Assembly (NCBI GenBank): GCA_012729505.1
Contig: JAAYDA010000003.1
Span: 1 to 44,544, forward strand
Source of the DNA: Syntrophomonadaceae bacterium
GTDB taxonomy: Bacteria; Bacillota; Syntrophomonadia; Syntrophomonadales; DTU052
DNA: 44,544 nucleotides
Direction: 5' to 3'
The notes under the pieces were generated by a model, which was not told the DNA's origin, did not search any database, and saw only the letters and a list, made by a program, of their open reading frames with translations. The translations under genes were made by a program, and so were the position numbers. How positions within the stretch are numbered: the stretch's first letter is position 1; each line of letters opens with the position of its first letter. This document shows positions 1 to 44,544 of the stretch, one piece after another.

Positions 1-132
1 AATTATCGTAGCTTTTATATATTAAACACAAATATCAATATTCCTTCATTGCATAGGAAATATAACTATAATTTATTCCATTGGGCCTTCTGCATATCTG
101 CACCAGACTTATTTCTCCCTCGGCGGGTACAC

Positions 133-178
133 AACCAAACAGACCTGTGTTTCACGTGAAACACAGGTCTGTTTGGTT
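133..178. promoter_or_regulatory. parS: parS centromere site inside a 46-bp perfect palindrome
   Basis: Bases 148-163 read TGTTTCACGTGAAACA, which is the 16-bp parS consensus bound by Spo0J/ParB. The dyad continues without mismatch to 133-178. The site lies just beyond the 3' end of the bactofilin gene and about 3.6 kb from parB. ParB should load here and spread for origin segregation. The long arms could also fold as a hairpin in RNA, but no U-run follows on either strand, so a terminator role is weakly supported. Confidence 0.92.
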
Positions 179-203
179 TAACATATTCACCTAAGTTAAT
201 CGT

Positions 204-641
204 CTATTCATTGTTCTTCTTGCCATTATCTAAATAACTCTTGTCACCTTTCTTCGGCGCCTTAAGCCTAGTAAGAGACAACTCCTTTTTCGTCTCCGCC
301 TCAGGCCAGGCCATTTTACAATTACCGGCTAATACTCCGCCTTCCTCAACGATAAACACCTTGCTGTTAACATCCCCCTTGACCTTTCCTGCCGAAGTAA
401 TTTCAATTCGTCCCGGTGATGAAATGTTTCCTTCTACTTTACCCGCCACCAGAACATTGGCACCAATCACATCACCGCAAATAAACCCTTTATCTCCTAT
501 CACCACATCACCCGAAGTCTCCAGGCAACCTTCAATCTCACCATCAACTCGCAGGGATCCGCTGGATTTTATCTCCCCTTTGATCATTACTTTTGATCCG
601 ATGATGGTATCGATACCATCATCTTTCTTTCCCTTAAGCAT
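204..641 (-). CDS. bactofilin (polymer-forming cytoskeletal protein)
   Basis: The 145-residue protein has the bactofilin core at about residues 12-110: a run of short beta-helix repeats rich in Gly, Val and Ile (for example GDVVIGDKG, AGKVEGNI), followed by a charged, Lys-rich tail. Bactofilins self-assemble into membrane-associated filaments that place cell-wall enzymes. The ATG at 641 has an AAGGAG ribosome site about 8 bases upstream. It is the last gene of a minus-strand operon after an M23 peptidase, an often-seen pairing in which the filament is thought to localise the hydrolase. Confidence 0.9.
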   Translation of the reverse strand: MLKGKKDDGIDTIIGSKVMIKGEIKSSGSLRVDGEIEGCLETSGDVVIGDKGFICGDVIGANVLVAGKVEGNISSPGRIEITSAGKVKGDVNSKVFIVEEGGVLAGNCKMAWPEAETKKELSLTRLKAPKKGDKSYLDNGKKNNE

Positions 642-664
642 ACCCGACTCTCCTTCTCTTGGTT

Positions 665-1573
665 TTAAGGCAAACAGGTCATGGGATCAATGGCCACTCC
701 ATTCTTCTCAACAGTAAAGTGCAAATGAGGTCCGGTGCTTCGCCCAGAGCTGCCTATTTTAGCAATAACCTGTCCCTTGCTGACCTTCTCGCCAACTTTA
801 ACCAGGTTCACGGAGTTATGTGCATACCAGGTCACAAATCCGCTCCCATGACGAATCTTTATTATGCGGCCCCAACCACTTTGCCATTGGGCCTCAATGA
901 CTACTCCATCAGCGGCGGCGCATATATCGGTTCCTGTGGGGGCGGCAATATCAATTCCATTGTGGAACTCTGTTTTTCGCTGACTGCGACTGAAGGGTGA
1001 GGCCCGGTATCCGAAAGCAGATGTTATTTTCCCTTCCAATGGCCAACAGTTTGGAGTTGCCCTGATAATATCAATTCGATCATTGGCTTCACTGGACAGC
1101 TGAGCGATTTCTTCTTCATGCCCGATCATGAGTTCCTGCAGACAGGACGTTTCTTCTATCAATTCATTAAGATCGGCATCTCGATTACCGCGGGAAACAG
1201 CCCCTCCCATTCCTCGTGAAGAAGTTTCTTCTCCACTTCTGTTAGGCGAACCTATCAGCTTGCGAATCTGCTCTTGCTGATCTGCTATCTGTTCCCTTTG
1301 TTCTTCTATTTCATCCAACGTTTGGCGGAGCTTCTCCATCTGTGCTGTTTGTATCTCATGACCGGCCTTAATTTTCTTAGCCTCGGCCAGGGTATCCCGG
1401 GCTTGAAAGTAAGTTATTCCCGCAAACAACAATATACCTGATAACAAGCAGCCTGCTATTATCATTCCTTTAATAAATCGTGATGACAACGAGAGTCGCT
1501 GCGGCTCAACTCCCGCCTTGCGAACAAGGATGACGGTCAAGTGATCATCCTTGCGCCTCTTAGCTTTTTTCAC
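665..1573 (-). CDS. membrane-anchored M23 family metallopeptidase
   Basis: This 302-residue protein has a basic cytoplasmic N-terminus, one membrane segment (about 35-56), a Glu/Gln-rich coiled coil (about 60-108), a Ser/Gly-rich linker and a C-terminal LytM/M23 domain (about 180-302). The zinc motifs are intact: H204 and D208 in HNGID, and H283/H285 in HLH. It should cut peptidoglycan cross-links outside the membrane. It starts with GTG, overlaps the end of the DUF4446 gene by 14 bases, and lies 23 bases upstream of the bactofilin, so the three genes are probably translated from one mRNA. Confidence 0.9.
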   Translation of the reverse strand: MKKAKRRKDDHLTVILVRKAGVEPQRLSLSSRFIKGMIIAGCLLSGILLFAGITYFQARDTLAEAKKIKAGHEIQTAQMEKLRQTLDEIEEQREQIADQQEQIRKLIGSPNRSGEETSSRGMGGAVSRGNRDADLNELIEETSCLQELMIGHEEEIAQLSSEANDRIDIIRATPNCWPLEGKITSAFGYRASPFSRSQRKTEFHNGIDIAAPTGTDICAAADGVVIEAQWQSGWGRIIKIRHGSGFVTWYAHNSVNLVKVGEKVSKGQVIAKIGSSGRSTGPHLHFTVEKNGVAIDPMTCLP

Positions 1574-2078
1574 TTCTTCCCCCAGTGTTTCTAGCCTGAT
1601 TAATGGCCTGTTTTTCTTCCTGGCTTAAGGGATGAGATGATGCAAACCCTTCCACTTCCTTGGAATACACCCTTGTTTCACGGCTGCCATGAATTCCGGT
1701 GAGAACCAAGCCTGTCCCATAATCATTAAGGAGAGCTACGGAAAAAGAAAGGTCTCCTCCCATTTCCCTAAAAGCTTTATATCTAACTATTCCAACCCGA
1801 CTGATATGATCCATCATTCGCTTTTCATCATGCTTAATCCTTTGTTCCAGGTCAAAAACCTGCTGGTCCAGATAAGATTGCCGAGTGGTAACCTGTTGCA
1901 GGATGGACTCCAGGTTACCCTCCTGGTAGGATTCCATCAAACCGGTATAGTAGCTGAGCAGCTTGCTTAGTTTGCGGTTCCTCAGCCACATAATAAAGTA
2001 AATAAACAAAAAGGAAATCGTCAAAGCTATTTGAACCCAAGTGATGTTATTATTAATAATAGAATATAGCTCATTCAT
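1560..2078 (-). CDS. DUF4446 family membrane-anchored protein
   Basis: The protein has 172 residues if started at the ATG at 2078, which follows a G-rich ribosome site (eight G about 10 bases upstream). An in-frame TTG at 2096 is possible but has no site. It has an N-terminal membrane segment (about residues 14-33), then a helical and probably coiled-coil region, then a compact domain containing a YGTGLVLTGIHGSRETRVY stretch typical of DUF4446. In Firmicutes this family commonly neighbours parA/parB. The molecular function is not established. It is the first gene of the DUF4446, M23 peptidase, bactofilin operon. Confidence 0.8.
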   Translation of the reverse strand: MNELYSIINNNITWVQIALTISFLFIYFIMWLRNRKLSKLLSYYTGLMESYQEGNLESILQQVTTRQSYLDQQVFDLEQRIKHDEKRMMDHISRVGIVRYKAFREMGGDLSFSVALLNDYGTGLVLTGIHGSRETRVYSKEVEGFASSHPLSQEEKQAINQARNTGGRSEKS

Positions 2079-2108
2079 TATGCTGTCCCCCCCCAACCTA
2101 TGTATCCA

Positions 2109-2138
2109 ATAATATCAATAGTAGGAGGACAGACTCAA
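2109..2138 (-). promoter_or_regulatory. possible promoter of the DUF4446-M23-bactofilin operon
   Basis: On the minus strand, TTGAGT (2133-2138) and TATTAT (2109-2114) are 18 bases apart and lie about 30 bases upstream of the ATG at 2078. This is a reasonable sigma-A type promoter by eye only. Confidence 0.4.
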
Positions 2139-2219
2139 CCACAAAATTATTTGCGGGGTTGCTGATCAGCGATAATATCTTGGGGTAAGTTGTCAGGGAA
2201 AATGTCATTCCCACAATCT

Positions 2220-2358
2220 GGAACCCAGGTGCGGGGACACGGAATGAATTCAAACGTAGTCAGGCGGGATCCAAATCTCATTAGAGATTTGTGCTTCCCG
2301 CTTGGTTCGACGTGGAGCGCTGAACCATTGATACCACTAAATTTTTGTGCCAGGGGGT
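2220..2358 (+). promoter_or_regulatory. structured leader upstream of larC (family not recognised)
   Basis: The 286 bases between the DUF4446 start and larC have no gene I can support. The larC-proximal part is rich in complementary arms. GCGGGA (2263-2268) pairs with TCCCGC (2296-2301) and encloses CAAATCTC/GAGATTTG around an ATTA loop. GGTTC/GAACC arms follow. This could be a leader RNA or a terminator-like element. I could not match it to a known riboswitch class, and it lacks the T-box core. Confidence 0.35.
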
Positions 2359-2364
2359 TAGTTT

Positions 2365-3546
2365 ATGAAGATTATATACTTTGACTGTTTTTCCGGAATC
2401 AGCGGTGATATGCTATTGGGCGGACTGGCAGACCTGGGGGCTGATTTAAGCTTGGTACAAGACCAGCTCAACGAATTCCTGCCGCAAAAGATTGAACTGC
2501 AGGTCACCTCCCGATTAGTAAACGGCATAAGGGGCACTGATGCAGCAGTAATAAGTGAGCCGGCTTCATCTTATAAGCACCTGCCCGATTTATTGAAGAT
2601 TGTAGGGAAATCACCCTTAACCCCGGCTGAGAGAGACACTGCTGCCCACGTTTTTACTCGTTTAGCAGCCGCCGAAGCCCATATTCACGGAGTTTCATTG
2701 AACGAAGTTCATTTCCACGAACTGGGTGCAATCGATACCCTGGTAGATGTAATCGGTTTTTTCCTGGCGGTAAGACAGTTATCTATTGATGAATTTTTCT
2801 GCTCCCCCTTGCCATTGGCAAGAGGTATTGCCCCTATGTGCCACGGACATTATCCCCTGCCGGCACCTGCCACCATGGAGCTGTTAAAGGGAGTTCCCTG
2901 TTATGGCGTAGAATCAGAAATAGAATTAATAACCCCCACCGGTGCCGCTATAGCAACCACTGTATGCAGCAATTTCGGTCCCTTTCCTCCGGCAATCACT
3001 GAAAGAATTGGCTATGGAGCGGGAAAGAAGCAGCGCCCTGATGTGCCCAATCTAATCAGAGTCATTTCCGGCCAATTAACACCTAAAGCTTACAAAGAGG
3101 AAATGGTTGCCATTATCGAAACTAATATTGACGATATGAATCCCGAATATTTATCGCGTTTATTCGAGCGGTTTTTTCAAATTGATGGAGCTTTAGACAT
3201 TTTAGTACAAAATGTCATGATGAAAAAGAACCGCGCCGGTTTCCAGATTCAGTGTATAGTCAGACCGGATACCATCACCAGCTTTGTTGATCTTATCCTG
3301 GCGGAAACCAGCACTTTAGGCGTTCGTCATCGCCTGGAGCATAGAACAGTTCGGCCGCGCCGCCTTCAGCAGCTTTCTACCCGCTGGGGACCGGCAACAG
3401 TAAAGGTTTGGACAGACCGAGATGGGTCGGCAAGGTTTGCCCCCGAATATGATTCCTGCCGAAATCTGGCCGAAATAGCCGGAGTCTCACTGCCCAGAGT
3501 GTATGAAGAAGTATGGCGCCTAGCCGACAAGGAGCTAGGGGAATAA
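2365..3546 (+). CDS. larC: LarC, nickel insertion protein for the nickel-pincer nucleotide cofactor
   Basis: The 393-residue protein carries the family's N-terminal MKIIYFDCFSGISGDM signature and a His-rich stretch (NEVHFHELGAIDTLVDVIG) around residues 110-130. The C-terminal domain contains ETNIDDMNPE and MKKNRAG. LarC inserts nickel, using CTP, into the pyridinium bisthiolate cofactor of lactate racemase and related enzymes. Domains that are split by a frameshift in some lactobacilli are here one continuous frame. The ATG follows a GGGGG ribosome site. No larA, larB or larE is nearby, and the gene runs opposite to both neighbours. Confidence 0.9.
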   Translation: MKIIYFDCFSGISGDMLLGGLADLGADLSLVQDQLNEFLPQKIELQVTSRLVNGIRGTDAAVISEPASSYKHLPDLLKIVGKSPLTPAERDTAAHVFTRLAAAEAHIHGVSLNEVHFHELGAIDTLVDVIGFFLAVRQLSIDEFFCSPLPLARGIAPMCHGHYPLPAPATMELLKGVPCYGVESEIELITPTGAAIATTVCSNFGPFPPAITERIGYGAGKKQRPDVPNLIRVISGQLTPKAYKEEMVAIIETNIDDMNPEYLSRLFERFFQIDGALDILVQNVMMKKNRAGFQIQCIVRPDTITSFVDLILAETSTLGVRHRLEHRTVRPRRLQQLSTRWGPATVKVWTDRDGSARFAPEYDSCRNLAEIAGVSLPRVYEEVWRLADKELGE

Positions 3547-3632
3547 GAGGGAAGGGATCAAAGCTCCTTATTCCTGCTGATACCGGTATGATAACAATTG
3601 CTTTCTGCCGCTTATTCGGAGTATTTCGCAAC

Positions 3633-3669
3633 AAAAAACCGGTTGCTATATAACCTTAATGCAACCGGT
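3633..3669 (-). terminator. rho-independent terminator of the parA-parB operon
   Basis: On the minus strand a perfect 9-bp stem, ACCGGTTGC/GCAACCGGT (3661-3669 with 3638-3646), is followed by six T (3638-3633). It lies about 85 bases beyond the parB stop codon, so transcripts read through the parS site before ending. Confidence 0.85.
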
Positions 3670-3737
3670 AAAAAGAGGGCGCCTGTAATGGCTAATCCCC
3701 CTGTCAGGGTTAATATTCTCGGAACCGTTAAGCAGAA

Positions 3738-3753
3738 TGTTTCACGTGAAACA
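3738..3753. promoter_or_regulatory. parS: parS centromere site adjoining the parB stop codon
   Basis: TGTTTCACGTGAAACA is an exact match to the parS consensus and ends two bases before the last base of the parB stop codon. A parS site in or beside spo0J is also known from Bacillus subtilis. Together with 148-163 it gives two sites within 3.6 kb on the left side of oriC. Confidence 0.95.
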
Positions 3754-3754
3754 T

Positions 3755-4579
3755 TTAGATACTCAATCCCAATATCTCCATTATCCTGCTTAGCTCCTCA
3801 TCATCCCGAAAGTCCACCTCGATGCGGCCTCCGGTTTTCTGCATCGTTACCCGGACCCGGGTGCCCAAAGCGTCCTCCAGACACCGTTCTGCCGCCAGCA
3901 AATTGGGATCCTTAAGGTTCTTTACCTTCAGCTTTTTACTGAGTCCTTCGCTCTCCCGGACCGACAGCCCCTGCCCGACAATTTTGCGAGCCATGTTAAT
4001 CTGATTGGTTTCGCCCACCGCCGATAAAACCGCCCGCGCATGGCCGGCAGTAAGCTGGCCGCTTTCCACCATTTCCTGTATCTCCTGAGGAAGATTCAAT
4101 ATCCTTATTGAATTAGTTATGTAAGAGCGGCTCTTACTCAAACGACGAGCCAGTTCTTCCTGCGTATATCTGTAGCGGTCCATCATTTCCCGAAATGCCA
4201 AGGCCTCTTCAATGGGATTAAGGTCCTCTCTTTGCAGGTTTTCAATCATCGCCGCTTCGCGAGCCATACTGTCATCCATGGGTTTCACCATCACCGGCAC
4301 CTGTTCCAGCCCGGCCCTGACTGCCGCACGGAGCCGCCGTTCCCCTGCTATCAATTCATATTGACCATCTTCAAGGGGCCGCACCAATAAAGGCTGTAAA
4401 ATCCCGTGTTCTTTAATCGAAGCAGCCATCTCCTCCAGGGCATCCTGGTTAAAGTTTTTCCTGGGCTGATCTCCTCTGACAACAATTCTGCTAATGCTAA
4501 CCTGTTGATCCATTGCTTCAGCTGAATGGTCTCCAGAAAACAAAGCATCCAGTCCTTTTCCCAATCCTCGTTTACTCAC
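3755..4579 (-). CDS. parB: ParB/Spo0J chromosome partitioning protein (CTPase, parS-binding)
   Basis: The 274-residue protein has all ParB parts: the N-terminal ParA-stimulating segment (GLGKGLDALF, 5-14), the CTP-binding domain with GERR (79-82) and ENLQRE (113-118), a helix-turn-helix (about 138-160) that reads parS, and a C-terminal dimer domain. It loads at parS and slides as a clamp to organise the origin and recruit SMC. The GTG start has AAGGAAG upstream and overlaps the end of parA by 8 bases. Confidence 0.97.
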   Translation of the reverse strand: MSKRGLGKGLDALFSGDHSAEAMDQQVSISRIVVRGDQPRKNFNQDALEEMAASIKEHGILQPLLVRPLEDGQYELIAGERRLRAAVRAGLEQVPVMVKPMDDSMAREAAMIENLQREDLNPIEEALAFREMMDRYRYTQEELARRLSKSRSYITNSIRILNLPQEIQEMVESGQLTAGHARAVLSAVGETNQINMARKIVGQGLSVRESEGLSKKLKVKNLKDPNLLAAERCLEDALGTRVRVTMQKTGGRIEVDFRDDEELSRIMEILGLSI

Positions 4580-5333
4580 GTTCCAACACTTCCTTGGCTA
4601 AATCTTGATAAACCTCAGCACCTTTGGATTTAGGATCATATATCATTATGGGTTTGCCAAAACTGGGGGCCTCACTAAGCCGCACATTCCGGGGAATAAT
4701 AGTTTTGTAAACTTCCCGCCTGAAGTGCCGCTTCACCTCATCCACTACCTGAATGGCCAGATTAGTACGCCCATCAAACATGGTCAATACAATGCCTTCG
4801 ATTTTTAATGATGGGTTCAACCGTCTTCTTACTAAGTAAATACTATGCATTAGCTGGCTCAATCCTTCTAAAGCATAATATTCACATTGAATGGGAATTA
4901 AAACCGAGTCACTGGCCGACAGGGCATTGAGAGTAATAAGTCCCAGAGAAGGAGGGCAATCGATAATGATATAATCGTACTCATTTCTTAATCCCTCTAA
5001 AGCACGTTTCATCAAAAGTTCGCGTTCTTCCAGGGAGGCTAATTCAACCTCGGCACCGGCCAGCTGAATAGTGGCTGGCAATACGTCCAAATTAGTAACA
5101 CTGGAGCTTTGAATCACGTCTTTAGCAGGAATTTCTTCGATCAGAACATTGTATAGCGAAGCCTTAAGCCGTTTGCGGTCAATCCCCAAGCCACTGGTAC
5201 AGTTCCCTTGTGGATCAGCATCGACTAACAACACCTTCTTGCCCATAAGGGCTAATCCACAACCAAGATTAACTACAGTGGTAGTCTTGCCGACGCCCCC
5301 TTTTTGATTGGCAACAGCCACAATCTTCGCCAC
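4572..5333 (-). CDS. parA: ParA/Soj chromosome partitioning ATPase
   Basis: This deviant Walker-A ATPase has KGGVGKTT at residues 11-18 and the Walker B-like DCPPSLG further on. I place the start at the GTG at 5333, which has GAGGTG six bases upstream and gives a 253-residue protein beginning MAKIVAVANQKGG. An in-frame ATG 21 bases earlier lacks a ribosome site and would add an atypical tail. Soj binds DNA as an ATP dimer, is triggered by Spo0J, and in Bacillus also modulates DnaA. Confidence 0.96.
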   Translation of the reverse strand: MAKIVAVANQKGGVGKTTTVVNLGCGLALMGKKVLLVDADPQGNCTSGLGIDRKRLKASLYNVLIEEIPAKDVIQSSSVTNLDVLPATIQLAGAEVELASLEERELLMKRALEGLRNEYDYIIIDCPPSLGLITLNALSASDSVLIPIQCEYYALEGLSQLMHSIYLVRRRLNPSLKIEGIVLTMFDGRTNLAIQVVDEVKRHFRREVYKTIIPRNVRLSEAPSFGKPIMIYDPKSKGAEVYQDLAKEVLERE

Positions 5334-5694
5334 AAAGTTCACCTCACAGTTCATAAGTTCATAACTTAAGTCTAATTTCTCTTAATGATATCATTATTCC
5401 TTCCGATTTAGGAGGTAAGAGAAGGGAAGTTAGATGTGAGAGGCAAACAGCGGCACGAGCTCAGTGGTTCAGTCAGGACATAGGTAACACTTTAATCTGT
5501 GTTCATTCTGCGTTTTAAAATTTTAGACGCTGATTTACGCTGATTAACACAGATATGTTATGAATTTTTTTGTTGTTTTTGGTTTCACTGATTCAGACAA
5601 AGAAACATCGTTCTCTTTTACTCCTAACATCTCCCCGTTTCACCATAGGAGAATTCGGCTTCCGCCTCACTCTTTTCGCCTCTCTCCTTACCAA
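5334..5694. other. rsmG-parA intergenic region with a dyad repeat element
   Basis: This 361-base gap contains no convincing gene. At 5495-5554 the arms ATCTGTGTT (5495-5503) and AACACAGAT (5546-5554) are exact inverted copies. The right part also carries a short direct repeat, GCTGATT twice, 10 bases apart. It resembles dispersed intergenic repeats rather than a promoter or a terminator. I see no clear parA promoter. Confidence 0.4.
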
Positions 5695-6342
5695 TCACCT
5701 TATCGGCCTCTTTTTGGCCAGGCCTCCCCGGCGGGGATAACGATCCGGGGTCTCCTTGATCTTCTCTATTAAAGCTAAAGACCTGGGTTTCTCCGCAATT
5801 TCATATTCCTTAACCTGGCTTATAACGCCACCCATACTATCCAAAGCCACCTTGCTTTCGTCAATTTCCTCCATAATTCGAGCGCCCTTCCAAGCCACTA
5901 AAATACCACCAACCTTAAGCAAGGGTAATCCCCATTCTAATATGGTGGAAAGGCCGGCCACCGCCCGGCAGGTAACCACGTCAAAACCGGCCCGGTATTC
6001 ACTTTTCCGCGCCAGCTCTTCAACCCTTCCTCTAATGACCTTAGCATTCTGAACCGGAAGGCTATGTTGTATTTCTATTAAAAACCCCGACTTTTTTAGG
6101 TCCGACTCCACCATTACGAAGCTGCATTCCGGCTCCGCCAGGGACAGGGGAATAGCAGGGAATCCCTGACCACTGCCAATATCCAACACACTACGACCCT
6201 TCAGCTCCATAAAATCCAACAATGCCAGACTATCGGCAATATGGTCACCCATCTCATCAGCCGTGGTTTGCCGGCTGATAAGATTTTGCGTCTTGTTGGC
6301 CTCCGTCAGCATGACCACATATCTTTCAAGCATTTCTTTCAT
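5695..6342 (-). CDS. rsmG: RsmG, 16S rRNA (guanine-N7) methyltransferase
   Basis: The 215-residue class I methyltransferase has SAM motif I VLDIGSGQG at about 52-60 and the GidB-typical LISRQT and VTCRAVAGL segments. It methylates G527 (E. coli numbering) of 16S rRNA. It is shorter than many family members at the N-terminus, but an in-frame stop precedes the ATG at 6342, so the start cannot move upstream. It begins three bases after the mnmG stop codon, in the classic mnmE-mnmG-rsmG-parA-parB order. Confidence 0.95.
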   Translation of the reverse strand: MKEMLERYVVMLTEANKTQNLISRQTTADEMGDHIADSLALLDFMELKGRSVLDIGSGQGFPAIPLSLAEPECSFVMVESDLKKSGFLIEIQHSLPVQNAKVIRGRVEELARKSEYRAGFDVVTCRAVAGLSTILEWGLPLLKVGGILVAWKGARIMEEIDESKVALDSMGGVISQVKEYEIAEKPRSLALIEKIKETPDRYPRRGGLAKKRPIR

Positions 6343-6345
6343 TAA

Positions 6346-8229
6346 CTATTCCTGCCTTCGCCTTTTTTCAAGATTGATCAGCAGCACGCTGATGTCCGCC
6401 GGAGAAACCCCCGCTATTCGCGAAGCCTGACCCACCGATAAAGGCTTGATCTTGTTCAATTGATGGCGGGCTTCGGTAGATAAGCCCGCTATCTCATTAT
6501 AATTAAGCTCCGGCGATAATTTCTTGTTCTCCATAGCTTCAAAGCGAAGCACCTGCTCATTTTGCTTCTTTATATAGCCCTCATAACCACACTCGATTGC
6601 AACCTGCTCCAGCACCTCTTGTTCCACCTGGTCACTGATAAAGCCGCTATTTACCAGATCCTCAATGGATATTTCCGGCCTTTTCAGCACCTGCCATAGA
6701 CTGACCTTGTCCTTTAATGGCGGAAATCCCTTCTCCTTCAGAATACTATTCAAAGCTTCATCAGCAGTACCGGCAGTACGAGAGTGCAGCTCATCAGTCA
6801 GCTCTTGGATGGCCTGTTTTTTTTGACTAAACCTTTTATAGCGGGCCTGATCCGCCAATCCCAGCTGATACCCTAATTCTGTAAAACGGAGGTCGGCATT
6901 ATCCTGTCTCAGGACTAATCGATACTCGGCCATAGAAGTCATCGAACGGTAAGGAGCATCCAGTTCCTTGTTTACCAGATCATCTATCAGCACCCCGATA
7001 AAGCCTTCGGACCTTTTAATCACCAAGGGCGCCTTCTCTCTAATATATGAAACCGCATTAATTCCCGCTATCAACCCCTGGGCAGCCGCCTCTTCATACC
7101 CGGAGGTTCCGTTAATCTGTCCCGCCGTAAAAAGACCCGGCACATCCTTACACTCCAGAGAGGGCAGTAGTTGAGTCGCGAAAACATAATCATACTCAAT
7201 GGCATACCCGGTCCTGATAATTCGAGCGTTTTCCATTCCGGGAATACTGTGAAGAACCTCCACTTGGACATCCTCCGGCAAGCTGGTATTCATTCCCTGG
7301 ACATAATACTCATGGCCCTGCCTTCCTTCCGGCTCAAGAAAAATCTGGTGGAATTCTTTATCTGCAAACCGCACCACCTTGTCCTCAAAGGATGGGCAAT
7401 GCTTTGGCCCAATTCCTACGATAACCCCCGAATACATGGGAGAGCGATGCAGATTATCCCTGACTAAACCATGGGTCATCGGATTGCTGTGGGTCAGCCA
7501 GCAAGATATCTGCGGCCTTAAGACCCGGGGACTCATAAAAGAAAAGTTAAGCATCTCCTTATCTCCCGGTTGTTCTTCCATACGGGAAAAATCCAGGCTT
7601 CTGCCGTCAACTCGCGGGGGAGTGCCGGTTTTAAACCGACCTAGGCGCAGCCCCAGATTCATAAGGGCCTGGGAGAGTCTCCCGGCCTGAAACTGGCCGT
7701 TAGGACCACCCTCATAGCTTAAATCTCCCACCACTATACGAGATTTCAAATAGGTTCCCGTGGTTACTATCAGGCATCGGGTGCCAAAGCGAGCGCCGGT
7801 CCGGGTAAAAACTCCGCTAATCCGGCCATCACTCATTTCTATCTCCACCACTTCAGCCTGAATCACTTCCAGCAGCTTCTGGGACAATAAGGTGTTGGTC
7901 ATAGCCAGCTGATAATCCCTTTTATCAGCCTGGGCTCTTAACGCTCTAACCGCAGCCCCTTTTCCGGTATTCAACATTCTCATCTGAAGACTAGCCTTGT
8001 CAATGTTCAGGCCCATTTCTCCGCCCAGAGCATCAATCTCCCGCACCAGCTGGGCTTTAGCCGGTCCTCCGATGGACGGATTACAGGGCAGGGAAGCAAT
8101 AGTATCCAGGCTTAAGGTAAGAAGGAGGGTCTCACAACCCATTCGGGCCGTTGCCAAAGCCGCCTCACAACCGGCGTGACCTGCGCCAACCACAATTACT
8201 TCATATTCTCCGGCCTGGTAATAACTCAT
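6346..8229 (-). CDS. mnmG: MnmG, tRNA uridine-34 modification FAD protein
   Basis: The 627-residue protein begins with a Rossmann FAD motif (VVGAGHAGCEAA, 13-24). It also has the SLPCNPSIGG signature, and GTPPRVDGRS further on. The C-terminal helical domain binds MnmE and tRNA. With MnmE it makes 5-(carboxymethyl)aminomethyl-uridine at the wobble base. Length is normal. Its ATG is 12 bases after the mnmE stop. Confidence 0.97.
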   Translation of the reverse strand: MSYYQAGEYEVIVVGAGHAGCEAALATARMGCETLLLTLSLDTIASLPCNPSIGGPAKAQLVREIDALGGEMGLNIDKASLQMRMLNTGKGAAVRALRAQADKRDYQLAMTNTLLSQKLLEVIQAEVVEIEMSDGRISGVFTRTGARFGTRCLIVTTGTYLKSRIVVGDLSYEGGPNGQFQAGRLSQALMNLGLRLGRFKTGTPPRVDGRSLDFSRMEEQPGDKEMLNFSFMSPRVLRPQISCWLTHSNPMTHGLVRDNLHRSPMYSGVIVGIGPKHCPSFEDKVVRFADKEFHQIFLEPEGRQGHEYYVQGMNTSLPEDVQVEVLHSIPGMENARIIRTGYAIEYDYVFATQLLPSLECKDVPGLFTAGQINGTSGYEEAAAQGLIAGINAVSYIREKAPLVIKRSEGFIGVLIDDLVNKELDAPYRSMTSMAEYRLVLRQDNADLRFTELGYQLGLADQARYKRFSQKKQAIQELTDELHSRTAGTADEALNSILKEKGFPPLKDKVSLWQVLKRPEISIEDLVNSGFISDQVEQEVLEQVAIECGYEGYIKKQNEQVLRFEAMENKKLSPELNYNEIAGLSTEARHQLNKIKPLSVGQASRIAGVSPADISVLLINLEKRRRQE

Positions 8230-8241
8230 TATCCTTCCCCC

Positions 8242-9627
8242 CTATTTTCCTATACAGAAATCACTAAAAATCTTATCAATAACATCAGCCTTAATCTTTT
8301 TGCCCGTTAATTCCTCAATCCAGGATACCGCCCCCCACGTATCAACGGCAATTCCGTCAACAGGGGATCTGTTCCGGACTCCCTTGATGGCATCCTCCAC
8401 ATTTTCCAGCACCGCGGCAATTGCCTGCTCTTGCCGGGCATTAACCATTAAAGCCTGCCCCCGTTCTTCCTGGACAAATTCTCCTTCAATAATTTCAGCC
8501 AACACATTCTCCAAGTGATCAATACCCGTTTCTTCACGAGCCGACACTTTAATAACCTGAACACCTGGGAATTTGGCCTTTATCTCTTCCTCATCAATTA
8601 ATTTGCTGTCAAGATCATCCTTATTAATAATAATCAGCTTGCGGCTTTGCTCAATGTCTCTTAGAATCTCGTTATCTTCTTCCGTTAAGCCGGTGGAGGC
8701 ATCAACCAAAAAAAGCACGATTTCGGCCTTTTCAATTGCCGCCCGAGTCTTTCCCACCCCAATGGCCTCAATGGTATCTTGAGTGGCTCTGATACCGGCT
8801 GTATCCATGATTCTCACTGGAAACCCTTTAATATTAATATAGTCTTCTATTACATCCCGAGTTGTACCGGGGATTTCCGTGACGATAGCCTTATCCTCGC
8901 GGACCAGAACATTTAACAAGCTTGATTTGCCCACATTGGGCTTACCGACTATGGCTGCCTTTACTCCGTCTCTGTAGACACGAGTTCTTTTTCCCCCCGC
9001 CACCAGGGCTTGAAGCTGAGACCGAGCTGCAGCCAGAGAAAGCTCTATCTCCTCCCAGGGCGGATCCCCAACCTCCTCCGGGAAATCAATGCTCGCTTCA
9101 ATCCGCGAGTTAACCAAAATCAGCTGCTCCTCCACCTGTTTCACCGATTTACTTAAATAACCCTGCAAATTCTGCGCTGAAAGAGCCAACGCCTTTTCAC
9201 TCCGAGCCCTTATCAAATCAATTACCGCCTCGGCCTGGACCATATCTATACGGCCATTCATAAAAGCCCGGCGGGTAAATTCTCCCGGCTGAGCCAATCG
9301 GGCGCCGGCCTGGAGCGCCAAATCCAAAGCTTTCCGGGTGGCCAGGGTACCGCCATGACAATTGATTTCTACCACATCTTCGCCGGTATAGCTGCGGGGT
9401 GCCCGCATTATTCCCACCAAGACCTCATCCACAATCTGGTTATCATGATCTTTTACCAAACCTAGAGTGAGAGTATGGCTTTCTAAATCAGCCAGCTCTT
9501 TGCCGGCCCGGGTTTCAATAAACTGCGCCGCAATCTCCAGAGCCTGAGAGCCGCTTACTCTTACCAGGGCAATACCTCCCTCACCCGGAGGGGTGGAAAT
9601 TGCTACAATAGTGTCATCCAACACCAT
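8242..9627 (-). CDS. mnmE: MnmE, tRNA modification GTPase
   Basis: In this 461-residue protein an N-terminal formyl-tetrahydrofolate-binding domain is followed by a helical domain with an embedded G domain: GKPNVGKS at 228-235, DTAG at 274-277 and NKDD further on. It ends in the diagnostic CIGK. It works as a complex with MnmG. The ATG has TAGGAGG close upstream. A terminator lies directly between jag and this gene, so part of its expression must come from readthrough or a local promoter. Confidence 0.97.
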   Translation of the reverse strand: MVLDDTIVAISTPPGEGGIALVRVSGSQALEIAAQFIETRAGKELADLESHTLTLGLVKDHDNQIVDEVLVGIMRAPRSYTGEDVVEINCHGGTLATRKALDLALQAGARLAQPGEFTRRAFMNGRIDMVQAEAVIDLIRARSEKALALSAQNLQGYLSKSVKQVEEQLILVNSRIEASIDFPEEVGDPPWEEIELSLAAARSQLQALVAGGKRTRVYRDGVKAAIVGKPNVGKSSLLNVLVREDKAIVTEIPGTTRDVIEDYINIKGFPVRIMDTAGIRATQDTIEAIGVGKTRAAIEKAEIVLFLVDASTGLTEEDNEILRDIEQSRKLIIINKDDLDSKLIDEEEIKAKFPGVQVIKVSAREETGIDHLENVLAEIIEGEFVQEERGQALMVNARQEQAIAAVLENVEDAIKGVRNRSPVDGIAVDTWGAVSWIEELTGKKIKADVIDKIFSDFCIGK

Positions 9628-9635
9628 TTACCTCC

Positions 9636-9661
9636 TAAATAAAAAAGGGCCTTTCGGCCCT
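9636..9661 (-). terminator. terminator between jag and mnmE
   Basis: On the minus strand AGGGCC/GGCCCT (9656-9661 with 9646-9651) closes a GAAA tetraloop and is followed by TTTTTT and ATTT. It overlaps the jag stop codon and ends only about 10 bases before the mnmE start. Confidence 0.9.
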
Positions 9662-10283
9662 ATTTTTTTAGCGATATAACTACTTTCCGATGGGGTTCTT
9701 CCCCCTGACTAAAAGTAACTATCTCCGGGTCACCCTGCAAGGCCGTATGAATTACTCTTCTTTCGTGGGGACTCATAGGTCTCATAACCACACTGCGCCT
9801 GGTTCGCTTAACCTTATCTGAAAGATTAACGGCCATGCTCCTTAAGGACTCTTCTTTACGTAAACGGTAATCCTCCACATCGAGAACCACTCTGACTTTT
9901 TCTTTGGCAACCCGATTGACCATTAATCCCAAAATAAATTGAACCGCATTAAGGGTTTCTCCTTTGCGGCCAATCAACAACCCCATGTCTTTGCCGGTTA
10001 TATTTATTCTTATCAGTCCATCCTTCACTTCTATCTTTTCCAATTCATAATCAATCTTCATTCCATCCAGCAAAGCTATCAGCTTTTTTTCCGCCATTTT
10101 TTCCGGCTTTTCTTTAACATTCACTCTTACTAAAGCTGACTTGTTACCGATAATCCCCAAAATTCCCCGAATTGGCTCCTCCAGTATCTCAATCTCCACT
10201 TCTTCAATATCAACACCTAATTCATCCAATGCTGAGTTAATGGCCTCATCGACGCTTTTTCCCTTTTTTTCTATGCTTTGCAT
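9660..10283 (-). CDS. jag: Jag/KhpB RNA-binding protein (SpoIIIJ-associated)
   Basis: With the ATG at 10283, which has a strong AAAGGAGG site upstream, the protein has 207 residues. A TTG 36 bases earlier is less likely. Domains in order are a Jag-N region (EKKGKSVDEAINSAL), a KH domain with GLLIGRKGETLNAVQ, and an R3H domain with the HERRVIHTAL segment near the C-terminus. KhpB-type proteins bind small and messenger RNAs and affect cell division and elongation. Its start overlaps the end of yidC by 38 bases. Confidence 0.95.
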   Translation of the reverse strand: MQSIEKKGKSVDEAINSALDELGVDIEEVEIEILEEPIRGILGIIGNKSALVRVNVKEKPEKMAEKKLIALLDGMKIDYELEKIEVKDGLIRINITGKDMGLLIGRKGETLNAVQFILGLMVNRVAKEKVRVVLDVEDYRLRKEESLRSMAVNLSDKVKRTRRSVVMRPMSPHERRVIHTALQGDPEIVTFSQGEEPHRKVVISLKK

Positions 10284-11052
10284 TCGTCTTTCCTCCTTTG
10301 TCCTTGCCGTCAGGAACAACGATATCCTTTGTAATTGCCTCTTCTTTGATGTTCTCTTCGATAATAATCTCTCCAGCTCCTGTTGAAGAAAGCCCGGCCA
10401 ACGGCGCAGCTTGGTGCCTGTAATTGATATACATCTGCTGAAGAATGCTCAACAGGTTAAACATTACCCAGTACAGAGCTAGTCCGGAGGCAAATTTCGT
10501 AGCCATCCAGGCTATAAAAAAAGGCATAACCATCATCATGGTCCGTTGAGTGGAATCACTGGAGTCAACCGTACTAATCCTCTGCTGATAAAAAGTAGTC
10601 ACTCCTGCCAGTATTGGCAATACATAAAATGGATCCGGTGCGGATAAGTTTGGTATCCACAAAAAAGAGGCATGAGCAGGAACTACATACTCAAATTTTA
10701 TAAGCGCCTGATAAAAAGCAAGCAGAATCGGCATTTGGACTAACAGAGGCAGACAACCGCCTAATGGATTAAATCCCGTTTCCTTATACAGCTTCATTGT
10801 CTCTGCCTGCATTTTTTCAGGAGTATCCTTATATCGAATCTGTATTTCCTTTAATTTCGGCTGTAAAACCTGCATGTTCTTCATCGATTTCATCTGCGTA
10901 TTTGTTAATGGATAAAGAACAATTTTAACCAGGATAGTAATAAATACAATAGCCAATCCATAATTGGCAAAGCCGATCATATCGGTTATCTGGTAGCAAA
11001 ATTGAATCAATTGGCTGAATGAGCTTATAATAAACTGCCATAACGAACCCAA
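10246..11052 (-). CDS. yidC: YidC/SpoIIIJ/Oxa1 membrane protein insertase
   Basis: The 268-residue polytopic protein has the YidC core: an amphipathic start, five hydrophobic segments, KIVLYPLTNTQMKSM with the conserved Arg/Lys-bearing groove region, and GGCLPLLVQMPILLAFYQ. The C-terminus is a Lys/Arg-rich, ribosome-binding tail (KHRKKGKKRR). The TTG at 11052 has GGAGG nine bases upstream; a nearby ATG is out of frame. It inserts membrane proteins, and SpoIIIJ-type members are needed for sporulation. Confidence 0.95.
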   Translation of the reverse strand: MGSLWQFIISSFSQLIQFCYQITDMIGFANYGLAIVFITILVKIVLYPLTNTQMKSMKNMQVLQPKLKEIQIRYKDTPEKMQAETMKLYKETGFNPLGGCLPLLVQMPILLAFYQALIKFEYVVPAHASFLWIPNLSAPDPFYVLPILAGVTTFYQQRISTVDSSDSTQRTMMMVMPFFIAWMATKFASGLALYWVMFNLLSILQQMYINYRHQAAPLAGLSSTGAGEIIIEENIKEEAITKDIVVPDGKDKGGKTNAKHRKKGKKRR

Positions 11053-11069
11053 ACCATGTCACCTCCCGA

Positions 11070-11279
11070 TTATGGAACCGGATCATAGCCGCCCGCACTG
11101 AAAGGATGGCAGCGAAAAATCCTCTTTGCTCCCAGCCATAAGCCTTTCATAGCACCGTATTTATTCAGTGCTTCAATAGTATAATGTGAACATGTTGGAA
11201 CAAATCTGCATCTGGGCGGAAATAATCGGCTTATCGCCTGATAGACTCTAATTAACCAGATTATTGCCCGAGAAGCCAT
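11070..11279 (-). CDS. yidD: YidD membrane protein insertion efficiency factor
   Basis: This small 69-residue protein has the family signature C-R-F-x-P-T-C-S-x-Y and later [14 protein letters not shown]. An N-terminal amphipathic helix attaches it to the inner face of the membrane. It is thought to help YidC-mediated insertion. It lies between rnpA (2 bases) and yidC, its standard position. Confidence 0.95.
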
Positions 11280-11281
11280 AC

Positions 11282-11608
11282 TTATAACCCAACTCTTTTC
11301 ATAAGGCCCAAACCTTCATTTTCTATTTCTTTAAAGGGGCCGGTAATAATATTTGCTCTGGCAATTATAATCACATCAAAACCGTTCTTAATAACCCCTT
11401 CATTTCTGCAAATAAAAGCACGCAAACGGCGCTTAGCTCGATTGCGAATTACTGCATTGCCCACTTTTTTGCTGGCAATAATACCGTAGCGATTATTATC
11501 CAGGCCATTTTTTACCGCATAGATCACCATCAATTTTCCTACCTGTTTCCGACCTTTTTTATAAACGAAATTAAAATCCTTTTTCTTTTGAATAGTCTGA
11601 AACAGCAT
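11282..11608 (-). CDS. rnpA: RnpA, protein subunit of ribonuclease P
   Basis: The 108-residue basic protein contains the signature RNRAKRRLR and the N-terminal [10 protein letters not shown]. It binds the catalytic RNA and the 5' leader of pre-tRNA. The ATG at 11608 follows rpmH by 38 bases, and the gap holds a short terminator-like hairpin that may set the L34:RnpA ratio. Confidence 0.95.
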
Positions 11609-11622
11609 TTAAATCCCCTCAT

Positions 11623-11647
11623 AGAAAATAAAGGCCGCTTAACGGCC
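11623..11647 (-). terminator. attenuating hairpin between rpmH and rnpA
   Basis: On the minus strand GGCCG (11643-11647) pairs with CGGCC (11633-11637) and is followed by TTTATTTTC. It overlaps the rpmH stop codon. The stem is short, so partial termination is more likely than a full stop. Confidence 0.55.
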
Positions 11648-11781
11648 TAGGCGCTTAGTTGCTTCCGCCCCTTTTGTCTTCTCCTGCTTAGAACTTTCTT
11701 GCCTCCGGGAGTTGACATTCGCTTCATAAAACCGTGTATCCTTTTTCTCTTTCTTTTCTTTGGCTGATATGTTCTCTTCAT
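11647..11781 (-). CDS. rpmH: ribosomal protein L34
   Basis: A 44-residue frame starts at the ATG at 11781 with [14 protein letters not shown] and continues through [19 protein letters not shown], the textbook bL34 sequence. GGGAGG lies about 14 bases upstream. It heads the rpmH-rnpA-yidD-yidC-jag operon, divergent from dnaA, with a consensus promoter (11824-11852). Confidence 0.97.
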
Positions 11782-11823
11782 TTAAGGTAACTTAACCTCC
11801 CTTGAAATTCCAATGCACCTTTC

Positions 11824-11852
11824 ATTATATTTTTCCGCTTACAGCCTGTCAA
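11824..11852 (-). promoter_or_regulatory. sigma-A promoter of rpmH operon
   Basis: On the minus strand TTGACA (11847-11852) and TATAAT (11824-11829) are separated by exactly 17 bases and lie about 45 bases upstream of the rpmH start. Both hexamers are perfect consensus matches. Confidence 0.9.
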
Positions 11853-11885
11853 GAAAGCATCCGTATTATATAAATCCGGTGTACT

Positions 11886-11913
11886 TTGGGAAACAACATC
11901 ATTAGACTATAAA
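11886..11913 (+). promoter_or_regulatory. possible dnaA promoter
   Basis: TTGGGA (11886-11891) and TATAAA (11908-11913) are 16 bases apart, about 175 bases before the dnaA ATG. The match is moderate and judged by eye. Confidence 0.35.
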
Positions 11914-12027
11914 TTAAAGATCATTGCATCAAAATCCTCAAAATTCATAATACACCTGTCTATTCATCTTTAACTTTTTATCTGTTATCATGTGAGTAGA
12001 TTTTTGGTATTTAAAGAAGTTATAATC

Positions 12028-12070
12028 TTATTCACAATATCCACAGGACTGTTAACAACTATTGTCCACA
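12028..12070 (+). other. oriC: oriC DnaA-box cluster upstream of dnaA
   Basis: Three boxes in the same orientation close to TTATCCACA occur: TTATTCACA (12028-12036, matching the degenerate TTATNCACA), ATATCCACA (12037-12045, directly abutting, one mismatch) and TTGTCCACA (12062-12070, one mismatch). They lie in an AT-rich stretch just before the dnaA start and probably serve both origin binding and dnaA autoregulation. Confidence 0.8.
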
Positions 12071-12088
12071 AGTGAACAGGGGGATACT

Positions 12089-13381
12089 ATGGACGACTAT
12101 TCTTTAATTTGGGATCGGGTTCTGTCCCTTATCCGAGACGAAATTGGACCTACTAGTTTCGAAGCCTGGTTTTCAGCAACTCAATTTGAAAGCTGTGAAA
12201 ACAATGTTTTTAACGTTTCCGTTCCCAGTGTCTTTGCTCAGGAATGGATAAATTCCCGCTATTTAATAATTTTAAATCAAAAGATAAATTTATTCCTGCA
12301 GCCACCGGTTACTCTTAGGCTGTTAGTAAAAAATACCCCTCCTATGAATGGCAATCGGACCAACTTAAATCCTAAATATTCTTTTGACTCATTTGTAGTC
12401 GGGAACAGCAACCGCTTTGCACATGCTGCTTCTTATGCCGTTGCCGAATCTCCGGCGCGCGCATATAATCCCCTTTTTGTATATGGAGGAGTTGGCCTGG
12501 GAAAAACTCATTTAATGCAAGCTATCGGACATCACATTCTTGATAAAAACCCGAATGGTATTGTAATATACACTTCTTCGGAGCAATTTACCAATGAATT
12601 GATAGATTCAATTCGTGATGATAAAACCGCTGAGTTTAGAACCAAATATAGAAACATTGACGTTTTGCTTATTGATGACATTCAGTTTTTAGCTAAAAAA
12701 GAACGCACCCAAGAAGAATTCTTTCACACCTTTAATGCCTTATATGAAGCAAATAAGCAACTGGTTATTTCCAGTGACCGGCCACCTAAAGAAATTCCCA
12801 CCCTGGAAGATCGGCTCCGGTCCCGTTTTGAATGGGGCCTTTTAACCGATATACAGTCTCCCGATCTTGAAACCCGTATTGCTATATTAAGAAAGAAAGC
12901 ACAATTAGAATCTCTTAAAGTACCTAATGATGTAATGTTATACATAGCATCAAATATTCAATCAAATATAAGAGAACTAGAGGGAGCTTTAACCAGAACG
13001 GTAGCATATTCAAAAATAAATAACCAACCAATAACTATGGAGTTGGCATCAGAAGCACTTCAAAAGATACTGCCGCCTCCCGTGCCATACAAAGCAACCG
13101 TGGAAGATATTCAGGAAAAAGTAGCTGATTATTTTAGCCTTACTATCGATGAATTAAATTCAAAACGACGTACCCGGCAATTAGTTTTTCCTCGGCAAAT
13201 TGCCATGTATTTAACCAGACAGATGACTGATCTTTCTTTGCCTAAGATCGGTGAAGAATTTGGCGGCCGAGACCATACCACCGTTCTCCATGCTTTTGAT
13301 AAAGTAGAGAAAGACATTAAATCTGATCCGGTTTTGGAAAAAATAATTTCTGACATTCGATCTGAAATTGAATCACAATAG
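12089..13381 (+). CDS. dnaA: DnaA, chromosomal replication initiator
   Basis: The protein has 430 residues from the ATG at 12089, which follows a GGGGG ribosome site. A TTG 27 bases earlier is inside a DnaA box and unlikely. Domain I is at about 1-80, the linker is short, and the AAA+ domain has GGVGLGKT (133-140) and LLIDDIQFL. The C-terminal helix-turn-helix carries the signature [14 protein letters not shown]-DnaA opens the origin next to it. Confidence 0.98.
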
Positions 13382-13461
13382 AGCTGTTTTGTTATTAACT
13401 TATTAATCTGTGGGAAACAATTAACAGCCCGCATAGACCACTATCATTAAGAAAACAAGGG

Positions 13462-13515
13462 TTTTCAACATACTAACCGCTACTACTATTACTCCTAAGA
13501 TATTAAGTATATTAG
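13462..13515 (+). other. probable origin unwinding region with DnaA-trio-like tract
   Basis: Between dnaA and dnaN the top strand reads CTACTACTATTACTCCTA at 13480-13497. Its complement is a run of 3'-GAT-5'-type triplets, the DnaA-trio pattern used for strand opening in Bacillus. AT-rich sequence follows to about 13530. A poor DnaA-box match, TTTTCAACA, precedes it (13462-13470). Confidence 0.55.
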
Positions 13516-13552
13516 TAAGTTAGAAAATTTAGAACCAGCATGGAGGTGCTAT

Positions 13553-14686
13553 ATGAAAATATCTATCAATACAAATCTTCTGGCTCATACATCAGCAATG
13601 GTTCAAAGAGCCGCATCAAATAAGGATACTCATCCGGCTCTTTCAGGTCTGCTGCTTACAGCTAAGGGAAATGAGTTAACTATTCAAGCAACAGATTTGG
13701 ATATCGGTATTAAAAAAACCATTGGTCCGGTAGATATAGCCAATGAAGGAGAAGTCTTAGTAAATGCTAAATACTTCAGCGATCTCATCCGATTTTTATC
13801 TGAGGAAGAAATTGAGTTAGAACACAATCCCGAAACAGGTAAATTAAATGTATTATATGGTCTTTCATCCAGTTCTTTAAACCTTTATAACCCGGAAGAA
13901 TTCCCGGAGATTCCGATGGAAAAAGTAAAACCCTTAGCATCAATTTCTCAGGCAACATTGCGGAATTATATTAAAAAAACCTCATTTGCCGCAGCATCTA
14001 ATCATTTTAAGCCGGTTTTTACAGGAATACTCTTTGATTTTTCAGATGGACAACTGACTTTGGTGGGTTCTGATACCCACCGTTTGGCGATGATAAAAAG
14101 CGATCAGTTTAAAGAAGCAGAGCTGACCGGACAGTTTGTTGTGCCGGTTAGAACTTTAACCGAAATAGCCCGAATAATTGAAGATAGTGAAAGCGAAATA
14201 AGCATTGGCTTAGCGGATAATCATATTGTTTTTTTTATCAAAGAAGAACAGTTTTATTGTTCTTCTCGTTTAATAGAAGGCTACTACCCCAATTATCAAC
14301 AGGTAATACCGGACAGTTCATCCAATATATTTACTATTGGGTCTGAATCTCTTATTAAAGCCCTGGACCGGGCAGCACTACTGCCCATAGACCCAAAATC
14401 AATTCAGAGCATCAGAATGAAGTTTAATCCATCACAGCTGACTATTACTGCTTTTTCAGAGAAGATGGGGGAGTTAACCGAAGTAATTACCGACCTTGAA
14501 GCATTAAATGATGAATCCTTTGAGGTAAGCTTTAATACCCGTTATCTTTTAGATATTGTTAAGATATTAAATCCGGAAACAAAAACTATTCAAATTGGAT
14601 TAAACAGTTCTCTAAGTCCGGCAACTATTAAAAATCCGTCTGATGAAAAATATATTTACGTGTTAGTACCGTTAAGGACGGGTTAA
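13553..14686 (+). CDS. dnaN: DnaN, DNA polymerase III sliding clamp (beta)
   Basis: The 377-residue protein has the three repeated clamp domains. Recognisable parts are the N-terminal QRAASNKDTHPALSGLLL, GSDTHRLAM in the middle, and the C-terminal YVLVPLRTG, close to the usual PMRL-type ending. As a ring dimer it tethers polymerase. The ATG has GGAGGTG upstream. It lies 171 bases after dnaA, in the gap that holds the unwinding region. Confidence 0.97.
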   Translation: MKISINTNLLAHTSAMVQRAASNKDTHPALSGLLLTAKGNELTIQATDLDIGIKKTIGPVDIANEGEVLVNAKYFSDLIRFLSEEEIELEHNPETGKLNVLYGLSSSSLNLYNPEEFPEIPMEKVKPLASISQATLRNYIKKTSFAAASNHFKPVFTGILFDFSDGQLTLVGSDTHRLAMIKSDQFKEAELTGQFVVPVRTLTEIARIIEDSESEISIGLADNHIVFFIKEEQFYCSSRLIEGYYPNYQQVIPDSSSNIFTIGSESLIKALDRAALLPIDPKSIQSIRMKFNPSQLTITAFSEKMGELTEVITDLEALNDESFEVSFNTRYLLDIVKILNPETKTIQIGLNSSLSPATIKNPSDEKYIYVLVPLRTG

Positions 14687-14701
14687 AAAGAGGAATAGAA
14701 T

Positions 14702-15790
14702 TTGTACATTTCAAAAATTTATATCCGCGATTTTCGCAATATATCACAATTAGAATATTTTCCTGATAAAGGATTAAATATTCTGATTGGAACTAATGCC
14801 CAAGGTAAGACAAATTTTTTAGAAGCTATTTATTTAGTTACGAACAGAACAAGTTTTAGATCCGTTCAAGACCGACACCTGGTTAAATTTAACGAAGAAG
14901 GCTTCCAGATACAAATTGATTATAATCTTGATGATAAAAATAACTCATTAAAGATTGAATATTTAATTGGCAAAAGGAAAAAAATTACTTTAAATAATAA
15001 AAGAATTTTACCTGACCAAGACCGGCTAAAAGCAACCCTTTTTACGCCGGATGACCTGTATTTATTAAAAGGTCCTCCTGTTCGGCGCAGATCATTTTTA
15101 GACTCATTGTTAATCCAAATATCCAATGATTATAAAAGAAATCTGGATGACTATGAACAGTTATTGAGCAGACGCAACAATCTGCTTAAGGCTGATTCCT
15201 TGGATATGGCCATGCTGGAAGCGCTGGACCATATTTTTGCTGCTACCGCAGCACATATTATCATGGCCAGGCTAAATATCTTAAGACATCTGGAGAAATA
15301 TGCTGTTAATAGTTATCAAACCATTGGCGGGGATGATACCTTGCGTTTAAAATATGCAGTATCCTTTCCTTTGCCGGCAGGAAAAATCAGTTATGAGACC
15401 GTAAAAGAAGAACTCCTGTTAAACACCATATCCCTTCGTTCCCGGGAATGCCGCATGAAAAATACTTTGGTCGGACCTCACCGGGATGATATCAATTTTT
15501 ATATAAATGAAAAAAATGCTAAAATTTTCGCTTCCCAGGGACAACAAAGAAATATTGTAATAGCTCTTAAACTGGCTGAATTAGAAACGATTCATAGAAC
15601 TACCGGTGTCTATCCGCTTTTTCTGTTAGATGAAGTATTAGCGGAGTTAGACTCTCAAAAAAGAGATTTGATAATCGGTGTTTTACAGGAATCATCTTTT
15701 CAGACATTTTTGACTTCAGTAGAAATTTCTCTATTTAGAGACATTAATGGTAAAATTATTAGGTTAGATAACGGAAAGCTGATCCTGTGA
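14702..15790 (+). CDS. recF: RecF, recombination mediator ATPase
   Basis: The 362-residue SMC-like protein has Walker A GTNAQGKTN (about 31-39), the ABC signature-like SQGQQRN, and Walker B LFLLDEVLAELD. RecF helps load RecA at gaps together with RecO and RecR (recR is also in this window). The start is a TTG with AGAGGAA upstream, 15 bases after dnaN. Confidence 0.97.
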   Translation: MYISKIYIRDFRNISQLEYFPDKGLNILIGTNAQGKTNFLEAIYLVTNRTSFRSVQDRHLVKFNEEGFQIQIDYNLDDKNNSLKIEYLIGKRKKITLNNKRILPDQDRLKATLFTPDDLYLLKGPPVRRRSFLDSLLIQISNDYKRNLDDYEQLLSRRNNLLKADSLDMAMLEALDHIFAATAAHIIMARLNILRHLEKYAVNSYQTIGGDDTLRLKYAVSFPLPAGKISYETVKEELLLNTISLRSRECRMKNTLVGPHRDDINFYINEKNAKIFASQGQQRNIVIALKLAELETIHRTTGVYPLFLLDEVLAELDSQKRDLIIGVLQESSFQTFLTSVEISLFRDINGKIIRLDNGKLIL

Positions 15791-15802
15791 AGGAGTGATA
15801 AT

Positions 15803-17960
<2,158 letters not shown>

Positions 17961-17998
17961 TCATTTTAAAGAATACCGGTAATTTTGGTTAATGGATA

Positions 17999-18041
17999 CC
18001 TCCCAGGTTAATGGCAATAATAGAAACAAATAACTGGGAGG
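17999..18041 (+). promoter_or_regulatory. hairpin able to hide the ribosome site of a small leader ORF
   Basis: CCTCCCAG (17999-18006) is the exact complement of CTGGGAGG (18034-18041). The right arm is the Shine-Dalgarno of the 17-codon ORF that begins at 18049. It lies in the 3' region after gyrB. Confidence 0.45.
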
Positions 18042-18048
18042 AATAATA

Positions 18049-18102
18049 TTGGAAAAAGCGGTTATGGCATCTTGTCTAAGATGCTTTTTTCCTTTTAACT
18101 AA
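18049..18102 (+). CDS. candidate 17-residue leader ORF overlapping a terminator
   Basis: A TTG seven bases after GGGAGG opens a frame reading MEKAVMASCLRCFFPFN and stop. The terminator at 18067-18090 lies inside its coding sequence, so translation through it could disrupt the hairpin. There is no known family. It may be a chance frame; support is the ribosome site and the position only. Confidence 0.3.
   Translation: MEKAVMASCLRCFFPFN
18067..18090 (+). terminator. rho-independent terminator between gyrB and gyrA
   Basis: GCATCTT (18067-18073) and AAGATGC (18078-18084) form a 7-bp stem with a GTCT loop, followed by six T. It should end most transcripts from dnaA-gyrB, so gyrA probably needs readthrough or its own promoter; TAGAAT at 18142-18147 is a possible -10 element. 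Confidence 0.8.
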
Positions 18103-18230
18103 GGGATTGCCCCAAAAGTGTCGAAACAAACTTGGTTGTGTTAGAATATGGTTGTGCTTTTTCCAGGATGGCAGCAGGGTTGCCGGTCCTTTATAAGCAC
18201 CGAATACTGAACTGAACAGGAGGAGTGTAC

Positions 18231-20687
18231 TTGAATCCCGACAACTCCAATGTTATCCCCATTGACATAGAACAGGAGGTCAGAAGATCTTTCCTGGATT
18301 ATTCTATGAGTGTAATAGTATCCAGAGCTTTGCCTGATGTAAGGGATGGCCTAAAGCCAGTACATAGAAGGATTCTTTATGCTCTCTACGATCAAGGCAT
18401 GCTTCCTGACAAGGCTCACCGTAAATCAGCCAATCTGGTGGGTGAAGTCCTGGGCAAATATCATCCCCATGGAGATTCCTCAGTATATGATGCGATGGTA
18501 AGGCTGGCGCAGGATTTTTCTATTCGCTATCCTCTGGTTGATGGTCATGGCAATTTTGGATCGATAGACGGCGATTCAGCTGCGGCTATGCGGTATACAG
18601 AGACACGAATGGCGCCTATAGCCATGGAGATGCTGGCTGACATTGATAAAAAAACCGTAGCTTTTCGGCCTAACTATGATGACTCCCGGGAAGAACCCAG
18701 TGTATTGCCGTCACGGGTACCCAACCTTCTCATCAATGGATCAACCGGGATTGCGGTTGGGATGGCTACAAATATTCCGCCTCATAACTTGAGTGAAGTA
18801 ATAAATGGTCTGAACCTCCTTCTGGAGGACCCTGATGTTGAAATAAGTGAATTGATAAAAGAAATAAAGGGACCTGATTTTCCCACAGGGGCTACCATAA
18901 TCGGTGCTAATGGAATATGGGATGCTTATCATACCGGAAGAGGTTCCGTAATAATCCGTGGCAATGCTGATATTGAGGAAATGAAAAACGGTAAATACCA
19001 AATTATAGTATCCGAGATCCCCTACATGGTAAACAAGGCCCGACTGGTGGAGAGAATAGCGAACCTGGTAAGAGATAAGAAGATTGACGGCATTACTGAT
19101 CTAAGGGATGAAAGCGACCGTAATGGCATCAGAATAGTGATTGAAGTTCGTAAGGATATGTCGCCCCAGGTGGTTCTTAACCAGCTTTATAAACAGACTC
19201 AGCTGCAGGAAACCTTTGGAGTTAACATGCTGGCCTTGGTGGATTCGGTGCCCCGAGTCCTTAACCTGAAAGAGATGTTATCCTTTTACATTGATCACCG
19301 CAAAGAAATTATAATTAACCGTACTCGTTATGAGCTGGAGGTGGCCCGAAAGCGGCTTCATATTGTGGAGGGCTTAAAAATAGCTCTGGACAATATTGAC
19401 GCAGTTATACAGCTAATCAGGAGTGCTGCCAATGACAGGGAAGCACGGGAAGGACTGATGACTCAGTTTCAGCTTTCCGAGGAACAGGCCAATGCCATCC
19501 TGGATATGCGCCTTCGCAGGCTGACCGGCTTAGAACGTGACAAACTGGAGCAGGAATTTGAATCCCTGCTGGAACTAATTGCGGACTTAGAAGATATATT
19601 AGCCCGTTCAGAGCGGGTGATAGCACTGATAAAAGAGGATCTGGCCTATATCAAAGCAAAATATGGCGATAATCGGCGCACAGCCATAGATTACGATGAA
19701 ATCAATGAAGATATTGAAGCACTTATCAATGAGGAAACCATCGTCGTGAACCTGACTAACCGCGGCTATATAAAAAGGCTGCCTTTGAGCACTTATCGCA
19801 GTCAGAAGCGGGGGGGACGGGGTTTGATCGGAACGACAACCAAAATGGAGGACTTCGCAACCGAGATATTTGTTACCAGCAACCTGGCAACCATTCTGTT
19901 TTTCACCAACAAAGGGAGAGTCTATTCCCTGAAGGCATACAAAATACCGGAAGCTTCCCGGCACGCTCGAGGAACTCCGGCGATAAACATTCTTGACCTG
20001 ACTCCTCAGGAAAAGGTTACCACTATTATTGCCATAAGAGATTTTAAGGAAGATCAAAACCTCTTAATGGTTACTCAAAAAGGGATAGTGAAAAAAGTAA
20101 AAATATCTGCTTTCGAACATATTCGGAAGAGTGGTATTATTGCAATACGGTTGCAGGAAGATGATGAACTGGTAGGAGTTAAAAGGACTCAAGCAGGGGA
20201 CAAGATCATTCTGGTGGCTTCAAATGGCGTAGCGATAGTCTTTGATGAGCAAGACGTGCGTGTTATGGGGAGAACTGCTGGAGGAGTCAAAGGGATTTCC
20301 CTTAATCCCGGCGCGGAAGTAGTGGACGTTGACAAATGCCAGCCCGGGTCAGATTTGGTTCTGGCTACTGAAAATGGTTTCGGCAAGCGAACAGCTCTGA
20401 CGCAGTACAAAGTCCAGAGGCGGGGGGGCAAAGGATTAAAGGCCATTAATATGTCGGAAAGAAATGGCCTGTTAATCGGAGCCAAGGTCGTTACCGATGA
20501 CGAAGAAATGATTATACTTACCGGCAATGGTATTGTTATCAGATTGGCGGTAGAGGATATATCCAAACAAGGCCGCTACACTCAAGGGGTAACATTGATG
20601 AAGCTTGATGAGGGTGATAGGATAGTATCTATAGCTCGATTTAAGAGTGAAGAAGAGGAGTTTACGGAGGATAATCCTTCAGAATAA
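18231..20687 (+). CDS. gyrA: DNA gyrase subunit A
   Basis: The protein has 818 residues from the TTG at 18231, which is seven bases after AGGAGG. A GTG two codons upstream sits on the ribosome site itself. The winged-helix and tower domains carry the catalytic Tyr (about 122) in [11 protein letters not shown]. The C-terminal pinwheel has the GyrA box QKRGGRG, which marks gyrase rather than ParC/topoisomerase IV. It ends in an acidic tail. Confidence 0.98.
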
Positions 20688-20697
20688 AGTAAGACTT

Positions 20698-20807
20698 GAT
20701 TCAGGTGGAGTTTTAACTCCAACTGAATCTTAGTCGCACGGATCCAGGGACTTAGCCGCCCTTGGGCACCTGCCGCCTATAGAGGCGGGGGTCTTAGGGC
20801 GGGTTAG
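20698..20807 (+). repeat. composite two-hairpin element between gyrA and pdxS
   Basis: Hairpin one (20698-20729) pairs GATTCAG and TGGAGTT with AACTCCA and CTGAATC, with a single mismatch. Hairpin two pairs CTTAGCCGCCCT (20751-20762) with AGGGCGGGTTAG (20796-20807), with two mismatches, and encloses CCGCCT-ATAG-AGGCGG. TTAGTC motifs border hairpin two (near 20730 and 20804). It is not a classic terminator because no U-run follows. A dispersed repeat or structured RNA is more likely. Confidence 0.5.
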
Positions 20808-20849
20808 TCATCGGATAAAATAGACCTAAACAATGGGGGGGAGTCACAA

Positions 20850-21734
20850 TTGGAAGAAAAGGGATCTTTTGTGGTAAAAGACGGGTTAGCACAGATGCTC
20901 AAGGGCGGAGTCATTATGGATGTCACTACTCCGGAGCAGGCTAAAATTGCTGAAGAAGCAGGTGCCTGTGCGGTTATGGCACTGGAAAGAGTGCCTGCTG
21001 ATATACGCGCTATGGGAGGGGTGGCCAGAATGGCTGACCCAACCATAATCTTAAAGATAATGGATGCAGTATCTATACCGGTTATGGCCAAGTGCAGAAT
21101 CGGCCATTTTGTGGAAGCAAGGATACTTGAATCCTTGGGTATTGATTTCATTGATGAAAGTGAAGTTTTGACCCCTGCGGATGAGAAATACCACGTAAAC
21201 AAGCATGATTTCAAAGTACCATTTGTCTGTGGAGCGCGAAATCTGGGAGAAGCCCTTCGCCGGATTGGTGAAGGGGCTGCCATGGTTCGTACCAAGGGAG
21301 AGCCGGGGACAGGGAATGTAGTGGAAGCAGTGCGCCATATGCGGCAAATCATGGATGAAATGCGTTGGTTGAAAGGACTGCCCAAAGAAGAGTTAATGAC
21401 GGCCGCCAAGGATTTACAAGCCCCCTATGAGCTGGTATTAAATGTGGCTGCCCGTGGATGTTTGCCGGTAGTAAATTTCTCGGCCGGAGGCATTGCCACA
21501 CCGGCGGATGCAGCACTTATGATGCAGCTGGGTGCTGACGGTAATTTTGTGGGGTCAGGCATATTTAAATCGGGTGATCCTATGGCACGGGCCCGGGCAA
21601 TCGTTGCGGCTACCACCTATTTCGATGATCCCAAGGTGTTGGCCGAGGTTTCCCGGGATTTAGGCGAGCCTATGTATGGAATTGATATCAAAACCCTGGC
21701 TCCTGAGGAGAAGATGCAGGATCGTGGCTGGTAA
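20850..21734 (+). CDS. pdxS: PdxS, pyridoxal 5'-phosphate synthase subunit
   Basis: The 294-residue TIM-barrel enzyme keeps the catalytic residues known for the family: D24 (IMDVTTPEQ), K81 (VMAKCRIGH) and K149 ([10 protein letters not shown]). It joins ribose 5-phosphate, glyceraldehyde 3-phosphate and ammonia from PdxT into PLP. It starts at a TTG after a G-rich ribosome site. It overlaps pdxT by 11 bases, as expected for a complex of fixed stoichiometry. Confidence 0.98.
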
Positions 21735-22296
21735 AAAAGTAATTGGAGTTTTGGCTCTGCAAGGTGCTTTTCGAGAGCATCAGGCTGCCATTGAAAGATG
21801 TGGTGCCACTGCCAAAAAAGTAAGAACCCGGGAAGATATTCAAAAGGCTGATGCCTTAATAATACCGGGGGGAGAAAGCACCACTATGGGCAGATTGCTG
21901 GAATCTTATGATTTAGGACATACTATCGTTGAGCGAAGCAGGGCCGGGATGCCCATTTTCGGCACCTGTGCCGGCATGATAGTTATGGCTAGGGAAATAC
22001 CTGGCTACCAGCAGTACTCACTGGGGATTATGGATATTTCTGTGCGGCGGAATGCCTTTGGACGTCAGTTAGACAGCTTTGAAGCGGAGCTGGATATCCG
22101 GAATATTTCAGACCGGGTTAAGGGAGTGTTTATTCGGGCCCCCTTTATTGATCGCATATGGGGAGAAACCGAGGTTCTGTGTGAATATATGGGAAAAACA
22201 GTTATGGCCCGGGAAAATAATCTCTTGACCGTGTCATTTCATCCCGAACTTACAGAAGACTTGACTATTCATCGGTATTTCTTAAGCATGATTTGA
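21724..22296 (+). CDS. pdxT: PdxT, glutaminase subunit of PLP synthase
   Basis: The protein has 190 residues from the GTG at 21724 inside the end of pdxS, giving the family start [14 protein letters not shown]. The class I glutaminase triad is present: the nucleophile Cys82 in FGTCAGM, and the His/Glu of [16 protein letters not shown] at 48-53 shapes the oxyanion site. It releases ammonia from glutamine and channels it into PdxS. Confidence 0.97.
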
Positions 22297-22300
22297 AAAG

Positions 22301-22329
22301 TTGTCAAGATCTAATTGGTATAATATAAT
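22301..22329 (+). promoter_or_regulatory. promoter of the T-box serine operon
   Basis: TTGTCA (22301-22306) and TATAAT (22324-22329) are 17 bases apart, starting five bases after the pdxT stop and just ahead of the T-box leader. Confidence 0.85.
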
Positions 22330-22335
22330 GGGTAG

Positions 22336-22575
22336 CAAGTCAATAAGAAAGAAACATGATGAAGGGGAAAAGGTCAGACATTCTGCTGTTAGAGAGTCGG
22401 TGGGTGGTGTGAACCGATGCAGAAGTTTTTCCGTTCCGCCCTGGAATGGGTTGTGAAGAGCAACAGCGGTGATGCCGTTATCATCTTTGGAGTGGGTCAG
22501 TATTTGCTGACTAATCAAGGGTGGCAACGCGGGAACCTCTCGTCCCTGAAAGGCGAGGGGTTAATTTATTATATG
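22336..22575 (+). promoter_or_regulatory. T-box riboswitch, probably serine-specific
   Basis: The leader has the stem I AG bulge AGAGAGTCGG (near 22391), the apical GGTGGTGTGAACCGA segment and the T-box core AGGGTGGCAACGCGGG (about 22518-22533). Mutually exclusive terminator arms follow (AACCTCTCG near 22535 and CGAGGGGTT at 22554-22562). It senses uncharged tRNA. A TCC triplet at 22435-22437 is a plausible Ser specifier but I assign it tentatively. The downstream serine genes support Ser. The T-tract after the terminator stem is weak (TTAATTTATT). Confidence 0.9.
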
Positions 22576-22589
22576 GAGGAGATTATTCC

Positions 22590-23762
22590 ATGAACGTTGA
22601 ACAGCAGTATCTGCTCTTGCCGGGGCCGACTCCTGTTCCGCCGAGTGTGCTGCGGGCTATGAGCAAGCCAATGATTAATCATCGAGGGACTGAGTTTAGG
22701 CAACTGTTGGAAGAGGTCACAGCAGGGATTAAAAAAATCTATCAGACTGATAATGACCTGGTGATTTTTCCTGCCGCCGGATCAGGTGCCATGGAAGCAG
22801 CAGTCGTAAATTTCATTTCTCCCGGGGATAAAGTTTTGGCTGTTTCCATTGGGGTTTTCGGAGATCGTTTTGCTAAAATAGCAGGAGAATTTGGGGCCCA
22901 GGTGGAGAAGGTGAATTCCCCGTGGGGAGAGGCTGCTGACCCTGATCAAATTCAGGATATTCTCAGGGCTGACAATGGACACGATATCAAAGTGGTGCTG
23001 GTCACCCATAATGAAACATCAACCGGTGTTGTCAATGATATCAAAGCCATTAAAAAAGCCATGGGCAATCATCCGGCTTTGCTATTGGTAGATGCCGTAA
23101 GCGGATTGGGGGCAATGGATCTGAAGACAGATGAGTGGAACCTGGATGTGGTGGTCAGCGGTTCTCAAAAGGCATTTATGCTGCCGCCGGGTCTTTCGTT
23201 CATGAGTGTCAGTCCCCGGGCCATTGAGGCCGCCAAGGAATGTAAGAACCACAAATTTTATTGGGACCTTGAAAATGCATTAAAATATGCCCAGAGAGGG
23301 CAAACTCCATACACTCCGGCCATCTCTCTCTTTTTCGGATTGCAGGAAGCCCTTAACCTCATGCTGGAAGAGGGATTGGAAAATATTATTGCCCGGCATG
23401 CAGCATATCGGGAAATGGTTAGAACCGGAATTAAAGCAATGGGTTTAAACCTTTTGGTCCAGGATCCCGTGGCTTCATCCTCAGTTACTTCCGTTTTGGC
23501 ACCAGGAGGACTGGGTGCCAACAAAATCCGGAGAAGCCTGTTAGAAAGGTTTGGAGTTGTTGTAGCCGGCGGTCAGCAAAGGCTGGATGATTTTATATTC
23601 CGGATTGGCCATCTTGGCTTCGTTCGTCCTCTGGATTTGTTATCGGCTCTGACGGCTTTGGAGATTATATTATATGAAAACGATTTTCCCATAGAAATAG
23701 GGCAGGGAACTCGCGAAGTACAGAAAATGTTCGTAATAAAGGAGGATGCCTTAAATGAATAG
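22590..23762 (+). CDS. class V PLP aminotransferase (serine-pyruvate/alanine-glyoxylate type)
   Basis: The 390-residue protein from the ATG at 22590 has the fold-type I pattern: LLPGPTPVPPSVLRAM at the start, LLVDAVSGLGAMDL, and SGSQKAFMLPPGLSF with the PLP-binding Lys194. It overlaps serA by 8 bases and is the first gene of a serine T-box operon. It probably supplies the transaminase step of serine synthesis (or serine/glyoxylate interconversion), since no serC is nearby. Exact substrates cannot be read from sequence. Confidence 0.9.
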   Translation: MNVEQQYLLLPGPTPVPPSVLRAMSKPMINHRGTEFRQLLEEVTAGIKKIYQTDNDLVIFPAAGSGAMEAAVVNFISPGDKVLAVSIGVFGDRFAKIAGEFGAQVEKVNSPWGEAADPDQIQDILRADNGHDIKVVLVTHNETSTGVVNDIKAIKKAMGNHPALLLVDAVSGLGAMDLKTDEWNLDVVVSGSQKAFMLPPGLSFMSVSPRAIEAAKECKNHKFYWDLENALKYAQRGQTPYTPAISLFFGLQEALNLMLEEGLENIIARHAAYREMVRTGIKAMGLNLLVQDPVASSSVTSVLAPGGLGANKIRRSLLERFGVVVAGGQQRLDDFIFRIGHLGFVRPLDLLSALTALEIILYENDFPIEIGQGTREVQKMFVIKEDALNE

Positions 23763-25344
23763 GCCGCGGGTTATTGTTACTGAAAGAGTATCTGAAAAAG
23801 GCATGGCTATTTTGGAAAAAGAACTGGATGTAACCTTCCAGGATGGCATATGCCGTGAGGACCTTTTAAAAGTAATAGGTGAATATGATGCACTAATTGT
23901 ACGCAGCGTGACGCAAGTAGACGAGGAACTGGTTAATGCGGCTAAACGACTCAGGGTAGTAGGCAGAGCCGGAAATGGTATTGACAATATTAATGTTCCG
24001 GCTTGCACCCGTAATGGGATTATAGTGGCTAATACCCCGGATAGCAATACGATATCAGCGGCGGAACATACCATAGGACTGCTGCTGTCCTCATCCCGCA
24101 ATCTTCCCCAGGCGCATTCTTTTATTAAAAGTGGAAAATGGGATCGCAAGCCATTTCGGGGATCGGAACTGAATGGAAAAACCGTTGGCATAGTGGGGTT
24201 AGGCCGTATAGGCTCCATGGTGGCAGAACGGCTGGCTTCCTTCAACATGAAAGTTATTGCTTATGACCCCTATATTCCCGATGAAAGATTTCTTCGGTTT
24301 GGAGCGGAGAAAAAAAGCACTTTAGAAGAATTAGTTAAAGAATCTGATTTTATTACCGTCCATACACCCCGCAATCAGGAGACTATGGGCATGATTGGCC
24401 GCAAGGAGTTAGCCTTGGCCAAAGACGGTGTTCGGGTAGTCAACTGTGCACGGGGAGGAATAATAAGTGAACAAGCCCTTTTAGAGGCATTAGAAAGCGG
24501 GAAAGTGGCCAGTGCCGGTCTGGATGTGTTTGAGGAAGAGCCGGCCGAAAACAATCCGCTGTTTGACTTCAAGAACGTAGTAGTAACTCCTCATTTGGGC
24601 GCCGATACCAAAGAGGCTCAGGAGAGAGTGGGAACAAATATTGCCGAGCAAGTTGTAAAAGCGCTGCGGGGAGAAATGGTTCCCAATGTAGTTAACCTGC
24701 CAACAGTTCTTCGTCAGGATTTGGAATTCTTCCATCCCTTTATTGAGCTTTGCGAGGCTATGGGAAGCATTTACTTCCAAATAAGCAAGGCGCCTATTGA
24801 TAGGGTAGAGATCACGTACTGTGGTGAAATAGCTAACCATGAGAAGGAGATACTGACAATCGCCCTTATCAAGGGACTTTTGACCCCGATTCTGTCTGAT
24901 CGGGTCAACTATGTAAACGCGAAAGTAATGGCCGAAGAGAGAGGAATTAAAGTCTACGAGAAGAACGGCAAAAAAGAAAAGGGCTACATTAATCTTATTA
25001 AAGTAAAGATTCAAAACCATAACCATAAACTGGAGCTTTCCGGAACCCTGACTACTACCGGCGAGCCGGTTATAGTTGAATTTAATGGGTACGAAACCGA
25101 TATTATTCCCCATGGCTACGTAGTAGTTGCTGAAAACGAGGATCGACCCCGAGTAATCGGGCCATTCACAACGGTGTTTGGTGATGCGGGCATTAATATT
25201 GCCATGATGAGAGTTGCTCGCCGGGTTAAAGGAGATGTTGCTTTGATGGTTGTCAATGTTGATGCCGAAGTTGATCAACAAACTCTGGCAAATCTTAAAG
25301 CGGTGGATGGAATAAGAAATGTTAGAGTATTAAGCTTTCAATAG
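23755..25344 (+). CDS. serA: D-3-phosphoglycerate dehydrogenase
   Basis: The 529-residue long-form SerA has an N-terminal NAD-binding catalytic unit with GIVGLGRIGSMVAERL (about 143-158), VNCARGGII, and the catalytic EEP and H of TPHLGADTKEAQ. An intervening regulatory domain follows, then a C-terminal ACT domain (about 455-529), which usually gives serine feedback. It catalyses the first step of serine synthesis from 3-phosphoglycerate. Overlap with the aminotransferase suggests coupling. Confidence 0.97.
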   Translation: MNRPRVIVTERVSEKGMAILEKELDVTFQDGICREDLLKVIGEYDALIVRSVTQVDEELVNAAKRLRVVGRAGNGIDNINVPACTRNGIIVANTPDSNTISAAEHTIGLLLSSSRNLPQAHSFIKSGKWDRKPFRGSELNGKTVGIVGLGRIGSMVAERLASFNMKVIAYDPYIPDERFLRFGAEKKSTLEELVKESDFITVHTPRNQETMGMIGRKELALAKDGVRVVNCARGGIISEQALLEALESGKVASAGLDVFEEEPAENNPLFDFKNVVVTPHLGADTKEAQERVGTNIAEQVVKALRGEMVPNVVNLPTVLRQDLEFFHPFIELCEAMGSIYFQISKAPIDRVEITYCGEIANHEKEILTIALIKGLLTPILSDRVNYVNAKVMAEERGIKVYEKNGKKEKGYINLIKVKIQNHNHKLELSGTLTTTGEPVIVEFNGYETDIIPHGYVVVAENEDRPRVIGPFTTVFGDAGINIAMMRVARRVKGDVALMVVNVDAEVDQQTLANLKAVDGIRNVRVLSFQ

Positions 25345-25360
25345 TGTTTGGGCCGTCTAA

Positions 25361-26647
<1,287 letters not shown>

Positions 26648-26701
26648 GATTCTAATTGAAGCGGACATACATTTTTCCGGTTAATTGGGCGATAGTCTTC
26701 G

Positions 26702-26731
26702 TTGACAGTGCCAATTTCTCTATGTTATACT
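26702..26731 (+). promoter_or_regulatory. promoter of the tRNA-Ser/Arg cluster
   Basis: TTGACA (26702-26707) and TATACT (26726-26731) are 18 bases apart and end 30 bases before the first tRNA. Confidence 0.85.
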
Positions 26732-26761
26732 TCTAGTTGCACTCAAAAGGAGCAGCCTTCT

Positions 26762-26851
26762 GGAGGGGTGTCCGAGCGGTTGAAGGAGGCGGTCTTGAAA
26801 ACCGTTGAACCTTTGCGGGTTCCGTGGGTTCGAATCCCACCTCCTCCGCCA
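26762..26851 (+). tRNA. tRNA-Ser (anticodon TGA)
   Basis: The 90-base gene has acceptor GGAGGGG pairing with CTCCTCC, discriminator G and an encoded CCA. The anticodon loop is CTTGAAA. The long variable arm is typical of serine tRNAs, and the T arm is GTGGGTTCGAATCCCAC. Confidence 0.97.
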
Positions 26852-26870
26852 GATTATAATTGTATATTGA

Positions 26871-26964
26871 GGAGAGATGGCCGAGTAGGACGAAGGCGGT
26901 CGCCTGCTAAGCGATTAAGCGGCTAAACCCCGCTTCGTGGGTTCGAATCCCACTCTCTCCGCCA
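26871..26964 (+). tRNA. tRNA-Ser (anticodon GCT)
   Basis: The 94-base gene begins GGAGAGATGGCCGAG and ends CTCTCTCCGCCA. The anticodon loop is CTGCTAA, and it has a long variable arm and an encoded CCA. It reads AGC/AGU serine codons. Confidence 0.97.
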
Positions 26965-26972
26965 TTTTTTGC

Positions 26973-27049
<77 letters not shown>

Positions 27050-27066
27050 TTATTATGCTCTCATAC

Positions 27067-27143
27067 GCGCCCGTAGCTCAGCAGGATAGAGCATCGGTTT
27101 CCTAAACCGGGGGCCAGGGGTTCGAATCCCTTCGGGCGCACCA
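27067..27143 (+). tRNA. tRNA-Arg (anticodon CCT)
   Basis: The 77-base gene has the same GCGCCCG/CGGGCGC acceptor as its neighbour, anticodon loop TTCCTAA and an encoded CCA. It reads AGG. Confidence 0.97.
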
Positions 27144-27155
27144 TAAGAAATGCTG

Positions 27156-27190
27156 AAAAACCGGGGGGGGTAGAATCCCCGGTTTTATTC
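27156..27190 (+). terminator. terminator of the tRNA cluster
   Basis: AAAAACCGGGG (27156-27166) pairs with CCCCGGTTTT (27177-27186), followed by ATTC. It lies 12 bases after the last tRNA. An outer TGCTGAAA/TTTCAGCA pair may extend the fold. Confidence 0.8.
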
Positions 27191-27283
27191 TGGAGTTGTT
27201 TCAGCATTCCATGCTGGCCATTTTATTTTTTAAAAGAATATTTTGTCACCGGGTTTTCGGGAGAATTTAAAAAAATTTCTTGA

Positions 27284-27310
27284 TCAGACATTTTACGACA
27301 TATTGTCTGA
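27284..27310. promoter_or_regulatory. dyad upstream of the receiver-domain gene
   Basis: TCAGACA (27284-27290) and TGTCTGA (27304-27310) are exact inverted arms around a 13-base spacer, about 60 bases before the gene start. This could be an operator or a leader hairpin. No binding factor is known to me. Confidence 0.35.
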
Positions 27311-27370
27311 AGGAGTTTTTGATTCCGTTGCTTAATCCCTCCTTATAGATTTTTGTAAAGGAGGCGCTTA

Positions 27371-27928
27371 ATGGACAAAAAAGGAAGCAATTCTGTAGAC
27401 AAAAATAATATGCAAGTGCTTAGCCCATTGTGCCGGATCGGTTTTGGCAACGGTCAGTACGATGGAATGCGAGCAGCTACAGAACAGTTCCTCGTACCCG
27501 AGGGAGATGAAAGCCCGATTGAACCACCTTTGAGACATAGGGGCTCCAGCCGCATCCTTAAGATTTTAGTTATTGACGATATTTTGGATGTTGCAGAGGT
27601 ACTTTGCTCACTCCTGGGGCATTTAGGTCATACGGTTACTTCAGCCCATAGCGGTATCGAAGGGATAGAGTTGGCACAAGAATTTCAGCCCGATGTTCTT
27701 ATATGTGATATTGGCATGCCGGAAATGGATGGATATGAAGTAGCCCAGAACTTTCGAGGCAATAATACACTTAAAAATGTGTTTTTGATAGCATTAACCG
27801 GGTACGCTCGACCCGATCATATGGAACGAGCTGCGGAATCCGGCTTTGACCGGCAGTTAACCAAACCGGTAGATCTGGCAACACTGAAACAGACGTTGGA
27901 AGAAGTGCCAAAGGCTTCAATTCCCTGA
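27371..27928 (+). CDS. orphan response-regulator receiver-domain protein
   Basis: The 185-residue protein has an N-terminal extension of about 60 residues with no recognised domain, then a complete receiver domain: acidic pair D69/D70, phosphoacceptor D113 (CDIGMPEMDG), switch T143 and K165 (LTKPVD). No output domain follows, and no histidine kinase is next to it. AAAGGAGG precedes the ATG. It may act in a phosphorelay or as a protein-interaction switch, like Spo0F or CheY, but its partner is unknown. Confidence 0.85.
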   Translation: MDKKGSNSVDKNNMQVLSPLCRIGFGNGQYDGMRAATEQFLVPEGDESPIEPPLRHRGSSRILKILVIDDILDVAEVLCSLLGHLGHTVTSAHSGIEGIELAQEFQPDVLICDIGMPEMDGYEVAQNFRGNNTLKNVFLIALTGYARPDHMERAAESGFDRQLTKPVDLATLKQTLEEVPKASIP

Positions 27929-27962
27929 ATCAGCCTTGCTGACGATATTGTGGAGAAACGAA

Positions 27963-28421
27963 TTGACAGATTATAATCGCTATATGAGAATGGCCCTGCA
28001 GGAAGCAGAACAGGCATTAAATAGCGGTGAAGTTCCGGTAGGCGCCATTCTGGTAGTAAACGACCGGGTCATCGCCAGAGCCGGTAACGAAAAGGAGAAA
28101 AGCGGTGATCCCACTGATCATGCAGAGATGCTGGTAATTAAACGAGCCGTGGCAAAGCTGGGAAGATGGCGTCTGAACGACGCCACCATGTACGTGACCC
28201 TGGAACCATGTCCCATGTGTGCCGGAGCAATGATTCAGGCTCGGCTGGGACGCTTGGTATTCGGGGCCTGTGACCCTAAAGCCGGGGCGGCTGGTTCGGT
28301 TACAGACATTCTGGATGTGCCCTGGCTGAACCATCAGGTTCCGGTTAAGTCGGGGGTGCTGGAAAAGGAATGCGGAGAATTGCTCAGCACCTTTTTTAAT
28401 AGCCTGCGGGGTAATGACTAA
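27963..28421 (+). CDS. tadA: TadA, tRNA adenosine-34 deaminase
   Basis: The protein has 152 residues from the TTG at 27963, which has GGAG eight bases upstream; an earlier in-frame TTG lacks a site. Zinc-deaminase motifs are complete: H53-A-E55 (DHAEM) and PC83PMC86. The substrate is tRNA-Arg(ACG), whose gene lies about 0.9 kb upstream. It ends 22 bases before the convergent HD-domain gene. Confidence 0.96.
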   Translation: MTDYNRYMRMALQEAEQALNSGEVPVGAILVVNDRVIARAGNEKEKSGDPTDHAEMLVIKRAVAKLGRWRLNDATMYVTLEPCPMCAGAMIQARLGRLVFGACDPKAGAAGSVTDILDVPWLNHQVPVKSGVLEKECGELLSTFFNSLRGND

Positions 28422-28443
28422 TTTGCCTTTGTATTGCAGATGC

Positions 28444-29001
28444 TTAGCCGACTAGATCTAATTCGGCAGCAGCATCCTTCATGCCGTTTATAGTCCATTG
28501 TATGACAGTATCGATATCCATCTCCAGCATAGAACAGCCTGCCAGAATCAGCTCACGATTGACTCCTGCCGCAAAGCTGGGGGTTTTGAACTTCTTTTTA
28601 ACCGATTTGATCTCCAGATCAAGAATGCTCTTGCTGGGGCGCATATAGACAACTGCCGTAATCAGACCGGTGAGCTCGTCGATGGTGTATAAAACTTTCT
28701 CCATCCGGCGAGCAGGCTCAACATCGATACAGATGTTCCAGCCGTGAGAGATGGCCGCATGAATAATATCGTCACTGACCCCCTCTGCTTCCAGAAGCTC
28801 CTTGGTTTTATGGCAGTGTTCTTCCGGATAAAGCTCATAATCAAGGTCATGGAGTAAACCCACATTTCCCCAGTATTCCTCATCCTCCCCATACTGGCGG
28901 GCAAAATAGCGCATAACCGCCTCCACCGCCACCCCATGCTTGACCAGGCTGCTGTTCTGGTTGTATTTTTGCAGCAATGCGTAAGCTTCCTGCCGTGTCA
29001 T
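28444..29001 (-). CDS. HD-domain protein (HDIG-type hydrolase)
   Basis: The 185-residue protein has a metal-binding HD pattern: H22 (LVKHGVAVE), H51-D52 (LLHDLDYE) and a downstream histidine (HAAISHGW, 81-88). Similar HDIG proteins are phosphohydrolases, but the substrate is not predictable. The ATG has GGAGG upstream. It is convergent with tadA and divergent from sodA, so it forms a single-gene unit. Confidence 0.85.
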   Translation of the reverse strand: MTRQEAYALLQKYNQNSSLVKHGVAVEAVMRYFARQYGEDEEYWGNVGLLHDLDYELYPEEHCHKTKELLEAEGVSDDIIHAAISHGWNICIDVEPARRMEKVLYTIDELTGLITAVVYMRPSKSILDLEIKSVKKKFKTPSFAAGVNRELILAGCSMLEMDIDTVIQWTINGMKDAAAELDLVG

Positions 29002-29207
29002 AGTAATCTTCCTCCATCTTTATTTTTGATCCTTGAATATCCTCACTAATCCTAATTATATACTTCTCCGGGAACAAAGCTACCAGAACAAACCGGTCCA
29101 CCGTGGTGAATAATTAATGCAATATCCACAATAAGGGTGGAGTATGCTATAATATTTCTACCTGATTAAAGGGATGGAACCGAAAAATATCTAAAGAGGT
29201 GAATTTA

Positions 29208-29789
29208 ATGGAACACAAACTACCGGCATTACCATTTGCCAGTGATGCTCTCCAGCCAGTGATTTCCCCTGAGACTATAGAGTTTCATTATGGAAAACAC
29301 CACCAGACCTATGTCAACAACCTTAACAAACTGATTCAGGGTACCGAATATCAGGAAATGAGCTTGGAGGATATAGTCAAAAAGTCTTCCGGGGGATTAT
29401 TCAACAATGCGGCCCAGGTATATAATCATACTTTTTACTGGAATTGCCTCAGTCCTGATGGCGGTGGAGAGCCTACCGGAAAGCTGGCGGATTTAATTAA
29501 CCAGAGCTTTGGCTCATTCGCCGCATTCAAGCAGAAATTCTCCGACACGGCCATAGGCACGTTTGGGTCAGGCTGGGCCTGGCTGGTTAAGAATGCCGAC
29601 GGAACCCTGGGCATTGAAAGCACCGGTAATGCAGGGACACCCCTCGCTGCCGGAAAGACTCCGCTGCTCACCTGTGATGTGTGGGAGCACGCCTATTATA
29701 TTGATTATCGCAATGCCAGAGCAGCCTATGTAGAAAAATTCTGGGATATAGTCAACTGGAATTTCGTCGCCTCTAACTTAGAAAAATAG
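29208..29789 (+). CDS. sodA: superoxide dismutase (Fe/Mn family)
   Basis: The protein has 193 residues from the ATG at 29208 after AAAGAGG; a GTG nine bases earlier overlaps the ribosome site. Metal ligands are H27, H74, D157 and H161 ([36 protein letters not shown]). It converts superoxide to peroxide and oxygen and is expected to be cytoplasmic, with no signal peptide. A TATAAT-like element lies about 55 bases upstream. Fe or Mn preference cannot be settled by eye. Confidence 0.96.
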
Positions 29790-29824
29790 GGGATTACCCA
29801 AACCAGAGAGGAAGAACCTCCTCA

Positions 29825-29853
29825 TTGACAGAAAGTGCCCATTTTATTAGAAT
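29825..29853 (+). promoter_or_regulatory. promoter of tRNA-Ser(CGA)
   Basis: TTGACA (29825-29830) and TAGAAT (29848-29853) are 17 bases apart, ending 17 bases before the tRNA. Confidence 0.85.
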
Positions 29854-29870
29854 GAATGAGCACTTAAGAA

Positions 29871-29962
29871 GGAGAGATGGCTGAGTCCGGCTGAAAGCGC
29901 ACGACTCGAAATCGTGTGGGCGGGTGACCGTCCCGTGGGTTCGAATCCCACTCTCTCCGCCA
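29871..29962 (+). tRNA. tRNA-Ser (anticodon CGA)
   Basis: The 92-base gene begins GGAGAGATGGCTGAG and ends CTCTCTCCGCCA. The anticodon loop is CTCGAAA, flanked by ACGA/TCGT. It has a long variable arm and an encoded CCA. Confidence 0.97.
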
Positions 29963-29968
29963 TTTTGT

Positions 29969-29994
29969 GTGACAAGGGGACGGGGTTCTGTCAC
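29969..29994. repeat. REP-like short palindrome
   Basis: GTGACA (29969-29974) and TGTCAC (29989-29994) enclose AGGGGACGGGGTTC. This GTGACA...GGGGACGG...TGTCAC pattern is reminiscent of REP elements mobilised by IS200-like transposases. No transposase is in the window. Confidence 0.45.
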
Positions 29995-30037
29995 CCTATT
30001 GACTTTTAATGAGCTGACGTAATATTATACATCTAAT

Positions 30038-30091
30038 AAGGCTATGAAGGTCTGAGACCTGTATGCAGCAGGGGCAGGACTTCATGGCCTT
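30038..30091 (+). terminator. hairpin between tRNA-Ser(CGA) and the methyltransferase gene
   Basis: AAGGCTATGAAGGTC (30038-30052) pairs almost fully with GACTTCATGGCCTT (30078-30091), and CTATTTTCTG follows. It may terminate the tRNA transcript or act as a leader hairpin of the next gene. Confidence 0.45.
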
Positions 30092-30121
30092 CTATTTTCT
30101 GTAATTTAAGGGGTGACTATA

Positions 30122-30940
30122 TTGAGCATAGAGGAAATTCGGGAGAAATGGCGTCAAAGACAAACCAACATTCAGGCCAGCATAGATATGTGGAATTCAA
30201 GGGCAGAGAGGTTCGGAGAATTTATTCTGCCGGAGGCAAAGGATAATTCCTTTTTAAGGCTGCTGGAAGAAAAGAATATGCTGGGTCCGGAAAAGCTGGT
30301 TTTGGATGTAGGGTGTGGCGCTGGAAAGTATGCTTTGGCCATAGCCCCCAGCTGCCGTCATATAACCGGTGTGGATTTATCTCCTGAAATGATCGGGATT
30401 GCCCGGAAAAAAACGGTGGAATACCATATCGAAAATGTAGATTTTTTCGTGGAGGATTGGCATCAGCTGGATATTGAAAAGACCGGATACACAAATAAGT
30501 TTGATCTGGTCTTTGCTCATATGACTCCGGCTGTTCAAAGTGCCGAAAGCTTTGAAAAGCTTTCGGCGGCCTCCAGGGGCTGGTGTGTGTTATCCAAGCC
30601 GGTAAGGAGAACTGATCCGGTATCTGATAAGGTCAAAGAGCTGGTTGGCATCAAGGAACGCAGGGAGAGTGCTGATAATGACATCTTGTTTGCTTTTCAG
30701 CTTTTATGGCTGCAGGGATATCTGCCTCAGCTGGAATATGAGAAGAAAATTTGGAATTTGCAGCAGACTTTGGAAGAGGCCTATGGGTTGTATGTTAACC
30801 GGATAAAAACTTACCGGGACATTACTGAGGCAGAGGAAGAGAAGGTAAAAGCTTATCTGAGATCACTGGTTCGGGATGGTTTCATTTATGAGGATACGGA
30901 TACCACCATCGCAACCTTGTATTGGCAGGCAGGATCATAA
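30122..30940 (+). CDS. class I SAM-dependent methyltransferase
   Basis: The protein has 272 residues from the TTG at 30122, eight bases after AAGGGG; a GTG nine bases earlier falls within the ribosome site. SAM motif I VLDVGCGAG is at about 60-68 and the acidic end of strand 2 in GVDLSPEM. The C-terminal half is helical and Glu-rich. The substrate is unknown. It is flanked by hairpins and stands alone, with the Cys-rich small-protein cluster convergent downstream. Confidence 0.85.
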   Translation: MSIEEIREKWRQRQTNIQASIDMWNSRAERFGEFILPEAKDNSFLRLLEEKNMLGPEKLVLDVGCGAGKYALAIAPSCRHITGVDLSPEMIGIARKKTVEYHIENVDFFVEDWHQLDIEKTGYTNKFDLVFAHMTPAVQSAESFEKLSAASRGWCVLSKPVRRTDPVSDKVKELVGIKERRESADNDILFAFQLLWLQGYLPQLEYEKKIWNLQQTLEEAYGLYVNRIKTYRDITEAEEEKVKAYLRSLVRDGFIYEDTDTTIATLYWQAGS

Positions 30941-30968
30941 TCTGGCCGGAGAAAGGTGATTGTAAAAG

Positions 30969-31043
30969 ATGAGGCTGCAGGACGGCAAGAAAGCTCAAAT
31001 GGCTGAGGATTTCGGCGGGTTTAAAAAGCTAAAGCTGGAATGA
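30969..31043 (+). CDS. possible 24-residue small ORF
   Basis: The ATG at 30969 opens a short Lys-rich frame, MRLQDGKKAQMAEDFGG..., ending in TGA. GGAGAAAGGTG lies upstream but 10 or more bases too far. It could be a remnant or chance. No family is recognised. Confidence 0.2.
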   Translation: MRLQDGKKAQMAEDFGGFKKLKLE

Positions 31044-31047
31044 AGTT

Positions 31048-31083
31048 AAGCCCAGAGCCGCTCTTTTGGGAGACTCTGGGCTT
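31048..31083 (-). terminator. probable terminator of the small Cys-rich cluster
   Basis: AAGCCCAGAG (31048-31057) pairs with CTCTGGGCTT (31074-31083) around a 16-base loop. It lies nine bases beyond the stop codon of the last cluster gene and may also stop plus-strand transcripts. The following T-content is low on both strands. Confidence 0.55.
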
Positions 31084-31091
31084 TGAAGGGA

Positions 31092-31316
31092 TTAGCCTAC
31101 GGGAAATCCGGGACACTGGGCGTTGTAATTGTTTATCCAGGTGTTGCCAAAGATAAAGAACTTTATGCTCCTGGGGCAGCAACACGCACGGGAGGATCCG
31201 CAGCCAGAGGCCACTTCGGGTTCATCCTGGCAGCGCAGCAGGGACATGATCTGTTCTGCATTTTGGGCTACGGCGGCGATATTCTCCGGGGTTATAACAT
31301 TGGGCATCTCAGTCAT
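31092..31316 (-). CDS. small Cys-rich protein, copy A (unknown family)
   Basis: The protein has 74 residues from the ATG at 31316, which follows AAAGGAGG. Residues 4-28 form a likely helix (MPNVITPENIAAVAQ..., continuing to LLR). Then comes a variable linker with CGSSRACCCP (39-48) and the shared C-terminal block IKFFIFGNTWINNYNAQCP (51-69). There is no signal peptide. I do not recognise the family. The Cys cluster suggests metal binding or disulfide cross-linking, perhaps in a spore or envelope structure, but that is inference. It is the last gene of four on this strand. Confidence 0.75.
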   Translation of the reverse strand: MTEMPNVITPENIAAVAQNAEQIMSLLRCQDEPEVASGCGSSRACCCPRSIKFFIFGNTWINNYNAQCPGFPVG

Positions 31317-31387
31317 TCTTCGATTTACCTCCTTTATATAATTATTTATAAACACATCAAGTCTGATTAAATATTCACCGTATGTCT

Positions 31388-31621
31388 CTAAAAGGGAACC
31401 TCGGGGCACTGGGAATTGTAGTTATTGATCCAGGCATTGCCAAAGATAAAAAACTTTATCTGTCCAGGGCAGCAGCAGGCAACGGAATTGCGGTCTGGTC
31501 CACAACTTGAGGCTACCGGTTGAGGCTGTTCTTTTCCCCGCAGCAGGGACATGATCTGCTCTGCATTTTGGGCTACGGCGGCGATATTCTCCGGGGTCAA
31601 AACAGTGGGCATTTGAGCCAT
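31388..31621 (-). CDS. small Cys-rich protein, copy B (unknown family)
   Basis: The 77-residue protein is a close paralogue of copy A: an N-terminal helix TPENIAAVAQNAEQIMSLLR (9-28), a linker with CGPDRNSVACCCP (40-52), then IKFFIFGNAWINNYNSQCP (55-73) and EVPF. The start ATG has AGAAAGGAGG about eight bases upstream. The helix-coding DNA is nearly identical to that of copy A (one difference in 58 bases), which indicates a recent duplication or gene conversion. Function unknown. Confidence 0.78.
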   Translation of the reverse strand: MAQMPTVLTPENIAAVAQNAEQIMSLLRGKEQPQPVASSCGPDRNSVACCCPGQIKFFIFGNAWINNYNSQCPEVPF

Positions 31622-31716
31622 TCATCTGACCTCCTTTCTGCTGACAGTATCATAGGGAGTAGTGTGCCTAAATGCCGGATAAAGGTTGTTAGTAATGTAT
31701 TGGTGACTGAATGTAA

Positions 31717-31875
31717 TTAGCAACAAGCAATTCCACAACAACAAGATGAGTCAGAGGATACTGATTCCGGGCATTGAGAATTGTAGTTGTTGACCCAGGC
31801 GTTCCCGAAAAAGAAGAACCTTATATTATCGGGGCAACAGCAACTGGGCGCGACTGGAAATGGTCTGCAAGACAT
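31717..31875 (-). CDS. small Cys-rich protein, copy C (52 residues, lacks the N-terminal helix)
   Basis: The ATG at 31875 has GGGAGG eight bases upstream and ends with TAA at 31717-31719. Residues 1-11 are MSCRPFPVAPS, then CCCPDNIRFFFFGNAWVNNY and NSQCPE, matching the C-terminal block of copies A and B. It lacks the TPENIAAVAQ helix and gains a Cys-rich tail (CCCGIACC, 45-52), for 10 Cys in 52 residues. No family is recognised. Confidence 0.72.
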   Translation of the reverse strand: MSCRPFPVAPSCCCPDNIRFFFFGNAWVNNYNSQCPESVSSDSSCCCGIACC

Positions 31876-31880
31876 TCAAA

Positions 31881-32351
31881 TTACCTCCCTTTATAGCTTT
31901 GATCCATTATATGGTTCCTGCTAAAAAGGGGTTCCATTGCAAGAGAATTTTGGTTATTGGGTTTAGGGCAGGTTCTATTCTGATTCATAACCCAAACATT
32001 ACCCATTATTAACAGTCTCATTTCCGAGGAAAGCAAACCTTTCTCCGGGTCCTCATCTTCGCCCAGAATATCCAGTTTAATCAGCTTGCTCGCTTCTTCC
32101 GGAAGCAGTATGGATGGATCGGTTAGCTTATCTTTCCAAAAGCCGTTTTTATTATGGGGGCATAGCCAGCACACAAAGCAATTGGAATCAGGAGCACATT
32201 TTTGGCCCGTATGGCTGGGCTTGGTGGAGCAGGAGTAATTTCCCCCTGACCTACTTTTGCATCCCTGATAATTGCCTTGGTTTTTTTGATGCATTATGAT
32301 TCTCACCAGATTAATCACTTCCTTATCCTTGATTGACAGGAATTCAGACAA
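31881..32351 (-). CDS. Cys-rich protein, divergent copy D (first gene of the cluster)
   Basis: The protein is up to 156 residues. The start is uncertain: TTG at 32351 has no ribosome site, and GTG at 32318 or ATG at 32294 (GGTGAG upstream) are alternatives. It contains NCFVCWLCPHN in the middle and, near residues 113-131, LLIMGNVWVMNQNRTCPKP, which fits the G-N-x-W-[IV]-x-N-x-N-x-x-C-P signature of copies A-C. The rest is unrelated to them. It ends five bases before the start of copy C, so all four genes probably form one operon. Function unknown. Confidence 0.65.
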   Translation of the reverse strand: MSEFLSIKDKEVINLVRIIMHQKNQGNYQGCKSRSGGNYSCSTKPSHTGQKCAPDSNCFVCWLCPHNKNGFWKDKLTDPSILLPEEASKLIKLDILGEDEDPEKGLLSSEMRLLIMGNVWVMNQNRTCPKPNNQNSLAMEPLFSRNHIMDQSYKGR

Positions 32352-32451
32352 ACAAAGGAATTTATGACATTATATTACCAGAGATATTAAACTGTTCTTA
32401 AAATGGCGAAGGATAATGAAAAACAGAAGCGAAACCATTGATTAAAGCCAT

Positions 32452-32485
32452 GGCCCCCAAGGGAGATATTTCTCCTTAAGGGGCC
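32452..32485 (+). promoter_or_regulatory. leader hairpin upstream of pcm
   Basis: GGCCCC (32452-32457) and GGGGCC close a hairpin with AAGGGAGA/TTCTCCTT inside. It lies about 30 bases before the pcm start. No U-run follows, so it is more likely a leader structure than a terminator. Confidence 0.45.
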
Positions 32486-32515
32486 ACAATATGATTAAGA
32501 AGGGGGTGTGCGGGT

Positions 32516-33169
32516 TTGAGAGAGGCAAAGGATCAATACATTGAAGAACGGCAGAAAATGGTGGAGGAACAAATCTGGCGGCGGGGGATTAATGACGAAA
32601 GAATCATTAAAGCTATGGCCGAGGTTCCACGCCATGCTTTTGTGCCGGCGGATCAGCGCAGGTACGCATATGAAGACGGTCCGCTTCCGATCGGAAAGGG
32701 ACAGACTATCAGCCAGCCATATGTGGTAGCCTTAATGATTGAAGCTATTACGCCTAAAGCCACTGATCGGGTTCTCGAAATAGGAACTGGTTCCGGATAT
32801 GCTGCTGCGGTCTTATCGCGGATAGTCTCCCGGGTCTATTCCGTCGAAACGGTTGAGCTTCTGGCAAAAAGAGCTCAGGAGGTTATTAACAGCCTGGGGT
32901 ATGATAACATTGAGCTGCAAATCGGGGATGGCAGCAAGGGCTGGCGGGAAAAGGCTCCCTTTGATGCCGTTATGGTATCTGCCGGAGCGCCGACGGTTCC
33001 GGAGTCCCTGATTGCTCAGCTTTCCTGGGGAGGAAGGTTGGTTATTCCAGTGGGAAGCCGTGCAGACCAGCTCTTACTTCGCATTACTCTGGAGTCAGAT
33101 GGGGTGTCGGTTCAGGAGGAACTGGGTGCGGTTCGATTTGTTCCCCTGCTTGGCAGTGAAGGTTGGTGA
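32516..33169 (+). CDS. pcm: protein-L-isoaspartate O-methyltransferase
   Basis: The 217-residue protein has the PCMT start MVEEQIWRRGINDERI, the substrate loop PLPIGKGQTISQPY (57-70), SAM motif I VLEIGTGSG (86-94) and the C-terminal GAVRFVPLLG. It repairs isoaspartyl residues in aged proteins. The start is a TTG preceded by AGGGGG. It stands alone, divergent from the Cys-rich cluster. It looks like a canonical housekeeping PCMT rather than a peptide-tailoring variant. Confidence 0.95.
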   Translation: MREAKDQYIEERQKMVEEQIWRRGINDERIIKAMAEVPRHAFVPADQRRYAYEDGPLPIGKGQTISQPYVVALMIEAITPKATDRVLEIGTGSGYAAAVLSRIVSRVYSVETVELLAKRAQEVINSLGYDNIELQIGDGSKGWREKAPFDAVMVSAGAPTVPESLIAQLSWGGRLVIPVGSRADQLLLRITLESDGVSVQEELGAVRFVPLLGSEGW

Positions 33170-33260
33170 AGATCTGAGCACTCGAAAGGACAGCGTGGTT
33201 TTCTTTCGCAGACTGCATACTTAGTTAAGGATGGCTCCCTTGAATACCAACCAAAAAACA

Positions 33261-33289
33261 AAAACGCCTTCCCACCGGAAAGACGTTTT
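33261..33289. terminator. bidirectional terminator between pcm and the toxin gene
   Basis: AAAACGCCTT (33261-33270) pairs, with one mismatch, with AAAGACGTTTT (33279-33289). T-rich sequence follows on both strands, stronger on the minus strand. It serves two convergent genes. Confidence 0.75.
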
Positions 33290-33299
33290 GTGTGAAGTT

Positions 33300-33632
33300 T
33301 TATTCTAATTCTTCTTCCAGAACCTCTCCGAACAGGATACGCAGATAATCCCGGCGACCATAGATCACCCGATCCACATAGACCTCATCACCCTGCACTC
33401 GATAGAATGTAAGAAAATTTCCATGTACAAGAAATCGGTAATCGCTTTCCACATTGGCAATGGAGGACAAGGGCGGTCCCGCTAAAGCATGGCTTTGAAG
33501 AATACGCATACCCTTTGTGATTTTTTTCAAAGTAGAGAGTGCTGCAGTGGGATTTTCCAGTTCTTTAGAAAAGTATTCCTTAATTTCCGCGAGGTCGGCC
33601 TGTGCTTCCTTAGATAAATGCAGGTTATTCAT
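33300..33632 (-). CDS. RelE/ParE-superfamily toxin
   Basis: The 110-residue protein from the ATG at 33632 has the fold pattern of the family: helix LSKEAQADLAEIKEYFSKEL, then strand segments YRFLVHGNFLTFYRV and VYVDRVIYGRRDYLRILFG near the C-terminus. RelE-type members cut mRNA on the ribosome and ParE-type inhibit gyrase; I cannot say which. Its start overlaps the antitoxin gene by 8 bases, the usual coupling. In this zone it is probably acquired. Confidence 0.88.
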   Translation of the reverse strand: MNNLHLSKEAQADLAEIKEYFSKELENPTAALSTLKKITKGMRILQSHALAGPPLSSIANVESDYRFLVHGNFLTFYRVQGDEVYVDRVIYGRRDYLRILFGEVLEEELE

Positions 33633-33879
33633 GTTTGATACCGAGATGTTCCTCCACGGCCTCCAACGTGAGCCAACCTTCCTGCTCACCGGACTTTCTG
33701 CCCTTTGCAAGTTCGTTCATAAGGCGGAGCGTAGCCTGTGTTTTCTCATAGTCCTGTATATCTACAATGGCGTACTTGCCCCGCCCGTTCTTTGTCAAAA
33801 ACACAGGAGCACCTGCAGATACATCACGCAGCACCTCGCTATAATTCCGTAAATCAGAAATTGGCTTAATGTTCGGCAT
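33625..33879 (-). CDS. Phd/YefM-family antitoxin
   Basis: The 84-residue protein from the ATG at 33879 (AAAGGAG upstream) has the Phd/YefM pattern MPNIKPISDLRNYSEVLRDV, then PVFLTKNGRGKYAIVDIQDYE. The C-terminal part, which neutralises the toxin, is acidic. Such proteins repress their own operon. TATAAT (33904-33909) and TTGTTT (33925-33930), 15 bases apart on the minus strand, are a possible promoter, with a CTGCGAATTTGCAG near-palindrome just beyond. Confidence 0.92.
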   Translation of the reverse strand: MPNIKPISDLRNYSEVLRDVSAGAPVFLTKNGRGKYAIVDIQDYEKTQATLRLMNELAKGRKSGEQEGWLTLEAVEEHLGIKHE

Positions 33880-33993
33880 GTTGATCAGCTCCTTTCTGCT
33901 TATATTATATGCCATATTGCTGTAAAACAAAACTGCGAATTTGCAGCGTAATTTCATAAAAGATAAACCTACAAAACGAAAGGAGAAACCCCC

Positions 33994-34146
33994 ATTCTTA
34001 CATCGGAATTCAGCAAGAGCTACGAAACTAAAATCGGCAACACCAGCTATACCATCACCAGCGAGTGTCCGGAGGACACCAAGGACGACGCGCTGGTGCG
34101 GCTCATTAAACGGGATATCTACACAAAATTTGAAACGGTCTCATAA
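33994..34146 (+). pseudogene. TnpW-like transposon-encoded small protein (remnant, possible ATT start)
   Basis: A 50-codon frame reads ...LTSEFSKSYETKIGNTSYT, then ITSECPEDTKDDALVRLIKRD, then IYTKFETVS. It is preceded by AAAGGAG eight bases before an ATT where an ATG is expected. It resembles TnpW-type proteins of clostridial conjugative elements, which have an IGNT(S/T)Y core and an LIKRDI end. Codons are G/C-ending in the second half, unlike its neighbours. Either a rare ATT start is used or the start has decayed. No recombinase accompanies it. Confidence 0.55.
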
Positions 34147-34162
34147 AGGGCTATAGGAAACG

Positions 34163-35839
34163 CTATTGATTAGCTGCTTTTTTTGCCTCTTCTTCTTTCA
34201 GGATTTTGCGCATGATTTTGCCGGTGCCGCTTTTGGGAAGGGCCTCACGGAATTCGATGGTGCGAGGGTATTTGTATACGGACATCTCGCTTCGGGCCCA
34301 TTCAACCATTTCTTCTTCAGTTATCTTGCCTGACCATTCGGGCTTGAGAACCACAAAAGCCTTAACATCTTCTCCCCGGTATTCATGAGGTACTCCGATT
34401 ACGACACACTCCTCTATGGCAGGATGGTGATAGAGGTATTCTTCTACTTCGGCGGGAAAGACGCTGTAACCGGATGCTTTGATGAGCTCCTTGGTGCGTC
34501 CGCAGATGTATACATATCCTTCATCATCCACCTTGACAATATCTCCGGTTCTCATCCAACTGTCACCCAGGAAGGTTTCCGCAGTGGCTTCGGGATTATT
34601 CCAATAGCCAATAGCAACTGAAGGAGCTTTTTGCCACAATTCTCCTTCTTCTCCCAGGGGCACTTCTTTTGTGTCATCTTCAAGAACTACGACTCTGATA
34701 TCGACCGCCACCATAGGGACCCCGATGCTTCCCAGTTTGTTTCGGTCCAGAGGATTCAATATAGTGGCCGAGATAGTTTCGCTCATTCCGAATCCTTCCA
34801 CCAGGTTGCAGCCGGTCATCGTTTGGTATTTTTCAACAACGACAGGCGGAACCGGTGCTCCTCCAGAAATAAGGGCGCGCAGGGAAGAGATGTCGTAGTT
34901 TTTGAGATTAGGATGGTTTATCACCGCGATGTTCATGGTGGTAATGGCCAGCCATACTGAACACCGGTATTTCTCGATGGCCTTCAGCAGTGTTTCGGTA
35001 TCGAAGCGGGCGATTAGTACCATGGTGGAACCCAAGTACACTGGGGCGTTCATGCTGTTGGTCATTCCGGTAACATGGAAAAGTGGCAGTACCGTAAGAT
35101 ATACGTCTTGTGCGGAGGCCTTTACCGCCATGGGTGCCGAGGTAGCATTGGCCATGATGTTGAAATGCGTAATCATGGCGCCCTTGGGGTTGCCGGTAGT
35201 CCCCGACGTGTATTGAAGAAGAGCCACATCGGCCTTGATGTCCAATTCAGCTAATTTATCCAGGGGAGGGCCGGTCATAAAATCCTGCCAGGAAACAGAG
35301 TCCGGATAGTCACCCTCGACTGCCAGTCCGGGCGGTATTGGAAGTGTGGGCTCAGCTGGGAGATATTCGGCCAGAGATGTGACGATTACGGATTCGACCG
35401 CAGGAACCTGGGAGCGGATGCTCTGCAGGATGGGAAAGAGGGCATCTTCAATTATGACTACTTTGGCGGTACAGTCTTTCAGAACATAAGTTAATTCGCC
35501 TCCTTTGTACATGGGGCTGCCGGCGATAACGATGGCCCCCAGAGCCATGACGGCATAATAAGAGATTATGAATTGAGGGCAGTTCTCTAGAGCCAGGTAG
35601 ACCCGGTCACCTTTGGTTACCCCCAGCTTCTGCAGGCCCCCCGCAGCCTGCCACACCAAATCTTTAAGCTCTTTGAAGGTAATTTCAGCTCCATAATAAA
35701 TGATGGCCGGTTTATCACGGAATCGATTGGCATTATGGTATAGATGCCAGACAATAGACTCTCTTCCATACTCGATAGAATGGGGCCAATAATCGGGCCA
35801 CACCTTTTCCCATATCCTCTCCATCGGCTTAATTGTCAC
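34163..35839 (-). CDS. acyl-CoA synthetase / long-chain fatty acid-CoA ligase
   Basis: The 558-residue ANL-superfamily adenylate-forming enzyme has LQYTSGTTGNPKG (phosphate loop), GFGMSE, WMRTGDIVKVDDEGYVYICG and the hinge GRTKELIKASGYSVFP. The C-terminal catalytic Lys is in LPKSGTGKIMRK. It activates a carboxylic acid with ATP and loads CoA. Chain length is not predictable. The start GTG has AAGGAGGGG upstream. It is a single gene, consistent with fatty or aromatic acid use by a syntrophic or sulfate-reducing clostridium. Confidence 0.92.
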   Translation of the reverse strand: MTIKPMERIWEKVWPDYWPHSIEYGRESIVWHLYHNANRFRDKPAIIYYGAEITFKELKDLVWQAAGGLQKLGVTKGDRVYLALENCPQFIISYYAVMALGAIVIAGSPMYKGGELTYVLKDCTAKVVIIEDALFPILQSIRSQVPAVESVIVTSLAEYLPAEPTLPIPPGLAVEGDYPDSVSWQDFMTGPPLDKLAELDIKADVALLQYTSGTTGNPKGAMITHFNIMANATSAPMAVKASAQDVYLTVLPLFHVTGMTNSMNAPVYLGSTMVLIARFDTETLLKAIEKYRCSVWLAITTMNIAVINHPNLKNYDISSLRALISGGAPVPPVVVEKYQTMTGCNLVEGFGMSETISATILNPLDRNKLGSIGVPMVAVDIRVVVLEDDTKEVPLGEEGELWQKAPSVAIGYWNNPEATAETFLGDSWMRTGDIVKVDDEGYVYICGRTKELIKASGYSVFPAEVEEYLYHHPAIEECVVIGVPHEYRGEDVKAFVVLKPEWSGKITEEEMVEWARSEMSVYKYPRTIEFREALPKSGTGKIMRKILKEEEAKKAANQ

Positions 35840-36037
35840 AAAAACCCCTCCTTATTTTTGTCGTACTTATGGAAATATTCTGTTAACGTCGCGGGAATTC
35901 CTTTTGAGGTTTTCCTTTTCTGTAATAAATGGGCACATAAGATCCCATACCTATAAAGAAGGGCATCCAGAGATAGGGGGAAACTAACATCGGTCCAGCA
36001 AATATGTGGATTAGCTGGATGGCTGGTGAGTGGTTGT

Positions 36038-36814
36038 TTATTCTGAATAGCCGGAAATTTGGTTCTGATAAGTGGGGTGCAGAATAACTTCATGTCCCAC
36101 ATCACATCCCTGGTTTAAGAGAAATTCCCGCACGGTTTTTTCGGCCAAGTCGGGATGGTTGTTTTCCTGGCTGAGATGGGCCAGAAAGACCTGCATAGAG
36201 GGCCGGCGAGAAATGCTGCCCAGGATACGGGCTGCATCTAAATTGGAAAGATGGCCAACCGAGCTGCGAATGCGCTTTTTCAAAAAGAAGGGATAGGAGC
36301 CATTAGCCAACATATCGACATCGTGATTTGCTTCAAGAACCACGGTGTCTGCCCAGGCAAGGGCGTCGATAACCTTTTTGGTAGCCTTACCGAGATCGGT
36401 TGCGACAACATGCTTGGAGCCCTGATGAGACAGGCAGAAGCCCACGGGATCCGCGGCATCGTGAGATATCTGAAAAGCCTCGATTTTGACCGGGCCAATG
36501 TCAAAGGAGTCATAAATCTCCCGTCGGCATTCAGGGGCCAGATTGTCCTTAAAATTAAGGCAATCCCATACTCCGGGGCGGGCAAATACCGGCAGGCAAT
36601 GACGCCGGGCCAGTACATCGATTCCATTCACATGATCGGTATGCTCATGGGTGACCAGAATAGCGTCAAGCTCAGAGGCCTTGACTCCAAAAAGGCCCAG
36701 GCTTTTTTCGATGCGTCGGGCACTTATTCCGGCGTCAATAAGCAGTCTGGTGCCTCCCAGCTCGAAAAAGATGGCATTCCCTTTACTGCCGCTGGCTAAT
36801 ACTTTTATCTGCAT
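36038..36814 (-). CDS. MBL-fold metallo-hydrolase, YycJ/WalJ type
   Basis: The 258-residue protein starts IKVLASGSKGNAIF and has the metal-binding THEHTDHVNGID (H56, H58, D60, H61). Later it has ISHDAADPVGF, ATDLGKAT and LEANHD. The family is a predicted double-strand DNA exonuclease, implicated in mismatch repair and, near walKR, in wall metabolism; no walKR is nearby here. The ATG at 36814 ends the gene; the stretch from 36815 to 36954 holds no supported gene. Confidence 0.88.
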   Translation of the reverse strand: MQIKVLASGSKGNAIFFELGGTRLLIDAGISARRIEKSLGLFGVKASELDAILVTHEHTDHVNGIDVLARRHCLPVFARPGVWDCLNFKDNLAPECRREIYDSFDIGPVKIEAFQISHDAADPVGFCLSHQGSKHVVATDLGKATKKVIDALAWADTVVLEANHDVDMLANGSYPFFLKKRIRSSVGHLSNLDAARILGSISRRPSMQVFLAHLSQENNHPDLAEKTVREFLLNQGCDVGHEVILHPTYQNQISGYSE

Positions 36815-36954
36815 TTATTAAGCTTCCTTAACTATGTAACTGTGATTAATACCAGGAGATGAGGAATCCCTCACCTTATGACTATTTGCCATCAGAAACA
36901 GTTTCTCCTGCTGAAAACAGAAATCCGGTTAATAAAGCCATTTGTTGGTTTCGC

Positions 36955-36983
36955 TTGCGATTAATCGTAAATGCGGGTAAAAT
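36955..36983 (+). promoter_or_regulatory. promoter of tRNA-Ser(GGA)
   Basis: TTGCGA (36955-36960) and TAAAAT (36978-36983) are 17 bases apart, about 45 bases before the tRNA. It may also serve the SRP RNA. Confidence 0.6.
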
Positions 36984-37027
36984 ATTAGAGTCAATCGAAG
37001 TCGTTATTGACTGAAAACGTAATGAGT

Positions 37028-37120
37028 GGAGAGATGGCTGAGTGGTCGAAGGCGCTCGACTGGAAATCGAGTAGGCGGGTAGCCCCTGTCTCGAGGGTTC
37101 AAATCCCTCTCTCTCCGCCA
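37028..37120 (+). tRNA. tRNA-Ser (anticodon GGA)
   Basis: The 93-base gene begins GGAGAGATGGCTGAG and ends CTCTCTCCGCCA. The anticodon loop is CTGGAAA between CTCGA and TCGAG. It has a long variable arm and an encoded CCA. Confidence 0.97.
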
Positions 37121-37165
37121 GATAAACAGCTCTTCTCGATACCGGGCAGAGCTTATAATAGAATT

Positions 37166-37431
37166 GCCGCGCTAGACGGGGAGGTAGCGGTGCCCTGTAC
37201 CTGCAACCCGCTGTAGCAGGGTTGAATTCCCGGCCTCGGGACTGTCTTGTAAGGTCTGGCTTGAGTAAGTGATGAAGATGTTCAGGTCCCACGCAACGAG
37301 AAATTCTGAACCGTGTCAGGTCTGGAAGGAAGCAGCACTAAGGAATCAATCTTGTGTGCCGTGGGGCTGCCTGGGTGGAGTTAACTGCTCCAGTAACGCT
37401 TGGAAGGCATTTTCAAAGCCGGGTGCGCGGC
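37166..37431 (+). ncRNA. ffs: signal recognition particle RNA, large (Bacillus-like) form
   Basis: The ends pair as GCCGCGC (37166-37172) and GCGCGGC (37425-37431), giving 266 bases. The conserved SRP54-binding hairpin GTCAGGTCTGGAAGGAAGCA is at about 37316-37335. Length and the 5' Alu-like domain fit the long Firmicutes type. It lies 46 bases after tRNA-Ser(GGA) and before dnaX, a common Firmicutes arrangement. Confidence 0.95.
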
Positions 37432-37451
37432 ATATAATTTGTTGACATCTG

Positions 37452-37471
37452 AACCGGGATTATTCCCGGTT
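37452..37471 (+). terminator. hairpin after the SRP RNA
   Basis: AACCGGGA (37452-37459) and TCCCGGTT (37464-37471) form a perfect 8-bp stem with a four-base loop, followed by the moderately T-rich TAGTTGCATT. It probably ends the SRP RNA transcript. The remaining sequence to 37634 is a leader without a gene. Confidence 0.6.
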
Positions 37472-37634
37472 TAGTTGCATTATAGGGTCGGATAGACTGA
37501 GAAGGGACCCCGTCTTTGAAAGAGGAAAACCTTGACCCGTAATCGAAAGAAGTCTTAAAGTGTTAGGTAGAATTAGCCCCTTTGATCAATAATCTACGGT
37601 GTTCCTTATTACATCAGGAGGAAGGTGAAGGTAC

Positions 37635-39131
37635 ATGAATTACCTGACCCTTTACCGACAATGGCGTCCCCAGACATTTGAAGAAGTGGTTGGCCAAAAG
37701 AATACGGTGGCCGGTTTGAAAAATGCCGTGAAAGAAGGCCGGCTTGCTCATGCCTACCTGTTTTTTGGTCCCCGTGGCAGCGGTAAAACAAGTTTGGCCA
37801 AGATAATGGCCAAAGCGGTAAACTGCACAGAAGGAATCGGGGGTGAGCCATGTAACCGGTGTTCAACTTGTAAGGACATTAACAACGGCTCATTTATGGA
37901 TGTTATGGAGATAGATGCCGCATCCAACCGCGGCATAGATGAGATCAGAGACCTTCGGGAAAAGGTTCGGGTATTGCCTGCCCAGGGTAAGAAAAAAGTT
38001 TATATTATTGATGAAGTGCATATGTTGACCACAGAAGCGTTTAATGCTCTGCTTAAGACATTGGAAGAGCCGCCTCCCTCGGTTATGTTTATTCTGGCAA
38101 CTACTGAAGCCCACCGTTTGCCGGCTACAGTATTGTCTCGCTGTCAGAGGTATGCTTTTACTCGTTTGTCGTTGTCCGATGTGGTACAAAGGCTTGAGGA
38201 AGTAAGCAGTGCCAATGAAATCAATGTGACGGAACCGGCTCTGGAAACTATGGCTCGCCGGGCCAATGGCAGCCTTCGGGATGCCCTCAGCATTTTGGAA
38301 CAGTGTATAGCCTTTTGTGATAACGATATTGATGTTAATGAAGTACTGGAAGTTCTCGGCTTGGTCAACCAGGAAATCTTGATCCAGATTATGGCCGCCA
38401 TGTTGGGTCAAAGGACCCAGGAGGTCCTGAGCCATTTAAACACTTTAATAAGGCAAGGAAAAGAGCCGGTTCAAGTGGCTCGGGATACAGCCATGTGTGC
38501 CCGGGATTTGATGCAATACCGCCTTTTGGGAGATGATGCGGAGCTGTTGACCATGTCCCCGGACATTCTGCGGAAATTGGTCGCAGCATTTCCTGCCCTT
38601 TCTCCGAGCCAGCTATCAGGAGGAATCAAGCATTTGCTTAAACTGTCCGACGAATTGAGATATAACGAAGGACAACGATTTCTTTTGGAGATAGGCTTTT
38701 TGGAAGCCATTGATATTATGGGTATTACCTCTGGAGAACAGAGCTCAAAAATCGAGACTTCGATAGCCGCTCCTTCTAGTCCCCCTGCAGTAGAAAAAGC
38801 TCCAAAGACTACCACGGCGGGGAGTTGGGAAGAAATAATGGATAAGGTTAAGGCTGGCAAAGTTACGGTCCATGCATTATTGGCGCCGGCGTCGGTGGTG
38901 GAAATGGATGAAAAGGTTCTGACCTTGGGATATCGTCCTGACCGCAGATTCCACCGGGATAAGATGGCGGAAAAGGGCAATCAGGAAATACTGCAGGCGG
39001 CCCTTACTCAGGTTTTGGGGCATCCACTGGAAATCAACCTGGTTATTTTAGAGGAAACGGCGGAGCAGCCCCCGGTGGTGCGCAAAGCGGTGGAAATCTT
39101 CGGAAAAGATAAAGTGAAAATCATAGAATAA
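37635..39131 (+). CDS. dnaX: DnaX, DNA polymerase III subunit gamma/tau
   Basis: The 498-residue clamp-loader ATPase has Walker A GPRGSGKT (45-52) and a zinc module with C64, C73, C76 and C79. IIDEVHMLT and an arginine-finger region with LSRCQR follow. The C-terminal region after about 370 is short, so the polymerase-binding part may be reduced. The ATG has AGGAGGAAGGTG upstream. It is followed 14 bases later by ybaB, the usual dnaX-ybaB-recR order. Confidence 0.97.
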
Positions 39132-39144
39132 GGAGGATGACAGG

Positions 39145-39462
39145 ATGGGTTTTGGCAATATGAACAAGATGATGAAGCAGGCTCAGAAGATGCAGCAGGA
39201 TATGGCCAAGCTGCAGGAAGAGCTGGCCAACAGGGTGGTTGAGGCCACGGTTGGCGGAGGCGTAATTGAAGTCAGTGTCAGCGGGAAACAGGAATTGCTG
39301 GCGATTAAAATTAAACCGGAAGCAGTTGATCCCGATGATATTGAAATGTTGCAGGATCTGGTCTTAGCCGCAGTCAATGAAGGTCTGAAAAAGAGCCAGG
39401 AGATGGTGGCTGAAGAAATGTCCAAGATAACCGGAGGATTAAACATACCCGGCCTGTTTTAG
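39145..39462 (+). CDS. ybaB: YbaB/EbfC nucleoid-associated protein
   Basis: The 105-residue protein has a Met/Lys/Gln-rich first helix ([19 protein letters not shown]), then [20 protein letters not shown] and a closing helix ending in [10 protein letters not shown]. Dimers bind DNA with little sequence preference. AAGGAGG precedes the ATG. The order dnaX-ybaB-recR is conserved. Confidence 0.95.
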
Positions 39463-39543
39463 TTGAGACGGCACTCCTCCGCCTGGATTGCGTCAGCAAT
39501 CTGGCTTAGGCAATAAATATGATTACATTCAGGAGGGGCTACT

Positions 39544-40137
39544 ATGCGCCTGGCAGCTCCATTGGAAAGATTAGTTGACGAGTTTGCCAAGTTGCCCGGT
39601 ATAGGACCTAAGACTGCCCAGAGACTGGCTTTACATGTCATGAGGGTTTCCCAGCAAGAGGCGGCCGGGCTGGCGGAGGCAATAACTCGAGCCAAAACTC
39701 AGATTATTCATTGTGGTATTTGCGGCTACCTGACCGATCAGGATCCCTGTTCCCTATGCAATGATACAGAACGAGATGATTCGCTGTTGTGTCTGGTGGA
39801 AGAATCGCAGGATGTCATCGCCATTGACCGAACCGGCTTCAATGGCAAATTTTTTGTGCTTAACAACAACTTTCAATTAATGAACGGATTAGATCTAAGA
39901 AAGATTGATTTCCCCAAAATACTGGAAGTAGTTGAGAAACGTGGGGTACAAGAAATCATAGTGGCTACTAACCCCACCATAGATGGTGAGGTGGTAGCTC
40001 GTTACATCGCGGAAACTACCCGAGCCAAAGGGATAAAAGTATCCAAACTGGCTTATGGGCTGCCGGTGGGAGGGGATATCGAGTATATCGATGAGATAAC
40101 ATTGCGCCGGTCTATGGATGGGCGCCAAGAAATATAG
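39544..40137 (+). CDS. recR: RecR recombination mediator
   Basis: The 197-residue protein has a helix-hairpin-helix (LPGIGPKTAQRLA, 17-29), a four-Cys zinc finger (C57, C60, C69, C72) and a TOPRIM domain with VEESQDVIAID, followed by GLPVGGDIEYID. It works with RecF (also in this window) and RecO at DNA gaps. AGGAGGGG precedes the ATG. Confidence 0.97.
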   Translation: MRLAAPLERLVDEFAKLPGIGPKTAQRLALHVMRVSQQEAAGLAEAITRAKTQIIHCGICGYLTDQDPCSLCNDTERDDSLLCLVEESQDVIAIDRTGFNGKFFVLNNNFQLMNGLDLRKIDFPKILEVVEKRGVQEIIVATNPTIDGEVVARYIAETTRAKGIKVSKLAYGLPVGGDIEYIDEITLRRSMDGRQEI

Positions 40138-40180
40138 AAGAATAACTCCCCTGAACCCTTTAAATGCAATAATTTGTCAC

Positions 40181-40196
40181 TACTGAATATTCAGTA
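40181..40196. promoter_or_regulatory. 16-bp perfect palindrome before the DUF2508 gene
   Basis: TACTGAATATTCAGTA is fully self-complementary and lies 33 bases before the TTG start. The form is like an operator of a dimeric repressor, possibly TetR type. The regulator is unknown. Confidence 0.45.
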
Positions 40197-40228
40197 CCAG
40201 GCATATTATGGGGTGAGGGGGGGATAAC

Positions 40229-40522
40229 TTGAAAATTCCGGACAACTTCTATGCACTTCTAAGACAACTTCTGTCGGGCTGTAAGGGCACCGGAAAGACC
40301 AAACTACGGTCCACCGATGAGATTTTGGAGCAGGCCAAAAAAGACTGGTTATGTGCCTACCGGATATTTGATGAGGTTACTGATCCGGAGTTAATGGAAT
40401 ATGCGATTTATAACCTGAAGGCTACTGAAAAAAGATATATGTTTATCCTCAACAAGTATCGCGGCAAAGTTCGGGATCCCATAGAGGGCATACCTCTTCA
40501 TTATTCAAATAACGGCTACTAA
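40229..40522 (+). CDS. DUF2508 (YaaL-like) protein
   Basis: The 97-residue helical protein has STDEILEQAKKDWLCAYRIFD and LNKYRGKVRDPI, matching the DUF2508/YaaL family, which commonly lies between recR and bofA in spore formers. There are no catalytic motifs, and the function is unknown. The start is a TTG following a long G-rich ribosome site. It is 16 bases upstream of bofA, so probably cotranscribed. Confidence 0.8.
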   Translation: MKIPDNFYALLRQLLSGCKGTGKTKLRSTDEILEQAKKDWLCAYRIFDEVTDPELMEYAIYNLKATEKRYMFILNKYRGKVRDPIEGIPLHYSNNGY

Positions 40523-40538
40523 TGGAGGATGGGGTGAT

Positions 40539-40802
40539 ATGATGCCGGTGGAATTCTGGGCGATACTGGTGGCAGGGATAATCGCAATAATTCTGTTGCA
40601 GGCATTCATTAAGCCTGCTGTTCTTATTACAAACCTGATAATCAAATCGGGAATAGGATTTGCTCTTCTGGTCATTTTCAATTTCCTGGGGGGAATTGCC
40701 TCTCTGGCCCTTCCTTTCAATCCGGCTACAATATTAATTGCCGGGTTTTTGGGAATTCCCGGTCTGATGTTCCTGACTTATTTGCAATATATCATTCGAT
40801 AA
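40539..40802 (+). CDS. bofA: BofA, pro-sigma-K processing inhibitor
   Basis: The 87-residue membrane protein has hydrophobic segments at about 6-22 and 38-58 and a C-terminal GFLGIPGLMFLTYLQYII. In Bacillus, BofA holds the SpoIVFB protease inactive in the mother-cell membranes until the forespore signal, so this is good evidence for sporulation. The ATG at 40539 is after GGAGGATGGGG; a second ATG follows immediately. Confidence 0.9.
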   Translation: MMPVEFWAILVAGIIAIILLQAFIKPAVLITNLIIKSGIGFALLVIFNFLGGIASLALPFNPATILIAGFLGIPGLMFLTYLQYIIR

Positions 40803-40843
40803 TAACTATTGTCCGGCCAATAACGGCTATAAAATATGGCGAC

Positions 40844-40889
40844 ATAAAGCGTTATGAGCGGTTCACCGCAAATAGCGCTTTATTTTTTC
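40844..40889 (+). terminator. terminator after bofA
   Basis: ATAAAGCG (40844-40851) pairs with CGCTTTAT (40876-40883). An internal GCGGTTCACCGC hairpin lies between, and TTTTTTC follows (about 40884-40890). Confidence 0.85.
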
Positions 40890-40969
40890 ATTACTATATT
40901 TGAGTAGGTTAAAACAATATTCATCATACTACTTATATAAGGTTTTGTTTTCCGGGAGGCCGATTCAAG

Positions 40970-41632
40970 TTGCCCAGTGATTCCAGGATTGTGGAGGCTT
41001 ATATTGGCGAGTACGCCAGTGGCAAAAGTGAACTGGCCATTAATCGAGCTCTTGAATTACGGCGCACTTTTGAGCCGGTCATTCTGGTGGACTTGGATTT
41101 CGTAGAACCCTTTTATACCTTGAGGCCCGTAAAAAAACTCCTGGAACAGCAAGGCCTCACCGTAGTTGCCTGGGAACGGGAGGATACTTTTGGCCTGGGG
41201 GAAACCGGCAACCTGGTTCATCCTGCGGCCAGGTGGGTAATGGGGAGACCGGGCCACATAATATTGGACGTTGGTTACGGAGTCCATGGCGCTGGTTCAT
41301 TAAATCTGGCTGAAGGGGCCTTAGAATCTCCTGAGTTAAAGGTATGGGTGGTAATAAACATTGCTCGTCCCGTTACGGCGGAAGTAAGCGACATTGTAGA
41401 TTATGTTAAAGAATTGCAGCGGGTGGATGGACTGATAAACAACACCCATCTCGGTGATAATACCACTATTGACTTTGTGTGTCAGGGGCTGCGGGTGGTG
41501 GAGGAAGCCGGCCGGATTTTGAACTTGCCGGTTATCTACACCGCTCTGACTGAAGAGCTGGCCGTGGAAGCAGGCCTTGAAGGAGCAAAAGTCAAGATAA
41601 TCAAACGATATATGCCGGAGGCCATGTGGTAA
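40970..41632 (+). CDS. P-loop NTPase heading the oxidoreductase operon
   Basis: The 220-residue protein has an N-terminal Walker A-like GEYASGKSE (13-21) and then ILVDLDFVEPFY, resembling MinD/CobQ-type ATPases that bind a partner. IILDVGYGVHGAGSLNL and WVVINIARPVT lie in the middle. No family name is certain. The start is a TTG with GGGAGG upstream. It ends 18 bases before the alpha subunit gene, so it may serve assembly or regulation of that enzyme. Confidence 0.75.
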   Translation: MPSDSRIVEAYIGEYASGKSELAINRALELRRTFEPVILVDLDFVEPFYTLRPVKKLLEQQGLTVVAWEREDTFGLGETGNLVHPAARWVMGRPGHIILDVGYGVHGAGSLNLAEGALESPELKVWVVINIARPVTAEVSDIVDYVKELQRVDGLINNTHLGDNTTIDFVCQGLRVVEEAGRILNLPVIYTALTEELAVEAGLEGAKVKIIKRYMPEAMW

Positions 41633-41650
41633 GGAACAGGAGGTGCTTAA

Positions 41651-42736
41651 TTGGAAAAACCGGTAACAGGGAGTAAAAAAGTGTTCATGACCGGTAACGA
41701 ATCTGTGGCCTGGGCGGCCTTGGCAGCTGAAGCGGACGTAATGTTTGGCTATCCCATCACACCTCAAAATGAAATAATGCATTACTGGGCCCGGCTGGGT
41801 CCTAAATATGGCCGGAAATTTCTGCAGACAGAGGATGAGATATCGGCAGGATTCACGGTTTGTGGAGCTGTTATTGCAGGAAAGAAAGCATTTACTGCCA
41901 CCTCCGGGCCAGGCAATACCCTTATGCAAGAACCATTTAGCATGGCGGAGGGCATGAAATTGCCAACTGTAACAGTTATCCAGCAAAGAGGCGGACCTTC
42001 CTCGGGGACAGTAATCTATTCACAGCAGGAGGTTACCCTGACCACCTACGGCGGCAATGGTGAAGGCCACCGGCTGGTCTATTCCACTGCATCTAATCAG
42101 GAGCTTTATGACTATACCATCAAAGCATTTAATGTGGCCTGGAAATATAAATTTCCCACCTTTGTCTTGGGGGACGGCTACCAGGCAAAGATGAGAGAAC
42201 CGTTGGAAATATATGATCCGGCTGAAAGAGGAATTGAGCTAATTGAGCCGACTCCCCTGGTGGGGGTTCCGGGACAGATTGGGGTGGATCGGGAGCCACA
42301 GCACCTATGCAATATCTACAGCCTGGAAGAAGAGCTTTACGAAGCAGTTATGCACCTGCAGAGTGAATATGACAGGATAAGCCCGGAAATTGTGGAATAT
42401 GAGATCAGCTTTGTTGAAGATGCCGATATTCTGGTAGTCTCCCATGGGGTAGTTTCCCGTTCTGTCGATGACGCAGTCGAGGCTTTACGAGCCCAGGGAA
42501 TCAAGGTGGGATCATTCAGGCCCATTACTCTGCGGCCGTTTCCAACCCAGGCCCTGTTGGATGTGTTGGGTTCGGGGGTAAAAAAGATGCTTCTGGTTGA
42601 GTCCTCCTATGGTCAATTATTCAGATTGGTACGCCAGGAGATATATGGGGAGACTGTGCCTATAGAGACACTATTTAAGCCCGGAGTCGGTATTATCGAC
42701 ACCGATATTATCGAAATGATAGCAAACATGATCTAA
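41651..42736 (+). CDS. 2-oxoacid:ferredoxin oxidoreductase, alpha subunit
   Basis: The 361-residue protein has the pyrimidine-binding TPP fold: VMFGYPITPQNEI, then TATSGPGNTLMQEPFSMAEG, then VIQQRGGPSSGT. The C-terminal half has FRPITLRPFPTQAL. With the next three genes it forms a four-subunit-type enzyme that decarboxylates a 2-oxoacid oxidatively and reduces ferredoxin. The substrate (2-oxoglutarate or branched-chain) cannot be settled. The start TTG has AGGAGGTG upstream. Confidence 0.9.
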   Translation: MEKPVTGSKKVFMTGNESVAWAALAAEADVMFGYPITPQNEIMHYWARLGPKYGRKFLQTEDEISAGFTVCGAVIAGKKAFTATSGPGNTLMQEPFSMAEGMKLPTVTVIQQRGGPSSGTVIYSQQEVTLTTYGGNGEGHRLVYSTASNQELYDYTIKAFNVAWKYKFPTFVLGDGYQAKMREPLEIYDPAERGIELIEPTPLVGVPGQIGVDREPQHLCNIYSLEEELYEAVMHLQSEYDRISPEIVEYEISFVEDADILVVSHGVVSRSVDDAVEALRAQGIKVGSFRPITLRPFPTQALLDVLGSGVKKMLLVESSYGQLFRLVRQEIYGETVPIETLFKPGVGIIDTDIIEMIANMI

Positions 42737-42757
42737 TCCGGAAGGGGGTAAAGACTG

Positions 42758-43504
42758 ATGGTACAGCCGGTAATGCCAAAAACCTGGTATAGGCCGACCA
42801 AGCCGCACAAATTTTGTCCGGGATGCGGCCATCCTTTGATCCTGAAAGCCTTAGGTGAAGCGGCAGATGAATTAGGGATTCAAAATCAGTTAATCTATGG
42901 CTGTGATATAGGATGCTCTTTGCTGTCCTGGGATTTTTTTGCCATGGATAGCACTCAAACTCATCACGGACGTACCACGCCGGTAATGGTTGGCATGAAA
43001 CGGGCCCGGCCTGAGCTAATATGTGTTGGCTACATGGGTGATGGCGGAGGATACTCTATAGGATCACAGCATCTGGTCAATTCGGCCATCAGAAATGAAA
43101 AGATAACGCTCATTCTGGCTAACAATACTAATTACGCAATGACGGGAGGCCAATTAGCCCCTACCACATTACCGGGACAGAAAACCGAGACCACTCCTTT
43201 GGGCAGAGATCCGGAGTCCACTGGGTATCCTGTTATGGGGCCGGAAATGATCAGTGCTATTACCGGTGCCGGTGCCTATGTAGCCCGGGGAACCGTATCA
43301 AAATACAGGCAGCTTAAAGGATTCATAAAAAGAGCCCTGCAAAACCAGATGGAGGGCAACGGATTCTCTTTCGTAGAAGCCTTGTCTACTTGTCCAACCA
43401 ACTGGGGAACCAATGCCAAACAAACCTGGAACTGGCTTGAAGATAATATGCAGGCCTATTTTCCCACGGGCGAATTAAAAAGCCCGTTCAGGAAGGAGGA
43501 CTAA
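42758..43504 (+). CDS. 2-oxoacid:ferredoxin oxidoreductase, beta (TPP-binding) subunit
   Basis: The 248-residue protein has CPGCGHP (C20, C23), further Cys49 and Cys53 that may complete a 4Fe-4S site, and the TPP/Mg pattern GDGGGYSIGSQH through NNTNYAMTGGQ. It is 21 bases downstream of alpha and 1 base upstream of gamma. It binds thiamine diphosphate and part of the electron-transfer chain. Confidence 0.92.
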   Translation: MVQPVMPKTWYRPTKPHKFCPGCGHPLILKALGEAADELGIQNQLIYGCDIGCSLLSWDFFAMDSTQTHHGRTTPVMVGMKRARPELICVGYMGDGGGYSIGSQHLVNSAIRNEKITLILANNTNYAMTGGQLAPTTLPGQKTETTPLGRDPESTGYPVMGPEMISAITGAGAYVARGTVSKYRQLKGFIKRALQNQMEGNGFSFVEALSTCPTNWGTNAKQTWNWLEDNMQAYFPTGELKSPFRKED

Positions 43505-43505
43505 C

Positions 43506-44099
43506 ATGAAGCTGGTACGAGTAGCATTAGCAGGGGAAGGTGGTCAAGGAGTACAATCAGTAGCCGAGATTATGGCTGAAGCCGCTTATCATGAAGGAAA
43601 AGAGGCCATCTATATTCCAAACTTCGGACTGGAGCAAAGAGGTGGAGTTTCCATAGCCTTTATACAGATTAGTGACCGCCGCATTGGAGCTCCTAAGTTC
43701 AGCAAAGCAGATATAGTTGTAGCCCTTAGCCGGCGCGCTATGACCAGAACTCATACGTATTCCGGTCCTGAGACTATATTTGTTTATGATTCCTCCTTTC
43801 AGCTGAAGGACGGAGACCTTCCTTCCCAATGCAAAAGGGCGCTGGATATTCCAGCTATAGAAAAATCCAAAGAACTTCATACCCGAGTATTTAACATTAT
43901 AATTATGGGCGCAATTTTGTCGTTAACGGATATGGTGGCCGTTGAAGCTGCCCGCATGGCACTGGTAAAAAGGCTGGGCTACAAATTTGAAAAAAATCCG
44001 GAGTTAAAGGAGCTTAATTTCAAAGCTATTGAGGTCGGCGCAGAGCTTGTGCAAAAACAATCAGAAGGAGGGGAAAAGGTATGTGCAGCTACGAAGTAG
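43506..44099 (+). CDS. 2-oxoacid:ferredoxin oxidoreductase, gamma subunit
   Basis: The 197-residue protein has the family start VALAGEGGQGVQSVAEIM, then NFGLEQRGGVSIAFI and FSKADIVVALS. This subunit usually binds CoA and completes the active-site cleft. AAGGAGG is close upstream of the ATG. It overlaps the ferredoxin gene by 19 bases. Confidence 0.92.
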   Translation: MKLVRVALAGEGGQGVQSVAEIMAEAAYHEGKEAIYIPNFGLEQRGGVSIAFIQISDRRIGAPKFSKADIVVALSRRAMTRTHTYSGPETIFVYDSSFQLKDGDLPSQCKRALDIPAIEKSKELHTRVFNIIIMGAILSLTDMVAVEAARMALVKRLGYKFEKNPELKELNFKAIEVGAELVQKQSEGGEKVCAATK

Positions 44100-44377
44100 C
44101 CCGGGAAGAGGCCAGGCGAGCCATATTTAATCTGTTCCCCGAACTGTGTAAAGGATGCGGGCTGTGTAAGGAAAAGTGTCCGGAGGATGCTTTAGTTTGG
44201 TCGGAAAGACTCGGGGTCTATGGTACGCCAACCGTATTTTTGAAGGACAGCGAAGCGTGTACCGGATGTGGAATCTGTCAGACGGTCTGTCCGGACTGTG
44301 CTATATTAATAGAACGAAAAAGAAAAATAAAGAAAGATGAACAGGATAAAACCGAGAAAAAACCGGAACCCCATTGA
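44081..44377 (+). CDS. 2[4Fe-4S] ferredoxin, delta subunit of the oxidoreductase
   Basis: The 98-residue protein has two cluster-binding motifs: C23-x2-C26-x2-C29-x3-C33-P and C60-x2-C63-x2-C66-x3-C70-P, plus an extra Cys73. A Lys-rich tail follows. It probably carries electrons from the TPP site to soluble ferredoxin. The ATG overlaps the gamma gene, with GGAGGGG upstream. Confidence 0.93.
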   Translation: MCSYEVAREEARRAIFNLFPELCKGCGLCKEKCPEDALVWSERLGVYGTPTVFLKDSEACTGCGICQTVCPDCAILIERKRKIKKDEQDKTEKKPEPH

Positions 44378-44449
44378 GCAGAAAGATCGTTCTGGGGTAC
44401 TGTATATTATGAAGGTTTAAGAAAAGGTAAAATAAAAGGGTAAAAAGGG

Positions 44450-44479
44450 TTGACTGAGGAGTGCAAGGCATGATAATAT
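44450..44479 (+). promoter_or_regulatory. strong promoter-like sequence at the right edge
   Basis: TTGACT (44450-44455) and TAATAT (44474-44479) are 18 bases apart, in a purine-rich leader that continues past the window end. The transcribed gene is outside. A stable-RNA operon is one possibility. Confidence 0.5.
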
Positions 44480-44544
44480 AACTTTCGCGGCGGTAAAGGC
44501 GCGCCGGGAAAAAGCCCGAAAAACAGGAGAGATAAAACGGGAAA

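Follow-up and report, generated by a model that had tools for sequence, protein, structure and literature searches.

Tandem genes for small Cys-rich proteins in Bacillota, predicted to be under SigK control and probably encoding components of the spore envelope

The DNA analysed here is a stretch of 44,544 nt, which we call the window as a whole. On its minus strand lie four consecutive genes for small Cys-rich proteins, in the order D-C-B-A. The genes and the signals around them are as follows.

31092–31316, minus strand: gene A, an open reading frame (ORF) of 74 amino acids with the same architecture as gene B
31388–31621, minus strand: gene B, an ORF of 77 amino acids with the helix TPENIAAVAQNAEQIMSLL, a linker, and a core of CCCP plus KFFIFGNAWINNYNSQCP
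31717–31875, minus strand: gene C, an ORF of 52 amino acids, 10 of them Cys, with a core of CCCP plus FFFFGNAWVNNYNSQCP
31881–32306, minus strand: gene D, the first gene of the cluster, 141 amino acids from the more likely GTG start at 32306
31905–31933, minus strand: predicted SigK-type promoter of C, with a −35 element AACC (31933–31930), a 16-nt spacer and a −10 element CATATAATG (31913–31905)
32368–32396, minus strand: weaker, SigK-like candidate promoter of D, AACA-N16-AATATAATG (p = 0.04)
31030–31095, minus strand: stem-loop just after gene A (−21.8 kcal/mol, z = −3.9), with no T-run

A six-frame translation of the window contained four matches to the motif GNxW[IV]xNxNxxCP, all within genes A–D, and 200 mononucleotide-shuffled windows contained none. 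In A, B and C the motif directly follows CCCP, which D lacks, and four Cys are invariant among these three proteins (three in CCCP and one in the CP of the motif). These results bear out a sequence-only reading of the same DNA, which had described four consecutive minus-strand genes with a common motif, three of them carrying CCCP. Cys makes up 8.1, 6.5, 19.2 and 5.0% of A, B, C and D, respectively. A shares 74% identity and the N-terminal helix TPENIAAVAQNAEQIMSLL with B. C is without this helix and carries a second Cys cluster, as that reading had also noticed; the extra cluster, SSCCCGIACC, forms the C-terminus of C and was seen in the window only, not in the sister genomes described below. 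The strong stem-loop that follows gene A is a probable transcript end.

Gene D begins with an N-terminal domain that differs from A–C and contains Cys, a CxxC-like CWLCP and a helix, followed by the shared hairpin MRLLIMGNVWVMNQNRTCP. Its longest ORF (31881–32351) encodes the 156 residues that had been given as an upper limit, and this ORF is present; the start that it implies gives way to the GTG at 32306, where VRIIMHQKNQGNY aligns with [MVL]K[IV]V-HEK--GK[YF] of other D genes, and the 141-residue form is more likely. The last ~20 residues of D in the window (31881–31950) run through the region that in sister genomes is the intergenic promoter of C. Because D of the sister genomes stops before this region, the tail is probably a recent read-through, or a young C-terminal extension, rather than a functional domain.

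A genome-wide search for extra copies, which the sequence-only reading had proposed as a check, found none in the rest of the genome of origin (2.45 Mb, 80 contigs). The cluster is present, however, in four more genomes of GTDB family DTU052, to which the window, judging by the shared family label, also belongs. A 2026 paper places DTU052 in the class Syntrophomonadia and describes potential butyrate oxidisers in it (PMC13248872). In three sister genomes the gene order is again pcm (divergent)-D-C-B-A, and tadA lies past A if the contig extends that far; in the sister genome G002 the cluster is split by contig ends. Pairwise dN/dS values were ~0.1–0.5 for A–D where dS was measurable and not saturated, so that all four genes look maintained, under purifying selection. 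No match was found in the 58 other genomes of the order and class that were sampled, and the ORFs listed around pcm in G052 and G010, which represent other families of the order, included no relatives.

These searches suggested a family restricted to one lineage, an idea that was overturned by searches of the phylum and of a second class. A phylum-wide profile search gave matches in the genomes G173 (E = 4e-11) and G437 (E = 1.7e-4), and with the profile extended by the members from both, 9 of the 154 genomes of G437's class had a match, among them G472 with two tandem genes and G480 with two tandem pairs. The G173 gene is incomplete at a contig end (MDYPKMPELVTPELVNTLVQNAG...TTCCCPLFLKFKFILCNVWIFNENA). 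The common layout starts with a short helix at the N-terminus, continues through a variable linker to a Cys cluster ending in Pro, and then has a strand of alternating hydrophobic residues, a turn, a second strand T-I-N-N-G and a Cys. Over the family the cluster takes the forms CCCP, CSCP, CVAP, CEVP, CAVP and CGWP; in the distant branch only one of its Cys is invariant, and an additional Cys lies downstream in W-x-F-C. Profile-profile comparison joined the core of the DTU052-family proteins to the distant branch with 93.2% probability (E = 3e-7), and the C-terminus of D to A/B/C with 93.9% probability; D against the distant branch was not significant. Judged by these profiles, the family spans three Bacillota classes, and the possibility that homologues exist nowhere outside this locus is contradicted by the cluster in four sister genomes and by the distant members in two other classes. 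Some further weak matches (L080–L082) were set aside as chance, having the wrong context, internal stops or an incomplete motif. Viral contigs and plasmids contained no relative, and a phage or plasmid origin was accordingly rejected.

None of A–D matched a Pfam family at E ≤ 10, and the distant members gave nothing beyond chance matches to Pfam. NCBIfam, PHROGs and the PDB held no matching family or solved structure; the PDB "hits" were helices of designed proteins and were rejected, and Rfam gave nothing at the locus. The sequence-only reading had recognised no family and had left room for a confident hit to a known one; no such hit emerged from these four protein collections. By sequence comparison, then, the family is real and undescribed. 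AlphaFold2 (AF2) models built on shallow alignments had mean pLDDT values of 53.5 for B and 32.1 for D. The model of B has two short N-terminal helices and a beta-hairpin at residues 57–66 at low overall confidence, and in both models a strand-turn-strand hairpin covers KFFIFGNAWINN or its counterpart in D. Because the models are poor, a beta-hairpin fold with the conserved Asn is only suggested by them.

The best functional clue came from the promoter regions. In C. difficile, the SigK promoter has a −35 element "AC", different from that of SigE promoters, and a −10 element "CATATAAT" (PMC3789822); SigK promoters of B. subtilis have a gap of 14–16 nt (PMC517825). We wrote the SigE and SigK matrices manually, following the known consensus and with some of the sequences already seen, and scored the SigK-type consensus mAC-N15/16-CATAnnnT with a cut-off of at least 10. 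This score was reached upstream of family genes in 13 of 15 regions, a set that includes close relatives, compared with 1 of 92 control regions, taken from intergenic DNA before other genes of these loci (Mann-Whitney p = 5e-9 for the SigK scores of the two sets) and 0 of 15 reverse complements of the family regions. None of 500 column-permuted motifs reached the family median, and the SigK-type sites lie at plausible promoter distances.

In the window, the candidate promoter of C lies within the read-through end of D and scored 12.8 (p = 0.003, 300 dinucleotide shuffles); the SigK and SigE values were 12.0 and 5.1. The AATATAATG element of the weaker D site recurs upstream of D in sister genomes. 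Neither B nor A has a good SigK site to itself in the window, so transcription of these two genes probably comes by read-through from C or starts at weaker sites. As a contrast we used spoIVA, a SigE gene: in six genomes of the order it scored 11.4–15.0 for SigE versus 4.9–7.6 for SigK, whereas most head genes of the family score SigK, and SigE was therefore rejected as the common regulator for most heads. Gene B of the sister genomes scored SigE or mixed. Overall, late mother-cell control of the family by SigK is predicted. G006 (locus L077), the closest complete genome within the order, has spoIVA with a SigE-type promoter.

SpoIVA, the product of the core gene for the spore-coat basement, was found in all five DTU052-family genomes that carry the cluster, and in G006. 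It was also found in 8 of the 9 positive genomes of G437's class, but because 137 of all 154 genomes of that class have it, this co-occurrence is uninformative; G468, a well-covered positive genome, gave no SpoIVA match. A gerA operon lies within a few kb of a family gene in G461 and G459, with GerA and Spore_permease identified by Pfam in G461. In G480 a tandem pair stands beside three YheC/YheD-like ATP-grasp genes, which belong to a family connected with the endospore coat of B. subtilis. In the window, the neighbours are PCMT, a class I methyltransferase, a superoxide dismutase (SOD), a ParE/Phd-YefM pair, an AMP-binding ligase and housekeeping genes, together with some genes that have no Pfam match. 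The lack of an adjacent maturation enzyme, which had been pointed out from the sequence, holds among the assigned neighbours, where neither a peptide-maturation enzyme nor an exporter was found; no maturation enzyme was seen in the conserved neighbourhood of the sister genomes either.

Because the family occurs in three spore-forming lineages and has SigK-type promoters, its members are most likely building blocks of the spore envelope. Our preferred reading, to which we give a probability of about 0.7, is that A–D are Cys-rich structural proteins of the coat or exosporium, produced in the mother cell at a late stage under SigK control, with SigE acting on B in addition or instead. A spore or envelope structural set was among the roles that the sequence-only reading had listed, and this role gains from the SigK-type promoters, the hosts with sporulation genes, the GerA or YheC/YheD neighbours of some members, the Cys-richness and the tandem duplication.

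Three other roles have to be weighed against this one. In one, the proteins would bind metal or Fe-S during sporulation, with CCCP and the downstream Cys coordinating a metal for storage or delivery. The four invariant Cys of A/B/C could form a Cys4 site, D has the CxxC-like CWLCP, and one D-type protein weakly matches an Fe-S domain (E = 0.03). However, the distant members vary the Cys cluster, keep one of its Cys invariant and have another Cys (WxFC) downstream, and the loss of single Cys from the cluster is easier to reconcile with a cross-linker than with a fixed metal site, which should keep its ligands. We consider this role unlikely; for the metal handling that had been listed more generally, nothing points there, and late mother-cell promoters do not suggest a metal role. 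A germination-related protein, or another late mother-cell protein outside the structural coat, would agree with the relatives within a few kb of gerA operons and with the fact that the genes under SigK include non-structural ones. Other relatives, though, have no ger genes close by, and the proteins are very short and Cys-rich, are multiplied in tandem and show no enzyme-like conservation, all of which makes this role decidedly improbable.

The third role, also listed in the sequence-only reading, is that of precursors of a ribosomally made peptide, modified or secreted, in which the helix would be the leader and the CCCP-hairpin the core. A helical N-terminus and a Cys-rich C-terminus in tandem genes do resemble some leader/core layouts. 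The supposed core is nevertheless the best conserved part rather than the most variable one, variation being concentrated in the linker; C has no leader and D has an unrelated N-terminus; and neither the assigned neighbours nor the conserved neighbourhood offers a maturation enzyme or an exporter. It would be very surprising if this role proved correct.

As spore-envelope proteins, A–D may act in the following way. The conserved promoters suggest that the late mother-cell RNA polymerase would transcribe D-C-B-A. The N-terminal helix of A and B might then self-associate or dock on underlying coat proteins. The C-terminal module consists of the Cys cluster, a weakly predicted hairpin rich in aromatic and beta-branched residues and Asn, and one or more further Cys; such modules could pack edge to edge with those of the same or paralogous proteins. 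By analogy with Cys-rich spore proteins such as CotY, ExsY and CsxA, the conserved Cys would link subunits by disulphides and so lock the layer. D, which has a separate N-terminal domain and lacks CCCP, may serve as an adaptor, and C, with an extra Cys tail and no helix, may be a cross-linking variant. A location of the family in the spore coat or exosporium and, probably, disulphide cross-linking of its proteins are what we infer from this comparison. A bolder and much more doubtful extension is that the CCCP-hairpin-NN module acts as a novel unit of assembly, in which hairpins rich in aromatic residues and Asn stack edge to edge and are locked by Cys on both sides, giving a disulphide-stapled amyloid-like layer or fibre whose principle would be distinct from the lattices of CotY/ExsY/CsxA and from Ena fibres. 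If it were true, spores of deep-branching anaerobic Bacillota would carry an amyloid-like layer or fibre.

To our knowledge, A–D are much shorter than CotY and ExsY, and the CCCP-hairpin-NN module has not been described for them. Self-assembly and disulphide cross-linking are known for Cys-rich spore proteins whose sequences are unrelated; CsxA, CotY and ExsY form ordered arrays that are disassembled only by harsh reducing conditions, and many Cys-rich proteins of spore formers have been proposed to act likewise (PMC7333573). A–D resemble CotY/CotZ/ExsY, proteins of the coat crust and exosporium in Bacillus, in being Cys-rich, predicted late mother-cell products in paralogous sets, CotY/CotZ/ExsY forming disulphide-linked lattices (PMC7333573), but differ in that they match no Pfam family at E ≤ 10. 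CsxA of the Clostridium sporogenes/botulinum exosporium offers a further likeness, as a Cys-rich, self-assembling protein of the spore surface in a clostridial lineage (PMC7333573). It is set apart here by the fact that A–D match no known family rather than by direct comparison; CsxA is often near collagen-like proteins, whereas none was seen beside the family loci.

The layout of CdeC and CdeM differs from that of A–D. Both are Cys-rich C. difficile proteins needed to build the exosporium (PMC6101409), and to that extent they are alike to A–D as proposed here; the difference is again that A–D match no known family, an indirect comparison. With ~30 residues, the hairpin module seems too small to be a subunit of the Ena type, and AF2, in which we looked for the Ena jellyroll with its N-terminal connector, gives a helix and a hairpin only, at low confidence. 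The DUF3992 model of Pfam matched neither A–D nor the distant members. The Ena/DUF3992 subunits of endospore appendages in the Bacillus cereus group are small Cys-bearing spore proteins that are encoded by adjacent paralogous genes, as are A–D, and form highly resilient fibres (PMC12921279, PMC8619143). By Pfam, the family is unrelated to CotY/ExsY and DUF3992, and functionally it is most likely of the same kind as the Cys-rich spore-envelope proteins. We conclude that it is the same kind of protein as CotY/ExsY, CsxA and CdeC but unrelated to them, CsxA and CdeC having been compared indirectly.

Little work has been done on the spore coats of anaerobes that belong to neither Bacillus nor Clostridium, and the undescribed family provides a recognisable module and a predicted regulon across three Bacillota classes. 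The profile now allows annotation of an orphan Cys-rich set. Against a role in spores, Syntrophothermus lipocalidus, which belongs to the same order and is in culture, was reported to be non-sporulating (PMC3035303). The family DTU052 comprises uncultivated candidate syntrophic butyrate oxidisers, and our results are evidence that these syntrophs may keep a working late sporulation programme, although this relative is recorded as non-sporulating.

Several minor features were observed around the loci. The incomplete G173 gene is preceded by an ORF of lysine/aspartate-rich repeats with a coat-like low-complexity composition (L078, 956–1384). Between gene A and tadA of the window (28444–30940) lie an ORF without a Pfam match, which is HD-hydrolase-like by eye, a gene for an Fe/Mn superoxide dismutase and one for a class I methyltransferase. 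Because tadA is the next gene beyond A at L019 and L020, this interval looks like an insertion in the window or a loss at those two loci. On the other side, a ParE-like toxin and a Phd/YefM-like antitoxin (Pfam; 33300–33957, minus strand) lie between pcm and the AMP-ligase gene, and this pair is absent from the matching interval of L020 and L021. ARAGORN placed six tRNA genes (four Ser and two Arg) at 26762–27143, 29871–29962 and 37028–37120, and the short ORFs over 29794–30022 are translations of a tRNA gene rather than genes.
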